DNA of 64,000 nt from Mediterranea sp. (in: CFB group bacteria) (lineage in GTDB: Bacteria > Bacteroidota > Bacteroidia > Bacteroidales > Bacteroidaceae). The number at the start of each line of letters is the position of its first letter. Positions within the stretch are counted from its first letter, which is position 1. Position numbers and translations under genes: made by a program. The notes beneath the pieces are model-generated. The model searched no databases and was not told the DNA's origin. It worked only from the letters and a program-made list of their open reading frames with translations. This document shows, one piece after another, positions 1 to 64,000 of the stretch. Where the stretch lies: the NCBI GenBank assembly GCA_031287715.1, contig JAITSN010000045.1:33908-97907 (forward strand), read 5' to 3'.

Positions 1-903
1 CACAGCAGGGTAGGGGGTTTCAAATTCCATCAACTCATTAGAAACCGGATGGTAGAAAGACAGTTTGAAAGCGTGTAAGGCCAGGCGCCCTATCGGATCG
101 TTGCCGTCCCCGTATTTCACATCACCCAATACGGGATGCTTAAGATCTTGCATGTGAACACGTATTTGGTTCTTCCTTCCGGTTTCCAATTCCAGCTCAA
201 CAAGCGAATAACCGTTGGCGCGCTTGATCGTCCGGTAATGCGTGATCGCCTTGTCACCCCCGTTATTCGTCATGCTCGAATAGGTCACATATACTTTATT
301 ATCCATCAGCCAGGAAGTAACCGTGCCGCAATCCTTTTCCATCTCACCGGAAAGCACGGCGACGTACCGGCGCTCTTTCACAATCTCCTCCCAATGATCC
401 TGAAGGGTAAACTTCGTCTTTTCATCCTTGGCAAAGACAAGCAGCCCCGACGTATCCTTGTCCAAGCGATGTACGATATACACCCGGTGCTGCCGTCCGG
501 AACGCTGAACATATTCATTTAATATGGAATGGGCGGTACGCTCTTTTTGCGTGTCGGTCCCAATGGTGAGCACTCCCTCCCGCTTTTCAACCACAAGGAG
601 ATAAGCGTCTTCGTATACGATCTTCAGCAGGTTGCTGCGAAACTCTTTCCTGCCCTTATTCTTGCCGACCTGCACATTCATGCCGGGCTTTAAGGGGAAA
701 TTATACTGCGTGGTGATTATATTGTTCACGCACACTTGCCGCTTGCTCAAAAGAGATTTGGCTGTTGTGCGGCTAATGCCGTCTTTGGCTTTCATCAGAA
801 AGTCCATAAGTTCGCAAGGCTCCTTCACCGCAAAAGTTGTGAACTGAGCCTTGGCGTGTGTCACCGGCTGCGCGGGTTTATCTTTCTTCTCTTTTTTAGC
901 CAT
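1..903 (-). CDS. RluA-family pseudouridine synthase (3' part cut by window edge)
   Basis: Minus-strand reading from ATG at 903 gives MAKKEKKDKPAQPVTHAKAQF...VYEDAYLLVVEKREGVLTIGTD...VYIVHRLDKDTSGLLVFAKDEKTKF..., with the RluA HRLDxxTSG motif. Open to the window edge, so absent from the ORF track. Confidence 0.9.
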   Translation of the reverse strand, partial: MAKKEKKDKPAQPVTHAKAQFTTFAVKEPCELMDFLMKAKDGISRTTAKSLLSKRQVCVNNIITTQYNFPLKPGMNVQVGKNKGRKEFRSNLLKIVYEDAYLLVVEKREGVLTIGTDTQKERTAHSILNEYVQRSGRQHRVYIVHRLDKDTSGLLVFAKDEKTKFTLQDHWEEIVKERRYVAVLSGEMEKDCGTVTSWLMDNKVYVTYSSMTNNGGDKAITHYRTIKRANGYSLVELELETGRKNQIRVHMQDLKHPVLGDVKYGDGNDPIGRLALHAFKLSFYHPVSNELMEFETPYPAV

Positions 904-1006
904 ATTTCCTGTATCTTTCTTTTAAAAATGCGCTGCAAGTATAGCGCCATTATCATTTGCGCCCAATTATTCATCCTGTTTTTTACAGACAGCGGACAAA
1001 AAGCTA

Positions 1007-1115
1007 TTTAGACGACGTCGTAGCTCCGTCCCGCTGTGGGAAACCATTTAGACGGCGTCGTAGCTCCATTTCATCCTTGTTTTTTGTATGGAAATCATTT
1101 AGACGGCGTAAACTT
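1007..1115. repeat. Short decayed tandem repeat, units TTTAGACGRCGTCGTAGCTCC
   Basis: TTTAGACG(A/G)CGTCGTAGCTCC starts at 1007 and 1047; a third partial TTTAGACGGCGTA starts at 1098. Confidence 0.7.
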
Positions 1116-1124
1116 CTAAAATCA

Positions 1125-1155
1125 TTTAGAATATTTTGGATTTATTCTATCTTTG
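1125..1155 (+). promoter_or_regulatory. Candidate Bacteroidetes-type promoter for the PKS cluster
   Basis: TATCTTTG (matches TAnnTTTG) at 1148-1155 with TTTA 19 nt upstream (1125-1128). Confidence 0.5.
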
Positions 1156-1354
1156 CGAGAGTTTCACATGAGAATAGTTTTAAAATAAGCAAAATGCTTA
1201 AAACTTATATCTTTTCCGATACAGAAGTTTATATTTTCAAAAAGAGACTTAGATTATAGAGTTAGAACTGCCTGGTCGCCTCCAAACTTGGCGTCTTCGA
1301 TATGAGGCAGGGCGAACGGAAACAAAACAATAAACAAAACATTTAAATTATACA

Positions 1355-2893
1355 GTGGTGAAAATGGAACCATCAATAAGATTAGCTGAAATAGAAGAGC
1401 TGTTATTTGAGGATCATAAATTAAAGCTGTCGGAATTACCTTTAGCGGAGGTAAGCAGATGCTATGATTTTCTGAAAGAATTTTCCGCAAACAAAGTCAT
1501 TTACGGCATCAATACAGGCTTCGGCCCAATGGCTCAATGGCGTGTTGATGACCAATACCTGCTTGAGCTTCAATACAATATCATACGCAGTCATTCAACG
1601 GGAGCAGGTGCTCCATTGCCTGATATATATGTAAAAGCTGCAATGATTGCCCGGTTGGGCGCTTTATTGCAGGCACGCTCGGGAGTACATGTCGATGTGG
1701 TTAAGCTGTTGGTGGAATTTATCAACCGCGGCATATATCCCTTTATTCCTGAACACGGAAGCGTGGGGGCAAGTGGTGATCTGGTACAGCTGGCGCATAT
1801 TGCCCTTGCCTTGATCGGCGAAGGCGAAGTGCGTTATAAAGGAGATTGGCGCCGGTCGGAAGACGTTTTAAAGGAAAACGGACTGACGCCGTTTAAAATT
1901 TATATCCGTGAAGGTCTTTCCATCACCAATGGAACGTCTGTCATGACCGGTATCGGAATCGTAAACCAGCTTTTAGCCGAACAATTATTGGATTGGGCTA
2001 CGTTGGCGTCCGTTTGGATGAATGAAATCGCCGCTTCTTATGACGATATGATGGCCCGGGAACTAAACGAATGTCGTCGCCATAAAGGACAACAAATAAT
2101 CGCAGAGCGTATGCGCCGGCTTGCAGAGGGGAGCCTGTGCCTGAAGAAACGCGAGCATGAATTGTATAACGGCAGTCATCAGGGAAGCAAAGTCTTTCAA
2201 CACAAGGTTCAAGCATACTATTCATTGCGGTGCGCACCGCAAATTTTAGGCCCCGTTTACGACACGCTTGAAAATGCAAGAAAGATCCTGGAAGAAGAAG
2301 TAAATTCCGCATGTGACAATCCCATTGTTGATCCCGACTCGAAAAACATTTATCACGGGGGTAATTTCCACGGCGATTATATCTCCTTAGAAGAAGACAA
2401 GGTCAAGATTGCCATGGTCCGTGTTGCCATGACGGTAGAACGGCAATTGAATTACTTATTCCACGACCGCATCAACGGTATCCTTCCTCCTTTCCTGAAT
2501 CTGGGCGTTTTAGGATTGAACTACGGGATGCAGGCTTGCCAATTCACGGCCACATCAACAACGGCCGAATGTCAGACACTCGCTATGCCGAACTATGTGC
2601 ACAGCATACCTAACAATAACGACAATCAGGATATTGTCAGCATGGGCGCCAATTCCGCCCTTCTTTGCATGAAGGTGATCGAGAATACGTATCAGGTAAT
2701 GGCTATCCACTATATCGCTTTAGCCCAGGCGGTAGATTGCTTGAAAATATCAGAAAAACTTTCTCCTGCCGCCGGACGCATTTATGAGGCAATACGCACA
2801 TTCGTTCCGGTCATTGTTGATGATACGCCTTTCTATAAGGAAATCGCTCAAATGGAAAATTACCTGAGACAAAATCCACTTCGATTAAAATAA
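1355..2893 (+). CDS. Aromatic amino acid (probably tyrosine) ammonia-lyase, HAL/PAL family
   Basis: MIO triad context GSVGASGDLVQLAHIAL; YGINTGFGPMAQ; NQD motif (DNQDIVSMG) as in PAL/TAL rather than the QED of HAL. Confidence 0.88.
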   Translation: MVKMEPSIRLAEIEELLFEDHKLKLSELPLAEVSRCYDFLKEFSANKVIYGINTGFGPMAQWRVDDQYLLELQYNIIRSHSTGAGAPLPDIYVKAAMIARLGALLQARSGVHVDVVKLLVEFINRGIYPFIPEHGSVGASGDLVQLAHIALALIGEGEVRYKGDWRRSEDVLKENGLTPFKIYIREGLSITNGTSVMTGIGIVNQLLAEQLLDWATLASVWMNEIAASYDDMMARELNECRRHKGQQIIAERMRRLAEGSLCLKKREHELYNGSHQGSKVFQHKVQAYYSLRCAPQILGPVYDTLENARKILEEEVNSACDNPIVDPDSKNIYHGGNFHGDYISLEEDKVKIAMVRVAMTVERQLNYLFHDRINGILPPFLNLGVLGLNYGMQACQFTATSTTAECQTLAMPNYVHSIPNNNDNQDIVSMGANSALLCMKVIENTYQVMAIHYIALAQAVDCLKISEKLSPAAGRIYEAIRTFVPVIVDDTPFYKEIAQMENYLRQNPLRLK

Positions 2894-2900
2894 CAGAACT

Positions 2901-3629
2901 ATGAAATATGTATTGGTAACAGGCGGCTCCCGCGGGTTGGGAAAAGCGATCTGCTTGCATTTGTCCAAGCAGGGACTTCCCATTATAATCAATTACCGCT
3001 CCAATAAGGCCGCTGCCGAAGAAACGCTCAAACAAATTGAAGAACAGGGAGGAAAAGGAGAACTCCTCTCTTTTGATGTGTCCGACCGCGACGCAGTCGA
3101 ACACGCCTTGGAGAAATGGGAAAACCAACATCCGGACGACTACATAGACATCCTTGTCAACAATGCGGGAATCCGCCAGGACAGCCTGTTGATCTTCATG
3201 CAGGACGAACAATGGCATGACGTTTTGGATACGACCTTAAACGGCTTCTTCTATATCACCCGCCGCCTGCTGAAAAATATGTTGTCGCACCGCTCGGGAC
3301 GTATCATCAATATAGCTTCGCTTTCCGGCATAAAAGGCTTACCGGGACAGAGCAATTATTCCGCCGCCAAAGCAGCCTTGATCGGCGCCACCAAAGCGCT
3401 TGCACAAGAGGTTGCACCGCGCAAAGTGACCGTCAATGCCGTGGCTCCGGGATTCATAACCACAGATATGACCAAGGATCTGGATGAAAACACATTAAAA
3501 AAGATGGTTCCGGCAGGCCGCTTCGGAAAACCGGAAGAAGTGGCCGCATTGGTGTCTTTCCTGGCTTCTGAAGATTCATCCTATATCACGGGAGAAGTAA
3601 TTTCTATTAACGGAGGACTTTATACATAA
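2901..3629 (+). CDS. 3-oxoacyl-ACP reductase (FabG/ApeQ-like, SDR)
   Basis: TGGSRGLG nucleotide-binding motif, NNAG, YSAAKAAL catalytic Tyr/Lys, C-terminal INGGLYT. Confidence 0.92.
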   Translation: MKYVLVTGGSRGLGKAICLHLSKQGLPIIINYRSNKAAAEETLKQIEEQGGKGELLSFDVSDRDAVEHALEKWENQHPDDYIDILVNNAGIRQDSLLIFMQDEQWHDVLDTTLNGFFYITRRLLKNMLSHRSGRIINIASLSGIKGLPGQSNYSAAKAALIGATKALAQEVAPRKVTVNAVAPGFITTDMTKDLDENTLKKMVPAGRFGKPEEVAALVSFLASEDSSYITGEVISINGGLYT

Positions 3630-3632
3630 AAT

Positions 3633-4850
3633 ATGGCAAGAAGAGTTGCAATTACAGGAATAGGCATTTGGTCTTGCCTGGGAAAAAATGTAGAAGACGT
3701 ACGCCAATCCTTATATAAAGGAAAGTCGGGCATCGGAATAGAACCTGCCAGATTGGAATATGGTTATCGCTCGGCGCTGACCGGCATCGTTGAACGCCCC
3801 GAACTTAAAGGAGTAATAGACCGGCGCCTGCGCATGGGACTTCCCGAAGAAGCCGAATATGCCTATATGGCAAGCAAGGAAGCCTTCAAGATGGCGAATA
3901 TAGACGATGCCTATCTATTGGCCAACGAAGTCGGTGTGATTTTCGGCAATGACTCATCGGCAAAACCCGTGATAGAAGCCGCTAAAATAATGGACGAGAA
4001 ACATGATTCGGCCTTGCTTGGCTCAGGGCTGATCTTCCAGTCGATGAACTCTACGGTGAACATGAATATGAGCACCATATTTCGTCTGCGGGGTATCAAT
4101 TTCTCTGTCAGCGCTGCCTGCGCCAGCGGTTCCCATTCCATCGGTTTAGGCTGCATGTTGATAAAACAAGGGCTTCAGAACATGATACTTTGTGGCGGAG
4201 CGCAAGAAACGAACTATTACTCAATGGCCACCTTCGACGCATTGGGCGCCTTTTCCGTTCGCATGGATGAACCGGAAAAAGCCTCCCGCCCGTTCGACCG
4301 CGACCGCGACGGACTGATTCCAAGCGGCGGCGCTGCTGCCGTGCTGCTTGAAGATTACGACCATGCGGTCAATCGCGGGGCGGCAATATTGGCGGAAGTT
4401 ACCGGCTATGGTTTTTCTTCCAATGGCGGAGGTATATCCCAACCGAATGATGACGGCTCGGTTCTTGCCATGTCAAGAGCCATGGCCGATGCAGGAGTCA
4501 GCCCGGATGATATTGATTATGTCAATGCACATGCAACATCCACTCATCAGGGAGATATGTTTGAAGCGATAGCATTGGAACGGCTGTTTCATGGGAAACA
4601 TGCCCTTATCAGTTCGACCAAATCGATGACCGGGCACGAATGTTGGATGGCCGGCGCAAGTGAAATTGTATATTCTGTCCTGATGATGCAACACAATTTC
4701 GTGGCTCCTAACATCAATCTGGAGAATCCGGATGAATATGCTCAAAAAATAAATCTTACATCCAAGACCGTAGATATGGAATTGAATACGATACTTTCCA
4801 ATTCTTTCGGGTTTGGAGGAACAAACAGCGCTTTGATCATAAAAAAATAA
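3633..4850 (+). CDS. Beta-ketoacyl-ACP synthase (KS, FabF-like)
   Basis: Cys site SAACASGSHSIG, NAHATSTHQGD, TKSMTGHECWMAGA, C-term SNSFGFGGTN. Confidence 0.92.
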   Translation: MARRVAITGIGIWSCLGKNVEDVRQSLYKGKSGIGIEPARLEYGYRSALTGIVERPELKGVIDRRLRMGLPEEAEYAYMASKEAFKMANIDDAYLLANEVGVIFGNDSSAKPVIEAAKIMDEKHDSALLGSGLIFQSMNSTVNMNMSTIFRLRGINFSVSAACASGSHSIGLGCMLIKQGLQNMILCGGAQETNYYSMATFDALGAFSVRMDEPEKASRPFDRDRDGLIPSGGAAAVLLEDYDHAVNRGAAILAEVTGYGFSSNGGGISQPNDDGSVLAMSRAMADAGVSPDDIDYVNAHATSTHQGDMFEAIALERLFHGKHALISSTKSMTGHECWMAGASEIVYSVLMMQHNFVAPNINLENPDEYAQKINLTSKTVDMELNTILSNSFGFGGTNSALIIKK

Positions 4851-4865
4851 AGTAACGTTAATGTG

Positions 4866-4884
4866 AACTTATATATTTACTAAA
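4866..4884 (+). promoter_or_regulatory. Candidate internal promoter element (AACTTATATATTTACTAAA)
   Basis: TATATTTA at 4872-4879; near-identical element at 22081-22101, the other sizeable gap in the cluster. Confidence 0.35.
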
Positions 4885-4900
4885 ATTAAATCAATAGTTT

Positions 4901-5467
4901 ATGAAAAAGAAAATGATCTCATTCGTACTTGCTGCAATGACAGTTACGAGTCTTTGTGCCGGAGATATTAACGTCAAATCCGGCGATGTTTCCGTTGTGA
5001 AAAACCCGAATAACCTGGCTACAATTCAATTTAGCTATGCACAAACCCTTGTTGAAGGGAAACCTTTAATGGAGTATTTAAAAGAACGCGGTGATGAGTT
5101 TGTAAAAGACTGGCCTAAAGAAAGCCAAGTATGCGAAAAGGCTTTTTACCGGCGTTGGAATAGTAAAAACAAAAAGGGACTGAAATTAACCGATAATCCG
5201 AATGTTCCCTATCGAATGATCATTACCGTTGATAAACTTGATCTGGGAAGTTTTGCATCCTCTTTTTTAGTTGGTTTCGGGGCCGGCGGCGCCAGAATGT
5301 CTGGAACGATAGAGATTTATGAAAAGGAAAAGAATATCTGCTTACTTACTTTGACTATCAATAACCAAACAGGACATAGCGCTTATACCGAACAAAAACG
5401 AAGAGCGGATCTATATAAAGAGTTAGTTGATGATGTCATTGAAGTAATCAAGGAGATCAAGCAATAA
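4901..5467 (+). CDS. Secreted/periplasmic protein of unknown function
   Basis: N-terminal signal peptide-like MKKKMISFVLAAMTVTSLCAG; 188 aa; no family recognised with confidence. Confidence 0.7.
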   Translation: MKKKMISFVLAAMTVTSLCAGDINVKSGDVSVVKNPNNLATIQFSYAQTLVEGKPLMEYLKERGDEFVKDWPKESQVCEKAFYRRWNSKNKKGLKLTDNPNVPYRMIITVDKLDLGSFASSFLVGFGAGGARMSGTIEIYEKEKNICLLTLTINNQTGHSAYTEQKRRADLYKELVDDVIEVIKEIKQ

Positions 5468-5483
5468 TTTTAACCCTCAGAAC

Positions 5484-6578
5484 ATGAATTTGTTTCCTGC
5501 ACTGAACAGCATTTATACAAAAGAACAGTTATCGGCCCGTGATGCACAACGCCTTGCCGAATTTATCGCCTTTGGCCCCATTGTTTTTCAAGTATCCCGT
5601 CTGATGATTAAATTCGGAATATTGGATATGCTCAGAAATAGTCATGACGGACTTACACGTGAGGAGATCGCCTGTAAGACAGGATTGTCAGACTATGCGG
5701 TAAAGGTTTTGACCGATGCTTCCCTAACCATAGGTTCCATATTATTAGATACGGCAACCGAACGTTTCTCCCTCTCCAAAACAGGCTGGTTCCTTCTGAA
5801 TGACCCGGCGACACGTGTAAATATAGACTTTAACCACGATGTCAATTATGAGGGCTGGTTTCATTTGGAAGAAGCGCTTCTGGAAGGCAAGCCTGCCGGT
5901 TTAAAACATTTCGGCGATTGGAATACCATCTATGAAGGTTTATCCCAAATCCCGGAACCGGCACGGAAAAGCTGGCTTGCTTTTGACCATTTCTATTCTG
6001 ACAGTTCTTTTGACAAAGCCCTTGAAATCGTATTCAGCCGTCCGATACGCACGTTGCTTGACGTCGGCGGGAACACAGGCCGTTGGGCCATGCGTTGTGT
6101 CGAGTATGATCATGAAGTAAATGTAACGATCATGGATCTGCCTCAGCAACTGGAAATGATGCGCTCGCAAACGGACGGTAAATCAGGAGCAGACAGAATA
6201 ACCGGTTACGAAATCAATCTGCTGGATACGAACGCCTCTTTTCCAACCGGTAAACATTTTAATGCCGTTTGGATGAGCCAATTCCTTGATTGCTTTGGCG
6301 AAGAAGAGATTGCAGGCATATTGAGACGGGCGGCAAAAGCGATGACCGGTGAAACCCGGCTCTATATTATGGAAACGTTCTGGGATAGACAGAAATATGA
6401 GCCGGCGGCGTTCTGCCTGACTCAAATCAGCCTATATTTCACGGCTATGGCCAATGGAAACAGCAAAATGTACCATTCGGAAGATATGCAACGGCTGGTA
6501 GAAGCAGCAGGACTGCGCGTGGAAACAATTCACGACCACTTAGGTCAAGGACATAGTATAATGGTTTGTAAATTATAA
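5484..6578 (+). CDS. SAM-dependent methyltransferase (O-methyltransferase-like, winged-helix N-terminus)
   Basis: LDVGGNTGRWAMRC SAM motif I, IMDLPQQ; N-terminal helical/winged-helix dimerisation-like region. Confidence 0.82.
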   Translation: MNLFPALNSIYTKEQLSARDAQRLAEFIAFGPIVFQVSRLMIKFGILDMLRNSHDGLTREEIACKTGLSDYAVKVLTDASLTIGSILLDTATERFSLSKTGWFLLNDPATRVNIDFNHDVNYEGWFHLEEALLEGKPAGLKHFGDWNTIYEGLSQIPEPARKSWLAFDHFYSDSSFDKALEIVFSRPIRTLLDVGGNTGRWAMRCVEYDHEVNVTIMDLPQQLEMMRSQTDGKSGADRITGYEINLLDTNASFPTGKHFNAVWMSQFLDCFGEEEIAGILRRAAKAMTGETRLYIMETFWDRQKYEPAAFCLTQISLYFTAMANGNSKMYHSEDMQRLVEAAGLRVETIHDHLGQGHSIMVCKL

Positions 6579-6584
6579 TAGATT

Positions 6585-6833
6585 ATGGAAAGAAAAGAGA
6601 TTGAAGCAAAAGTGAAAGCATTTCTGATTGATGATTTGGAAATTAATGAAGACGCGATCATCCCCGATGCAAGTCTGAAAGAAGACATGGGCATTGACAG
6701 CCTGGATTTCGTCGACATTGTTGTTATTGTAGAGAAAACATTCGGTTTTAAAATAAAACCGGAAGAAATGGCCGGCGTTACCACCTTAAGCCAATTCTAC
6801 GATTACATAGAAAGTAAAGTCGGGAATAATTAA
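6585..6833 (+). CDS. Acyl carrier protein
   Basis: 82 aa, phosphopantetheine site GIDSLDFVDIVV. Confidence 0.92.
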   Translation: MERKEIEAKVKAFLIDDLEINEDAIIPDASLKEDMGIDSLDFVDIVVIVEKTFGFKIKPEEMAGVTTLSQFYDYIESKVGNN

Positions 6834-6842
6834 CTATTCAAT

Positions 6843-7748
6843 ATGGAAATAGAAAAGCATGACCTTTGGAATGGAAAAACAGGCGGACAGCCATGGATGC
6901 AGCGTATGCTGATCACTTGGCTACGCCTGATGGACATTCGTATCCTCTATTTTATGATGGGATGGGTTGTACCCTTTTATATGCTATGTAATCGTAAAGG
7001 ATATACCTCTACATATAATTTTTTCAGAAAAAGGTTTGCTTTCTCTCCACTGAAGTCTTTCAGATACGTATATCTAAATCATTTCAGATTCGGACAGATC
7101 ATTTTAGACCGTTTTGCTTTTTATGCAGGGAAGACGTTCAAGTTTGAAATTGACGGATACGAAAGGTTTAAGCATTTGGCTTCGCGAGAAGAGGGTTTTC
7201 TTCAGCTAAGTTCTCATATCGGCAATTATGAATTGGCCGGTTATTCCCTTGTAGCTAAAGAAAAACATTTCAATGTGTTGGTTTTCTCCGGTGAAACAGA
7301 AACGATCATGAGAAATAGAGCAAGGGTGCTTTCGAAAAATAAAATGTGCATGATACCGGTAAAGGAAGATATGTCGCATGTGTTTTTATTGAATAAAGCC
7401 TTGAATAACGGCGAAATAGTCAGTATGCCGGGAGACAGGATATTCGGTTCCCCCAAATATGTAGAATGTCTGTTCTTTGGCGAAAAAGCAAAATTCCCAA
7501 TAGGTCCGTTTGCTGTGGCTGTCCAACGTAAAGTTCAGGTTCTGGCTGTATTCGTGATGAAAGAATCCGTTGATAAATACAAGATATTCATACGGGAAGT
7601 GAATATTGGATCAGCCGAAGAAGGACAGCTTTCACAAAAGGAAAAAATGGAAAAGCTGGCAAAAGTTTTTGCTACAGAATTGGAAAAAGTGGTAAGAATG
7701 TATCCTGTCCAATGGTTTAATTATTATGATTTTTGGTCGCATTTATGA
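6843..7748 (+). CDS. LpxL/HtrB-like lipid A biosynthesis-type acyltransferase
   Basis: 301 aa; SHIGNYELAGYSL (Hx4E-like), PGDRIFGSPKYVECLFFGEKAKFPIGPFAVA. Confidence 0.8.
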   Translation: MEIEKHDLWNGKTGGQPWMQRMLITWLRLMDIRILYFMMGWVVPFYMLCNRKGYTSTYNFFRKRFAFSPLKSFRYVYLNHFRFGQIILDRFAFYAGKTFKFEIDGYERFKHLASREEGFLQLSSHIGNYELAGYSLVAKEKHFNVLVFSGETETIMRNRARVLSKNKMCMIPVKEDMSHVFLLNKALNNGEIVSMPGDRIFGSPKYVECLFFGEKAKFPIGPFAVAVQRKVQVLAVFVMKESVDKYKIFIREVNIGSAEEGQLSQKEKMEKLAKVFATELEKVVRMYPVQWFNYYDFWSHL

Positions 7749-8182
7749 GTGAAATACGGAATATACCCATATTGGATCTGCTGCCGCAGCGCCCTCCTTT
7801 TATTATGGTAGACAAGCTGATCCATTTTGACCGGATAAAGACAATCACAGAATTTCTGGTGAAACCGGACAATCTATTCTTTGACGAAGGAAGATTCACC
7901 TCCTCCGGTCTTATAGAAAATATTGCCCAGACCTGCGCTGCACGTATGGGATATATCAATCATATCAGTAATCAGCATATCAAGCTGGGATTTATTGGAG
8001 CCATACGTAATCTGCAAATTTTCAGAACGCCCGTAGCGGATGAATTGCTGATCACTTCCATTGAAGTCAAAGAAGAAATATTTCAAATGACATTAGTGGA
8101 TGCCGCCATAAAAAGCGGTGATGAACTATTGGTAAAGGCTGAAATGAAGATTGCCCTAAGCAATATTGATTCTCAAAATTGA
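7745..8182 (+). CDS. FabZ-like hot-dog (dehydratase-like) protein lacking the catalytic His segment
   Basis: LLPQRPPFIMVDKLIHF, then FFDEGRFTSSGLIENIAQ; start ATG at 7745 overlaps previous stop (ATGA). Confidence 0.8.
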   Translation: MSEIRNIPILDLLPQRPPFIMVDKLIHFDRIKTITEFLVKPDNLFFDEGRFTSSGLIENIAQTCAARMGYINHISNQHIKLGFIGAIRNLQIFRTPVADELLITSIEVKEEIFQMTLVDAAIKSGDELLVKAEMKIALSNIDSQN

Positions 8183-8188
8183 AAGAGC

Positions 8189-8614
8189 ATGGAAAAAGAA
8201 ATTTTACCGGTATCAAAAGAATTTGAGATACGCTTCAGTGAAGTGGATTCCATGAATTTTGTATGGCATGGATCCTATTCCCTTTACTTTGAAGACGCGC
8301 GTGAGGCTTTTGGTAAGAAATACGGGCTTGGGTATCTTTTTATATTCGGTAACGGATTCTATGCTCCATTGGTTGACTTGTCATTCCAATACAAAAAGCC
8401 GCTGGTTTACGGTATGAAACCACAGATTACGATTATTTACCGCCCCACACCGGCCGCTAAGATCGTATTTGATTATGAGATCCGGAATATTGCCGACAAT
8501 AGCTTGATAGCCACCGGTCATTCGGTACAAGTCTTTCTTGACAAGCAATATCAGCTGGTCTGGAATAGTCCAAAATTCTATGAAGAATGGAAACAACAGT
8601 GGAACGTTTTGTAG
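8189..8614 (+). CDS. Acyl-CoA/ACP thioesterase, 4HBT hot-dog family
   Basis: RFSEVDSMNFVWHGSYSLYFEDAREAF, 4HBT-like signature; 141 aa. Confidence 0.85.
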   Translation: MEKEILPVSKEFEIRFSEVDSMNFVWHGSYSLYFEDAREAFGKKYGLGYLFIFGNGFYAPLVDLSFQYKKPLVYGMKPQITIIYRPTPAAKIVFDYEIRNIADNSLIATGHSVQVFLDKQYQLVWNSPKFYEEWKQQWNVL

Positions 8615-9762
8615 CGGCCAAGATTGCTGATAACATTGTGTCCCCGTTGGGCTTCACATCAGCAGAAAACTACGTTGCAGTCAAGGCAGGGAAATCCGCT
8701 TTGTGCCGTTATGAAAACAAGTGGAACATCCCCGAAACATTCATGGCCTCTCTTATCGACCGTGATGCTATCGAAGAAGAATGTGAAAAACTTCATTTCT
8801 GTCAAAGATATACCCTGTTCGAGAAAATACTCATACTTTCCGTATCCAACGCTTTGAAAAGCAGCTGTATTGATGTTTCATCCGCCAAGGTTCTCTTTAT
8901 CTTGTCCACTACAAAAGGAAATATATCTCTTTTGGACCGGAACGACCATAGTGGAATCCCTGCGGATCGAATCGTATTGGGAGAAGCGGCAAAACAAGTA
9001 ACAGATTACTTTAAGAATCCCAATCCTCCGGTTGTTGTTTCCAATGCCTGCATTTCCGGAGCCTGTGCACAAATAGCAGCCATGCGATGCTTGCAGATAG
9101 GACAATATGATTATGTAGTAGTCATGGGCGCCGATTGCCTGTCACCGTTCATCATCTCCGGCTTTCAATCATTCAAGGCGCTATCTGCGGAGCCTTGTAA
9201 ACCTTTTGACAAGGATCGAAACGGCCTTAATTTAGGAGAAGCAGCAGCGACCATAATTTATAGGAAGAAAGAGCTTTCATCCTTTCCAACCGATGAATGG
9301 ATTGCTTGCTTGGGGGCCATCAGGAATGATGCCAATCATATATCCGGTCCTTCGCGCACCGGAGAAGGAAGTTATCGTGCTTTGAGGGCGGTACTCAAAC
9401 AAGAAGGGAAAGAAGATCTGGCATTTGTAAATGCACATAGTACAGCTACGGTTTACAATGATGAAATGGAAGCTGTGGCCATACAACGCGCCGGCTTACA
9501 AACCGTACCTGTCAATGGATTGAAAGGATATTACGGCCATACTTTGGGCGCTGCCGGGATTTTGGAATCCATCATATCCATGTCTGCTGTGGACGACAAT
9601 ACAATATTGGCAACACGGGGATATGAAACACCCGGTGTAACCGTTCCATTATCCATATTCAACCGGAACTGTCCAACAGACAAGAGATCCTTTATCAAAT
9701 TATTATCCGGTTTTGGTGGATGCAATGCCGCATTGTTTTTCAAGAAAGGAATGGCTATATGA
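8587..9762 (+). CDS. Beta-ketoacyl-ACP synthase (second KS)
   Basis: VSNACISGACAQIAAM Cys site, NAHSTATVYNDEMEA, KGYYGHTLGAAGI; overlaps upstream gene. Confidence 0.85.
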   Translation: METTVERFVAAKIADNIVSPLGFTSAENYVAVKAGKSALCRYENKWNIPETFMASLIDRDAIEEECEKLHFCQRYTLFEKILILSVSNALKSSCIDVSSAKVLFILSTTKGNISLLDRNDHSGIPADRIVLGEAAKQVTDYFKNPNPPVVVSNACISGACAQIAAMRCLQIGQYDYVVVMGADCLSPFIISGFQSFKALSAEPCKPFDKDRNGLNLGEAAATIIYRKKELSSFPTDEWIACLGAIRNDANHISGPSRTGEGSYRALRAVLKQEGKEDLAFVNAHSTATVYNDEMEAVAIQRAGLQTVPVNGLKGYYGHTLGAAGILESIISMSAVDDNTILATRGYETPGVTVPLSIFNRNCPTDKRSFIKLLSGFGGCNAALFFKKGMAI

Positions 9763-10376
9763 TAACAACATGGGTAGGAATAACACCGGATTCCGTATTA
9801 ATCGGAGGAAAAAATATCGACCACCGGACGACGGGCAATGCCTTATTGACGGAACTTTACAGGGAAAGAGTAAATGATTATCCCAAGTTCTTTAAAATGG
9901 ATACCCTCTGCAAGCTCGGTTTTATAGCTTCTGAGATGCTGCTCGCGTATGAAACGGGTGGAATGAGGCAATTTACTCCCCGCGAGGACAGGGCTATTGT
10001 TCTTTTTAACCGGAACGGTTCGTTGAATACAGACCATCACTTTCAACAAACCATCCGGAATCGGGAAAATTACTTCCCCAGTCCTTCTATATTCGCCTAC
10101 ACACTTCCTAACATTGTTACAGGGGAGATTGCTATCCGCAATAACTATTATGGTGAAACATCCTTTTATGTACTTGTAAGACCGGATGCGGAAATAATGA
10201 CCCAACATATAGGAAATACATTTCAGGATGCAGGCATCACATCTGTTTTGGCCGGTTGGGTGGATTGTGAAAGTGAAGATAATTTTCAGGCCTTGCTGTT
10301 TCTTGTGGACAAACGGCAAACCTCCAATATATTAGTAGAAGAAATAAATTCATTTTATAACCAATTAAATATTTGA
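9759..10376 (+). CDS. Truncated KS-like protein (N-terminal half only, no active-site Cys)
   Basis: ATG at 9759 overlaps KS stop (ATGA); PSPSIFAYTLPNIVTGEIAIRNNYYGETSFYV resembles the KS segment just upstream of the nucleophile; ~205 aa. Confidence 0.72.
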   Translation: MITTWVGITPDSVLIGGKNIDHRTTGNALLTELYRERVNDYPKFFKMDTLCKLGFIASEMLLAYETGGMRQFTPREDRAIVLFNRNGSLNTDHHFQQTIRNRENYFPSPSIFAYTLPNIVTGEIAIRNNYYGETSFYVLVRPDAEIMTQHIGNTFQDAGITSVLAGWVDCESEDNFQALLFLVDKRQTSNILVEEINSFYNQLNI

Positions 10377-10378
10377 AA

Positions 10379-10636
10379 ATGGACGATTTAGTTTTAAAAT
10401 TAAAGCAAGAGATCATTGAAGTGCTGAACCTGGAAGATGTAACCCCGGAGGATATAGACAATGATGCCCCTTTGTTTGGAGACGGCTTGGGACTGGATTC
10501 TATCGATGCATTAGAATTAATTGTATTGATTGAAAAGAATTATGGTATCAAGTTGGAAGATCCGGCAAAGGGCAGGGAAATATTCAAGTCTGTAAACGTG
10601 ATGGCCGGTTATATTGCAGAAAAACGAACCAAGTAA
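10379..10636 (+). CDS. Acyl carrier protein (second)
   Basis: GLGLDSIDALELIVLIEKNYGI phosphopantetheine site; ATG at 10379 preferred over TTG at 10373. Confidence 0.92.
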   Translation: MDDLVLKLKQEIIEVLNLEDVTPEDIDNDAPLFGDGLGLDSIDALELIVLIEKNYGIKLEDPAKGREIFKSVNVMAGYIAEKRTK

Positions 10637-10642
10637 AGACAC

Positions 10643-11845
10643 ATGAATGAGCCGGTTTTAATTACAGGAGCAGGAGTAGTCTCGTCTATCGGATTGAATA
10701 AAGAGGAAGTACTTTCTTCTTTACTGTCCCGAAAGAGCGGAATAGGCCCTCCTATGTATTTGAGAACGAAGCATAAAGAGTTCCCTGTAGGAGAAGTCAA
10801 ATTGACCAATGACGAAATGGCTTCCATGCTGAATATCGCTCCTGATATTCCTAAAACGCGAACATCTCTTATGGGAATGTTGGCTCTGAAAGAAGCATTA
10901 GGCGAAGCCTCCCTTATGTCCTGCGATCTGAGAAATGTCGGGATGATATCCGGAACAACAGTCGGCGGTATGGACAAAAGCGAGTTGTATTATCTGGATT
11001 TCCTGTCAAATGACACAAGAAACCAGTTCATTCTCACACACGACTGTGGTGCCTGTACTGAAATGCAAGCAGATTACTTCGGTGATTTTTCCTTTGTCTC
11101 CACAATATCCACAGCGTGTTCTTCTTCTGCCAATGCGCTTATTCTCGGTGCTAATATGATAAGAAACGGGGAAATGGACATTGTTGTTGCCGGTGGTAGC
11201 GAGTGCATTACAAAATTTCACTTGAACGGTTTCAATTCCCTGATGATTCTTGATACGGCGCCCTGCCGTCCTTTTGACGCCACTCGTTCCGGCTTGAACT
11301 TGGGCGAAGGAGCAGCCTACTTAGTATTGGAATCTCAATCTTCCGCTATAAAAAGGCAGGTGAAACCGATAGCGCTTTTGTCCGGCTACGGCAATGCTTG
11401 TGATGCTTTTCACCAGACTGCATCCTCTCCAAACGGAGAAGGAGCATTTAGAGCGATGGCGCAAGCCTTGGATAATGCAGGAATAGAAAAAGGAAAAGTA
11501 GATTATATCAATGCGCATGGAACCGGAACCCCCAACAATGACTTGAGCGAAAGCATTGCCATAAAGCGATTATTCGGCGATAAGATTCCTCCGGTTTCGT
11601 CAACAAAATCTTTCACCGGACATACCACAAGTGCTTCCGGGGCTATCGAAGCTGTTATCTGTATATTGGCTATGAGAAACCAATTTCTTCCGGAAAATCT
11701 GAATTGGAAAGATAAAATGGAAGATGGTATCATCCCTGTAAATAATTCCAAGCTGGCGGCTCCCATCAGCCACGTACTTTGCAATTCATTTGGATTCGGG
11801 GGAAATGATTCCTCGTTGTTATTGACCCATCCCCTTGTTTCATGA
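10643..11845 (+). CDS. Beta-ketoacyl-ACP synthase (third KS, FabF-like)
   Basis: ISTACSSSANALILGA, NAHGTGTPNNDLSE, TKSFTGHTTSASGAIEA, CNSFGFGGNDSSL. Confidence 0.92.
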   Translation: MNEPVLITGAGVVSSIGLNKEEVLSSLLSRKSGIGPPMYLRTKHKEFPVGEVKLTNDEMASMLNIAPDIPKTRTSLMGMLALKEALGEASLMSCDLRNVGMISGTTVGGMDKSELYYLDFLSNDTRNQFILTHDCGACTEMQADYFGDFSFVSTISTACSSSANALILGANMIRNGEMDIVVAGGSECITKFHLNGFNSLMILDTAPCRPFDATRSGLNLGEGAAYLVLESQSSAIKRQVKPIALLSGYGNACDAFHQTASSPNGEGAFRAMAQALDNAGIEKGKVDYINAHGTGTPNNDLSESIAIKRLFGDKIPPVSSTKSFTGHTTSASGAIEAVICILAMRNQFLPENLNWKDKMEDGIIPVNNSKLAAPISHVLCNSFGFGGNDSSLLLTHPLVS

Positions 11846-12882
11846 AAAAAAGAAAAGTCTATATACAAGCAATGGCCCAAATATCCATTCAAAATCCGTT
11901 AACCGATGAATGGATACACCGGCCGGTTGTCCATAACACTTCCTATGTGCGTTCGATAGATCCGAATTTCAGGGATTTCTTATCATCTGCGGAAAGCCGC
12001 AGGATGGGTAAACTCCTAAAACGTGCTTTGGTAACTTCTCTGGAAGTTATCCGTAAATCAGGTATAGAATGTCCTGATGCCATTATAACAGGAACTGGAT
12101 TAGGTTGTATTGAAAACACGGAGTTCTTTCTTGACGCTTTATGCCGGAATGGAGAACAACTGTTGAAGCCCACCCATTTTATGCAATCAACACATAATAC
12201 GATCAGTTCGCTTATCGGTATCCATACGAAGACATACGGATATAACATTACATATGCCCACAAAGGCGTCTCTTTTGACAGCGCATTGCAGGATGCCTGG
12301 ACGCAATTCCAACTAGAGCTGATAGATTCGGCCCTTATTGGAGGGCATGATGAAATGACTCCATCTTATTTTACGCTGTTGAAGAAAGCAAAATTTGTCG
12401 GACAAGACAGGGAAGTATGCGGAGAAACAGCCGTTTCAGTAATGCTGGGTTCCGATAAGACAAAAGGATTATGCCTCTTGTCCGGCTTTAAATTGATGTA
12501 TAAACCGGAAATGGAACGGCTAAAAAGAGAATTGAGCCATATGCTGGATGGTGCAGGCATTTCATTGGATGAAATAGATGCGGTAATGACAGGAATCAGC
12601 GGCAATGAATTGAATGACAGTTATTATCAGGATGTGCTGCCTAAGCTGTTCGGCGATATTCCCATATTACATTACAAGCATGTTTTCGGCGAAAGCTATA
12701 CAGCTCCGGGGTTAGGATTCTATGCGGCAGCTTGTTGTCTCTTATATGGAAAAATACCTGCTTTCTTGTATATGGATCAATCAAAGGCGGCAACAAGCAG
12801 GCCCAACTATATTTTATTATTCAACTTGTTTGAAGGCAAAAGTTGCTCACTCATTTTATTAGAAGATATATGTGGAAAATAA
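11842..12882 (+). CDS. KS-like protein without active-site Cys (chain-length-factor-like)
   Basis: TGTGLGCIENTEFF, QSTHNTISSLIGI, then ITYAHKGVSFDSAL where active KS has TACASSSxA; 346 aa; start overlaps previous stop. Confidence 0.8.
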   Translation: MKKRKVYIQAMAQISIQNPLTDEWIHRPVVHNTSYVRSIDPNFRDFLSSAESRRMGKLLKRALVTSLEVIRKSGIECPDAIITGTGLGCIENTEFFLDALCRNGEQLLKPTHFMQSTHNTISSLIGIHTKTYGYNITYAHKGVSFDSALQDAWTQFQLELIDSALIGGHDEMTPSYFTLLKKAKFVGQDREVCGETAVSVMLGSDKTKGLCLLSGFKLMYKPEMERLKRELSHMLDGAGISLDEIDAVMTGISGNELNDSYYQDVLPKLFGDIPILHYKHVFGESYTAPGLGFYAAACCLLYGKIPAFLYMDQSKAATSRPNYILLFNLFEGKSCSLILLEDICGK

Positions 12883-13223
12883 TACCATACTCTGTACTTC
12901 AATGCATCCTCCTTTCCAGCGGGCAGGTATTACTCAAGTTTGCCTTATTAAGAATGGGGAATTTTGGATGGAACAGGGCTTTTTGGGGAGATCTGCTGAC
13001 CAATTGGTGGTTCATGTCCTGCGGAATATGTTATGGAATAGCTTCTTTGCTATGGATGTATATGCTGAAAAAATTCCCTTTTAGTATAGTTTATCCGATG
13101 ATCAGTTTGAGTTATGTATTCGGTATGTTTGCTGCAATTCTGTTTTTCCATGAGCAGATCTCATTGTACAAATGGCTGGGAGTTCTGTTTATTGTATGTG
13201 GTTGTTGTTTAATTTTAAAATAG
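12870..13223 (+). CDS. Small EamA/SMR-like membrane transporter
   Basis: MWKIIPYSVLQCILLSSGQVLLKFAL... four predicted TM helices, GVLFIVCGCCLILK; ATG at 12870. Confidence 0.7.
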   Translation: MWKIIPYSVLQCILLSSGQVLLKFALLRMGNFGWNRAFWGDLLTNWWFMSCGICYGIASLLWMYMLKKFPFSIVYPMISLSYVFGMFAAILFFHEQISLYKWLGVLFIVCGCCLILK

Positions 13224-13229
13224 CATATA

Positions 13230-13868
13230 ATGAAAGCCTTGATAATATCCATGTTTTTTGCTGTCTTGCCGGCGTCTTTGTATACGCAGGATTTGAAGGC
13301 GGTCGATGAAGATCTAAAAAAGACAATGATTCAAAGAATCAACCGGACAGCGTCTTCTTTGGAAACCATGCAATGTGAGTTTGAGCAAACAAAGTATTTG
13401 TCTCTTTTGAATGATAAAATGGTATCGAAAGGAAAGATGTATTATAAACAGAATAATCTATTCCGATGGGAATATAATACCCCTTACAATTATATCTTTA
13501 TACTGAATGGGACAAAAGTTATATTGAAATCTTCCCAAAAGAAAGATGAGATTGACGTAAGGTCAAGCAGACTGTTTCAGGAAATAGCAAACATCATCAT
13601 GAATAGTGTTACAGGGAAGTGTCTTACCGGTAATACGGATTTTAAAGTTACCATGTATGCCAATGGACACGAATGGATAGCTGATCTTGTTCCCTTGAAA
13701 AAAGAAATGAAGCAGATGTTCAATGTCATAACGATCAGTTTTGACCCTGATGTTTCGATGGTATCAAAAGTTGAGATGAAGGAAAAAAGCGGCGACACCA
13801 CCCGGATCATATTGAAAAATGTACGCTCTAATATAACTGTTGATGAGAAAATTTTTAGTCTGGATTAA
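13230..13868 (+). CDS. LolA-like outer-membrane lipoprotein carrier family protein
   Basis: Signal peptide, METMQCEFEQTKYLSLLNDKMVSKGKMYYKQNNLFRWEYNTPYNY LolA-like pattern. Confidence 0.82.
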   Translation: MKALIISMFFAVLPASLYTQDLKAVDEDLKKTMIQRINRTASSLETMQCEFEQTKYLSLLNDKMVSKGKMYYKQNNLFRWEYNTPYNYIFILNGTKVILKSSQKKDEIDVRSSRLFQEIANIIMNSVTGKCLTGNTDFKVTMYANGHEWIADLVPLKKEMKQMFNVITISFDPDVSMVSKVEMKEKSGDTTRIILKNVRSNITVDEKIFSLD

Positions 13869-14298
13869 TCTGTTGCCGGTTGCCATTCATATATCAGCTC
13901 AGGACGTAATGCCGTCAGAGATTCCTTTCCATTTTGATAATACGGGAAAGATCGAATATAATTTCTTTCTGCAGTTCAAAGAAAATGGATTTACGGGCAT
14001 ATGTATTATAAAGCAGGGTGACGGCGAAATGATTGGCAGTATAATAAATGAATTCGGAGTCAAAGCCTTTGATTTTGTCTATAAAATAAATTCAGGCAAA
14101 ATCCGTTTACTCAATGTGATCGCTTTCATGGATAAATGGTATATAAAGAAAATTGTCATGGAAGACTGGAAGTATCTGCTTGCTTATCCTAACGTGAAGA
14201 AACAAAGTAAAAAAAGAAAAGTTGTACGAATGGACGACGGTGGTATTGTTTTGGAAAACACCAGGCATCGAATCAGATATACGTTAACACCATTTTAA
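13840..14298 (+). CDS. Periplasmic protein of unknown function
   Basis: N-terminal signal-like sequence; 152 aa; overlaps the upstream lolA-like gene. Confidence 0.6.
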   Translation: MMRKFLVWINLLPVAIHISAQDVMPSEIPFHFDNTGKIEYNFFLQFKENGFTGICIIKQGDGEMIGSIINEFGVKAFDFVYKINSGKIRLLNVIAFMDKWYIKKIVMEDWKYLLAYPNVKKQSKKRKVVRMDDGGIVLENTRHRIRYTLTPF

Positions 14299-14309
14299 AA
14301 AGGAAAGCC

Positions 14310-14687
14310 ATGAAACTTTTGAATGATTTTTTTCATATAGTAGAAGACACGCAAAAGGAAGATGTGTATGTCTGTCGTATCAGGCTTAATGCCGATCACT
14401 TTATCTATAAAGTTCATTTTCAGGGAAACCCCGTTACTCCGGGTATTTGTCTTGTACAAATCGCAACGGAATGTCTGGAAAGAAAGTTGAACAGAAGGCT
14501 ATATCTGAAAGAAATGCAGAACATAAAATTCTTGTCGGTACTATCACCGGTTGAAGGTGCTCTTATAGACTTTGTTTTTCCCAAGATAGAAGAAACCGGT
14601 ACGGGATGTAAAATAAAGGCCGCTATCTTATCCGGTGAAAACCAATATGCAAAGATTTCCATGATTTATGTTTATGAACCTTTCTGA
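14310..14687 (+). CDS. FabZ-like hot-dog dehydratase-family protein (His retained, Glu replaced by Gln)
   Basis: KVHFQGNPVTPGICLVQIATE aligns with FabZ [20 protein letters not shown]. Confidence 0.78.
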   Translation: MKLLNDFFHIVEDTQKEDVYVCRIRLNADHFIYKVHFQGNPVTPGICLVQIATECLERKLNRRLYLKEMQNIKFLSVLSPVEGALIDFVFPKIEETGTGCKIKAAILSGENQYAKISMIYVYEPF

Positions 14688-15450
14688 TAACAATAAAATG
14701 CAGGCTGCTAACGATCCTGATATTTGCATAATCATTCCGACCTATAATAATGGCCGGACAATAATGCAGGTACTCAGAAAGGTTTTGTCTTTCACCAAGC
14801 AAGTTATCGTGGTAGATGACGGAAGCACAGACGATACCCGTAAACTTTTACAAGAAGCCCGGCTGCCCATTACCTTAATACAATATGAAAACAACAGGGG
14901 AAAAGGCCATGCCTTGAAAACCGGTTTTCTTAAAGCATTAGAGCAAGGCTTTACCTATGCCGTTACCATTGATTCCGACGGGCAGCATTTTCCGGAAGAT
15001 ATTCCTTTATTTATAGAAGCAATCCGGAAACATCCCAATGCCTTGATCGTAGGAAGCCGTAATTTGGAAAGTAAAAACATGCCGGGCGGGAATACCTTTG
15101 CCAACAAATTCTCCAATTTCTGGTTTTATATCCAAACCGGTCAGCCGTTAGCAGATACCCAGAGCGGGTTCCGGATTTATCCCTTAAAGTTATTGACCGG
15201 CTTGAAAGCTATAACCAACCGCTACGAAGCGGAGCTGGAACTCCTTGTTCTGTCGGCATGGCATGGCGTGGAATTGTATTCGATACCGGTACGGGTTTAC
15301 TATCCACCGGAAGAAGAAAGGGTTTCCCATTTTCGTCCGGTCATTGATTTTTTGAGAATCAGCTTGTTGAATACCGTCTTGTGCGTAGGCGCAATCCTAT
15401 ACGGACTGCCATTGAGAATATTCAGATCTTGTAGGAGGAGCCAAGTATGA
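14668..15450 (+). CDS. Glycosyltransferase family 2
   Basis: CIIIPTYNNGRTIMQVL, VDDGSTDDT, TIDSDGQHFPEDI. Confidence 0.93.
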   Translation: MFMNLSDNNKMQAANDPDICIIIPTYNNGRTIMQVLRKVLSFTKQVIVVDDGSTDDTRKLLQEARLPITLIQYENNRGKGHALKTGFLKALEQGFTYAVTIDSDGQHFPEDIPLFIEAIRKHPNALIVGSRNLESKNMPGGNTFANKFSNFWFYIQTGQPLADTQSGFRIYPLKLLTGLKAITNRYEAELELLVLSAWHGVELYSIPVRVYYPPEEERVSHFRPVIDFLRISLLNTVLCVGAILYGLPLRIFRSCRRSQV

Positions 15451-18400
15451 TACGGTTTTGTTTGTTCATATATGACAATTTAACCAAGCGTAAATGGCTG
15501 GCCGGTTTGCTTCTTGCCGTATGTATACTTGGATGTTTGGCGATAGCATTGCGTATGCATTATCAAGAAGATATTGCAGACTTTCTCCCCCAAAACAAAC
15601 AGAGTGAAAAGTATTCTTCTGTCTATAACCATTTGGGAGGGCAAAACAAAATAGTGGTGATTTTCTCTTCCGAAGAAACAGACGATACAGACGAATTGAT
15701 AGAAGCGATGGAAAGTTTCGGCTCTTTCTGGGAAGAGACGGATGTATCCCACTGCATAACAGATATGCAAATTCGTGTAGAAGAATCCCAAATGTTGGAA
15801 ATGGTAGATTTCATCTGGAAGAACTATCCCTATTTCTTGACACCGGCGGACTATTTGCGGATGGATTCCCTCCTCTCAACTCCCGGATACATCGCAAACC
15901 AAATGGAAAGCAACAAGACTCTCCTGATGCTACCTACGGGTGGCATGATGGTCCGGAATCTGCAATATGATCCGCTACGGCTTTTTACCCCGGTAATGCA
16001 ACGCTTGCAGTCTTTCAATATAGACGACCAATATCAGATTATTGACGGTTACATCTTTAACAGGGATGGAAATAAAGGTCTGGTATTCCTTTCTTCGCCT
16101 TATGGAATCAGTGAATCTTTACTGAACGAGAAACTCTCCGTCTTGATAGATTCTGTGATCCTAAAGACTGAGAAAGAATATTCCGAAGTCAGTATTTCAG
16201 CAGTCGGTGCGCCACTTATTGCTGTGATTAATGCCCGGCAGATAAAGAAAGACAGCTTGTTGTCCGTTTCATTGTCTATCATTCTCATCTTTGCCATTCT
16301 TATCTTCTCCTTTAAACGGTTTGATGATTTATTCTGGATAGGCGTTTCCATTCTTTTCGGCTGGTTATTCGCTTTGGGATGCATAGCGGCTTATAAAGAC
16401 AGCATTTCCATTATCGTACTGGGGATTGGGTCCGTCATTATTGGTATTGCAGTAAACTATCCGCTCCATTTCCTTGATCATCTGAAACATGAACCCAACA
16501 AACGGATAGCCTTGAAAGAAATGGCATCTCCATTGCTGATTGGGAATATAACAACCGTGAGCGCATTTCTCTGCTTGCTGTTTTTAAATGCGAAAGCCAT
16601 ACGCGATCTGGGATTGTTCGGGTCTTTGACTCTTGTCGGGACAATCTTGTTCGTACTCATATTCTTGCCCGTACTGGTTCCCAAACGTAAAGTTTCCCGC
16701 AACGAATTTCAATTCAATCTTGACCGGTTCATTCCCCTATCGGAAGAAAGTAGAAGAAAAGCGCTCTTGCCTATTGCGGTCATTACTGCCATTCTTGCCT
16801 ATTTTAGTTTGGAGGTATCCTTCGACTCGGATATGCAGCATATCAACTATATGACGAAGCAGCAAAGGGCCGATTTGAATTTATTATCAACCAGTATCCA
16901 ACGGAAAGACAGCGCCCAATATCTATATGCCGTATCGGAAAACAAAGACCTTCAAAAAGCGCTACAACAAAACGAAGACCTGTTAAAGGAGCTGGAATAC
17001 CATACCGGAACCGGTAAAATCCTTCAAATCAGCGGCATAAATAATTTTATCCCTTCTATTTCCCGCCAGAAAGAGACGCTAAGAGAATGGGCTGCTTTCT
17101 GGAATGTACATGCAAATAGTATAAAAGATCTTGAGGAAGAAAGCAAACGCTTGGGATTCTCCCCGCAAGCCTTTTCCCCTTTTCTGGAAAGTATCACCGC
17201 TTCGTACGAACCTCATGATGCCGGTTATTTCAAAACCATCATGGAATCCATCGGTGAAAACTATATCATGAAAGCAGATTCTGTCATCCGAATTGTAAAT
17301 TACATCCAGGTACCGAAAAAAGACGGGGCAGAGCTGAAAGAATGGCTTAATAAGGAAATAGCCCCAACCTGTTTTGTTTTTGATACGAAAGATGTAAGCA
17401 ACCAACTTGTTTCTATCTTGTCGGACGATTTTAATTACATCGGATTCATCTGTGGGTTTGTTGTGTTCTTTTTTCTTTGGGTATCCTTCGGACGGCTGGA
17501 ACTCAGCTTTCTTTCATTTCTTCCCTTGGCAGTTAGTTGGATCTGGATTCTCGGCATTATGCAGCTATTGGATATCCAATTCAACATAGTAAACATCATT
17601 CTTGCCACTTTCATTTTTGGGCAGGGAGATGATTATACAATTTTTATAACCGAAGGACTGATGTACGAATACGCTTACGGGAAGAAAACACTGGCTTCAT
17701 ATAAAAACAGCGTGGGCCTGTCTGCCATTATCATGTTTATAGGAATGGGTATGCTGATTTTCGCCAAACATCCTGCGATGAAATCTTTGGCGGAAGTTGC
17801 TGTCATCGGTATGCTTACAGTAGTTGCTATGGCTTATTATTTACCGCCATTGATATTCAAATGGATTACAACCTCGGAAGGCCGTGTCCGGCAGATTCCC
17901 ATTACGCTGAACAGGCTGGGGCGCTCACTCTTTTCTTTATTGTTTTTCCTTTTTGGAATGTATCTGGTCATGATACCCTTTACTTTTCTCTATTTCCGTA
18001 TCGGTAGGACATCCGAAAGAAAAAGGATACGTTATCATAAAGTGCTGCAATTCTTTTCAACCTTTATCATCCGGCATGTACCCGGTGTTAAGTTTGCTTT
18101 TGACAATGCAAACGGCGAAACGTTTGAAAAGCCGGCGGTTATCATATGCAACCATCAATCCCATCTGGATTTGATGTGTATCATGATGCTTACCCCTAAA
18201 TTAGTTATTCTAACCAATGACCGGGTATGGAACAATCCGTTCTATGGAATAATTATCAAGTATGCGGAATTCTATCCCGTATCGAATGGTGTTGATGCCA
18301 ACCTTGTGCGGTTGCAATCCATGATAGACCGCGGTTATTCCGTTGCCGTTTTTCCCGAAGGAACCCGCTCCGAAGATTGTTCTATCCTGAGATTCCATCA

Positions 18401-19013
18401 AGGAGCTTTCTATCTAAGCCGGAAGCTGGGCGTGGATATTCTGCCCGTATTTATCCATGGCGTGGGACATGTACTCCCCAAGAAGGATTTTATGTTGCGT
18501 GAAGGCCGGATTTATATGGAGTTGGGGAAGCGGATGCCGGCAACGGAAGTATCAAAAGCAAAGAATGCCCTGCAACTTGCGTCGCAATTTCATAGAATAT
18601 ACTGCGACCGGTATAAGGAAATCTGCATATCCCGTGAAGATGCCGGTTATTTTATTCCTTACGTACGCCATAAATACATGTACAAAGGACATGGCGTGGA
18701 ATCCCGTTGCAGGAAAACACTCCAATATATAAAAACGGTTACGGGATGTATAGACCGTGATTACCGGGGCGCCAAAACCGTTTGGATAACAAACAGCGGT
18801 CAGGGAGAGTTTGCCTGGCTGTTTGCGCTTGTCCATAAGGATATGGAAGTGTATGCTTTTGAGCAAGATGAAGATTGCCATCTGTTGGCAATAAACACAT
18901 CCGGCATACCCTGTAATCTTCATTTTATCCATTTGATAAATGAAGAACAACTAAGGCATTTCCCTGTAGCGGATAAAGAAATAGATGTGATAAACATAAC
19001 CCCTGACGTATAG
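15447..19013 (+). CDS. MMPL/RND-family exporter fused to a PlsC-like acyltransferase with an extra C-terminal domain
   Basis: 1188 aa; two transmembrane blocks (IILIFAILIFSFKRFDDLFWIG... and FICGFVVFFFLW...FGQGDDYTIFI), then PlsC motifs ICNHQSHLD, FPEGTRSED and a C-terminal ~110-aa region. Confidence 0.9.
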   Translation: MIRFCLFIYDNLTKRKWLAGLLLAVCILGCLAIALRMHYQEDIADFLPQNKQSEKYSSVYNHLGGQNKIVVIFSSEETDDTDELIEAMESFGSFWEETDVSHCITDMQIRVEESQMLEMVDFIWKNYPYFLTPADYLRMDSLLSTPGYIANQMESNKTLLMLPTGGMMVRNLQYDPLRLFTPVMQRLQSFNIDDQYQIIDGYIFNRDGNKGLVFLSSPYGISESLLNEKLSVLIDSVILKTEKEYSEVSISAVGAPLIAVINARQIKKDSLLSVSLSIILIFAILIFSFKRFDDLFWIGVSILFGWLFALGCIAAYKDSISIIVLGIGSVIIGIAVNYPLHFLDHLKHEPNKRIALKEMASPLLIGNITTVSAFLCLLFLNAKAIRDLGLFGSLTLVGTILFVLIFLPVLVPKRKVSRNEFQFNLDRFIPLSEESRRKALLPIAVITAILAYFSLEVSFDSDMQHINYMTKQQRADLNLLSTSIQRKDSAQYLYAVSENKDLQKALQQNEDLLKELEYHTGTGKILQISGINNFIPSISRQKETLREWAAFWNVHANSIKDLEEESKRLGFSPQAFSPFLESITASYEPHDAGYFKTIMESIGENYIMKADSVIRIVNYIQVPKKDGAELKEWLNKEIAPTCFVFDTKDVSNQLVSILSDDFNYIGFICGFVVFFFLWVSFGRLELSFLSFLPLAVSWIWILGIMQLLDIQFNIVNIILATFIFGQGDDYTIFITEGLMYEYAYGKKTLASYKNSVGLSAIIMFIGMGMLIFAKHPAMKSLAEVAVIGMLTVVAMAYYLPPLIFKWITTSEGRVRQIPITLNRLGRSLFSLLFFLFGMYLVMIPFTFLYFRIGRTSERKRIRYHKVLQFFSTFIIRHVPGVKFAFDNANGETFEKPAVIICNHQSHLDLMCIMMLTPKLVILTNDRVWNNPFYGIIIKYAEFYPVSNGVDANLVRLQSMIDRGYSVAVFPEGTRSEDCSILRFHQGAFYLSRKLGVDILPVFIHGVGHVLPKKDFMLREGRIYMELGKRMPATEVSKAKNALQLASQFHRIYCDRYKEICISREDAGYFIPYVRHKYMYKGHGVESRCRKTLQYIKTVTGCIDRDYRGAKTVWITNSGQGEFAWLFALVHKDMEVYAFEQDEDCHLLAINTSGIPCNLHFIHLINEEQLRHFPVADKEIDVINITPDV

Positions 19014-19017
19014 CCAT

Positions 19018-20514
19018 ATGGAAAAGAAATGCACAATCATCGGAAGCGGTCTGGGCGGCCTGGCGTGCGGAGTCATCCTTGCCAAAAACGGCTATCACGT
19101 AACGGTACTGGAACAAGCGTCGCAGATTGGCGGATGTTTGCAATGTTTTTCCCGCCGCGGAGTAAAGTTTGAAACCGGTATGCACTTTATCGGCAGTGCC
19201 GATGAAGGGCAGACGTTGGCACGCCTGCTTGTCTATCTCAATGTCAGGGAAGATATTAAGTTGGGCAGGCTGGATGTAAACGGCTACGATGTGGTTTCAT
19301 TAGGAGGAGATTTGTTTCGTTTTCCTAACGGCCGGGAGCCTTTTATCGAACAGTTATCTTCTTATTTCCCTTCAGAGAAGGATAATCTGGTACGGTATTA
19401 TGACCTGGTGAAAACCATAGCCGAAGCCTCGTCTTTACATTCCCTGAAATATGCCGAATCTGATAGGACCGTGAATACCAAATATCAACTTCGCAGTATA
19501 AATAATGTATTGGAAGAAATTATCGGCGACCCGCTATTGCAAAGCGTACTTGCGGGCAATTTGCCGCTATATGCTGCCGAGAGAGATAAAACACCATTTT
19601 CGTCACATGCTTTCATTATGGATTTCTATAATCAGAGCGCTTTTCGCATCGTCGGTGGAAGCGACATCATCGGCCTGTCATTGGCCGGGACGATAGAAAG
19701 TTTAGGCGGACGGGTATTGAACCGCCATAAAGTGAAACGGATCTTATGCGATGATTTCAAGGCTACCGGTGTTGAGACGGAAAACGGGAAATTCTTTCCT
19801 GCGGACGTTATCATCTCCGACACCCATCCTGTGAGGACTTTGGAAATGCTCGATACGAAATTGATACGTCCGGTATTCCGCAGGAGGATAAATGCTATTC
19901 CGAATACGGTAGCGGGGTTTTCCATCTATCTGCATTTCAAGGATAATGCCGTGCCCTATATGAATTCCAATTTTTACAGCTACAGGGGCGATTCCCCGTG
20001 GGATTGCGAGAATTACGACGAAGAATCATGGCCAAAAGGTTATCTGTACATGCACTTATGCCATGAAGACCGGGCAGAGTTCGCTCAAAGCGGTGTGATC
20101 CTTTCCTATATGTCAATAAAAGAAATGGCTGCCTGGGAGAACACCGGCATCGGAAAAAGAGGGGAAAGTTATGAGGCATATAAAAAGCAAAAAGCCGAGA
20201 AGTTACTCTCTGTTGTCGAGAAAGATTTTCCGGGCTTACGAAACCGGATCGCCCATTATTACACATCATCTCCACTGACTTACCGTGATTATACCGGAAC
20301 GCAGGACGGCTCCATGTATGGAGTCGCCAAGGATATTACATTGGGAACTTCCTGCCGCGTACCCCATAAAACAAAGATCTCCAATCTGTATTTGACCGGA
20401 CAGAATATTAATTCACATGGGATGTTGGGCGTATTGGTCGGTACCATCATCACCTGCTCCGAACTGCTTGGAGCAAGTAATATCTATCACCAAATTATTG
20501 AAGCGAACAAATGA
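19018..20514 (+). CDS. CrtI/phytoene-desaturase-like FAD-dependent oxidoreductase (copy 1)
   Basis: IIGSGLGGLACGVILAKNGYHVTVLEQASQIGGCLQCFSRRGVKFETGMHFIG dinucleotide-binding motif. Confidence 0.88.
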   Translation: MEKKCTIIGSGLGGLACGVILAKNGYHVTVLEQASQIGGCLQCFSRRGVKFETGMHFIGSADEGQTLARLLVYLNVREDIKLGRLDVNGYDVVSLGGDLFRFPNGREPFIEQLSSYFPSEKDNLVRYYDLVKTIAEASSLHSLKYAESDRTVNTKYQLRSINNVLEEIIGDPLLQSVLAGNLPLYAAERDKTPFSSHAFIMDFYNQSAFRIVGGSDIIGLSLAGTIESLGGRVLNRHKVKRILCDDFKATGVETENGKFFPADVIISDTHPVRTLEMLDTKLIRPVFRRRINAIPNTVAGFSIYLHFKDNAVPYMNSNFYSYRGDSPWDCENYDEESWPKGYLYMHLCHEDRAEFAQSGVILSYMSIKEMAAWENTGIGKRGESYEAYKKQKAEKLLSVVEKDFPGLRNRIAHYYTSSPLTYRDYTGTQDGSMYGVAKDITLGTSCRVPHKTKISNLYLTGQNINSHGMLGVLVGTIITCSELLGASNIYHQIIEANK

Positions 20515-22019
20515 ATGACGCAGTAATTATCGGAGGAGGCTTGGGCGCTCTTTTTACCGGCGCCTTTTTATCCAAGGAAGGATATAAGGTTACCGTACTT
20601 GAGAAAAACCGGATCATAGGAGGCGGATTGCAATGCTTTACCCGCCATGGTGATGTTTTTGAAACCGGAATGCACATTCTCGGAGGTTTCTGTTCCGGCG
20701 GGTCGCTCCATAAGATCTGTTCCTATTTGGGGATAATAAACAAACTATCCATCCGCCATACCGATGAGGATGCCATTGATTCCATCACCTATCTTTCAGA
20801 TAAGAAAACCTACCGCATACCCCAGGGGAAGGAAGCATTCATCCACTATTTATCGCTGGAATTTCCCGAAGAAAAGGAACACATAGAAGCCTATGTGAAT
20901 GAACTGTATGAGCTGTCCGAAGAAGTCGACCTCTTTTATTTACGAAAAGGCCCGAACCATATTTTTTCCCATAGCGAACATTTCCTGTGGGCGGCAGACA
21001 GACTTATAAAACATTATGTGGACAATCCCCAATTACAGGATCTGCTGGCTTATATGAATCCGATGTACGGAGGTGTGGCCGGATGCACTCCTGCCTATAT
21101 ACATGCGCTCATCAACGTATTGTATATTAATGGTTCCAGCTTGTTTAACGACGGCAGCCAGCAATTGGCCGATCTATTGGCAACTATAATCACGGATGCC
21201 GGCGGTGAAATTTGCGTGAACGAACGGGTGGTTGAAATTGCCGTGGAAAACAAATCCGTTTCCGAAGTGAAAACAGAAAAAGGAAAGTCTTTCAAAGCCG
21301 ATACCTACATATCCGATATTCATCCCTGTTCATTGCTGGAATTGATTAGCCCGGATGCTTTCCCCCGTTCCTACCGCAACAGGCTTATGGAAATCCCCAA
21401 TTCCTATTCCGCTTTTACCGTTTATATAAAGTTCAAAGAAAACAGCTTTCCCTATATCAATCATCCTTGCTATTACCAGGAAAACTATAGTATGGTATGG
21501 AAACTTGCGGAATATGACGAAAAAGAATGGCCGAAAGGATTCATGTGCCTCACCCCGCCAACAAAGCAACAAGGCATTTATGCCAACCGAATGATTGTAA
21601 ACTGCATTATGGACTTCAAAGCCGTGGATAGATGGAAAAACACGACCGTCGGACGGCGCGGAAAAGACTATGAAGAATGGAAACAAACGTGCAGGGAGCG
21701 GATCTTAGATAAACTTGAACTCTTGTATCCCGGTATCGGAGAAATGATAGATTATTCTTTTGCTTCTTCGCCCCTTACCATACGTGATTATTACGGCGTG
21801 AAGGAAGGCGCCCTTTATGGATTCCAGAAAGATTGCCGGAATATTGCACTCTCTCAGGTTGCGCTTTTCACCAAAGTCAAGAACTTATTGCTCACAGGAC
21901 AGAATGTCAATTTGCACGGTATATGTGGAGTGCCTTTAACTGCCATAGAAACGGCTGAGGCTATCATTGGGCAAGGAATAATTATAGATAAGATTAATAA
22001 AAACTATAATAGTCGCTGA
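20511..22019 (+). CDS. CrtI/phytoene-desaturase-like FAD-dependent oxidoreductase (copy 2)
   Basis: IIGGGLGALFTGAFLSKEGYKVTVLEKNRIIGGGLQCFTRHGDVFETGMHILGG; paralogous along its length to 19018-20514; start overlaps previous stop. Confidence 0.88.
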   Translation: MNDAVIIGGGLGALFTGAFLSKEGYKVTVLEKNRIIGGGLQCFTRHGDVFETGMHILGGFCSGGSLHKICSYLGIINKLSIRHTDEDAIDSITYLSDKKTYRIPQGKEAFIHYLSLEFPEEKEHIEAYVNELYELSEEVDLFYLRKGPNHIFSHSEHFLWAADRLIKHYVDNPQLQDLLAYMNPMYGGVAGCTPAYIHALINVLYINGSSLFNDGSQQLADLLATIITDAGGEICVNERVVEIAVENKSVSEVKTEKGKSFKADTYISDIHPCSLLELISPDAFPRSYRNRLMEIPNSYSAFTVYIKFKENSFPYINHPCYYQENYSMVWKLAEYDEKEWPKGFMCLTPPTKQQGIYANRMIVNCIMDFKAVDRWKNTTVGRRGKDYEEWKQTCRERILDKLELLYPGIGEMIDYSFASSPLTIRDYYGVKEGALYGFQKDCRNIALSQVALFTKVKNLLLTGQNVNLHGICGVPLTAIETAEAIIGQGIIIDKINKNYNSR

Positions 22020-22080
22020 CAAAGGCGCAAATAATTTTTCGGAAATGGTTTTGTCGGAAAATGTGGGCTGTGTTCATATA

Positions 22081-22101
22081 AACTTGTATATATTTACCAA
22101 A
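22081..22101 (+). promoter_or_regulatory. Candidate internal promoter element (AACTTGTATATATTTACCAAA)
   Basis: TATATTTA at 22089-22096 upstream of the radical SAM gene; matches the 4866 element. Confidence 0.35.
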
Positions 22102-22114
22102 TAAGGACAGCGTT

Positions 22115-23404
22115 ATGAATAATATCAAACTGAAGTTGATTTATCCGAAGTGGCAAAAATTGAAAGGACAGACAACTTTCAATCTTCCGCCTCATGGGCC
22201 GGTGGCCTTTGCCGCGACTTTGCCGGACTATGTAGATATTTCTTTTACAGACGAAAATGTAGAAGATATTGATTTTAATGAAGATTGCGATGTCGTGGCC
22301 CTTTCCATTATGCTAAGCACACAAGTGAAACGTGGCTGGGCAATCGCTGACGAATACCATAAACGTGGAAAAAAAGTAATGGCCGGCGGAATATCCACCA
22401 TGCTTCACGCCGAGGAAATGGTCGAACATGTTGATTGCGTTTTCTTGGGCGAATCGGAAGGGCGGATGGAACAGATCCTTCAGGATTGGCAAAACGGATG
22501 CCTGAAAAAAATATATAACTATATGGGCGCGCAACCGCCTATCGAATCCGTTGGGCCATGCCGCAGAGATTTGTACAAACGGGAATTGTACAATCACAAA
22601 GGCGTTCAAATGGTGGATCTGTTCCATGCGAGCCGCGGCTGCCGTTTCAGTTGCTATCCTTGCGCCGTATCTTATCTTGGAGGGCGTGTATTCCGTCCGA
22701 GACCGATAGATAAAGTGGTTGAAGACATGGCAGGCATCGATAACAACCGTCTTTTTCTTGTGGACAATTCGCTGGCGCAAGACAAGAAATGGGAGAAAGA
22801 ACTCTTTACCGCAATAGCCCCGTTGAAGAAGAAATGGATAAGCCATACCATCGAAGATGATCCGGAAGTACTCGACCTGGCGGCAAAAGCCGGAGCCTGG
22901 TATGTATATCAAGCCGTATATGACACATCCGACTACATCCGCGAACGCGTGAAACGCTATCACGACTATGGAATAGGCGTTGAAGGAACCATCCTGCTGG
23001 GATTGGACAATCAGACGGAAGATGACATAAAAAGACTGATCGATTTCCTGGGTGAAATAGATTTGGATCTGGCGGAGTTTACCGTCATGACTCCGTTTTG
23101 CCACACCAAAGGATATGACGACCTGCTTCGCCAAGGACGGATCTTTGATTTCGACTGGGATCATTACAACGCCGGCCAAGTTGTTTTCCAACCCAAACAT
23201 ATGTCGCCGGAGCGTCTTCAGGAGCTTTATGAGTATGCCTGGAAGAGCTTCTATGCAGAAGAAAGCCAGGAACAGAAAATGTTCCGCCTTTTTTGCAACG
23301 TAGCCCTCAGGGAAATGGAAGAAGGCACCTACCGTCCCCGCGACCGTCGTCTTGCCAATAGATCATTCGGCAAAGACATCACCAGAACGATCAAGAAAGT
23401 ATAA
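22115..23404 (+). CDS. B12-binding-type radical SAM enzyme
   Basis: CRFSCYPC (CxxxCxxC) after an N-terminal B12-binding-like alpha/beta domain (VVALSIMLSTQVKRGWAIADEYHKRGKKVMAGGISTMLHAEE). Confidence 0.87.
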   Translation: MNNIKLKLIYPKWQKLKGQTTFNLPPHGPVAFAATLPDYVDISFTDENVEDIDFNEDCDVVALSIMLSTQVKRGWAIADEYHKRGKKVMAGGISTMLHAEEMVEHVDCVFLGESEGRMEQILQDWQNGCLKKIYNYMGAQPPIESVGPCRRDLYKRELYNHKGVQMVDLFHASRGCRFSCYPCAVSYLGGRVFRPRPIDKVVEDMAGIDNNRLFLVDNSLAQDKKWEKELFTAIAPLKKKWISHTIEDDPEVLDLAAKAGAWYVYQAVYDTSDYIRERVKRYHDYGIGVEGTILLGLDNQTEDDIKRLIDFLGEIDLDLAEFTVMTPFCHTKGYDDLLRQGRIFDFDWDHYNAGQVVFQPKHMSPERLQELYEYAWKSFYAEESQEQKMFRLFCNVALREMEEGTYRPRDRRLANRSFGKDITRTIKKV

Positions 23405-23430
23405 AGTATAACCATTAAATAGATTTTGAT

Positions 23431-24033
23431 ATGAAAAAATGCGTATTACTATTAGCAATCTTCATATGCGCCACACATATGAACGGACAATCATTCGTGG
23501 GACTTATGGATGGAAGATCCTTTTATGGAGACATCGAGTCGGAGAACGAAAAAGAAATGACGATTGAAATCGACAGGCGGATCGTCAAAATACCCAAAGA
23601 GAATATCGCGCTCATTGAATCGGAAGAAGGAGGCGTAGATATCCTCCGCAAAGAAGGAATAAAGGAAGTCAACGTAGATAACTACACCGGATTACTTTAT
23701 GCCAAAGGCAACTGCATCTATATTCCTTATTCAAGCACAAAGATCGTCTTCCGTGTGGGATCAAGGGTTTTGAGGCAACTGTTGGCCAGAGACGGTTATT
23801 GGAAAGTGGTGAGATGCAATGAAGAAGCGCATTGTATCTTTGAATACGTCTTCGACGATTCCCGGGCCGACAAAGCCTTTATCCGGATAAGAGACAGGGA
23901 AGGGAACGTTTTATTGGAAACCCAAACCGTGCCGGCAGCCGATTTCATACCCCACCATGCCGGCGAAGAATCGGCCCAAAGGCTTTATAATAAAGAGATA
24001 CCCAAACTAAAGAAGATGATAGAACTTCAATGA
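23431..24033 (+). CDS. Secreted protein of unknown function
   Basis: Signal peptide MKKCVLLLAIFICATHMNGQ; 200 aa. Confidence 0.7.
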   Translation: MKKCVLLLAIFICATHMNGQSFVGLMDGRSFYGDIESENEKEMTIEIDRRIVKIPKENIALIESEEGGVDILRKEGIKEVNVDNYTGLLYAKGNCIYIPYSSTKIVFRVGSRVLRQLLARDGYWKVVRCNEEAHCIFEYVFDDSRADKAFIRIRDREGNVLLETQTVPAADFIPHHAGEESAQRLYNKEIPKLKKMIELQ

Positions 24034-24401
24034 AAATTTCACCTGCATATTATGATGAGGTATTTCCCTTTAAAGGACAATGGGACATGCCTTCCTCTTG
24101 TGGATTAAAGATCCGTGTTGCGGAAGGGAAAACCTATGTGATCGTGACCGAGCTTTATCAGGAAAACCCGGGAACTTCGGTCACTTCTGCCGGCAAATTG
24201 CTGGCCGGACAGATCTGTGCCGCCAAAGGCCTTGACTTGCAGGAAATTGTTTACATAGAATGTAATCCGGATACAAATTCCAAACTATCCTTCTATGACG
24301 AAGCGTATTTCATCATGGATTTTAATGCAGATAAGCAACAGATGTACCGCCGGATCGATAAAGAAGAGATCATCAAAATATTATCATCAAAGCATGAATA
24401 G
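24030..24401 (+). CDS. Conserved-looking protein of unknown function (123 aa)
   Basis: ORF overlapping both neighbours by a few nt (coupled), no recognised motif. Confidence 0.65.
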   Translation: MKISPAYYDEVFPFKGQWDMPSSCGLKIRVAEGKTYVIVTELYQENPGTSVTSAGKLLAGQICAAKGLDLQEIVYIECNPDTNSKLSFYDEAYFIMDFNADKQQMYRRIDKEEIIKILSSKHE

Positions 24402-25269
24402 ATTCTTGGGACTTTCGGTCCTGGCCCTTTACGCCGTCTCTTTATCCGCACAAACGCCGGTTCGTATATGGGAAGGCACAAAAGAAAAGGCAAAGGTGGA
24501 GCTTATACCCTGCATACCTTCTGTCGGCGAGGCGCATACCGCAGTCATCATCTGTCCGGGAGGAAGTTATTTCTGGCTTGACCGGGAAACGGAAGGAACA
24601 AAGGTTGCCGAATGGCTAAAACGCGCCGGCATTGCAGCTTTTGTCTTGAAATACCGCACGGCCGGCATTGCAGCCTTTATAACCCATTACCGCATAGCGT
24701 CTAAGGGCCATCAACATCCCGATATGATACGGGATATTCAACGGGCGATCCAGCTGCTGCGGGAAAATGCCCGCGAGTATAACATAAATCCGGAGCGGAT
24801 CGGAGTTATGGGATTCTCTGCGGGAGGACACTTGGCCATGTCTTCCGGAGTCTGTTTCAAAACCAATTTCATGGCTCCTTTAGGTATTATTCCCAACGTA
24901 TCCCTTCGTCCCGATTTTGTCGCTCCGGTTTATCCGGTAGTTACACTCTCGGACAAAAGATATGTGCATAAGCGATCCCGTCGCGGATTATTGGGCGAAT
25001 GGCGTAAGTCGAATCACAAGATGCGGGATTCTCTTTCCTTGGAAAAACAGATAACTGTCGATTGTCCGCCGGTATTTCTGATGAATTGCACGGACGACCC
25101 GGTAGTCCGCTACCAAAATTCCGTCTTGCTCGATTCCGCATTGACAGCCCGCCGTATTCCCCATAAATATATCCGGTATGAAAAGGGAGGACATGGCTTT
25201 GGCGCGGCCGAAGATAAATCCATTCCATGGGAAAGAGAGTTTCTCGATTGGTTAGACACTTTATTCTAA
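24394..25269 (+). CDS. Alpha/beta hydrolase (secreted acetyl-xylan-esterase-like)
   Basis: VIICPGGSYFWLDRETEG, GFSAGGHLAM nucleophile elbow, GGHGFG; signal-like N-terminus from ATG at 24394. Confidence 0.87.
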   Translation: MNRFLGLSVLALYAVSLSAQTPVRIWEGTKEKAKVELIPCIPSVGEAHTAVIICPGGSYFWLDRETEGTKVAEWLKRAGIAAFVLKYRTAGIAAFITHYRIASKGHQHPDMIRDIQRAIQLLRENAREYNINPERIGVMGFSAGGHLAMSSGVCFKTNFMAPLGIIPNVSLRPDFVAPVYPVVTLSDKRYVHKRSRRGLLGEWRKSNHKMRDSLSLEKQITVDCPPVFLMNCTDDPVVRYQNSVLLDSALTARRIPHKYIRYEKGGHGFGAAEDKSIPWEREFLDWLDTLF

Positions 25270-25277
25270 ATGCTATC

Positions 25278-26591
25278 ATGAATACAGATATTGAATTTAA
25301 AACCCCCGGAGAGATCAAGGCTTTTCAAGAAGAATTGCTGCACAAAGCGCTCGTCTATCTGAAAGAACATTCATCCTATTACCAACGGATGTTTGCTAAG
25401 CATGAAATAGCCATTGACGAAATCATCCATTTGGAGAACATCGTCAAGATCCCCTTTACGGAGAAGAAAGACCTGCAACTGTTCAATGAAGATTTCCTGT
25501 GCTGCCCCAAAGAAAAGATCATAGATTATATCACCACATCCGGAACATCGGGCGACCCCGTCACTTTCGGATGCACGGAAAAAGACCTGCAACGTCTGGC
25601 TTGGAATGAGAAAAAATCATTTGAATGTGCCGGCCTCCGCCCGGGGAACATATTACAGCTGATGACCACCATAGACAAACGGTTCATGGCAGGCTTAGCC
25701 TATTTTTTGGGCATCCGCGAACTTGGAGCAAGCATTATCCGTGTCGGAAACGGTATGCCCGAACTGCAATGGGATACCATCAGGAGAATCAAACCCGATA
25801 CCATCATGTGCGTTCCGTCATTCATCCTCAAACTGATACAGTATGCCGAAGAACACGGAATAGATTATAAAAACAGCAGCATACGCCGCATTATCGGCAT
25901 CGGTGAAGGACTTAGAGAACAGGATCTCAGCCTGAACCTGTTGGGAAAGCGAATCAAAGAAAAGTGGAACGTCGAACTGTTTGCCACCTACTCGTCTACC
26001 GAAATGGGAGCCACATTCTCCGAATGTGAATACGGCATGGGAGGGCATGTACATCCCGAACTGATCATCGTTGAGATCATAGGAAAAGATGACCTCCCTG
26101 TTCCCGACGGGGAAGTGGGAGAAATAGTCGTCACAACATTAGGCGTCGAAGGGATGCCGCTGCTTCGTTTCCGTACGGGAGACATGGCGGCCAAATGTGT
26201 GGAACAGTGCAAATGCGGCAGATATTCATACCGGCTCACCCCTTTGGTAGGCCGTAAGAATAACATGATAAAACTGAAAGGAACAACCCTTTATCCCCCT
26301 GCCATAAACGATGTGCTGGACAATACCGATTATATAGAGAACTATATCGTCATCGTTCGGGACAGCGAAGCCGGAACAGATGAAGTCATCGTCAAAGCCG
26401 GCCTGAAAAACCTGAAAGACCGGCCGGACTTTGACGTTATAAAAGACTTGAAAGACCGATTCCGCTCCCGTATCCGCGTAGCGCCTGTGATTGAGATCAT
26501 GCCGCCGGAAGAGATCCGGGAATTGAATTTCCCTTCCGTAAAAAGCCGTAAACCGGTTAAGTTCATCGATAATCGAAAACACAACATATGA
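25278..26591 (+). CDS. Phenylacetate-CoA ligase (PaaK)-like adenylate-forming enzyme
   Basis: YITTSGTSGDPVTFGCTEKDL, YSSTEMG, LLRFRTGDMA, LVGRKNNMIKLKGTTLYPPAI. Confidence 0.9.
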   Translation: MNTDIEFKTPGEIKAFQEELLHKALVYLKEHSSYYQRMFAKHEIAIDEIIHLENIVKIPFTEKKDLQLFNEDFLCCPKEKIIDYITTSGTSGDPVTFGCTEKDLQRLAWNEKKSFECAGLRPGNILQLMTTIDKRFMAGLAYFLGIRELGASIIRVGNGMPELQWDTIRRIKPDTIMCVPSFILKLIQYAEEHGIDYKNSSIRRIIGIGEGLREQDLSLNLLGKRIKEKWNVELFATYSSTEMGATFSECEYGMGGHVHPELIIVEIIGKDDLPVPDGEVGEIVVTTLGVEGMPLLRFRTGDMAAKCVEQCKCGRYSYRLTPLVGRKNNMIKLKGTTLYPPAINDVLDNTDYIENYIVIVRDSEAGTDEVIVKAGLKNLKDRPDFDVIKDLKDRFRSRIRVAPVIEIMPPEEIRELNFPSVKSRKPVKFIDNRKHNI

Positions 26592-27712
26592 AAGATCCGA
26601 AATTCGACGACATCCGTCCCTACTACGAAGAAGAAATACCGGCAGCCATGCAACGCATAGCCGAAAGCCCGTTCTTCCCCCTGCTGGCCTCGTATGTTTA
26701 TCCGGAGCAGAACATGGAAACCGTTCGCGAAATGCTGAAAAGCTTCCGAACAATCGCAGATTTCCAATTGGAAGTCATGCGCTGCGTCACCGAACAGGTA
26801 ATAGCAAAAAGCATCACCGGATTTTCCTACCATGGCGTAGAACAGTTAGACCCCGGCAAGCGCTATCTTTTTGTTTCCAATCACCGGGATATAATGCTCG
26901 ACTCCTGCCTGCTCCAATACATCCTCTATAAGAACGGCCACGAAACCACCGAAATAACCTTTGGCAGCAACCTGATGAGCAACCCCATCGTCATTGACAT
27001 CGGCAAATCCAACAAAATGTTCAGAGTAGAACGGGGCGGAAGCATGAAAGACTTTTATAAGAACGCACTGCATCTCTCCGAATACATACGCCATGTGCTG
27101 ACGGAGAAAGATCAATCCGTATGGATCGCGCAACGTAACGGACGAACCAAAGACGGAAACGACAGCACAGACCAGGGCATCATCAAAATGTTCTGCATGA
27201 GCAAACCCCAAGACAAGATAAAAGCATTGTCCGAACTGAACATCATTCCCGTCTCCGTCTCCTACGAATGGGAATCCTGTGATATTTTAAAGACCCTCGA
27301 ACTCTACGGATCAAGACACACAAAGTATATCAAGAAACCCGGCGAAGACCTCAACAGCATCCTGACCGGCATCATCCAACCCAAAGGAAAAGTACACATT
27401 GAATTTTGCCGCCAACTGACGGAAGACGACCTGATTGCCTTCGACGGGAACACAAATAACGAATACCACAAAAATGTAGCCGCCTTGCTTGACAAAAGAA
27501 TCCATTCAGGCTATCACCTTACGCCCAACAATTATATCGCACACGATCTACGCTACGGACACGAACAACACCGCAGCCATTATACCGGACAACAAAAACA
27601 GACCTTCATAAATTATATGGATCGTTTCAATGCATACGAAGATTGCGATACGGACGCCCTGAAAGACATCTTTTTAAGCATTTACGCCAATCCCGTCAAT
27701 CATAAAGCCTGA
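26588..27712 (+). CDS. Glycerolipid-type acyltransferase
   Basis: VSNHRDIMLDS (Hx4D), WIAQRNGRTKDGND; 374 aa; ATGA overlap with upstream gene. Confidence 0.8.
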   Translation: MKDPKFDDIRPYYEEEIPAAMQRIAESPFFPLLASYVYPEQNMETVREMLKSFRTIADFQLEVMRCVTEQVIAKSITGFSYHGVEQLDPGKRYLFVSNHRDIMLDSCLLQYILYKNGHETTEITFGSNLMSNPIVIDIGKSNKMFRVERGGSMKDFYKNALHLSEYIRHVLTEKDQSVWIAQRNGRTKDGNDSTDQGIIKMFCMSKPQDKIKALSELNIIPVSVSYEWESCDILKTLELYGSRHTKYIKKPGEDLNSILTGIIQPKGKVHIEFCRQLTEDDLIAFDGNTNNEYHKNVAALLDKRIHSGYHLTPNNYIAHDLRYGHEQHRSHYTGQQKQTFINYMDRFNAYEDCDTDALKDIFLSIYANPVNHKA

Positions 27713-28869
27713 TGGACAAAATAAAGAACCCTTATACGGATCTGCCCGTTACGGTACGGCGTGTTTTATGCTCAGTCGTATCTGCTACAGCATATCTGTT
27801 GGAAGTTCTTTCCGCCATCCTGTTAGGAGGAGTCTTGTTCGGCATGGGGAAGAAGACCGACAAAAAAAGATCTTTCTATCATCGCTACATCCATATCATC
27901 TACCGCTTCAATACAAGATTCATGCCCGGTGTGAAATACCATATCGAAAACAAATCCAACGAAACATTCCGCAAAGGGGCCATCATGATATGCAACCACC
28001 AATCTTTCCTGGATTCGGTATGCCTGCTCATCCTTAGCCCCAAGATCCTTATCGTTACCGGCGACAAAGTATGGCAAAACAGAATTATCCATAAGATACT
28101 CAGCTTTGCCGATTTCTATCCCATCTCAAGAGGGATCGAAAACAGCATTCCCGTCTTTGAAGAATATATCGGCAAAGGATACTCCATTGCGATATTCCCC
28201 GAAGGCGAACAATCCCAAACCTGTTCCATTTTGCGGTTTCACCGGGGCGCATTTTACCTGGCGGAACAATTAAAAAGCGACATCCTGCCCGTTTTTATCC
28301 ACGGCGTCGGCCATGTCCTGCCCAAAGGATGCCATTGGATAAACAACGGAGCGATCTTCATCGAGATCGGCCAACGCATCACCCCGGAAGACACGCAGTA
28401 CGGAGAAAATTACCCGGCGCGCACAAAAAATATCCGCCACTACTACCGCTCACATTACAAAACACTTTGCCACCGGATAGAAACCGCCCATTATTTTAAT
28501 AACTGCATCGTAAGCCTGTATGGCCATTTGGGCCTGTCCGTACAAAGAAAGGTCAGCCGGTTGTTCAACCGCCACGCCGGCTTTTCCAAATGGGTCGACA
28601 TATCTTATGATGAAGAAACCCTCATCATTCTGAATGACGAATATGGCGCCATCGGTTTACTCTTCGCCTTAGTCCATCCGGACAAACAAATCATCACAAC
28701 AGACAACCACCGCCGTCTCCGCGCTTTAATGCACCGCTGCAAGAGCTTACCCAAAAACATCGAACCGCTCGGAGAGACCATCACCGACTTTTCTTTGTTG
28801 AAAAGCGCTAAGATCTTCGTCTTCAAGCCAACCCTCGAAAACGCTTTGCAATTAACAATGAACAATTGA
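27712..28869 (+). CDS. PlsC-like acyltransferase, standalone paralogue of the C-terminal third of the 15447-19013 fusion
   Basis: MICNHQSFLDSVCLLILSPKILIVTGDKVW, FPEGEQSQTCSILRFHRGAFYL, DILPVFIHGVGHVLPK; C-terminal LIILNDEYGAIGLLFALVHPDKQ. Confidence 0.88.
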   Translation: MDKIKNPYTDLPVTVRRVLCSVVSATAYLLEVLSAILLGGVLFGMGKKTDKKRSFYHRYIHIIYRFNTRFMPGVKYHIENKSNETFRKGAIMICNHQSFLDSVCLLILSPKILIVTGDKVWQNRIIHKILSFADFYPISRGIENSIPVFEEYIGKGYSIAIFPEGEQSQTCSILRFHRGAFYLAEQLKSDILPVFIHGVGHVLPKGCHWINNGAIFIEIGQRITPEDTQYGENYPARTKNIRHYYRSHYKTLCHRIETAHYFNNCIVSLYGHLGLSVQRKVSRLFNRHAGFSKWVDISYDEETLIILNDEYGAIGLLFALVHPDKQIITTDNHRRLRALMHRCKSLPKNIEPLGETITDFSLLKSAKIFVFKPTLENALQLTMNN

Positions 28870-28915
28870 CAATAAACAATTGACAGTTGGCAATGAACAA
28901 CTGACAATTAGCTAA
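28855..28915. repeat. CAATTGACAAT-type short intergenic repeats
   Basis: aacaatgaacaattgacaataaacaattgacagttggcaatgaacaactgacaatt; similar words at ~36041 and ~48878-48932. Confidence 0.6.
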
Positions 28916-29067
28916 TCCGCAGGCAAATGGTAAATCGTAAATGATAAATGGTAAATGTTTGGGCGTTGCCTGCGGCCCGAGCCATCCGCTGCAAGTCCTC
29001 GCTTCGCTTCGCTCGTTCCGGGCTTTCCGCTGCTGTCTCTAACGCGGCTGCGCGTCTTTGTGAAACC

Positions 29068-29670
29068 AAAAAACGGCATTATCTTTTAAAAAAAGCGCTT
29101 CGACGCCGTCTAAGCGCCGTTACCTTTTGGGGAAAGCGCTTCGACGCCGTCGAAATGCCGTTACCTTTTGGGGAAAACGCTTCGACGCCGTCGAAATGCC
29201 GTTACCTTTTGGGGAAAACGCTTCGACGCCGTCGAAAAGCCGTTACCTTTTGGGGAAATCATTTCGACGCCGTCTAAGCGCCGTCACCTTTTGGGGAAAT
29301 CATTTCGACGCCGTCTAAGCGCCGTTACCTTTTGGGGAAATCATTTCGACGCCGTCGAAATGCCGTTACCTTTTGGGGAAAACGCTTCGACGCCGTCGAA
29401 ATGCCGTTACCTTTTGGGGAAATCATTTCGACGCCGTCTAAGCGCCATTACATGTTTGAAAAAGCATTTTCGACGTCAACAAAACGTCATTACATGTTTG
29501 AAAAAGCATTTTCGACGTCAACAAAGCGTCATTACATGTTTGAAAAAGCATTTTTGACGTCAACAAAGCGTCATTACATGTTTGAAAAAGCATTTTCGAC
29601 GTCAACAAAACGTCATTACATGTTTGAAAAAGCATTTTCGACGTCAACAAAGCGTCATTACATTTTTGGG
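29068..29670. repeat. Tandem repeat array: 9 units of 41 bp (CGACGCCGTC core) followed by 5 units of 42 bp (CGACGTCAAC core)
   Basis: CGACGCCGTC at 29101, 29142, 29183, 29224, 29265, 29306, 29347, 29388, 29429 (exact 41 spacing); (C/T)GACGTCAAC at 29471, 29513, 29555, 29597, 29639 (exact 42 spacing). Confidence 0.95.
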
Positions 29671-29724
29671 AATGGCGAAACGGTAAATTTCAAGTATCTT
29701 TGTTTTCTATAATTTCTTTTTGTT

Positions 29725-30852
29725 ATGGCCGGTATCTACATACATGTTCCGTTTTGCAGGACGAGATGCATCTATTGCGATTTTTATTCTACGACCCGGC
29801 CTGAGTTGAAAGATTGTTATGTCAAGGCTTTATGTCAAGAGCTTGAGTCGCGGAAGGATTACCTGGAAAAGCCTGTTGAGACGATTTATTTCGGCGGCGG
29901 AACTCCTTCGCTGCTTGGGCCGGATGATTTCGGGCAGATATTCGATACAATTGACCGGGTGTACGGCATGGAACACAGCCAAGAGGTTACGCTTGAGGCT
30001 AATCCGGACGATTTGACGCCGGAATATTTGCAGGCTCTTTCGCAACTTCCTTTTAACCGGATCAGTATAGGTATACAGACGTTTGACGAGGCAGTTCTGG
30101 CGCTGTTGAAACGCCGCCATTCTTCGTCGCAAGCTATCCGGGCGGTAGAAGATGCCCGTTCGTTCGGTTTCAGGAATATCAGCGTAGATCTTATTTACGG
30201 ATTGCCCGGCGAAACGTTGGAAAGCTGGGCCAATGATCTTTCGCAGGTCATTGCGCTTCATCCGGAACATATATCGGCTTATCATCTGACGTATGAAGAA
30301 GGTACGCCTTTGTATCGTATGTTGCAAGAGAATCGGGTGGGGGAGGTCAGCGAAGATAATAGCTTGCTTTTTTTCTCGGAACTGATCCGGCGGTTGTCCG
30401 GTGCCGGATATGAGCAATACGAGATTTCTAATTTTTGTTTGCCCGGCTACTGTTCGCTGCATAATTCTTCGTATTGGAAGGGCGTGTGTTATTTGGGTTG
30501 CGGCCCGTCGGCCCATTCTTTTAACGGTATGTCAAGGGAGTGGAATGTTTCGTCGCTTCATTTGTATCTAAAGGGGATGGAAAAGGGGGAACGCAACTGT
30601 AAAATGGAATGGCTCGACAGTACTGCCCGTTATAATGATTTGGTTGTAACGGCTTTGCGAACCATATGGGGGCTTTCGCTGACGCAGTTGGAAAAAGAGT
30701 TTGGGCAGGCGTATCTGAATTATACTTTGCGAAATGCGCGGAAGTATTTGGATTGTGGATGGTTGGTAATAGAAAAAGACCACCTCCGGCTTACGCCGGA
30801 AGGGGTCTTTGTATCGGATGGTATAATGAGCGACCTTCTTTGGGTGGATTAG
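29725..30852 (+). CDS. hemW: Radical SAM family heme chaperone HemW
   Basis: MAGIYIHVPFCRTRCIYCDFYS, YFGGGTPSLL, SIGIQTFDEAVL; TATCTTTG -7-like box at 29695-29702. Confidence 0.92.
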   Translation: MAGIYIHVPFCRTRCIYCDFYSTTRPELKDCYVKALCQELESRKDYLEKPVETIYFGGGTPSLLGPDDFGQIFDTIDRVYGMEHSQEVTLEANPDDLTPEYLQALSQLPFNRISIGIQTFDEAVLALLKRRHSSSQAIRAVEDARSFGFRNISVDLIYGLPGETLESWANDLSQVIALHPEHISAYHLTYEEGTPLYRMLQENRVGEVSEDNSLLFFSELIRRLSGAGYEQYEISNFCLPGYCSLHNSSYWKGVCYLGCGPSAHSFNGMSREWNVSSLHLYLKGMEKGERNCKMEWLDSTARYNDLVVTALRTIWGLSLTQLEKEFGQAYLNYTLRNARKYLDCGWLVIEKDHLRLTPEGVFVSDGIMSDLLWVD

Positions 30853-32525
30853 TTCGCGTTCATAAATTCGATTTCGTCTAAGCGTTCCTGCAGATCGAAG
30901 TCTACGATGAGTTTCTTTATTTCGGCGTCGCGCATACAGCGGTATATCAGGGATGTATCCAGCTCGCAGGCTTTTTCCAGGCTTGTCACGGCTTCTGTTT
31001 TCAATTCTATGCGCGAGCTTACAAGGGCATTAAGGTAGAGTGCCAATGCGGTTTGCGGCAGGCGTTTCAACAGGGTGTATGCTTGCTGGTTGTATCCTTG
31101 ACAGGCTAAACTGAGTGCCATGTTGTAGTCGTTGTAATCGCCCAGCAGTTTCATCGCTTCCACGTAGTCGCGGTTGATCAGCGAGTTGAATCCTTCGCGG
31201 TATGTGGCGTCGGCGGCGTTCCGTTCAAGCAATGTGCTGTCTGCCAATTCTTCCAGCGAAGAGATCAGGTAGCTCAGCGTATCTGTCCGGGGCAACGTAT
31301 AGCCTGAATTGTCTACCGCGTCGATGCGTCCCTTCAGGTGAACCCGCAGCGCTTTCATGCCTGCTTCTACCGGATATTCCTGCGTATAGAGATAGGTGAA
31401 GTCCTGCGGTTCGTTCAGGGTGATGCTGTATTTCACGTTTTCCATGTAGGCGTAAGGTACTTCATTTTGAAAGGCGTAGTCGCGCAGGCTGTCTTTCATT
31501 TCGTTCATCACGATGTCATCAAAGAAATAGCGGTGTTTGGCGATGTTGATCGAGTCCAGCTCTGTTACGGCGTAGTTTTGTACTTCCGTCTGGCGTGTGC
31601 CCGAAGAGAACAGGTCTTTGTATTTCTTAGGCACTGTTTTGGCTACGATCTTGCGGTCTATTTTGAAGAAGGGGTCTTTTTTGACGCGCTTTGTGAATTT
31701 CTTGTGATAGGCGCCGGCTGTACCCACCGTATCCAGCTTCTGCGTCATTTTGACGATGGCGGCATAGTTGCCTTCCCGTTGGTATTTATGGTATAGGTTT
31801 CTATACTTCATTTCCCGGCGCGAGTTGAAGAAGTTGTAACGGGCCTGCATTCTGTTGTACCATTCCCAATAGTTGGCCACCCGGTCGTATTCTTTTGTAT
31901 AGAGTCCCCAGTACAGGTCTTGCCGGCGGCGCATGTCTTCCTCGATGCCTTTCTTGTCTAAGAATACTTTGTTGTAGTCTTCTTCGGGAACAATGGTTGT
32001 CAGGTATGCATCGTAATTCTGATAGTCGTCCCGTTGCTTTTCTATAAAGTTTTTACCCAGCAGCACGACATGTTCAAGCAGTACGGTGGTATCTCCGTAC
32101 ATCAGTTCGGGCGTTAGCTGCATCCGGTAATCATGCGAGATCAGTTCCTTGGGCACCCGGATAACAAAATCGACGTTCACGTGTCCTTCACGGACGGATG
32201 TGAAGCGGATCTTGGAAGCGATCGTCACTCCGGAAAGGTTGTATACTTTGCTTGTATCCACTCGCGTTGTATCTTCTATCTTATCGGCTTCCGTGTCTTC
32301 TTCCGAACGGGCGCTGTACGTAACTTGTTCGCTCAGTACCGCTCCTCCCATTTCGTTTGTCCTGTCGGCCGGATAGGATATATTCACCCTTTTATATTGC
32401 ATAAACAAGTGTTCTGTCATGATAGCCGGCCGTTGCGTGTAGCAAGAGTAAGCAATAGCCGGCAGGGCGCTTATTATTGCAGCTGATTTCAGAAGTTGTT
32501 TTATTGATCCTTTCATCTTTTTCAA
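30849..32525 (-). CDS. Putative lipoprotein, TPR-like C-terminus, unknown function
   Basis: 558 aa; lipobox-like N-terminus AIAYSC; C-terminal repeats (RDYVEAMKLLGDYNDYNMALSLACQGYNQQAYTLLKRLPQ). Confidence 0.7.
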   Translation of the reverse strand: MKKMKGSIKQLLKSAAIISALPAIAYSCYTQRPAIMTEHLFMQYKRVNISYPADRTNEMGGAVLSEQVTYSARSEEDTEADKIEDTTRVDTSKVYNLSGVTIASKIRFTSVREGHVNVDFVIRVPKELISHDYRMQLTPELMYGDTTVLLEHVVLLGKNFIEKQRDDYQNYDAYLTTIVPEEDYNKVFLDKKGIEEDMRRRQDLYWGLYTKEYDRVANYWEWYNRMQARYNFFNSRREMKYRNLYHKYQREGNYAAIVKMTQKLDTVGTAGAYHKKFTKRVKKDPFFKIDRKIVAKTVPKKYKDLFSSGTRQTEVQNYAVTELDSINIAKHRYFFDDIVMNEMKDSLRDYAFQNEVPYAYMENVKYSITLNEPQDFTYLYTQEYPVEAGMKALRVHLKGRIDAVDNSGYTLPRTDTLSYLISSLEELADSTLLERNAADATYREGFNSLINRDYVEAMKLLGDYNDYNMALSLACQGYNQQAYTLLKRLPQTALALYLNALVSSRIELKTEAVTSLEKACELDTSLIYRCMRDAEIKKLIVDFDLQERLDEIEFMNAN

Positions 32526-33116
32526 TTAAAATAAATAGACTATGTTAGCTCCAATCTTACCCGGCACGAGGAGATGTCCCTTCTGGTAAGCAAACCTCTT
32601 ATCTTCGCCGGCTTCATGATAGATGTCATGATCAATATGTACATTGGCAATGCCGATTTCCAATTCAATATTCCACCGTTTGGCTATAGGGAAAGAGTAT
32701 CCTCCGGAAATTCCGCCGCCATAGGCCCAACCTTTATACCGGTGGTTTTGGCTGTAATAGTCGACCTTGCCGCCCACCAATCCGGTAAAGTTATATCCTG
32801 TCACAACGGCGTTTACTCCAATGAACCATCCGCGCGAATAGCTATCAATGAACCAGAAGCGTATACCCGGCATAGCTGTTGCATGTTGATAGAGTTTACC
32901 TTTTATTTTCCACGGATTGACTTTCACCGGCAGATGCAGGCTCCATTGGTTATGCACTACTATGGAGGCTTCTACATTGAGCGTAGTTGTAAGCAAACCC
33001 AAAGCATCTACCTTAAACGCGTAGAATTGAGCGCTTGCCCTACTGCCAACAATAAATAAAAACGTAATTAAAAATACCCACTTGTATATTCGCGGGCTAC
33101 ATGATAGTTTGTTCAT
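32526..33116 (-). CDS. DUF3575-like outer-membrane protein
   Basis: FYAFKVDALGLLTTTLNVEASIVVHNQWSLHLPVKVNPWKI; directly upstream of the lipoprotein gene. Confidence 0.75.
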   Translation of the reverse strand: MNKLSCSPRIYKWVFLITFLFIVGSRASAQFYAFKVDALGLLTTTLNVEASIVVHNQWSLHLPVKVNPWKIKGKLYQHATAMPGIRFWFIDSYSRGWFIGVNAVVTGYNFTGLVGGKVDYYSQNHRYKGWAYGGGISGGYSFPIAKRWNIELEIGIANVHIDHDIYHEAGEDKRFAYQKGHLLVPGKIGANIVYLF

Positions 33117-33514
33117 TTATATATACTTCTTTTTAATATCTTTGTCGATCCCTTTCTTTTGCAAAGATCATAAAGACTTTCTTTTTGAATTAAATGGAAC
33201 TGCATCAGTTAGCAATTTAGCAGTCTCATTTCTGTGTTAGCTTTACTCCAAAACGTTATTCAAAATCAAGTTTTCAAGGCAAAAGTAACAATTAAATTGC
33301 AAATCCTATCTAACGGGTGCAAAAAAACAAAAATCGTTCTTTAAAATGTTTTGTACATTGCGGTTCAAAAAGGCCTCTGCTACATAACGGTTTGAGTGGG
33401 TTTTTGTATTTTTCTGTAATGCTGTGTCTTCGTTCTGAAGAGACTTTGTTGCAACAATAAAAAAGGTTTAGTGACATTTCTTTGTTCTCAACAATGCTTG
33501 GGCGTTGCCCGTTG

Positions 33515-33691
33515 CTATTTACGTTTCTTGAGTGATTTGTATACAGGGATAAAGACGAAGGCGCCCGACATGAGGATGGTTACGATGATGGGGCCGTCGA
33601 TTCGTTTGGCGGTGGTCAGAACAATGTAGCATAGCGCTACCCAAAGCAGCGCTATGCAAATTATCTGTGATTTTGAGAGGGGGCGTTTCAT
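33515..33691 (-). CDS. Small membrane protein (58 aa) coupled to maeB
   Basis: Minus strand: MKRPLSKSQIICIALLWVALCYIVLTTAKRIDGPIIVTILMSGAFVFIPVYKSLKKRK*; start overlaps maeB stop (TAATG). Below the track's length cutoff. Confidence 0.65.
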   Translation of the reverse strand: MKRPLSKSQIICIALLWVALCYIVLTTAKRIDGPIIVTILMSGAFVFIPVYKSLKKRK

Positions 33692-35976
33692 TAACGGACG
33701 GGGTTTTTCTTGCCCACGATGGCGTCAATGGCGGCTACCGCAGTGATGTTTACGATTTCGCGTACGGAGCTTTCGATGTCGGTGAAGTGGATGGGTTTGT
33801 TCAGTCCCATCTGGATCGGGCCAATCAATTCGCTGTCTGTCATGACTTGGATAAGTTTGTAGCCGGAGTTGGCCGAGCTTAGGTTGGGAAATACCAGCGT
33901 GTTTACGTCTTTCCCGACTAAGCGGGTGAACGGGTATTTTGTATCGCGCAGTTCGCGGCTCATGGCGAAATTGACTTGCATTTCCCCGTCGATGGCTATA
34001 TCCGGATAGTTTTTCTGCATGTATTCTACTGCTTTATGCACTTTGGCGGGGCTGCCGGCCTGGTCGGATCCAAAGTTGGAGTAGGACAGCATGGCGATGA
34101 CCGGTGTGTGATTGAAGAACCGGACGGTTTCTTCCGCCAGGCGGGCTACGTCGATCAGGGTTTCTTCGCTCGGGTGGCGATTGATCAGCGTGTCTGCCAG
34201 GAAGTACGTTCCTTTTTTTGAGTTCAGGATGTGCATGGTGGCGAAATGTCTGTATTCGGGGCGGATGCCGATCACTTCTTTGGCTACTTTGATGGTGTTG
34301 CTGTATTTGGTGTACAGTCCGGTGATGAACGCATCGGCGTCGCCGGTTTCTACCATCATCATGCCGAAGTAGTTGCGTTCGAACATTTTGTCGTTGGCTT
34401 CTTCGTATGTTGCTCCTTCGCGGGCGCGCTTTCCGGCCAGGATGTGCGCGTAACGTTCGCGGCGGGTGGCTTCACGGTCGTGGCGCAGGTTGACGATCTC
34501 GATGCCTTCCAAACTCAGGTCGAGTTCTTTGGCCAGCTTCTCGATGCGTTCGTCGTTGCCCAGCAATATGGGGCGGCAGATGCCTTCGGCTTTGGCTTCC
34601 ACCGCTGCTTTCAGCATGTTGGGGTGGCCGCCTTCGGCAAAGACTACGCGTTGCGGAGCCGTGCGGGCGGTGTCGTAGAGTTGGCGGGTGAGCTTGGATT
34701 CGTATCCCATCAATTCGCGGAGATGTACCTGGTAGGCATCCCAATCTTTGATCTTATTGCGTGCAACGCCGGAGTCAATGGCTGCCTTGGCTACGGCCAT
34801 GGATACTTCGGTGATCAAACGCGGGTCAACCGGTTTCGGAATGAAATATTCCGGCCCGAAAGTCAGGTTGTTTACCTTGTAGGCATCATTCACCACATCG
34901 GGAACGGGTTGCTTGGCAAGTTCGGCGATGGCATACACGGCGGCCCTTTTCATCTCTTCGTTGATCGCGGTTGCATTGGTATCCAGCGCTCCGCGGAAGA
35001 TATACGGGAATCCGATTACGTTATTGATCTGGTTCGGGTAGTCGGAACGCCCGGTCGCCATCAATACGTCCGGTCGTGACGTCATAGCGTCTTCGTAAGA
35101 GATTTCCGGTGTGGGATTTGCAAGGGCGAACACAATGGGCGAAGCAGCCATGCTGCGGATCATGTCCCGGGAAACGACGTTTCCTTTGGATAGCCCGAGG
35201 AAAACATCCGCGCCTTTCATGGCTTGTTCCAGCGTTGTAATATCGGTGCGGCCGGTTGCGAAGTAACGTTTCTGTTCGTTGAGGTCGGTGCGCGCCTTGC
35301 TGATAACACCCTTGCTGTCAATCATGACGATGTTTTCAAGACGGGCGCCCAGCGAAACGTACAGCTTGGTGCAGGATACGGCCGAGGCTCCCGCGCCGTT
35401 CACAACGATCTTGACTTCTTCGATTTTCTTTCCGGCCACTTCAAGTGCGTTGAGCAATCCTGCGCTCGAAATAATGGCTGTGCCGTGCTGGTCGTCGTGC
35501 ATGACCGGAATGTCCAGCTCCTCTTTCAGCCGGCGTTCTATCTCGAAACATTCGGGAGCTTTGATGTCTTCCAGGTTGATACCTCCGAAGGTCGGGGCAA
35601 TTGCTTTTACGGCCTCGATGAACTTCCCGGGGTCTTTCTCGTCTATTTCGATGTCGAACACGTCAATGCCTGCATATATTTTGAAGAGAAGCCCCTTTCC
35701 TTCCATTACCGGCTTGCCGCTTAGTGCTCCTATATCGCCCAGCCCGAGTACGGCCGTGCCGTTGGAGATCACTGCCACGAGGTTGCCTTTTGCCGTATAC
35801 TTATACGCATTGCGCGGGTCTTTTTCGATCTCCAGGCAAGGTTCGGCCACTCCCGGAGAGTAGGCAAGCGACAGGTCTTTCTGGGTACTGTATGGTTTGG
35901 TCGGCACAACTTCTATTTTGCCGGGCTTTCCTTGTGCGTGATACGCCAAAGCGTCTTCTTTAATTGTCTTGGCCAT
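33691..35976 (-). CDS. maeB: NADP-dependent malic enzyme with phosphotransacetylase-like C-terminal domain
   Basis: PYSTQKDLSLAYSPGVAEPC, NGTAVLGLGDIGALSGKPVMEGK, MHDDQHGTAIISSAGLLNAL; C-terminal phosphate acetyltransferase-like region; 761 aa. Confidence 0.95.
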   Translation of the reverse strand: MAKTIKEDALAYHAQGKPGKIEVVPTKPYSTQKDLSLAYSPGVAEPCLEIEKDPRNAYKYTAKGNLVAVISNGTAVLGLGDIGALSGKPVMEGKGLLFKIYAGIDVFDIEIDEKDPGKFIEAVKAIAPTFGGINLEDIKAPECFEIERRLKEELDIPVMHDDQHGTAIISSAGLLNALEVAGKKIEEVKIVVNGAGASAVSCTKLYVSLGARLENIVMIDSKGVISKARTDLNEQKRYFATGRTDITTLEQAMKGADVFLGLSKGNVVSRDMIRSMAASPIVFALANPTPEISYEDAMTSRPDVLMATGRSDYPNQINNVIGFPYIFRGALDTNATAINEEMKRAAVYAIAELAKQPVPDVVNDAYKVNNLTFGPEYFIPKPVDPRLITEVSMAVAKAAIDSGVARNKIKDWDAYQVHLRELMGYESKLTRQLYDTARTAPQRVVFAEGGHPNMLKAAVEAKAEGICRPILLGNDERIEKLAKELDLSLEGIEIVNLRHDREATRRERYAHILAGKRAREGATYEEANDKMFERNYFGMMMVETGDADAFITGLYTKYSNTIKVAKEVIGIRPEYRHFATMHILNSKKGTYFLADTLINRHPSEETLIDVARLAEETVRFFNHTPVIAMLSYSNFGSDQAGSPAKVHKAVEYMQKNYPDIAIDGEMQVNFAMSRELRDTKYPFTRLVGKDVNTLVFPNLSSANSGYKLIQVMTDSELIGPIQMGLNKPIHFTDIESSVREIVNITAVAAIDAIVGKKNPVR

Positions 35977-36145
35977 AGTGGTTTTACTTTTATATGGTTT
36001 TTATGATCGTTGGCGGCAAATGTAACCATAATACTTTTTATAATTGACAATGACTTTGTTGCAACGATAAAATAAAAGCTCTATGTGCAGATGCTTCCGT
36101 CCTGTAAAAACACCCTGTTCATAGGCTTGTTTTGGATATAATACT

Positions 36146-36153
36146 TATCTTTG
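36146..36153 (+). promoter_or_regulatory. -7 box of the metK promoter (TATCTTTG)
   Basis: Exact TAnnTTTG match ~15-20 nt upstream of the riboswitch-like element. Confidence 0.5.
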
Positions 36154-36164
36154 GCACCGTAAAC

Positions 36165-36220
36165 GAAACGTGGAGAGATTTGAGTAGCTTGCAACCACAG
36201 AAAAAAATGCTAAAACACAT
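36165..36220 (+). ncRNA. SAM-II-like (SAM_alpha) riboswitch aptamer upstream of metK
   Basis: CGTGGAGAGATTTGAGTAGCTTGCAACCACAGAAAAAAATGCTAAAACAC: P1 GTGG/CCAC, conserved GATTTGA, GCTTGCAACCAC and GCTAAA segments as in SAM-II. Confidence 0.8.
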
Positions 36221-36291
36221 TCCTTCCTGTGTTGTCTGCGCTTTCCTGCTCATCCCTGTTTCATAAGTATAAACGATTAATTATCGAATTT

Positions 36292-37584
36292 ATGAGTTAT
36301 TTATTCACATCCGAATCGGTGTCCGAAGGGCACCCCGACAAGGTGGCCGATCAAATATCGGACGCCATACTGGACGAGCTGCTGGCGTATGACCCCAGCT
36401 CCAAAGTAGCCTGCGAAACACTGGTAACTACCGGACAGGTGGTGCTGGCCGGAGAGGTGAAATCCGAAGCCTATATAGACCTTCAGGAAGTAGCCCGCCA
36501 GGTGATCAAACGCATTGGTTATACCAAAGGCGAATACATGTTTGAAGGACATTCTTGCGGCGTTTTCTCTGCCATTCACGAGCAAAGTGCCGACATTAAC
36601 CGTGGTGTGGAACGCGAAGACCCGATGGAACAGGGAGCGGGCGACCAGGGAATGATGTTTGGCTATGCAACCGGCGAAACGGAAAACTACATGCCTCTGT
36701 CGCTCGACTTGTCGCACCGCATACTCCAGACGCTGGCGGATATCCGTCGCGAAGGCAAGGTGATGACCTATTTGCGCCCCGACGCAAAGAGCCAGGTTAC
36801 GATTGAATATGCCGATAATGGTCGGCCCGCGCGCATAGACACGATTGTGGTATCGACCCAGCACGACGACTTTGCCCAACCGGCCGGCAGCTCTGTCGAA
36901 GCCCAACTGAAAGCCGACGCGGAAATGCTGGCGACAATTCGCAAAGATGTGATCGAAATACTGATGCCTCGTGTGATTGCCTCAATCAACCATCCGGAAG
37001 TACTGGCGCTGTTCAACGACCGGATCACCTATCATGTGAACCCGACCGGCAAGTTTGTTATTGGCGGCCCGCATGGCGATACCGGTCTGACAGGCCGTAA
37101 GATCATCGTTGATACGTACGGGGGAAAAGGTGCTCACGGCGGTGGTGCTTTCTCTGGGAAAGACCCCAGCAAGGTAGACCGCAGTGCAGCCTATGCGGCG
37201 CGCCACATCGCCAAGAATCTGGTAGCTGCCGGAGTCGCCTCCGAAATCCTGGTACAAGTGTCGTACGCCATTGGCGTCGCCCGCCCGATCAATATCTATG
37301 TAAACACCTATGGCCGCAGTCATGTAAATATGAGTGACGGCGAGATTGCCGGGAAGATTGGCGAGCTGTTCGATCTTCGCCCGAAAGCTATCGAAGACCG
37401 TCTGAAACTGCGCAACCCCATCTACAGTGAAACCGCAGCCTACGGACATATGGGACGCGAACCGCGCGTAGTGACCAAACATTTCGGCTCCCGCTATCAG
37501 GCCGATAAGGTGCTGGAAGTAGAACTCTTCACCTGGGAGAAACTGGATTATGTAGATAAGGTGAAAGCCGTTTTCGGACTGTAG
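36292..37584 (+). CDS. metK: S-adenosylmethionine synthetase
   Basis: [66 protein letters not shown]. Confidence 0.97.
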
Positions 37585-37711
37585 CCGGCATAGCTTCAAA
37601 GGAACAACGCTGTGATACTCCGCGCAACCCTGTCGTGAAATAATATACGGCAATCCATACGTTAAAACATAAACTTTCCGTATGTTTGCACTTGTAAGTA
37701 TCAATAATTCA

Positions 37712-38299
37712 ATGAATACCATAAACGCTGTTTGTGTATACTGTGCTTCAAGTACGAAAATAAACAAGACTTATGTTGATGCGGCCGAAGACTTGGGGCG
37801 TCTTTTGGGCGAAAAGAACATCCGCTTGGTCAATGGGGCAGGAAATATAGGTTTAATGCGTGCCGTGTCTGACGCAACCCTTGCGGCAGGTGGAAAAGTG
37901 ACCGGAGTTATTCCAGAATTTATGATAGAACAGGGTTGGCAACATAACGGCTTGACGGAATTGATAAAAGTAGAAAGTATGCACGAGCGCAAGCAAACAA
38001 TGGCAGCATTGAGTGATGCCGTTATAGCCTTGCCCGGCGGAGTCGGAACCTTGGAAGAGTTGCTGGAAATAATCACCTGGAAACAGCTCGGACTTTATCT
38101 GAACCCTATCGTCATCCTGAATATAAACGGCTATTTCGATCCTTTGCTGGCGATGCTTGAGAAAGCCATCGAAGAAAACTTCATGCGCCGCCAACACGGT
38201 GATATATGGGTCATAGCCCATACGCCGGAAGAAGCCGTAAAAGCAGTTTGCCAGACAGTCGTTTGGGATGAATCCATCCGTAAATTTGCCGCAATATAA
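37712..38299 (+). CDS. LOG family (lysine-decarboxylase-like) protein
   Basis: VYCASSTK, GGGKVTGVIPEF-like region, PGGVGTLEELLE. Confidence 0.92.
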   Translation: MNTINAVCVYCASSTKINKTYVDAAEDLGRLLGEKNIRLVNGAGNIGLMRAVSDATLAAGGKVTGVIPEFMIEQGWQHNGLTELIKVESMHERKQTMAALSDAVIALPGGVGTLEELLEIITWKQLGLYLNPIVILNINGYFDPLLAMLEKAIEENFMRRQHGDIWVIAHTPEEAVKAVCQTVVWDESIRKFAAI

Positions 38300-38300
38300 T

Positions 38301-38996
38301 ATGATGAATATCCCTATACCCTACACCCTCAAGGCCGACGATGGTATCGTGATTGTTCTGCTATGCTGTTTCTTCCTTTTCGCATACGTACTGTCAAAAG
38401 CAAAAAAATACCTTTGGCAGCAGGGCAATAACTTTATCCTGCATAAAAAAAGAAGCAGCATCTTCTCTTCGTCCACAACGATCGAAGTTCACTGTATGCT
38501 GCTGTTGGTGCTGCAAGCCTGCATACTCGCAGGTATTTGTTTTTTTAGCTATTTTGATAATGCAAGCCCTTCTTTATCACAGCACGCTCATCCGTATTTA
38601 CTATTGGGGATATATACCGGCGTATGCCTCATCTACATCATTCTTAAGTGGTTCATATACTCTCTTCTGGGATGGGTTTTTTTCGGAAGAGGGATAACCA
38701 ATATGTGGCTGGAGTCATATTCTACAATCATTTACTATCTTGGATTTGTACTTTTCCCCTTTGTACTTTTCCTTGTTTATTTTGATTTGAACGCTAGCGT
38801 AGTGGTCATTATCGGGCTTGGGCTGGTCGTTTTAGCTAAATCATTGATACTATATAAGTGGTTAAAGTTTTTTTTCAATAACATTTATGGGCTTCTACTA
38901 TTAATTTTATACTTTTGTGCCCTTGAAATAATACCTTGTATTATTTATTACCAAGTGTTGGTTAAGATTAATAGTTTGTTGTTATTAAATACATAG
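38301..38996 (+). CDS. DUF4271-like integral membrane protein
   Basis: Multiple TM helices; located immediately upstream of hemD as commonly seen in Bacteroidales. Confidence 0.7.
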   Translation: MMNIPIPYTLKADDGIVIVLLCCFFLFAYVLSKAKKYLWQQGNNFILHKKRSSIFSSSTTIEVHCMLLLVLQACILAGICFFSYFDNASPSLSQHAHPYLLLGIYTGVCLIYIILKWFIYSLLGWVFFGRGITNMWLESYSTIIYYLGFVLFPFVLFLVYFDLNASVVVIIGLGLVVLAKSLILYKWLKFFFNNIYGLLLLILYFCALEIIPCIIYYQVLVKINSLLLLNT

Positions 38997-39000
38997 GAAG

Positions 39001-39756
39001 TTGAAAATAAAAAAGATACTGGTGTCGCAGCCAAAGCCTGCATCCGAAAAATCTCCCTATTACGATATAGCAGAGAAGTATGGAGTAAAAATAAATTTCC
39101 GTCCTTTTATCAAGGTTGAATCTCTTTCCGCCAAAGAGTTCAGGCAACAAAAAATCTCAATTCCGGATTATACGGCTATTATCTTTACGTCGCGCCATGC
39201 CATCGACCACTTCTTCCATTTGTGCGGCGAACTGCGTATTACGGTTCCCGAATCCATGAAATATTTCTGTATAACGGAATCCATAGCGTTATACATCCAA
39301 AAGTATGTGCTCTATCGTAAACGCAAGATATTCTTTGGACGAACAGGGAAAATTGAAGACATGATTCCATCCATTACAAAACATAAAGGAGAAATGTTCC
39401 TGATTCCAGTATCCGATGTACACAACGACGACCTGAGGAACATGCTGGAAAAACTGAATGTGAAACATTCCGAAGCCATAATGTACCGTACGGTAAGCAA
39501 TGACTTCACCCAGGACGAAGAGTTTGATTATGACATGCTGATATTCTTCAGTCCTGCCGGAGTGACATCACTGAAAAAGAACTTCCCGAACTTTGATCAA
39601 AAAGACATAAAGATCGGAACCTTTGGTTCTACCACGGCACAAGCCGTTCGTGATGCAGGATTGCGTTTAGACCTTGAAGCCCCGAGTGTACATGCACCCT
39701 CTATGACGGCTGCGCTTGACATGTTTATCAGAGAACATAACAAAGACATAGAATAA
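39001..39756 (+). CDS. hemD: Uroporphyrinogen-III synthase
   Basis: KKILVSQPKP...YTAIIFTSRHAIDHFF...DMLIFFSPAGVTSLKKNF...IGTFGSTTAQAVRDAGLRLDLEAP; TTG start. Confidence 0.85.
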   Translation: MKIKKILVSQPKPASEKSPYYDIAEKYGVKINFRPFIKVESLSAKEFRQQKISIPDYTAIIFTSRHAIDHFFHLCGELRITVPESMKYFCITESIALYIQKYVLYRKRKIFFGRTGKIEDMIPSITKHKGEMFLIPVSDVHNDDLRNMLEKLNVKHSEAIMYRTVSNDFTQDEEFDYDMLIFFSPAGVTSLKKNFPNFDQKDIKIGTFGSTTAQAVRDAGLRLDLEAPSVHAPSMTAALDMFIREHNKDIE

Positions 39757-39856
39757 CATAAACGTTGTTTTGAAGATTCGATTAACGGTTAGTAGTTGGC
39801 GTAAGAGTTGATAACTAACCGTTAATCGTTTCCGGTAGTTGAATAATGCAGGCCAT

Positions 39857-40246
39857 ATGGAAAGAAACACGTTGCACAAAGCCGAACGGCTATGCAGTAA
39901 ACTGCAGATAGAAAAACTATTTGCCGGCGGCGGGTCGAAATCCTTTTCGGTCTACCCCCTGCGTGTTGTGTTCATGCCCATAGAGAAAAAGGAAGAGGCC
40001 TCGGCGTCCATATTGATCAGCGTTTCCAAAAGGCGCTTTAAACGGGCCGTCAAACGTAATCGGATAAAGCGTCAGATCAGAGAGGCCTATCGCAAGAACA
40101 AACACGGACTTCTGGATTTCCTTCGTGAAAAAACAGGAGGAATAGCCATCGCTTTTATCTACCTCGCAGACGAATTTGTGCCAACCGGTGAAATAGAGAG
40201 AAAAATGAAGGTCATGCTGGCGCTAATCATGGAAAAGTCCGTATGA
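39857..40246 (+). CDS. rnpA: Ribonuclease P protein component
   Basis: [24 protein letters not shown] motif. Confidence 0.95.
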
Positions 40247-40464
40247 AAAGGTTGCTGACATATATCCTGCTTGCACCGGTCTATTTTTATCGGCTCTGCA
40301 TCTCCCCTCTCACGTCTCCTTCCTGTCGCTTCACACCGACTTGTTCGCAATATGCCATAGAGGCGATTAAAAAGCATGGGCCGTTCAAAGGACTCTACCT
40401 GGCGGTTCGGCGGATCCTGCGTTGCCATCCATGGGGCAAGTCGGGTTATGACCCTGTTCCCTGA
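40243..40464 (+). CDS. yidD: Membrane protein insertion efficiency factor YidD
   Basis: [31 protein letters not shown]. Confidence 0.96.
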
Positions 40465-40476
40465 TAATGGTAACTG

Positions 40477-40518
40477 AAGAAGCCCGCTACGCAGAAAAAG
40501 AAGTGCAACGGGTTTCTT
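40477..40518 (+). terminator. Possible Rho-independent terminator after yidD
   Basis: AAGAAGCCCG ... CGGGTTTCTT inverted repeat. Confidence 0.5.
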
Positions 40519-40659
40519 AATTGTCCATTGTCCTGTGTTTTAGCGATTGTCACATATTGTATACCCAAACGGCTTTCTTGAAATCTTTTATCTGCTTTCA
40601 AACCGTAATTCGCCGGAAAAAACATATATTTGCATGAATTTTAAAAGCAATTAGTGCAA

Positions 40660-42504
40660 ATGTGTGGAATTGTAGGCTATATGGGCAAAAAGGATGCCTA
40701 CCCCATTCTGATAAAAGGACTGAAGCGGTTAGAGTACCGTGGATACGATAGCGCGGGGGTAGCATTGATCAATAAACAACAACATTTAAACGTTTATAAG
40801 GCGAAAGGAAAGGTTTCCGAACTGGAAGATTTCGCCGCCAGCAAAGATATTTCCGGTAACATTGGTATTGCACATACACGTTGGGCCACCCACGGAGAGC
40901 CTTGTTCGGCCAACGCTCATCCACACTATTCTTCTTCCGAAACCCTCGCCCTCATTCACAACGGCATTATCGAAAATTACGCCGGCCTCAAAGAAAAACT
41001 CCAAGTTAAAGGCTACACCTTCAAGAGCAGTACCGACACAGAGGTGCTTGTTCAACTCATTGAGTATATTAAGATAACGAATACCCTGGATCTGCTTTCG
41101 GCCGTTCAGCTGGCATTGAATGAAGTTATCGGCGCCTATGCCATTGCCATTTTGGAGAAAGACCATCCGGACGAGATCATCGTTGCCCGTAAGAGCAGCC
41201 CGCTGGTGGTGGGTATCGGCGACGATGAGTTTTTCATCGCTTCGGATGCCACGCCCATTGTGGAGTATACCGACAAGGTGGTTTACCTGGAGGATGAGGA
41301 AATCGCCGTCATCCACCGGGGGAAAGAACTCAAGGTCGTCAACCTGAACAACGTGGAGTCTGCTCCCGAGGTGAAACAAATCGTGATGAACATCGGCCAG
41401 CTGGAAAAAGGAGGGTATCCTCACTTCATGCTGAAAGAAATCATGGAGCAACCCGATTGCATTTACGACTGTATGCGTGGACGTATTAACGTGGAAGCAA
41501 CGAACGTCGCGCTTTCGGCGGTGATCGATCATAAGGAGAAGTTGCTGAATGCAAAGCGCTTTGTCATTGTTGCCTGCGGCACGTCCTGGCACGCCGGACT
41601 GATCGGCCGGTATCTGATCGAGAGCTTCTGCCGGATACCGATTGAGGTTGAATATGCTTCGGAATTTCGCTATCGCGATCCGGTGATTGACCAAAACGAC
41701 GTCGTGATTGCTATTTCCCAATCGGGCGAGACGGCCGACACACTGGCCGCTGTGGAGCTGGCGAAAAGCCGCGGCGCACTCATCTATGGGATATGCAATT
41801 CGGTCGGCTCTTCCATCCCTCGTGCTACACATACAGGTTCGTATATCCACGTAGGCCCCGAAATCGGGGTAGCTTCTACCAAAGCATTCACCGGCCAGGT
41901 AACCGTGCTGACGATGCTGGCGCTGACGTTGGCTAAAGAAAAGAAAACCATCGGGCACGAAGAATACACGGCAATCGTCAAAGAACTGAGCCTGATACCG
42001 GAAAAGATGAAAGAGGTGCTGAAACTCAACGACAGTATTGCCGGACTTTCCAAGATATTCACCTATGCGCATAACTTCATCTACCTGGGGCGCGGATACA
42101 GCTATCCGGTAGCGCTGGAAGGCGCATTGAAGCTGAAAGAAATTTCGTACATACATGCCGAAGGCTATCCGGCAGCGGAAATGAAACACGGCCCGATCGC
42201 ACTGATCGATGCAGAAATGCCCGTGGTGGTGATTGCTACCCAAAACGGGCTGTACGAAAAGGTTTTGAGCAACATACAAGAGATAAAAGCCCGTAAGGGA
42301 AAAGTAATAGCCGTTGTAACGGAAGGAGACGAGATCATCAGCAAGATTGCAGACTACTGTATTGAAATCCCCGCGTCAATGGAATGTCTGGATCCTCTAA
42401 TTGCAACCGTGCCTTTGCAGCTCCTGTCCTATCATGTGGCTGTATGTAAGGGAATGGATGTGGATCAGCCAAGGAATCTGGCCAAATCGGTCACCGTTGA
42501 GTAA
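40660..42504 (+). CDS. glmS: Glutamine--fructose-6-phosphate aminotransferase (isomerizing)
   Basis: MCGIVGYMGKKDAYPILIKGLKRLEYRGYDSAG; SIS domains; DQPRNLAKSVTVE C-terminus; TATATTTG promoter box at 40625-40632. Confidence 0.97.
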   Translation: MCGIVGYMGKKDAYPILIKGLKRLEYRGYDSAGVALINKQQHLNVYKAKGKVSELEDFAASKDISGNIGIAHTRWATHGEPCSANAHPHYSSSETLALIHNGIIENYAGLKEKLQVKGYTFKSSTDTEVLVQLIEYIKITNTLDLLSAVQLALNEVIGAYAIAILEKDHPDEIIVARKSSPLVVGIGDDEFFIASDATPIVEYTDKVVYLEDEEIAVIHRGKELKVVNLNNVESAPEVKQIVMNIGQLEKGGYPHFMLKEIMEQPDCIYDCMRGRINVEATNVALSAVIDHKEKLLNAKRFVIVACGTSWHAGLIGRYLIESFCRIPIEVEYASEFRYRDPVIDQNDVVIAISQSGETADTLAAVELAKSRGALIYGICNSVGSSIPRATHTGSYIHVGPEIGVASTKAFTGQVTVLTMLALTLAKEKKTIGHEEYTAIVKELSLIPEKMKEVLKLNDSIAGLSKIFTYAHNFIYLGRGYSYPVALEGALKLKEISYIHAEGYPAAEMKHGPIALIDAEMPVVVIATQNGLYEKVLSNIQEIKARKGKVIAVVTEGDEIISKIADYCIEIPASMECLDPLIATVPLQLLSYHVAVCKGMDVDQPRNLAKSVTVE

Positions 42505-42525
42505 ACATGAGATAACTTAATTCGT

Positions 42526-44472
42526 ATGATAGACAAACTCCAGGTCGATGCAAACCCTTCTCTCTCCCTTTCTTTTGAAGAGGGCGGAAGCGAGGTGTTG
42601 AAACATGAGTGCGGCGTTGCCATGATCCGATTGCTGAAACCCTTAGATTATTACCAGGAAAAGTACGGCACATGGATGTACGGTTTGAATAAGCTCTATC
42701 TTCTGATGGAGAAACAGCATAACCGCGGGCAGGAAGGCGCCGGGTTGGCTTGCGTTAAGCTCGAAGCGAATCCGGGAGAAGAATATATGTTCCGGGAGCG
42801 TGCCGAGGGGTCGTGGGCAATCACCGAGATATTCGGAACGGTGCTAAATCATTTCAAGCGCTTGAACAAGGAAGAATTGCGCGATGCCGAATATGCCAAA
42901 CGCTGCCTTCCCTTTGCCGGAGAGATCTATATGGGGCACTTGCGCTACAGTACGACCGGCAAATCGGGCATATCGTTTATCCATCCGTTCCTTCGGAGAA
43001 ACAACTGGCGGGCGAAGAATCTCGCCCTTTGCGGCAACTTCAATATGACTAACGTCAATGAGATCTTCGCCAGGATCACGGCCATCGGCCAGCATCCGCG
43101 GAAATATGCCGATACCTATATTATATTGGAGCAGGTGGGGCACCGGTTAGACCGCGAAGTCGAGCGGCTCTTTCAGGAATGTGAAAGAGAAGGGCTTACC
43201 GGAATGGATATTACCCATGGCATCGAAGACCGGATAGACCTCTCCAACGTATTAAAGACGTCGAGTAAGGATTGGGATGGCGGTTATGTCATTTGTGGTA
43301 TTACCGGTAGCGGAGAATCATTTGCCGTACGAGACCCCTGGGGCATTCGTCCGGCATTTTGGTATATGGACGATGAGGTGATGGTTGTTGCTTCGGAGCG
43401 CCCCGTCATTCAAACGGCCTTCAATGTATCGGCCGAATCCGTCAAGGAATTGCAACCCGGACAAGCTATCCTGATGAGTAAGGCCGGAAAGATGCGGTTG
43501 TCTCAGATCAACAAAGTACGTGAGGTTAAGAAATGCTCTTTTGAACGGATCTATTTCTCCCGCGGCAGCGATATGGATATTTATAACGAACGGAAAATGC
43601 TGGGGCGTAACTTAGTCGATCCTATTCTACGATCTATCCATGAAGATATACAGCACACCGTTTTCTCGTTCATCCCAAACACAGCCGAAGTTGCTTTTTA
43701 CGGGATGCTGGAAGGCTTAGACAACCACCTGAACAAGCTGAAGGTAAAACGTATTGAGGAATCGAAGCATAATTTGAATCACGAAGAGCTGGAAGAAATA
43801 TTGTCCATGCGTATCCGCAGCGAAAAGGTGGCCATCAAAGATATCAAGCTGCGCACCTTCATTGCCGAGGGCAACAGCCGGAATGATCTTGCCGCCCACG
43901 TTTACGACATAACATATGGCAGTATCGTTCCCGATGTAGACAGCTTAGTGGTTATCGACGACAGTATTGTCCGGGGCACTACGCTGAAACAAAGTATTAT
44001 TGCTATTCTGGACCGGCTCCATCCAAAGAAGATTGTCATCGTGTCTTCATCTCCGCAGGTACGCTATCCGGATTATTACGGTATAGATATGTCCCGCATG
44101 AATGAGTTTATCGCTTTTAAAGCAGCCATCGAATTACTGAAAGACAGGGAGATGAAAGATGTGATAGAACGGGCATACAACAACGCAAAAGAACAGCAGC
44201 AGCGGCCACGCGAACAGATGGTCAATTATGTAAAAGACATCTATGCCCCGTTTACCGATGAAGATATTTCGGCCAAGATCGTGGAAATGCTCACCCCGAA
44301 AGGAACGAAAGCCAAAGTAGAGATCGTCTACCAGACACTGGAAGGGCTTCGCGAATCATGCCCCGGAAATACGGGCGATTGGTACTTTAGCGGCGACTAT
44401 CCGACGTCCGGCGGAGTAAAAATGGTCAATGAGGCTTTCATCAACTTTGTAGAACAGGAATACCTGTTTTGA
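42526..44472 (+). CDS. Amidophosphoribosyltransferase family protein (PurF-like)
   Basis: HECGVAMIRL class II glutaminase region, NRGQEGAGL, PRTase motif SLVVIDDSIVRGTTLKQ; 648 aa. Confidence 0.88.
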   Translation: MIDKLQVDANPSLSLSFEEGGSEVLKHECGVAMIRLLKPLDYYQEKYGTWMYGLNKLYLLMEKQHNRGQEGAGLACVKLEANPGEEYMFRERAEGSWAITEIFGTVLNHFKRLNKEELRDAEYAKRCLPFAGEIYMGHLRYSTTGKSGISFIHPFLRRNNWRAKNLALCGNFNMTNVNEIFARITAIGQHPRKYADTYIILEQVGHRLDREVERLFQECEREGLTGMDITHGIEDRIDLSNVLKTSSKDWDGGYVICGITGSGESFAVRDPWGIRPAFWYMDDEVMVVASERPVIQTAFNVSAESVKELQPGQAILMSKAGKMRLSQINKVREVKKCSFERIYFSRGSDMDIYNERKMLGRNLVDPILRSIHEDIQHTVFSFIPNTAEVAFYGMLEGLDNHLNKLKVKRIEESKHNLNHEELEEILSMRIRSEKVAIKDIKLRTFIAEGNSRNDLAAHVYDITYGSIVPDVDSLVVIDDSIVRGTTLKQSIIAILDRLHPKKIVIVSSSPQVRYPDYYGIDMSRMNEFIAFKAAIELLKDREMKDVIERAYNNAKEQQQRPREQMVNYVKDIYAPFTDEDISAKIVEMLTPKGTKAKVEIVYQTLEGLRESCPGNTGDWYFSGDYPTSGGVKMVNEAFINFVEQEYLF

Positions 44473-44514
44473 TTGTACGGTATAATTTAGAACAAAATAA
44501 GATAGATTTAACAG

Positions 44515-45618
44515 GTGGAAAGAAAAGATAGATTTGTGACTTTGTTACTTGACGACGGCAGCCGTTTCCATGGAAAGTCGTTTGGCTTTGAAAAGCCGGT
44601 CGCAGGAGAAGTGGTATTCAATACGGCCATGATGGGCTATCCGGAAAGCCTGACCGACCCATCGTATGCCGGACAGTTGATGGCGCTTACTTATCCGTTA
44701 GTGGGTAATTATGGAACGCCTCCTTTTAGCATCGAGCCTAACGGGCTACCTACGTTTATGGAGAGCGAAAAAATACATGCCGAGGCGATCATCGTAAGCG
44801 ACTATTCGTATGAGTACAGCCATTGGAATGCCGTTGAAAGCCTGGCCGATTGGCTAAAACGCGAACAGATTCCCGGAATCACCGGAATCGATACCCGCGA
44901 ATTGACCAAGGTGCTGCGTGAGCATGGAGTGATGATGGGCCGCATCATTTTTGACGACAGCCCCAAAGAAGGAGAACAGATGCCCGACTATGAAGCCATA
45001 AACTACGTAGACCGTGTATCCTGCAAAGAAGTCATCCGCTATCAACCGGCCAATCTCCCCCTTGGCGAAGCCAAGAAAGTCGTTCTGGTGGACTGCGGGG
45101 TGAAAACAAATATTATCCGCAGCCTGCTGAAACGTAACGTGGAAGTTATCCGCGTTCCCTGGAACTACGACTTCAACCACCTGGAATTTGACGGTCTGTT
45201 TATCAGCAACGGCCCCGGCGACCCGGACACCTGCGGCGAAGCCGTCCGGAACATCCAAAAGGCGATGCAGAACCCAAAGCTGCCCATCTTCGGGATCTGC
45301 ATGGGCAACCAACTATTGTCGAAGGCCGGAGGAGCAAGCATATACAAGTTGAAATACGGCCACCGCAGCCACAACCAACCTGTACGCATGGTGGGAACGG
45401 AACGCTGCTTCATCACCAGCCAGAATCATGGCTATGCTGTGGATAACAATACATTGGGAGCCGGTTGGGAACCGCTTTTTATCAATATGAACGACGGCTC
45501 CAACGAAGGGATCAGACACAAAACAAACCCCTGGTTCTCTGCGCAGTTCCACCCCGAAGCAGCTTCCGGGCCGACGGATACGGCATTCCTGTTTGATGAA
45601 TTTGTGAAGTTATTATGA
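44515..45618 (+). CDS. carA: Carbamoyl-phosphate synthase small subunit
   Basis: FGICMGNQLLSKAGGA glutaminase motif, SAQFHPEAASGPTDTAFLFDEF. Confidence 0.96.
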   Translation: MERKDRFVTLLLDDGSRFHGKSFGFEKPVAGEVVFNTAMMGYPESLTDPSYAGQLMALTYPLVGNYGTPPFSIEPNGLPTFMESEKIHAEAIIVSDYSYEYSHWNAVESLADWLKREQIPGITGIDTRELTKVLREHGVMMGRIIFDDSPKEGEQMPDYEAINYVDRVSCKEVIRYQPANLPLGEAKKVVLVDCGVKTNIIRSLLKRNVEVIRVPWNYDFNHLEFDGLFISNGPGDPDTCGEAVRNIQKAMQNPKLPIFGICMGNQLLSKAGGASIYKLKYGHRSHNQPVRMVGTERCFITSQNHGYAVDNNTLGAGWEPLFINMNDGSNEGIRHKTNPWFSAQFHPEAASGPTDTAFLFDEFVKLL

Positions 45619-45638
45619 AAGCGGATTTCGATTAACGT

Positions 45639-48600
45639 ATGAAAGAAGATATAAAGAAAGTATTGCTGTTAGGCTCGGGCGCCTTGAAGATCGGCGAGGC
45701 CGGAGAATTTGACTATTCCGGTTCGCAAGCCTTGAAAGCCTTGAAAGAAGAGGGTATCGAAACGGTACTTATCAACCCCAATATCGCTACGGTGCAGACC
45801 AGCGAAGGCGTTGCCGACCAGATCTATTTCCTCCCCGTAACGCCTTACTTTGTAGAGAAGGTGATCAGGAAAGAAAAACCGCAAGGCATCATGCTGGCCT
45901 TCGGCGGACAAACAGCCCTGAACTGCGGCGTGGAACTGTACAAAACAGGCATCCTGGAAAAATACAACATCGAAGTGCTTGGCACCCCGATACAAGCCAT
46001 TATCGACACCGAAGACCGCGAGTTGTTCGTCCGAAAGCTCGATGAGATCCAGGTGAAGACCATCAAGAGCGAGGCGGTAAACAATATCGTTGACGCCCGC
46101 CGTGCAGCCAAAGAACTGGGATACCCCATCATTATCCGTGCGGCTTACGCCCTTGGAGGATTAGGTTCCGGTTTCTGCGACAATGAAGAACAGCTGAATG
46201 TTATCGCCGAGAAAGCATTCTCTTTCTCCCCGCAGGTGCTGGTAGAGAAAAGCCTCAGAGGCTGGAAGGAAGTAGAGTATGAAGTGGTGCGCGACCGCTT
46301 TGACAACTGCATCACCGTATGTAATATGGAAAACTTCGACCCGCTGGGCATCCATACCGGCGAGTCTATCGTTATCGCCCCGTCGCAGACGCTGACAAAC
46401 GCCGAATACCACAAACTGCGCGAGCTGGCCATCCGGATCATCCGCCATATCGGGATCGTAGGAGAATGTAACGTGCAGTACGCCTTCGACCCCGAATCCG
46501 AAGACTACCGCGTCATTGAAGTAAACGCCCGCTTGAGCCGCTCGTCGGCTTTGGCATCTAAGGCGACCGGCTACCCGCTGGCCTTTGTTGCCGCCAAGCT
46601 GGGATTAGGATACGGGCTGTTCGATCTGAAAAACTCCGTCACCAAAACCACCTCCGCATTCTTTGAACCCGCGCTGGATTATGTCGTATGCAAAATACCG
46701 CGCTGGGACCTGGGTAAATTCCATGGTGTTGACCGCGAACTTGGCTCGTCCATGAAATCGGTAGGAGAAGTGATGGCCATCGGCCGTACGTTTGAAGAAG
46801 CCGTTCAGAAAGGCCTGCGCATGATCGGGCAAGGCATGCACGGCTTTGTCGAAAACAAAGAATTAGTCATCCCCGACATCGACAAGGCGCTGCGCGAGCC
46901 TACCGATAACCGCATCTTTGTGATCTCAAAAGCATTCCGCGCCGGATACACCATCGACCAGATTCACGGCCTGACCAAGATAGACAAGTGGTTCCTGCAA
47001 AAGCTGATGAACATCGTCCGCACAGCGAAAGAACTGGAAAGCAGCAATGCACAGCCCGCCGGAGAACCCAACCAAACGGTAAGCCTTCCGGCCGGCCTCC
47101 TCCGCCGCGCCAAAGTACAAGGCTTCTCCGACTTCCAGATCGCCCACGCCCTGTGGAAAGAGCAAATGAACGACCGAAGCATTGAAATCATACGCCAATA
47201 CCGCAAAGCAATGGGCATTATTCCCGTGGTGAAGCAAATCGATACGCTCGCGGCGGAATACCCCGCACAAACCAACTACCTCTACCTCACCTATGGCGGA
47301 ACAACCAACGACGTAAACTACTTAGGCGACCATAAATCGATCATCGTACTCGGATCGGGAGCCTACCGCATCGGCTCCTCCGTAGAATTTGACTGGTGCG
47401 GCGTGCAAGCCCTCAACACCATCCGCAAAGAAGGCTGGCGCAGCGTGATGATCAACTACAACCCCGAAACCGTATCCACCGACTATGACGTGTGCGACCG
47501 CCTATACTTCGACGAACTGACGTTCGAGCGCGTGATGGACATCATCGAACTCGAAAACCCTCAGGGAGTCATCGTCTCCACCGGCGGACAAATCCCCAAC
47601 AACCTGGCCCTCCGCTTGGACAGCAAGCAAGTAAACCTGTTGGGAACCTCCGCGAAAAGCATCGACAATGCCGAAGACCGCGAAAAATTCTCGGCCATGC
47701 TCGACCGCATCGGCGTAGACCAACCCCGCTGGAGAGAGCTGACCTCATTGAGCGACATCAACAACTTCGTGGCCGAAGTAGGCTTCCCCGTACTCGTACG
47801 GCCGTCCTACGTACTCTCGGGCGCAGCGATGAACGTCTGCTCCAACCACGAAGAACTCGAACGCTTCCTCAAGCTGGCAGCCAACGTCAGCAAAAAACAC
47901 CCCGTCGTAGTCAGCCGCTTCATCGAACACGCCAAAGAAGTAGAAATGGACGCCGTGGCAAAAGACGGCGAGATCATCGCCTATGCCATCAGCGAACACA
48001 TCGAGTTTGCTGGCGTACACAGCGGCGATGCGACCATCCAGTTCCCCCCCCAGAAACTATACATGGAAACCGTGCGCCGCATCAAACGCATCAGCCGCCA
48101 AATAGCCAAAGAACTCAATATATCCGGCCCGTTCAACATCCAATTCCTGGCGCGCGACAACGACATCAAAGTCATCGAGTGCAACCTGCGCGCCTCGCGA
48201 AGTTTCCCCTTCGTAAGCAAAGTCCTGAAGATAAACTTCATCGAATTGGCCACCAAAGTCATGCTCGGCATACCGGTCGAAAAACCATCAAAGAACCTTT
48301 TCGACCTCGACTACGTCGGCATCAAAGCCTCCCAATTCTCCTTCAGCCGCCTGCAAAAAGCAGATCCCGTACTTGGCGTAGACATGGCCTCCACAGGAGA
48401 AGTAGGTTGCATCGGCTCCGACACCTCATGCGCCGTGCTCAAAGCCATGCTATCGGTAGGCTACCGCATCCCGGGAAAAAATATCCTGCTCTCCACCGGA
48501 ACACCCAAACAAAAAGCAGATATGATGGACGCCGCCCGCATCCTCGTAAACAAAGGATACAAACTCTTTGCCACCGGAGGCACGCACAAAGCCCTGGCCG

Positions 48601-48878
48601 AAAGCGGCATCAAGAGCACGCTCGTCCACTGGCCAAGTGAAGACAAACAGCCGCAAGCGCTGGACATGCTGCACCGCAAAGAAATAGACATGGTCGTCAA
48701 CATCCCCAAAAACCTCACCGCCGGCGAATTGGACAACGGATACAAGATCCGCCGCGCCTCCATCGACCTCAACATCCCACTCATCACCAACGCCCGCTTG
48801 GCAAGCGCATTCATCAATGCCTTCTGTACCATGAGCATTGACGACATCGCCATAAAAAGCTGGGAAGAATACCATTGA
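45639..48878 (+). CDS. carB: Carbamoyl-phosphate synthase large subunit
   Basis: [32 protein letters not shown]; two ATP-grasp halves; MGS-like C-terminal domain; 1079 aa. Confidence 0.97.
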   Translation: [1079 protein letters not shown]

Positions 48879-48944
48879 CAATGGACAAATGACAATTGAC
48901 AATGATTACCACCGCAGGCCAATTGTCAATTAAAAGGTGCCGGC

Positions 48945-49009
48945 CTTCATAAAGCAGAGCAGGGAGGGGAAACTATCCCCTCCCTGCTCTGCTTTATGAA
49001 GATTTTTTT
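48945..49009 (+). terminator. Perfect 26-bp hairpin plus T-tract after carB
   Basis: CTTCATAAAGCAGAGCAGGGAGGGGA-AACTA-TCCCCTCCCTGCTCTGCTTTATGAAG then ATTTTTTT. Confidence 0.85.
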
Positions 49010-49248
49010 GCTATAGCCCTACGTAGCCCCTAAAATGACAGCACGCCCAAAAGAAAAAGAACGAAACAATGTGCATATTCTCCATGCTTAAACATGTCAA
49101 TGAATGGCGGCGTTATAAGGATTATTGATACACAGAATATCGTAATTAAAGTTTTCTTTTTCATGTTAACAGAATGAATGTATAAGAAGACTAAAAAGCA
49201 AAGTGGCTCATTAAAGGAATTTTTAATGAGCCACAAATATATTCCTTA

Positions 49249-49773
49249 TTATCGTACTGCTACGACGGCTTCAGAAAAAAGTTTTGGACTCATCGTACTG
49301 CTACGACGACTTCAGAAAAAAGTTTTGGACTCATCGTACTGCTACGACGACTTCAGAAAAAAGTTTTGGACTCATCGTACTGCTACGACGGCTTCAGAAA
49401 AAAGTTTTGGACTCGTCGTATTGCTACGACGGCTTCAGAAAAAAGTTTTGGACTCGTCGTACTGCTACGACGGCTTCAAAAAAAAGTTTTGGACTCGTCG
49501 TACTGCTACGACAGCTTCAAAAAAAAGTTTTGGACTCGTCGTACTACTACGACGGCTTCAGAAAAAAGTTTTGGACTCGTCGTACTGCTACGACGACTTC
49601 AGAAAAAAGTTTTTGACTCATCGTACTGCTACGACGGCTTCAGAAAAAAGTTTTGGACTCGTCGTACTGCTACGACGGCTTCAGAAAAAAGTTTTGGACT
49701 CGTCGTACTGCTACGACGACTTTAGAAAAAAGTTTTGGACTCGTCGTACTGCTACGACGCTATCAGAAAAAGT
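49249..49773. repeat. Tandem array of 41-bp units with CGTCGTACTGCTACGACG hairpin core
   Basis: GGACT(C)-type unit starts at 49286, 49327, 49368, 49409, 49450, 49491, 49532, 49573, 49614, 49655, 49696, 49737, all exactly 41 bp apart. Confidence 0.95.
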
Positions 49774-49951
49774 TCTGCTGAAGAGCGAAACAATAAAGAA
49801 TATATAGTTGCTTTTTCCTACTATATAAATAGAAGAAATACACGGAGTAACGGCTTGGCTTGGCCGGCTGCTTTCGGCTTTTTGTATCCCGCCTGTGTGT
49901 TTTTCGTAATTTCTTTATAGATTTGCGCTACAAGTGAACCAATCGGAATAG

Positions 49952-51328
49952 ATGAAAAGAACATTGACCATTCTTCTGTTTGCTGTGGCTGCTTTGCCAG
50001 CCTCGGCAAAACAGGATACACTGAAATACCGCATCAGCTTGACCGATAAGGCTGAAACAACCTACTCGCTGCAACGGCCGGAAGACTTTTTGTCCGGAAA
50101 AGCTATTGCGCGTCGCGCGCGGCAGCGGTTGGCCATGGACTCGACCGACCTGCCCGTTTGTGATGCGTATGTGAACGCGATTTGCGCCAATGGGGTGAGG
50201 GTGGTGGCGAAAGGCAAGTGGGATAATTTTGTGACGGTGTCTTGCAACGATACCACCAAGATTGACCGTATTGCGGAATTGCCTTTCGTCCGGTCGGTAG
50301 AGAAGGTCTGGACGGCGCCGAAGCGGGATAAGAAAAGAAAGGCGAAAAGAGATTCTATCGCCGACAAGCCTTACCGGTTGGAAAACCCGTACGGGCTTGC
50401 GTATATGCAGCTTTATCTGAGCCATGGCGACCGGCTGCATGAGGCCGGATACCGGGGCGAGGGGATGACGATCGCCATCATGGATGCGGGCTTTCACAAC
50501 GCAGATCGCATAGACGTCTTTGACCATGCCCGGATTGTGGGAACGAAGGATTTTGTGGGGGATTCGCCGGCGGGTGTTTACGCAGAGAGCGGCCACGGCA
50601 CGAAAGTCCTCTCGTGCATGGGCGCCAACCGGCCCCACGCGATGGTAGGCAGCGCCCCGGAGGCTTCTTACTGGCTCTTCCGCACGGAGGACGAGTATTC
50701 GGAGCACCTTGTGGAGCAGGATTACTGGGCGGCGGCCGTTGAATATGCCGATAGCGTCGGGGTTGATGTGGTGAACACCTCTCTGGGCTACTTTTTGTTT
50801 GACGATAAATCAAAGAACTACCGCCTCCGCGACTTGGACGGCGCCTATGCCTTGGTTTCCCGGCAGGCTTCCCGCGTGGCCGGCAAGGGGATGATACTTG
50901 TGTGCAGCGCGGGAAACTTGGGGGAAGGCCCGTGGAAAAAGATCTCTCCGCCGGGAGACGCCAAGGATGTGCTGACGGTGGGTGCCGTTTCAATGTTCGG
51001 CACGCTCGCCCCGTTCTCTTCTGTGGGCAATACTGCCGATGGGCGCATAAAGCCGGACGTGGTGGCGGTGGGCCTGTCCACCCGGATGATCGGTTCCGAC
51101 GGACAGCCGGCCACGGCCAACGGAACGTCTTTCGCCACCCCGGTCATGTGCGGAATGGTGGCCTGCCTGTGGCAAGCCCGTCCGGAGCTGACGGCTAAGC
51201 AGATCATAACGCTGGTGCGGTGGTCGGGCGACAGGGCCGACTTTCCCGACAATATTTACGGTTATGGGATCCCCGATTTGTGGAAGGCCTGCCAAGCGCA
51301 GGGGGATATTCCCGAATCGGCCGACTGA
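49952..51328 (+). CDS. S8 family serine peptidase (subtilase)
   Basis: IAIMDAGFHN (Asp), SGHGTKVLSCMG (His), NGTSFATPVMCG (Ser); signal peptide. Confidence 0.93.
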   Translation: MKRTLTILLFAVAALPASAKQDTLKYRISLTDKAETTYSLQRPEDFLSGKAIARRARQRLAMDSTDLPVCDAYVNAICANGVRVVAKGKWDNFVTVSCNDTTKIDRIAELPFVRSVEKVWTAPKRDKKRKAKRDSIADKPYRLENPYGLAYMQLYLSHGDRLHEAGYRGEGMTIAIMDAGFHNADRIDVFDHARIVGTKDFVGDSPAGVYAESGHGTKVLSCMGANRPHAMVGSAPEASYWLFRTEDEYSEHLVEQDYWAAAVEYADSVGVDVVNTSLGYFLFDDKSKNYRLRDLDGAYALVSRQASRVAGKGMILVCSAGNLGEGPWKKISPPGDAKDVLTVGAVSMFGTLAPFSSVGNTADGRIKPDVVAVGLSTRMIGSDGQPATANGTSFATPVMCGMVACLWQARPELTAKQIITLVRWSGDRADFPDNIYGYGIPDLWKACQAQGDIPESAD

Positions 51329-51350
51329 AACGCTGTTTTTAATAGGAATC

Positions 51351-52586
51351 ATGGAAGGAATCTCTCTTATTGAACTGAACGCGCTGGTAAAGAAAAGCAT
51401 TAACCAATGCTTGCCCGACGAATACTGGGTGCAGGCGGAAATCAGCGATGTCCGCGCCAATGCTGCCGGGCATTGTTATCTGGAGTTTGTGCAAAAAGAC
51501 CCCTGGGGAAACAACCTGATAGCAAAGGCGCGCGGAACGATCTGGGCGGGCACCTTCCGGTTGCTGAAACCTTACTTTGAAGAGACTACCGGACAAGCCT
51601 TTGATGCCGGCATCAAAGTGCTGGTTAAAGTTAGCGTGGAGTTCCACGAACTTTATGGTTATAGCCTGACTGTTCTGGACATCGACCCTGCCTATACGGT
51701 TGGCGATATGGTGCGCCGCCGCCGGGAGATCTTGAAGCAGCTGCAAGAAGAGGGCGTGCTCACCTTGAACAAGGAATTGGAAATGCCCATGCTGCCACGG
51801 CGGATTGCCGTAATATCTTCGGCCACGGCGGCCGGTTATGGCGACTTCAGCCATCAGTTGGCCGGCAATCCCCACGGGTATTATTTTCATACGGAACTGT
51901 TTCCTGCGGTCATGCAGGGCAATCAGGTGGAAGGATCCATCATCGGTGCACTGGAAGCCATCATGGAACACTTGGACGACTTCGATGTGGTGGCCATCAT
52001 CCGCGGCGGCGGTGCGACATCCGATCTATCCGGATTCGACACCTATGCGCTGGCGGCCTCCTGCGCGCAGTTTCCTTTGCCGATCATCACAGGCATAGGG
52101 CATGAGCGCGACGAAACGATCCTCGACGCCGTGTCGCACACACGCGTAAAAACACCAACGGCCGCCGCCGAACTTTTGATCGGTCGTATGCACGATGCCG
52201 CCGAACGGCTGAACGCATTGAGCGAGCAGCTCCATAAAAGCGCCCTGTACCGGTTAGGCCATGAGAAGCAGCGCCTGTCGGCCTTGCGTAACCATATCCC
52301 TGCACAGGCCCTTAAACAACTGACCGGTGCGCGGATGGAATTACTCGACATGAAAAACGATCTAAAGCAGTCGGCCACGGCATTATTAACGGCGCAAAAG
52401 CATAAATTAGACCTGCTCCGGCAGCGCATTACCGATGTTTCTCCGGAAAAGCTGCTGCAAAGAGGATACAGCATCACGCTGAGAAACGGCAAGGCCGTGA
52501 CGGATGCCTCGCAGGTACAACCCGGCGACGTATTGGTAACACGTTTAGCCAAGGGTACAATAATAAGCACAGCCTCACAACCCTAA
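51351..52586 (+). CDS. xseA: Exodeoxyribonuclease VII large subunit
   Basis: SISLIELNALVKKSI-like N-terminal OB fold, RIAVISSATAAGYGDF, IIRGGGATSDLSGFD, GIGHERDETILD. Confidence 0.96.
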   Translation: MEGISLIELNALVKKSINQCLPDEYWVQAEISDVRANAAGHCYLEFVQKDPWGNNLIAKARGTIWAGTFRLLKPYFEETTGQAFDAGIKVLVKVSVEFHELYGYSLTVLDIDPAYTVGDMVRRRREILKQLQEEGVLTLNKELEMPMLPRRIAVISSATAAGYGDFSHQLAGNPHGYYFHTELFPAVMQGNQVEGSIIGALEAIMEHLDDFDVVAIIRGGGATSDLSGFDTYALAASCAQFPLPIITGIGHERDETILDAVSHTRVKTPTAAAELLIGRMHDAAERLNALSEQLHKSALYRLGHEKQRLSALRNHIPAQALKQLTGARMELLDMKNDLKQSATALLTAQKHKLDLLRQRITDVSPEKLLQRGYSITLRNGKAVTDASQVQPGDVLVTRLAKGTIISTASQP

Positions 52587-52595
52587 TTATTATAT

Positions 52596-52802
52596 ATGAA
52601 AAAAGAAGAAACCTATTCGCAGGCGATGGAACGCCTGGAGAAGATCGTCAGCCGGATTGATAACAACGAGCTGGAGATTGACGCATTGAGCGAGAACATC
52701 AAGGAAGCCAACGAGATCATCGCCTTCTGCTCGGCGAAGCTAACTAAAGCCGATGCGGAAGTCGAAAAATTGCTGAAAGAGAAGCAGCAGTCCGAGGAAT
52801 AA
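52596..52802 (+). CDS. xseB: Exodeoxyribonuclease VII small subunit
   Basis: YSQAMERLEKIVSRIDNNELEIDALSENIKEANEII. Confidence 0.94.
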   Translation: MKKEETYSQAMERLEKIVSRIDNNELEIDALSENIKEANEIIAFCSAKLTKADAEVEKLLKEKQQSEE

Positions 52803-52849
52803 AACGTACTTTTGTTTTTCCTGTAAAACGAAACATAATACATGTAGAT

Positions 52850-53869
52850 ATGAAAGAAATAGATTGGTCTGATCTGTCGTTTGGTTATATGCCCACAGAT
52901 TACAACGTGAGAATCAACTATCGCAACGGCGAGTGGGGGCTTTTGGAAACAAGCAGCAGCGAATACATCCACATGCACATGGCTGCGACCTGCCTTCATT
53001 ACGGCCAGGAATCCTTTGAAGGACTGAAAGCATTCCGCGGCAAGGATGGCAAGATCCGCATATTCCGTATGCGCGAGAATGCAAAACGTATGCAACTGTC
53101 CTGCGAAGGCATCATGATGGCCCAATTGCCGGTGGAACGCTTCGAGGAAGCCGTGCTTGAGGCGGTGAAGCTGAACAGGCGCTTTGTCCCGCCTTACGAG
53201 AGCGGCGCCTCCCTCTACATCCGCCCGCTGCTGATCGGCATGGGAGCGCAAGTCGGCGTGAAGCCCGCATCGGAATATATGTTCCTTATATTCGTAACCC
53301 CCGTGGGGCCTTATTTCAAAGCCGGATTCAAGCCTACCCCGTATGTCATCCTGAGGCATTACGATCGTGTAGCTCCGTTGGGTACGGGACGTTTCAAGAT
53401 CGGCGGCAACTACGCCGCGAGCTTGGTGCCCGGCGACGAGGCGCACCGGCTGGGCTATTCGGCCGTGTTGTATCTGGATGCCAAAGAAAAGAAATACATA
53501 GACGAGTGCGGCCCAGCCAACTTCTTCGGCATCCGCGGCAACTCCTATATCACCCCGAAATCGGATTCGATCCTCCCATCCATCACAAACAACAGCCTGA
53601 TGACGCTGGCCGAAAACTTGGGAATGACGGTAGAGTGTCGCCCTGTAACGGTTGATGAGCTGGAAACCTTCGACGAAGCCGGCGCCTGCGGAACGGCCGC
53701 CGTGATAAGTCCCGTAGGACGGATTGACGACCTCGACGAAAAGAAATCATACGTATTCGGCAAAGAGGGCGAAGCCGGTCCGGTATGCACCAAGCTGTAC
53801 AACAAACTAAGGGCCATCCAGTATGGCGACGAGCCGGACACGCACGGCTGGGTGACGATCGTAGAATAA
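52850..53869 (+). CDS. ilvE: Branched-chain amino acid aminotransferase
   Basis: [60 protein letters not shown]. Confidence 0.95.
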
Positions 53870-53879
53870 AAACAGAACG

Positions 53880-54620
53880 ATGGGAAAGAACAAACTGCAA
53901 AAGTTTGCCGATATGGCCGGCTATCCCCATGTGTTTGAATATCCGTATTCCGTGGCCGGCAACGTCCCGTTTGAGATGAAAGGCAAATGGAATACGGCTT
54001 TCTTTGGAAACGAAAACCCGATCGTTTTAGAGCTGGGATGCGGCAGAGGAGAATATACCGTTGGCTTAGGCAGGATGTTCCCCGGCAAGAACTTCATCGG
54101 GGTAGACATCAAAGGCGCCCGCATGTGGAGCGGCGCCAAAGAATCGCTGGATGCCGGCATGAAGAACGTGGCTTTCCTTCGGACGAATATCGAAATCATC
54201 GACCGGTTTTTCGCAGAAGACGAAGTAAGCGAAATCTGGCTGACCTTCTCCGATCCGCAAATGAAGAAAGCCACCAAACGGCTCACCTCTACCTACTTCA
54301 TGGAACGTTACCGCCGGTTTATCAAGCCCAACGGGATCATACATGTAAAGACAGACAGCAACTTTATGTTTGTCTACACCAAACACATGATAGAAGAGAA
54401 CCGGCTGCCCGTCGTGCTTATGACCGAAGATCTGTACAACTCCGGCTTGGCAGACAGCATCCTCGAAATCAAAACCTGCTACGAACAGCAATGGCTGGAC
54501 CGGGGCTTGCGCATCAAATACATCCAATTCCTCCTGCCGCAGGAACCGGAGTTGAAAGAACCCGACGTAGAGATCGAACCCGACCCGTACCGCAGCTATA
54601 ACCGCAGTAAAAGAACGTAA
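53880..54620 (+). CDS. trmB: tRNA (guanine-N7-)-methyltransferase
   Basis: [53 protein letters not shown]. Confidence 0.94.
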
Positions 54621-54628
54621 GAACTCCA

Positions 54629-55747
54629 ATGACTTTATATCCCAAACTCATACTCGACGCACTGGAAACCGTGCGCTATCCCGGTACCGGCAAAAACTTG
54701 GTTGAAGCCGGTATGATAGACGACGACATACGCATCGACGGCATGAAGGTGTCTTTCTCCCTGATCTTTGATAAACCCACCGATCCGTTTATCAAATCGG
54801 TTGTCAAGGCAGCGGAGACCGCGATTCTAACTTACGTAGACCGCGGGGTGGAGATCAGCGGGAACATTGCCGTGAAAACGAAGCAGAAACCGCGCCCCGA
54901 AGCAGGAAAACTGCTGCCCGGAGTGAAAAACATTATTGGAATATCCTCCGGCAAGGGGGGAGTGGGGAAGTCTACGGTAGCGGCCAACCTGGCTGTTGCT
55001 TTGGCAAAGATGGGCTATAAAACAGGATTGCTTGACGCCGATATATTCGGCCCCTCCGTGCCCAAAATGTTCCAGGTGGAAAATGCCCGTCCCTATGCCG
55101 AGCAAATCGACGGCCGTGACATGATCATACCCATCGGGAAATACGGAGTGAAACTGCTTTCCATCGGCTTTTTTGTGGATCCCGACCAGGCCACGCTTTG
55201 GCGCGGGAGTATGGCGGGCAATGCGCTGAAACAATTGATCGGCGACGCAGCCTGGGGAGAGCTGGACTACTTCCTGATCGACCTTCCCCCCGGAACAAGC
55301 GATATTCATCTGACCATCGTACAAACATTGGCCATGACCGGAGCGATTGTCGTAAGCACGCCGCAGGAAGTTGCCTTGGCCGACGCCCGCAAAGGCATCC
55401 ATATGTTTATGAACAAGAAAGTAAACGTCCCTATCCTGGGATTGATCGAAAACATGTCCTGGTTCACCCCTGCCGAATTGCCGGAAAACAGGTATTACAT
55501 CTTCGGAAAAGAAGGAGCCGGAAAGCTGGCGGAAGAGATGCACGTTCCCTTGCTGGGGCAGATCCCTTTGGTGCAGCGTATCCGTGAAGGAGGCGATGAC
55601 GGCCGGCCGGTGGCACTGGATGAAAATTCCGTCACAGGACAGGCCTTCATGGAAATGGCGGAAAACGTAGTCCGCCAGGTCGAATACCGGAATGAGAATG
55701 TAAGCCCCACAAAGATCGTTGATGTCCGCCGCAAAGACGGCGCTTAA
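54629..55747 (+). CDS. Mrp/NBP35 family Fe-S cluster carrier ATPase
   Basis: ISSGKGGVGKSTVAANLAVAL, DADIFGPSVPKMF, DYFLIDLPPGTSDIHLT. Confidence 0.95.
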   Translation: MTLYPKLILDALETVRYPGTGKNLVEAGMIDDDIRIDGMKVSFSLIFDKPTDPFIKSVVKAAETAILTYVDRGVEISGNIAVKTKQKPRPEAGKLLPGVKNIIGISSGKGGVGKSTVAANLAVALAKMGYKTGLLDADIFGPSVPKMFQVENARPYAEQIDGRDMIIPIGKYGVKLLSIGFFVDPDQATLWRGSMAGNALKQLIGDAAWGELDYFLIDLPPGTSDIHLTIVQTLAMTGAIVVSTPQEVALADARKGIHMFMNKKVNVPILGLIENMSWFTPAELPENRYYIFGKEGAGKLAEEMHVPLLGQIPLVQRIREGGDDGRPVALDENSVTGQAFMEMAENVVRQVEYRNENVSPTKIVDVRRKDGA

Positions 55748-55777
55748 TTAAAAGGATACTGATACGATGCCGAACCG

Positions 55778-57196
55778 CTACTCGATCTGTTCCTGTGGGT
55801 AGTTCACCAAGTAAAGCTGTTCCTTCGCCCGCGTGAAAGCTGTATATAGCCACCGCAGATAATCGGGCGTGAGATATTCGTCTTTCATATAACCCTGGTC
55901 AATGAATACATTCTTCCACTGTCCGCCCTGCGCCTTGTGGCAGGTGATGGCATAAGCATATTTCACTTGCAGCGCATTGAAGTAAGGATCGGCTTTCATC
56001 ATCTTCATGCGGTCGCGTTTGTTGGATATACCGGCATAGTCTTCAAGTACGCCGTAGAACAAACGGTCGTTGGCTTCCTTCGGTAAGGCCGGAGAGTCAC
56101 TGTGCAGCGTATCCAGAATGAGGTTGGCCTCCAGCTCGAAATTGTCGTGGTCGGGCAAAGTAAGCAGAACTTCGGCAAACCGGAATCCATACAATTCTTT
56201 TGTCCGTCTGACTCTGCGGACAACGGCAATATCGCCATTGGCAATGAAGTCAATCACTTTGGCTTTCTCCGTCCAGAAATAATTGTTCTTGGCAATCATG
56301 AGTACGTCTCCCGGGCTAAGCTCCTCTTCGCGGTAGAGTATGGTATTCCGGATGCCGGTATTATACATGTTGGCCCGTTTGTTGGAGCGGCAAATGATGA
56401 TCGAATCTTCCATGCCGTCCCGATCGTAACATGCACTGATAGTGCCGACAAGCTCTGCTCCGGGCACCGTTTTGACATCCTTGAAGCCGGTTAATCTCAC
56501 TTTGGGCAGCGAGACGGAAGAGCTGTCCTGTGTGATCAGTTGCCTTAGTTGCGTTGCATTCCACAAAATGCCGGAATCTTCTTCCTGGCGTACGACTTGC
56601 GTCAGGATCGATTCTTCCACATTCAATCCGTAGCTTTTGATCGCTTCGGCAGATAGAGCAGGCCCTTCTTTTTCCCCTACCGGAGGGAGCTGGGCGGTAT
56701 CGCCCATGAGCAATAAGCGGCATCCGTCGCCGGAATAGACAAACCGGATCAGGTCGTCCAATAACCGGCCGGTGCCGAACATGCTTCCCGAAAGCCCGTC
56801 GTTGGAGATCATCGAAGCCTCGTCTACAATGAACAGCGTATGGATATTGAGGTTGTCGTTTATGGAAAACTTCATATCGTTCGGGAAAGAGCGTTGCCTG
56901 TATATCTTTTTATGTATCGTGAAGGCCGGATGCCTTGCATAAGAGGAAAACACCTTTGCCGCCCGTCCGGTGGGAGCAAGCAGGATCACTTTCTGCTGCA
57001 GCTTATCCATTGTTTTAACCAGCGCGCCGATGAGTGAGGTTTTTCCCGTGCCGGCGTATCCGCGAAGGATGAAAGCCGCATCATTTGAACGGCCCAGCAA
57101 AAAGGTAGAGAGGGCATTTATTACGTTTTCCTGTTCAAAAGTGGGACTATAAGGGAAATTGTCCTTTATCTGACGTGCTAAATAGTTATTTATCAT
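55778..57196 (-). CDS. RecD-like ATP-dependent DNA helicase
   Basis: GYAGTGKTSLIGAL Walker A, FIVDEASM, TCHKAQGGQWKNVFID, LYTAFTRAKEQLYLV. Confidence 0.9.
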   Translation of the reverse strand: MINNYLARQIKDNFPYSPTFEQENVINALSTFLLGRSNDAAFILRGYAGTGKTSLIGALVKTMDKLQQKVILLAPTGRAAKVFSSYARHPAFTIHKKIYRQRSFPNDMKFSINDNLNIHTLFIVDEASMISNDGLSGSMFGTGRLLDDLIRFVYSGDGCRLLLMGDTAQLPPVGEKEGPALSAEAIKSYGLNVEESILTQVVRQEEDSGILWNATQLRQLITQDSSSVSLPKVRLTGFKDVKTVPGAELVGTISACYDRDGMEDSIIICRSNKRANMYNTGIRNTILYREEELSPGDVLMIAKNNYFWTEKAKVIDFIANGDIAVVRRVRRTKELYGFRFAEVLLTLPDHDNFELEANLILDTLHSDSPALPKEANDRLFYGVLEDYAGISNKRDRMKMMKADPYFNALQVKYAYAITCHKAQGGQWKNVFIDQGYMKDEYLTPDYLRWLYTAFTRAKEQLYLVNYPQEQIE

Positions 57197-57292
57197 TCCT
57201 ACGAAGAGAAAAAAATCTCTTTACACTTGCTAAATTAGATTTATTTATTTTATTTTTGCCGGTACGAATATAAACATAAAAAACTATATTAT

Positions 57293-57979
57293 ATGAAGAC
57301 TGTAATTAATATCGTATTAGCTCTTTGCGCTTGTGCTTTGGTGTACTATTGTTATGCAAGTATTATGGGACCTATCAATTTTGACAATGAAAAGAAGATC
57401 AGAGACAAAGTTGTGATTGCCCGCTTGATGGATATTCGTAGGGCGCAGCAAGAATATCGTATGCTGCATAAGCAACAATATACCGCAAGTTTCGATACAT
57501 TGATCGACTTTGTGAAGAGCGCCAAGATCCCTTTCGTTGCAAAAGAAGGTGTTTTGACTGACAAACAGCTGGAAGACGGCTTGACTGAAAAGAAAGCGAT
57601 GGCAATCATTGAGAGAGCCAAGAAAACCGGCAAATGGGATGATGTGAAAAAGAATGGCCTTGAAAACTTCAAGCGCGACACACTATGGATTGCCGTTACG
57701 GATACGATCTTCCCCAAAGGTTTTTATGCAGACTCGCTGAGATATGTGCCGTTCGGCAATGGCGCGCAGTTTGAGATAGCAACCAAGAGCGACACAACAA
57801 AATCGGGCGCTCCTATCTACCTGCTGGAAGTGAAAACCCCATATACCGTTTACCTGGATGGTCTGGATAAACAAGAGATCATCAACCTGATCGATGTTCA
57901 GCAGAAGTTAGGTAAATACCCCGGTTTGATGATGGGTTCCATCGAAATGCCCAACAATAACGCCGGAAACTGGGAATAA
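57293..57979 (+). CDS. Conserved protein of unknown function with N-terminal membrane anchor
   Basis: 228 aa, N-terminal hydrophobic segment; upstream of a DUF3822-like gene. Confidence 0.75.
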   Translation: MKTVINIVLALCACALVYYCYASIMGPINFDNEKKIRDKVVIARLMDIRRAQQEYRMLHKQQYTASFDTLIDFVKSAKIPFVAKEGVLTDKQLEDGLTEKKAMAIIERAKKTGKWDDVKKNGLENFKRDTLWIAVTDTIFPKGFYADSLRYVPFGNGAQFEIATKSDTTKSGAPIYLLEVKTPYTVYLDGLDKQEIINLIDVQQKLGKYPGLMMGSIEMPNNNAGNWE

Positions 57980-57985
57980 CCACCT

Positions 57986-58747
57986 ATGCCCGAAAAAACA
58001 GACCGGAATAAGATTGACTTCGATAGATCGGAACAGTACATATTATCCATCCGTATTGATACGGATGGATTTTCTTTTTCTATTTACAATCCGATTCGTG
58101 ACAGTTTCGTTCTCACCCGGCAAGGAAAGGTGGAAACGGAATTGTCTGTGACCGCCAATATGCGGAAAGCATTCAAGGAGCTGGATTTCCTGAGCTACAC
58201 GTACAAGCAGACCGACGCCCTGGTAGCAAGCCGGCGATTCACCCTTATGCCGCTGGATTTGTTTGCGGAAGACCGGGCAGCGGCTTATTTTTATTATAAC
58301 TTCTCTCCCAAAGAGAATGAAACGCTGTTGTACGACACCTTGCCCAAGAATGGAGCAGTGATCCTTTATGCCTTAGACAAGAGCCTTTACACTTTCCTGC
58401 AAGAACAAAAGCCTCAAATCCGGTTTCAATCCTCCGTCTCTTCTTTGGCCGAACGCTTTGCCGTAGAAAGCCGGGTGGGCACAGACAAAAAAATGTATGT
58501 GCATTTGCACCGGGAAGTTATTGAAGTATATGCCTACGAGCGCGGACACCTGATGCTGTTAAACGCCTACGACTGCAACAACAACGATGACCGCGTCTAT
58601 TACCTGCTTTATACCTGGAAGCAACTTGCCATGGACCAGCAAGCCGATGAACTGTGCATAACGGGCAGCGGCGAAGACAAGAATCAGCTTGCCGATGAGA
58701 TACGGCGCTTCGTCCGGCACGTGACTATACTTAACCCTGTTTCCTGA
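57986..58747 (+). CDS. DUF3822-like protein
   Basis: 253 aa; SIRIDTDGFSFSIYNPI..., position upstream of rsmD as in other Bacteroidales. Confidence 0.75.
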   Translation: MPEKTDRNKIDFDRSEQYILSIRIDTDGFSFSIYNPIRDSFVLTRQGKVETELSVTANMRKAFKELDFLSYTYKQTDALVASRRFTLMPLDLFAEDRAAAYFYYNFSPKENETLLYDTLPKNGAVILYALDKSLYTFLQEQKPQIRFQSSVSSLAERFAVESRVGTDKKMYVHLHREVIEVYAYERGHLMLLNAYDCNNNDDRVYYLLYTWKQLAMDQQADELCITGSGEDKNQLADEIRRFVRHVTILNPVS

Positions 58748-58759
58748 CCCCTACACCCC

Positions 58760-59299
58760 ATGCGTATCATCAGTGGTATATATAAAAGAAGGCGGTTCGA
58801 TGTGCCGCGCACGTTCAAGGCGCGCCCGACTACGGATTTCGCCAAAGAAAGCCTGTTCAATGTCTTGAGCAATAACTACCTGGACTTTGACGAAGGGCCT
58901 GCCGCCCTGGACTTGTTTGCCGGAACCGGAAGCATTAGCGTAGAGCTTGTCTCCCGCGGATGCAGCAAAGTGGTCTGTATAGAAAAAGAACGGGCGCACT
59001 ACGCCTTCATCGCCGAAGTGCTGAAAAAGCTCGAAACGAATGTCTGCTTCCCGATCTGCGGCGATGCGTTCAACTATATCAGACGCGGAGGCAAGGAACC
59101 CTTCGATCTCATCTTTGCCGATCCGCCCTATACTCTGCCGGAACTGCAAGCAATCCCCGACTTGATCTTCGCGCGGCAGATGCTCAAAGAAAGCGGCGTG
59201 TTTGTCCTTGAACACGGCAAGACCCACAACTTCGATTCCCATCCCCGCTTCATAGAGAACCGGAAGTATGGAAGCGTAAACTTTTCTTTCTTCCGCTAA
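58760..59299 (+). CDS. rsmD: 16S rRNA (guanine(966)-N(2))-methyltransferase
   Basis: MRIISGIYKRRRFDVP...ARPTTDFAKESLFNVL, LDLFAGTGSISVE, DLIFADPPY. Confidence 0.95.
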   Translation: MRIISGIYKRRRFDVPRTFKARPTTDFAKESLFNVLSNNYLDFDEGPAALDLFAGTGSISVELVSRGCSKVVCIEKERAHYAFIAEVLKKLETNVCFPICGDAFNYIRRGGKEPFDLIFADPPYTLPELQAIPDLIFARQMLKESGVFVLEHGKTHNFDSHPRFIENRKYGSVNFSFFR

Positions 59300-59411
59300 C
59301 ACCCCGTGCGTTGCCGTATCCCCCTCTTTTGCTTTTTTGGGGAAAAAGCACGAAATTCGCGACGTTTTAAAGTGAAAAACGAACCAATATCTTTATTTAA
59401 ATCATAAGAAA

Positions 59412-61058
59412 ATGACAAAAAGTGCATTGCAAATAGCAAGGGCTGCTTACCGCCCTAAACTGCCGAAAGCGCTGAAAGGAACCGTAAAGGCCGGCGAAGG
59501 CGAAGCAACCGAATCCGTTGCCGACAGGGAAGCGATCAAGAAATTATTCCCGAACACGTATGGAATGCCCCTGATCCGGTTTGTAGAATCGGACGAAGCG
59601 GTAAACCATACCCCTGTAAACGTGGGAGTGATCCTTTCCGGAGGACAGGCCCCGGGCGGGCACAACGTGATCTCGGGTATCTTCGACGGCATCAAGACGC
59701 TCAACAAAGAAAGCAAGCTGTATGGCTTCATCCTTGGGCCGGGCGGACTTGTGGACCACAAGTATATGGAACTCACAAGCGACATCGTTGACCAATACCG
59801 CAACACCGGCGGGTTTGACATCATCGGATCCGGCCGCACCAAGCTGGAAACCGAAGAACAATTCGAGAAAGGATACGGCATCCTGAAGGAGTTGAACATT
59901 AAAGCCTTGGTTATCATCGGCGGCGACGACTCAAACACCAACGCCTGTGTCCTGGCCGAATACTACGCCGCCAAAAACTACGGCATACAGGTGATCGGCT
60001 GCCCCAAAACCATCGACGGCGACCTGAAGAACGAAATGATCGAAACATCGTTCGGCTTCGACACCGCCTGCAAAGTATATTCGGAAGTGATCGGCAACAT
60101 CCAGCGCGACTGCAACTCGGCCCGCAAGTACTGGCACTTCATCAAGCTGATGGGCCGGTCGGCCTCGCACATCGCCCTCGAATGTGCACTGCAAGTACAA
60201 CCCAACATCTGCATCGTATCAGAAGAAGTAGAAGCCAAAGACATGTCATTGGACGACGTGGTGACATACATCGCCCAGGCCGTGGCAAACCGCGCCGCCG
60301 AAGGCAACAACTTCGGTACCGTGCTGATCCCCGAAGGGCTGGTGGAATTTATCCCCGCCATGAAACGACTGATTGCCGAGCTGAACGACTTCCTGGCCCA
60401 TCACGCCGAAGAATTTTCGCACATCAAGAAGTCCCACCAGCGCGAATACATCATCTCCAAGCTGTCCAAGGAAAACGCAGACATCTACGCGAGCCTCCCC
60501 GAAGGCGTCGCCCGTCAGCTGACCCTTGACCGCGACCCGCACGGAAACGTCCAGGTATCCCTGATCGAAACGGAAAAGCTCTTGTCTGAAATGGTCGCCA
60601 AGAAGTTAGACGAGTGGAAAGCCGCCGGCAAGTTTGCCGGTAAATTTTCCGCCCAACACCACTTCTTCGGCTACGAAGGACGCTGCGCCGCCCCGTCCAA
60701 TTATGACGCAGACTACTGCTACTCGCTGGGCTACACAGCCTCCATGCTGATTGCCAACGGCAAGACGGGCTACATGTCCTCCGTTCGCAACACCACCGCC
60801 CCCGCCGAACAATGGATTGCGGGCGGCGTGCCCATCACAATGATGATGAATATGGAACGCCGTCACGGCGAAATGAAGCCGGTGATCCGCAAAGCATTAG
60901 TCGAACTCGACGGCGCTCCCTTCAAGGCATTTGCCGCACAACGCGACAACTGGGCCATCAAGACCGCCTACGTATACCCTGGCCCCATCCAATATTTCGG
61001 CCCGACGGAAGTATGCGACCAGCCAACCAAGACCCTACAGCTTGAACAGGCAAAATAA
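59412..61058 (+). CDS. pfp: Diphosphate--fructose-6-phosphate 1-phosphotransferase
   Basis: [66 protein letters not shown]. Confidence 0.95.
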
Positions 61059-61105
61059 ATCCCGCAGCTTCCTATATAATATATGAATACGAAATGCGCC
61101 GGCGG

Positions 61106-63598
61106 TTATATGCCGGTGGCTTGACGGAGGGGTACGAATGAGTACCCCTTTTTCTTTAATGCCCTGATCGTCTTCTCCAGAAAGGCATGATAGAATTTAT
61201 CGCTGCGCCGGTCGTCGGTGCCCAGGTGGATGAGCATGATGTGCCCGTTGAGGCCTTCTTTGGCTTCGACGGACATGATCCTATCGTAGATCTCTTTGCT
61301 GCTGCGGTAGTTTTTCATGTCCGGGGTGGTGTAGTCGGCGTTGGTCAGAGTGCCGGGCGTGAAGTTTAGCAGTTGCAGTCCCAGCGCCTTGGCCCAGGCG
61401 GATATTTCTGCGTTGTAGTGTTCGTAGGGCGGGACGAAGAGCGGGGCGTCGGCCGGGGGGATTCCTGCTTCTTCCAACTGTTTATAGTTCTTCTTCAGGT
61501 CGTCGGTGAATTGCTCGCGGGTGATTAGCGTTTTGTTGCGATCCTCCCATGAGCAGTAGAGCGGGTGCCCGTAGCTGTGCGCCCCGATGTAGTGCCCTCC
61601 GGCTTTGAGGCGTTGTACGACTTCGGGGTACAGATTGAAGAAGTTTCCGGTGAAGAAGAACCCGCCTTTTATGCCTTGCCTTTCCAAGGTTGTGATGATG
61701 GCCTCCGCGCCGTCTGCCTTGTCGGCCGCGGTGAATATCAGTGTGATTTGCTTTTGGGACGGGTCGGTGCGCACAATCCCGTTGTCTTCGTATATGTTTT
61801 TGTCTGTGGTTATGCCTGCTGCCTTCATCCCGTCTTTTTGCAGGGCCGAGAGGTAGTAGGTGAGGCAGGCGGTGCCGTCCATTGTGGGTTCGTTTGTCGA
61901 GTAGTCGTGCATACTGTCGTGGTAGACCATCGGCCCGGGCTGGAAGCGGGCGTAGTCTTCGCCTCCTTCAAGGCGGACGCCGCGTAGGCTGCCGAATATG
62001 GTTGCATATACGGGGCCGTCGACCAGGCCGCCGGTTGTGTTTCCAATGCCTGCGTTCGGGTATGCCGAATGGGGAGATGCGGGGTAGTCGCCCCAAATCG
62101 GCAGCTCTACGATCATGCTTGTTCCCCAGGGGTTGCAGCCGAAGAGCCAGTCGAGCATGGCTGCTTCCATTTCTTCATAGCTGCGGTCTCCGGTGCGTTC
62201 GCGGTACAGGCGGCACTGCGTCAGCATGGCGACGGTCAGGTTGTTGGAGCACCAGATGTATGGGATGCCGTGCATGAAGGGGCTTTGGATGGCTTTCTCA
62301 TATGTGCGGTGGATGCCTGCGTGGATGTTGCGGATAAACTCGTCGCTCAGTCGTTTGTCTTTGGCGCCGGCCAGATGATAGTGCCCCATGTTCATGAACG
62401 GATACCATTGGTAGTGGCGGGCGCTGTCGGCTCCCATCCAGGGCGTGACGGGTTCGCGGCGGCCGTACTCGACGGCTTGGTCCAGGTAGGTCTTGTCTCC
62501 GGTCTTGTTGAAGAGTTCCATGGCTGCCAGCTCCATATCGTCTGTCCAATTGTCTTCTTCGTAGATGTAGGGGGATTTTACGGAGGCTGTCTGGCAGGCG
62601 CCAGGGAATTGAACGCCGTGCTGATAGGCATCGTCTGCCTTGACTGCGATCTCCCGTGCAAATTCGGGGTAGTAGTCTTTCAGGATGCCGGAGCCTAAGG
62701 CGAAGCAGGAGGCAAATTTGCCGGCTGTGCTGGCTACGCCCGTTGTGGCGTTCATGAATTGGCCACGCACTTGTTTCTCGCCGCTGCAAAAATAGACCGG
62801 CCGCCCTTCGCCCGGGCCGTAGCCGTAGTCTATCCGGTCGGCATTGGGAAGGTGCATACCTGCATGGTCGCGGTCGTCGGCGATTTGGTTGTACATTTCA
62901 CCTTTCCCGGGGTTCATCCGGTTCATCCAGTCCAAGCCCCATTTGATTTCGTCTACAATATCGGGGATTCCGTTTGCGCCCGGCAGTCCGGCAGCATCAT
63001 AAGCATCGCCGAAGGCTTCAGGGTTTTGTTGGTAGGCGAACATCATTTGGTAGATGGCATTGGCGGAGGTGGTGGTGTATTGCAGATAGTCGGAGGCGTC
63101 GTGCCATCCGCCGCGCACGTCCAGCGATTGCCCGTCTTTGGCGGGGTGGTAGATGATGCGGGCGTCGTGCACGTGGCAGCTGTCTTTCAGGAAGGGATTG
63201 TAGCCGCACCGCTGCTGACGCATATAGTTTAGCAGGAAGTCGGCCGTTCCGTCATAAACCCGGTTATTGACGGCAAAGGCCGGCGAGATGGCCTTGCCTG
63301 CCTTGATGCGGAAGGTGCCGGATTGGGTGAAGGCGCTGAAATCCAGCCGGCATGTAGCTGCCATTTGTCCAACGGGGCCAGCCGGCTTGACGGTAGTGAA
63401 TGTATGTGCGGTCTGCCCTGTAAATTCGTCAATCAGGGTAAATTCGGACGGGGCGGCCGGCTCCTCACTCATGAAGACGGCTACTTTCTTTGAACCGGGC
63501 AGGTAACCGAGCTGGTTGATACGTATCCATGCGTCTGCATAGACGTGTGATGTGACGGAAAGGAGGGCCGCCGCAAGCAGCCATTGGTTTGTTTTCAT
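61106..63598 (-). CDS. GH9-family glycoside hydrolase (cellulase Ig-like N-terminus) fused to C-terminal polysaccharide-deacetylase (NodB/CE4-like) domain
   Basis: Signal peptide, INQLGYLPGSKKVAVFMS (cellulase N-domain), GGWHDASDYLQYTTTSANAIYQM (GH9), GGFFFTGNFFNLYPEVVQRLKAGGHYIGAHSYGHPLY (NodB). Confidence 0.87.
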   Translation of the reverse strand: MKTNQWLLAAALLSVTSHVYADAWIRINQLGYLPGSKKVAVFMSEEPAAPSEFTLIDEFTGQTAHTFTTVKPAGPVGQMAATCRLDFSAFTQSGTFRIKAGKAISPAFAVNNRVYDGTADFLLNYMRQQRCGYNPFLKDSCHVHDARIIYHPAKDGQSLDVRGGWHDASDYLQYTTTSANAIYQMMFAYQQNPEAFGDAYDAAGLPGANGIPDIVDEIKWGLDWMNRMNPGKGEMYNQIADDRDHAGMHLPNADRIDYGYGPGEGRPVYFCSGEKQVRGQFMNATTGVASTAGKFASCFALGSGILKDYYPEFAREIAVKADDAYQHGVQFPGACQTASVKSPYIYEEDNWTDDMELAAMELFNKTGDKTYLDQAVEYGRREPVTPWMGADSARHYQWYPFMNMGHYHLAGAKDKRLSDEFIRNIHAGIHRTYEKAIQSPFMHGIPYIWCSNNLTVAMLTQCRLYRERTGDRSYEEMEAAMLDWLFGCNPWGTSMIVELPIWGDYPASPHSAYPNAGIGNTTGGLVDGPVYATIFGSLRGVRLEGGEDYARFQPGPMVYHDSMHDYSTNEPTMDGTACLTYYLSALQKDGMKAAGITTDKNIYEDNGIVRTDPSQKQITLIFTAADKADGAEAIITTLERQGIKGGFFFTGNFFNLYPEVVQRLKAGGHYIGAHSYGHPLYCSWEDRNKTLITREQFTDDLKKNYKQLEEAGIPPADAPLFVPPYEHYNAEISAWAKALGLQLLNFTPGTLTNADYTTPDMKNYRSSKEIYDRIMSVEAKEGLNGHIMLIHLGTDDRRSDKFYHAFLEKTIRALKKKGYSFVPLRQATGI
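61128..61157 (+). terminator. Terminator for pfp lying inside the 3' end of the convergent GH9 gene
   Basis: AGGGGTAC-GAATGA-GTACCCCT then TTTTCTTT on the plus strand. Confidence 0.6.
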
Positions 63599-63723
63599 GA
63601 TGATAGTTGTTTGGTGCGGGATGAAACGATTTGATTAAGAACAAGTTTGACACTCAAAAATGTATTGTAAGGAAAATTACAAGACATAACACGCTAATAG
63701 TCAATGTATTAGGATAGGACTTG

Positions 63724-63810
63724 CTTAAGGGGGGGGGTTAAGGGGTGCTGAAGGGGGGGTTAAGCATGCCTTAAGGGGGGGGTTAAGCACCCCTTAATCC
63801 CCCCTTAAGG
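63724..63810. repeat. G-tract/CTTAAG low-complexity imperfect repeat
   Basis: CTTAA(G)9TTAAGGGG, GAA(G)7TTAAG, CTTAA(G)8TTAAG, CCCCTTAATCCCCCCTTAAG. Confidence 0.8.
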
Positions 63811-63888
63811 ATCTCTTACCTACGGGGGTCTGATTATTCTTTACATACAGGTGGTTTTTCTGTCCTGCTTTCATACCTGTGCCTGCGG

Positions 63889-64000
63889 TTATTTACAATG
63901 TTTTTCAATCAGTGCATCCACATTGGGGTCTCCAAGTTCTTTTGCCTTGGCAAAGCTCGCACAGGCTTCGTTCTGCTGTTTGAGTTGTACTTGGGCGAGG
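63889..64000 (-). CDS. TPR-like protein, C-terminal fragment (cut by window edge)
   Basis: Minus strand: ...LAQVQLKQQNEACASFAKAKELGDPNVDALIEKHCK*, typical TPR helix pair. Confidence 0.75.
   Translation of the reverse strand, partial: LAQVQLKQQNEACASFAKAKELGDPNVDALIEKHCK

Follow-up and report, generated by a model that had tools for sequence, protein, structure and literature searches.

The closest published precedents for the repeats described here are two families of P. gingivalis, BrickBuilt and MITE464/PgRS. BrickBuilt is a MITE-borne minisatellite in which 23-nt units stand with a leader and a separate tail at 19 loci, with one consensus across these loci and IS5-like terminal inverted repeats of 12 nt of the GAGACCTTTGCA type (PMC4596501). 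MITE464/PgRS is MITE-like as well and consists of 41-nt tandem direct repeats of one unit family, with repetitive flanks and IS5-like terminal inverted repeats (GAGACTGTTGCA / TGCAACGGTCTC); no matches to it were reported outside P. gingivalis, and repeats of 41, 23 and 22 nt are recorded in P. gingivalis W83 (PMC4596501). A search of the literature for tandem repeats between Bacteroides genes yielded nothing earlier beyond P. gingivalis, and that the repeat lengths seen in the present genome recur in that species, where they were reported without sequence matches elsewhere, is notable.

The locus that we compare with these systems lies in a window of 64,000 nucleotides (the whole stretch of DNA that was analysed) from a draft genome, called G000 below. 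Like BrickBuilt, the arrays of this genome are a Bacteroidales feature, lie between genes at many loci, run head to tail without spacers, have long stem-loops, vary in copy number (by strain in BrickBuilt) and possess a conserved one-sided leader, here at about one quarter of the arrays; they differ from it in a unit length of 40-42 bp, in unit sequences that form about 16 groups and in a Flavo-1-like leader, where BrickBuilt has 23-nt units and one consensus. Compared by description, MITE464/PgRS has tandem direct repeats of 41 nt as well, and its IS5-like terminal repeats, repetitive flanks and single unit family set it apart. The terminal-repeat sequence GAGACYNTTGCA was not found in the window with up to one mismatch, and since both families are marked by such IS5-like ends, we do not file the array as a member of either.

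Two more distant comparisons are instructive. REPs have a conserved consensus and are associated with a RAYT transposase; the arrays resemble REP/BIME elements as short intergenic dyads dispersed over the genome but have no single consensus, and mobilisation by a RAYT was rejected because no Y1_Tnp (PF01797) match, the mobilising enzyme sought, was found in the 84% complete genome, with PF01797 matches being present in two relatives, G061 and G049. The periods, which form a series from monomer through dimer to higher multiples (about 21, 41, 82 and 123-126 bp), and the greater similarity of units within than between loci recall the higher-order satellites of eukaryotes, although here the arrays are bacterial, short (about 2-15 units) and scattered between genes. 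The FopS/RbpB sRNA family of Bacteroides was also considered and proved unrelated, a text search having found no tandem repeats in it.

The array upstream of hemW

The preliminary description had reported an exactly periodic array at 29068-29670 in which nine 41-bp units pass into five diverged 42-bp units, and both the boundaries and the unit count were upheld: anchoring on TTCGACG/TTTGACG yields 14 units (nine of 41 bp and five of 42 bp) whose starts are spaced 41 bp eight times and then 42 bp five times, and the left edge falls at about 29067 by way of a degenerate unit. TRF reports period 41 at 29092-29451 (score 524) and period 42 at 29426-29668 (score 423), and self-identity reaches 0.92 at lag 41 and 0.97 at lag 42 versus 0.23-0.25 at other lags, values that place the array far beyond chance. 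On the forward strand, the sequence begins with the degenerate first unit at the junction of leader and array (29067-29097), which is common to the paralogous array G000:C32:28042-28402 and to C92; TRF, anchoring and lag identity together define the nine 41-bp units that follow at 29098-29467 (core TTCGACGCCGTCGAA / ...CGTCTAA) and the five 42-bp units at 29468-29670 (core GACGTCAACAAAACGTC), a diverged form of the 41-bp unit. The palindromic CGACG core described earlier is present in most 41-bp units as the dyad TTCGACG-C-CGTCGAA, but four of the nine carry the mismatch CGTCTAA and the dyad of the 42-bp units is weaker (GACGT...ACGTC).

As first described, hemW (radical SAM, HemN_C) lies downstream, its promoter region (29671-29724, +) directly after the array holding an TATCTTTG box that we take, from general knowledge of the consensus, to be of the Bacteroides -7-like type. 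The upstream neighbour, read earlier as a PKS cluster, is an acyltransferase gene (PF01553) preceded by genes for an AMP-binding enzyme and another acyltransferase. A coding role for the array was discarded, as 41 is not divisible by 3 and the ORFs that run through such arrays are mechanical.

The window contains two further arrays, both on the forward strand. At 49252-49771, TRF and anchoring give 12.7 units of 41 bp (TCGTACTGCTACGACGGCTTCAGAAAAAAGTTTTGGACTCG) with no leader within 300 bp; ahead of it, 48945-49007 is occupied by a perfect inverted repeat of great length with a T run behind it. Paralogues of this second array at C4 and C50 have the hairpin loop inverted (GCAG for CTGC) and the remainder of the unit co-oriented, which we infer to be what template switching within an inverted repeat would produce. 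At 63724-63797, TRF finds a short 22-23-bp array (TTAAGGGGGGGGTTAAGCATGC) that possibly belongs to the genus-wide 21-23-bp class introduced below; it contains TTAAGCATGC dyads and stretches of seven to nine consecutive G residues. A SAM-II riboswitch at 36164-36223 (+) was also recorded, with 61.4 bits, above its gathering score.

Arrays and leaders across the genome

The genome is a 2.5-Mb draft of 121 contigs (84% complete). TRF was run on 717 kb of sampled contigs, with non-ORF DNA defined by simple ORF calls, not by annotated genes. In this sample, 39 arrays have a period of 40-42 and seven more a multiple of it (81-85 and 126), other long periods being rare; 41 of these 46 arrays are located in non-ORF DNA, and the arrays occupy 11.3 of its 72 kb (about 16%), a density that is possibly overestimated because the contigs were partly picked for matching the array. 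A DNA search of the whole draft found an inverted copy, 90% identical and 35 kb away, together with many weaker matches, so the expectation that further genomic copies exist is borne out by this copy and by dozens of arrays. Seven contig ends fall within arrays, which means both that the arrays break assembly and that array copy numbers in this draft are lower limits.

What is kept among these arrays is the length of the unit: the period stays at about 41 bp while unit sequence differs widely from one array to the next. Consensus units, compared in every rotation and on either strand with dinucleotide shuffles as the reference, sorted into about 16 sequence groups, and 11.7% of pairs reached at least 55% identity versus 1.0% in shuffles, an excess of cross-similarity over chance from which it follows that part of the unit set has common ancestry. 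Self-complementarity is the other common property, as a bias shared by the arrays on average: the dyad excess over shuffles sums to a Stouffer z of 6.1 for the 16 group representatives, and the mean RNA folding z is -2.0 on one strand and -1.5 on the other, where random windows give -0.1, in agreement with the preliminary description of inverted repeats and a run of hairpins. The purine/pyrimidine spectrum peaks at 20.5 bp, exactly half a unit (z 10), as would be expected if each unit were made of two dyad bricks, each with a pyrimidine arm and then a purine arm.

The array at 29068-29670 is preceded by a leader, a GC-rich interspersed element of about 96 bp (28957-29055, +) that was delimited by flank comparison and turns its 3' end toward the array. 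The element is sharply bounded (about 96-107 bp, TTTGGGCGTTGCC...TAACGCGGCTGCGCC), is matched at least 41 times across the genome and adjoins arrays of different unit sequence. In the 717-kb sample, an array lies within 130 bp of the 3' end of 13 of 19 copies and of the 5' end of none, whereas random placement in non-ORF DNA gave a mean of 1.3 per side and a maximum of 6 in 2000 trials. About a quarter of the arrays have a leader, at one end and in constant orientation, and 34 of the 46 arrays have none within 300 bp. Inward-facing pairs occur at C32:27905-28504, C92:28726-29027 and C108:1723-2317, with an array between the facing leaders at C32:28042 and C108; the array at 29068-29670 has no such pair. 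AT-rich short tandem repeats of 7 bp (14/21 bp; CAATTGA..., AAATGGT...) were located by TRF outside the leader at 28849-28957, and an AAATGGT run stands ahead of many leader copies in this genome. These CAATTGA/AAATGGT repeats often border the Flavo-1-like copies, with opposite orientation on the two sides. Several contigs begin or end at a Flavo-1-like copy (G000:C101:8, C1:8, C70:14, C44:14, C64 end and C105 end), so this repeat breaks assembly too.

The likeness to Flavo-1 stems from the Rfam model RF01705, all of which (positions 1-76 of 76) is covered by an end-to-end alignment of the leader on the minus strand at 28971-29053. The scores, 23.1 bits in the window and 28-36 bits in homologues in other Bacteroidota, all lie below the gathering cut-off of 42 bits, at which Rfam returned nothing for array or leader; matches of miRNA type from an e-value search were dismissed as chance hairpin matches well below their cut-offs. 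Unlike Flavo-1 as catalogued, the element here is multicopy, interspersed and tied to arrays. Similar elements are found in other Bacteroidota, and weaker relatives on conjugative plasmids of Bacteroides and Phocaeicola, but the genomic loci examined outside G000 that carry leader-like elements had no such arrays, and the sister genomes with arrays gave no leader match. In the F. psychrophilum transcriptome, Flavo-1 hits have either orientation relative to transcripts, and many fall outside any transcript (PMC9723704), an arrangement more easily reconciled with a DNA element than with an RNA gene.

Relatives and turnover

The genus is represented by 160 genomes, its named members being Bacteroides, and the comparison drew on a single genome per species. 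In 345 kb searched of the sister genome G136 (HemW 81% identical), there were sixteen arrays of 21-23 bp and three of 44-46 bp, the latter being dimers, and none of 40-42 bp; G061 (HemW 78% identical) has both the 21-23 and the 40-42 class, and the noncoding repeats of G049, G003, G017 and named Bacteroides are mostly of 21-23 bp. The units of the relatives' 21-23-bp arrays also exceed shuffles in dyads (summed z 5.5, 22 non-redundant units), and the analogue of the half-period signal, a purine peak at their own period, was not significant in them. Within each species, units of its own tend to recur at several loci, such as CATGCGCATG in G136, TTGTACA-AAGAATGAATTCTT in G003 and the CTGACACCCGGGTGTCAG dyad in B. 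sp. GM023. Upstream of hemW, the dyads or short arrays that several named Bacteroides carry immediately ahead of the promoter differ greatly in sequence, and between matching flanks at this site B. congonensis carries one CTGACACCCGGGTGTCAG dyad and B. sp. GM023 four.

Explanations for the arrays and their implications

Our preferred explanation, at a probability of roughly 0.6, takes the array as a single copy of an intergenic interspersed repeat, satellite-like and partly composite, that turns over through hairpins. Its basic brick would be a partly self-complementary, hairpin-forming sequence of about 20-23 bp that makes up intergenic arrays in most of the sampled Bacteroides, and in this lineage the brick would have been paired into a higher-order unit of about 41 bp and strongly amplified. 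Units would be gained and lost by replication slippage or unequal exchange aided by the hairpins, template switching may additionally flip hairpin cores, and arrays may be copied to new loci, at times together with the leader; they would be tolerated because of their location between genes, and any effect on a neighbouring gene would presumably act through structure (a DNA or RNA hairpin, or a cruciform) and not through a specific binding sequence. The observations from which this explanation is drawn are the dozens of arrays, the locked period, the divergent sequence, the dyads, the 21-23-bp arrays of relatives, the copy-number difference at an orthologous site and the polarity of the leader. 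A fixed period with such divergent sequences exceeds what neutral slippage strictly needs, so a constraint that measures length is possible. The negative search for a mobilising enzyme and the lack of a nearby leader at most arrays also count against this explanation.

If hairpins were selected and sequence were not, the arrays could also be read as terminators or insulators that separate neighbouring genes in either direction, and the retention of self-complementarity as sequence changes, the almost exclusively intergenic location and the presence of arrays or dyads directly upstream of the hemW promoter in several Bacteroides species would all suit such a role. We nevertheless hold it to be unlikely, since the arrays show no bias toward gene ends: 20 lie in co-directional, 11 in divergent and 3 in convergent gaps versus 76/30/19 for gaps above 150 bp, which is the background context, and the absence of orientation bias leads us to reject a role in termination only. 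The two strands also fold about equally, and a strong terminator of the usual type, a hairpin ending in a T run (48945-49007), already stands between the gene and the second array. Binding of protein, for nucleoid organization, segregation or boundary formation, is a still less probable role, in which a dimer would sit on each dyad. That the 41-42-bp spacing would keep all cores on one face of the DNA had been proposed in the preliminary description, and the dyad cores, the strict spacing and its closeness to four helical turns speak for this role. Support for it is weak or absent: the units share no common binding sequence and are too divergent for one sequence-specific protein, a 41-bp unit drifts by 34 degrees per copy at 10.5 bp per turn and the relatives' 22-23-bp arrays by 34-69 degrees, and AA/TT is strongest at 6.8 bp, with no dominant peak at 10.25 bp. 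A segregation or boundary site is further contradicted by the scatter of arrays over dozens of loci instead of a single one or a handful.

Least probable of all, and in our judgement very much so, is growth directed by the leader, whereby the Flavo-1-like element would act as the leader of a CRISPR does and new units would be inserted beside it. The strict polarity from leader to array and the constant unit length invite this comparison, but leader-proximal and distal units show no consistent difference in uniformity (5 versus 4 arrays), so that no sign of growth driven by the leader is visible, and there are arrays without leaders here and arrays in sister genomes without a leader match. CRISPR itself is excluded by structure, the units running head to tail without spacers as was recognized from the start, and no match to the Cas1 family (PF01867) was obtained in the 84% complete genome. 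Turnover of a satellite-like repeat through hairpins is the explanation that we retain. A more far-reaching reading, which we hold to be improbable, is that in Bacteroidales the period of intergenic hairpin arrays (21-23 or 40-42 bp) would be fixed as if by a ruler, with the sequence left free, and that Flavo-1, now catalogued as an RNA, would be a mobile element at the DNA level, placed with fixed polarity at one end of such arrays.

What is new here is that the arrays occur on a genome-wide scale, that so many different unit sequences hold to a single period, that sister genomes differ in period and that a Flavo-1-like element is associated with the arrays in a polar manner. The orphan Flavo-1 "RNA" is suggested to merit re-examination as an interspersed DNA element, and the arrays account in part for the fragmentation of such draft genomes. 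In the sampled part of this genome, about one sixth of non-ORF DNA consists of satellite-like arrays that hold to one repeat length and leave the sequence free, and with relatives that use a smaller brick, and one that has both forms, the growth and function of a bacterial satellite can be compared among close relatives.
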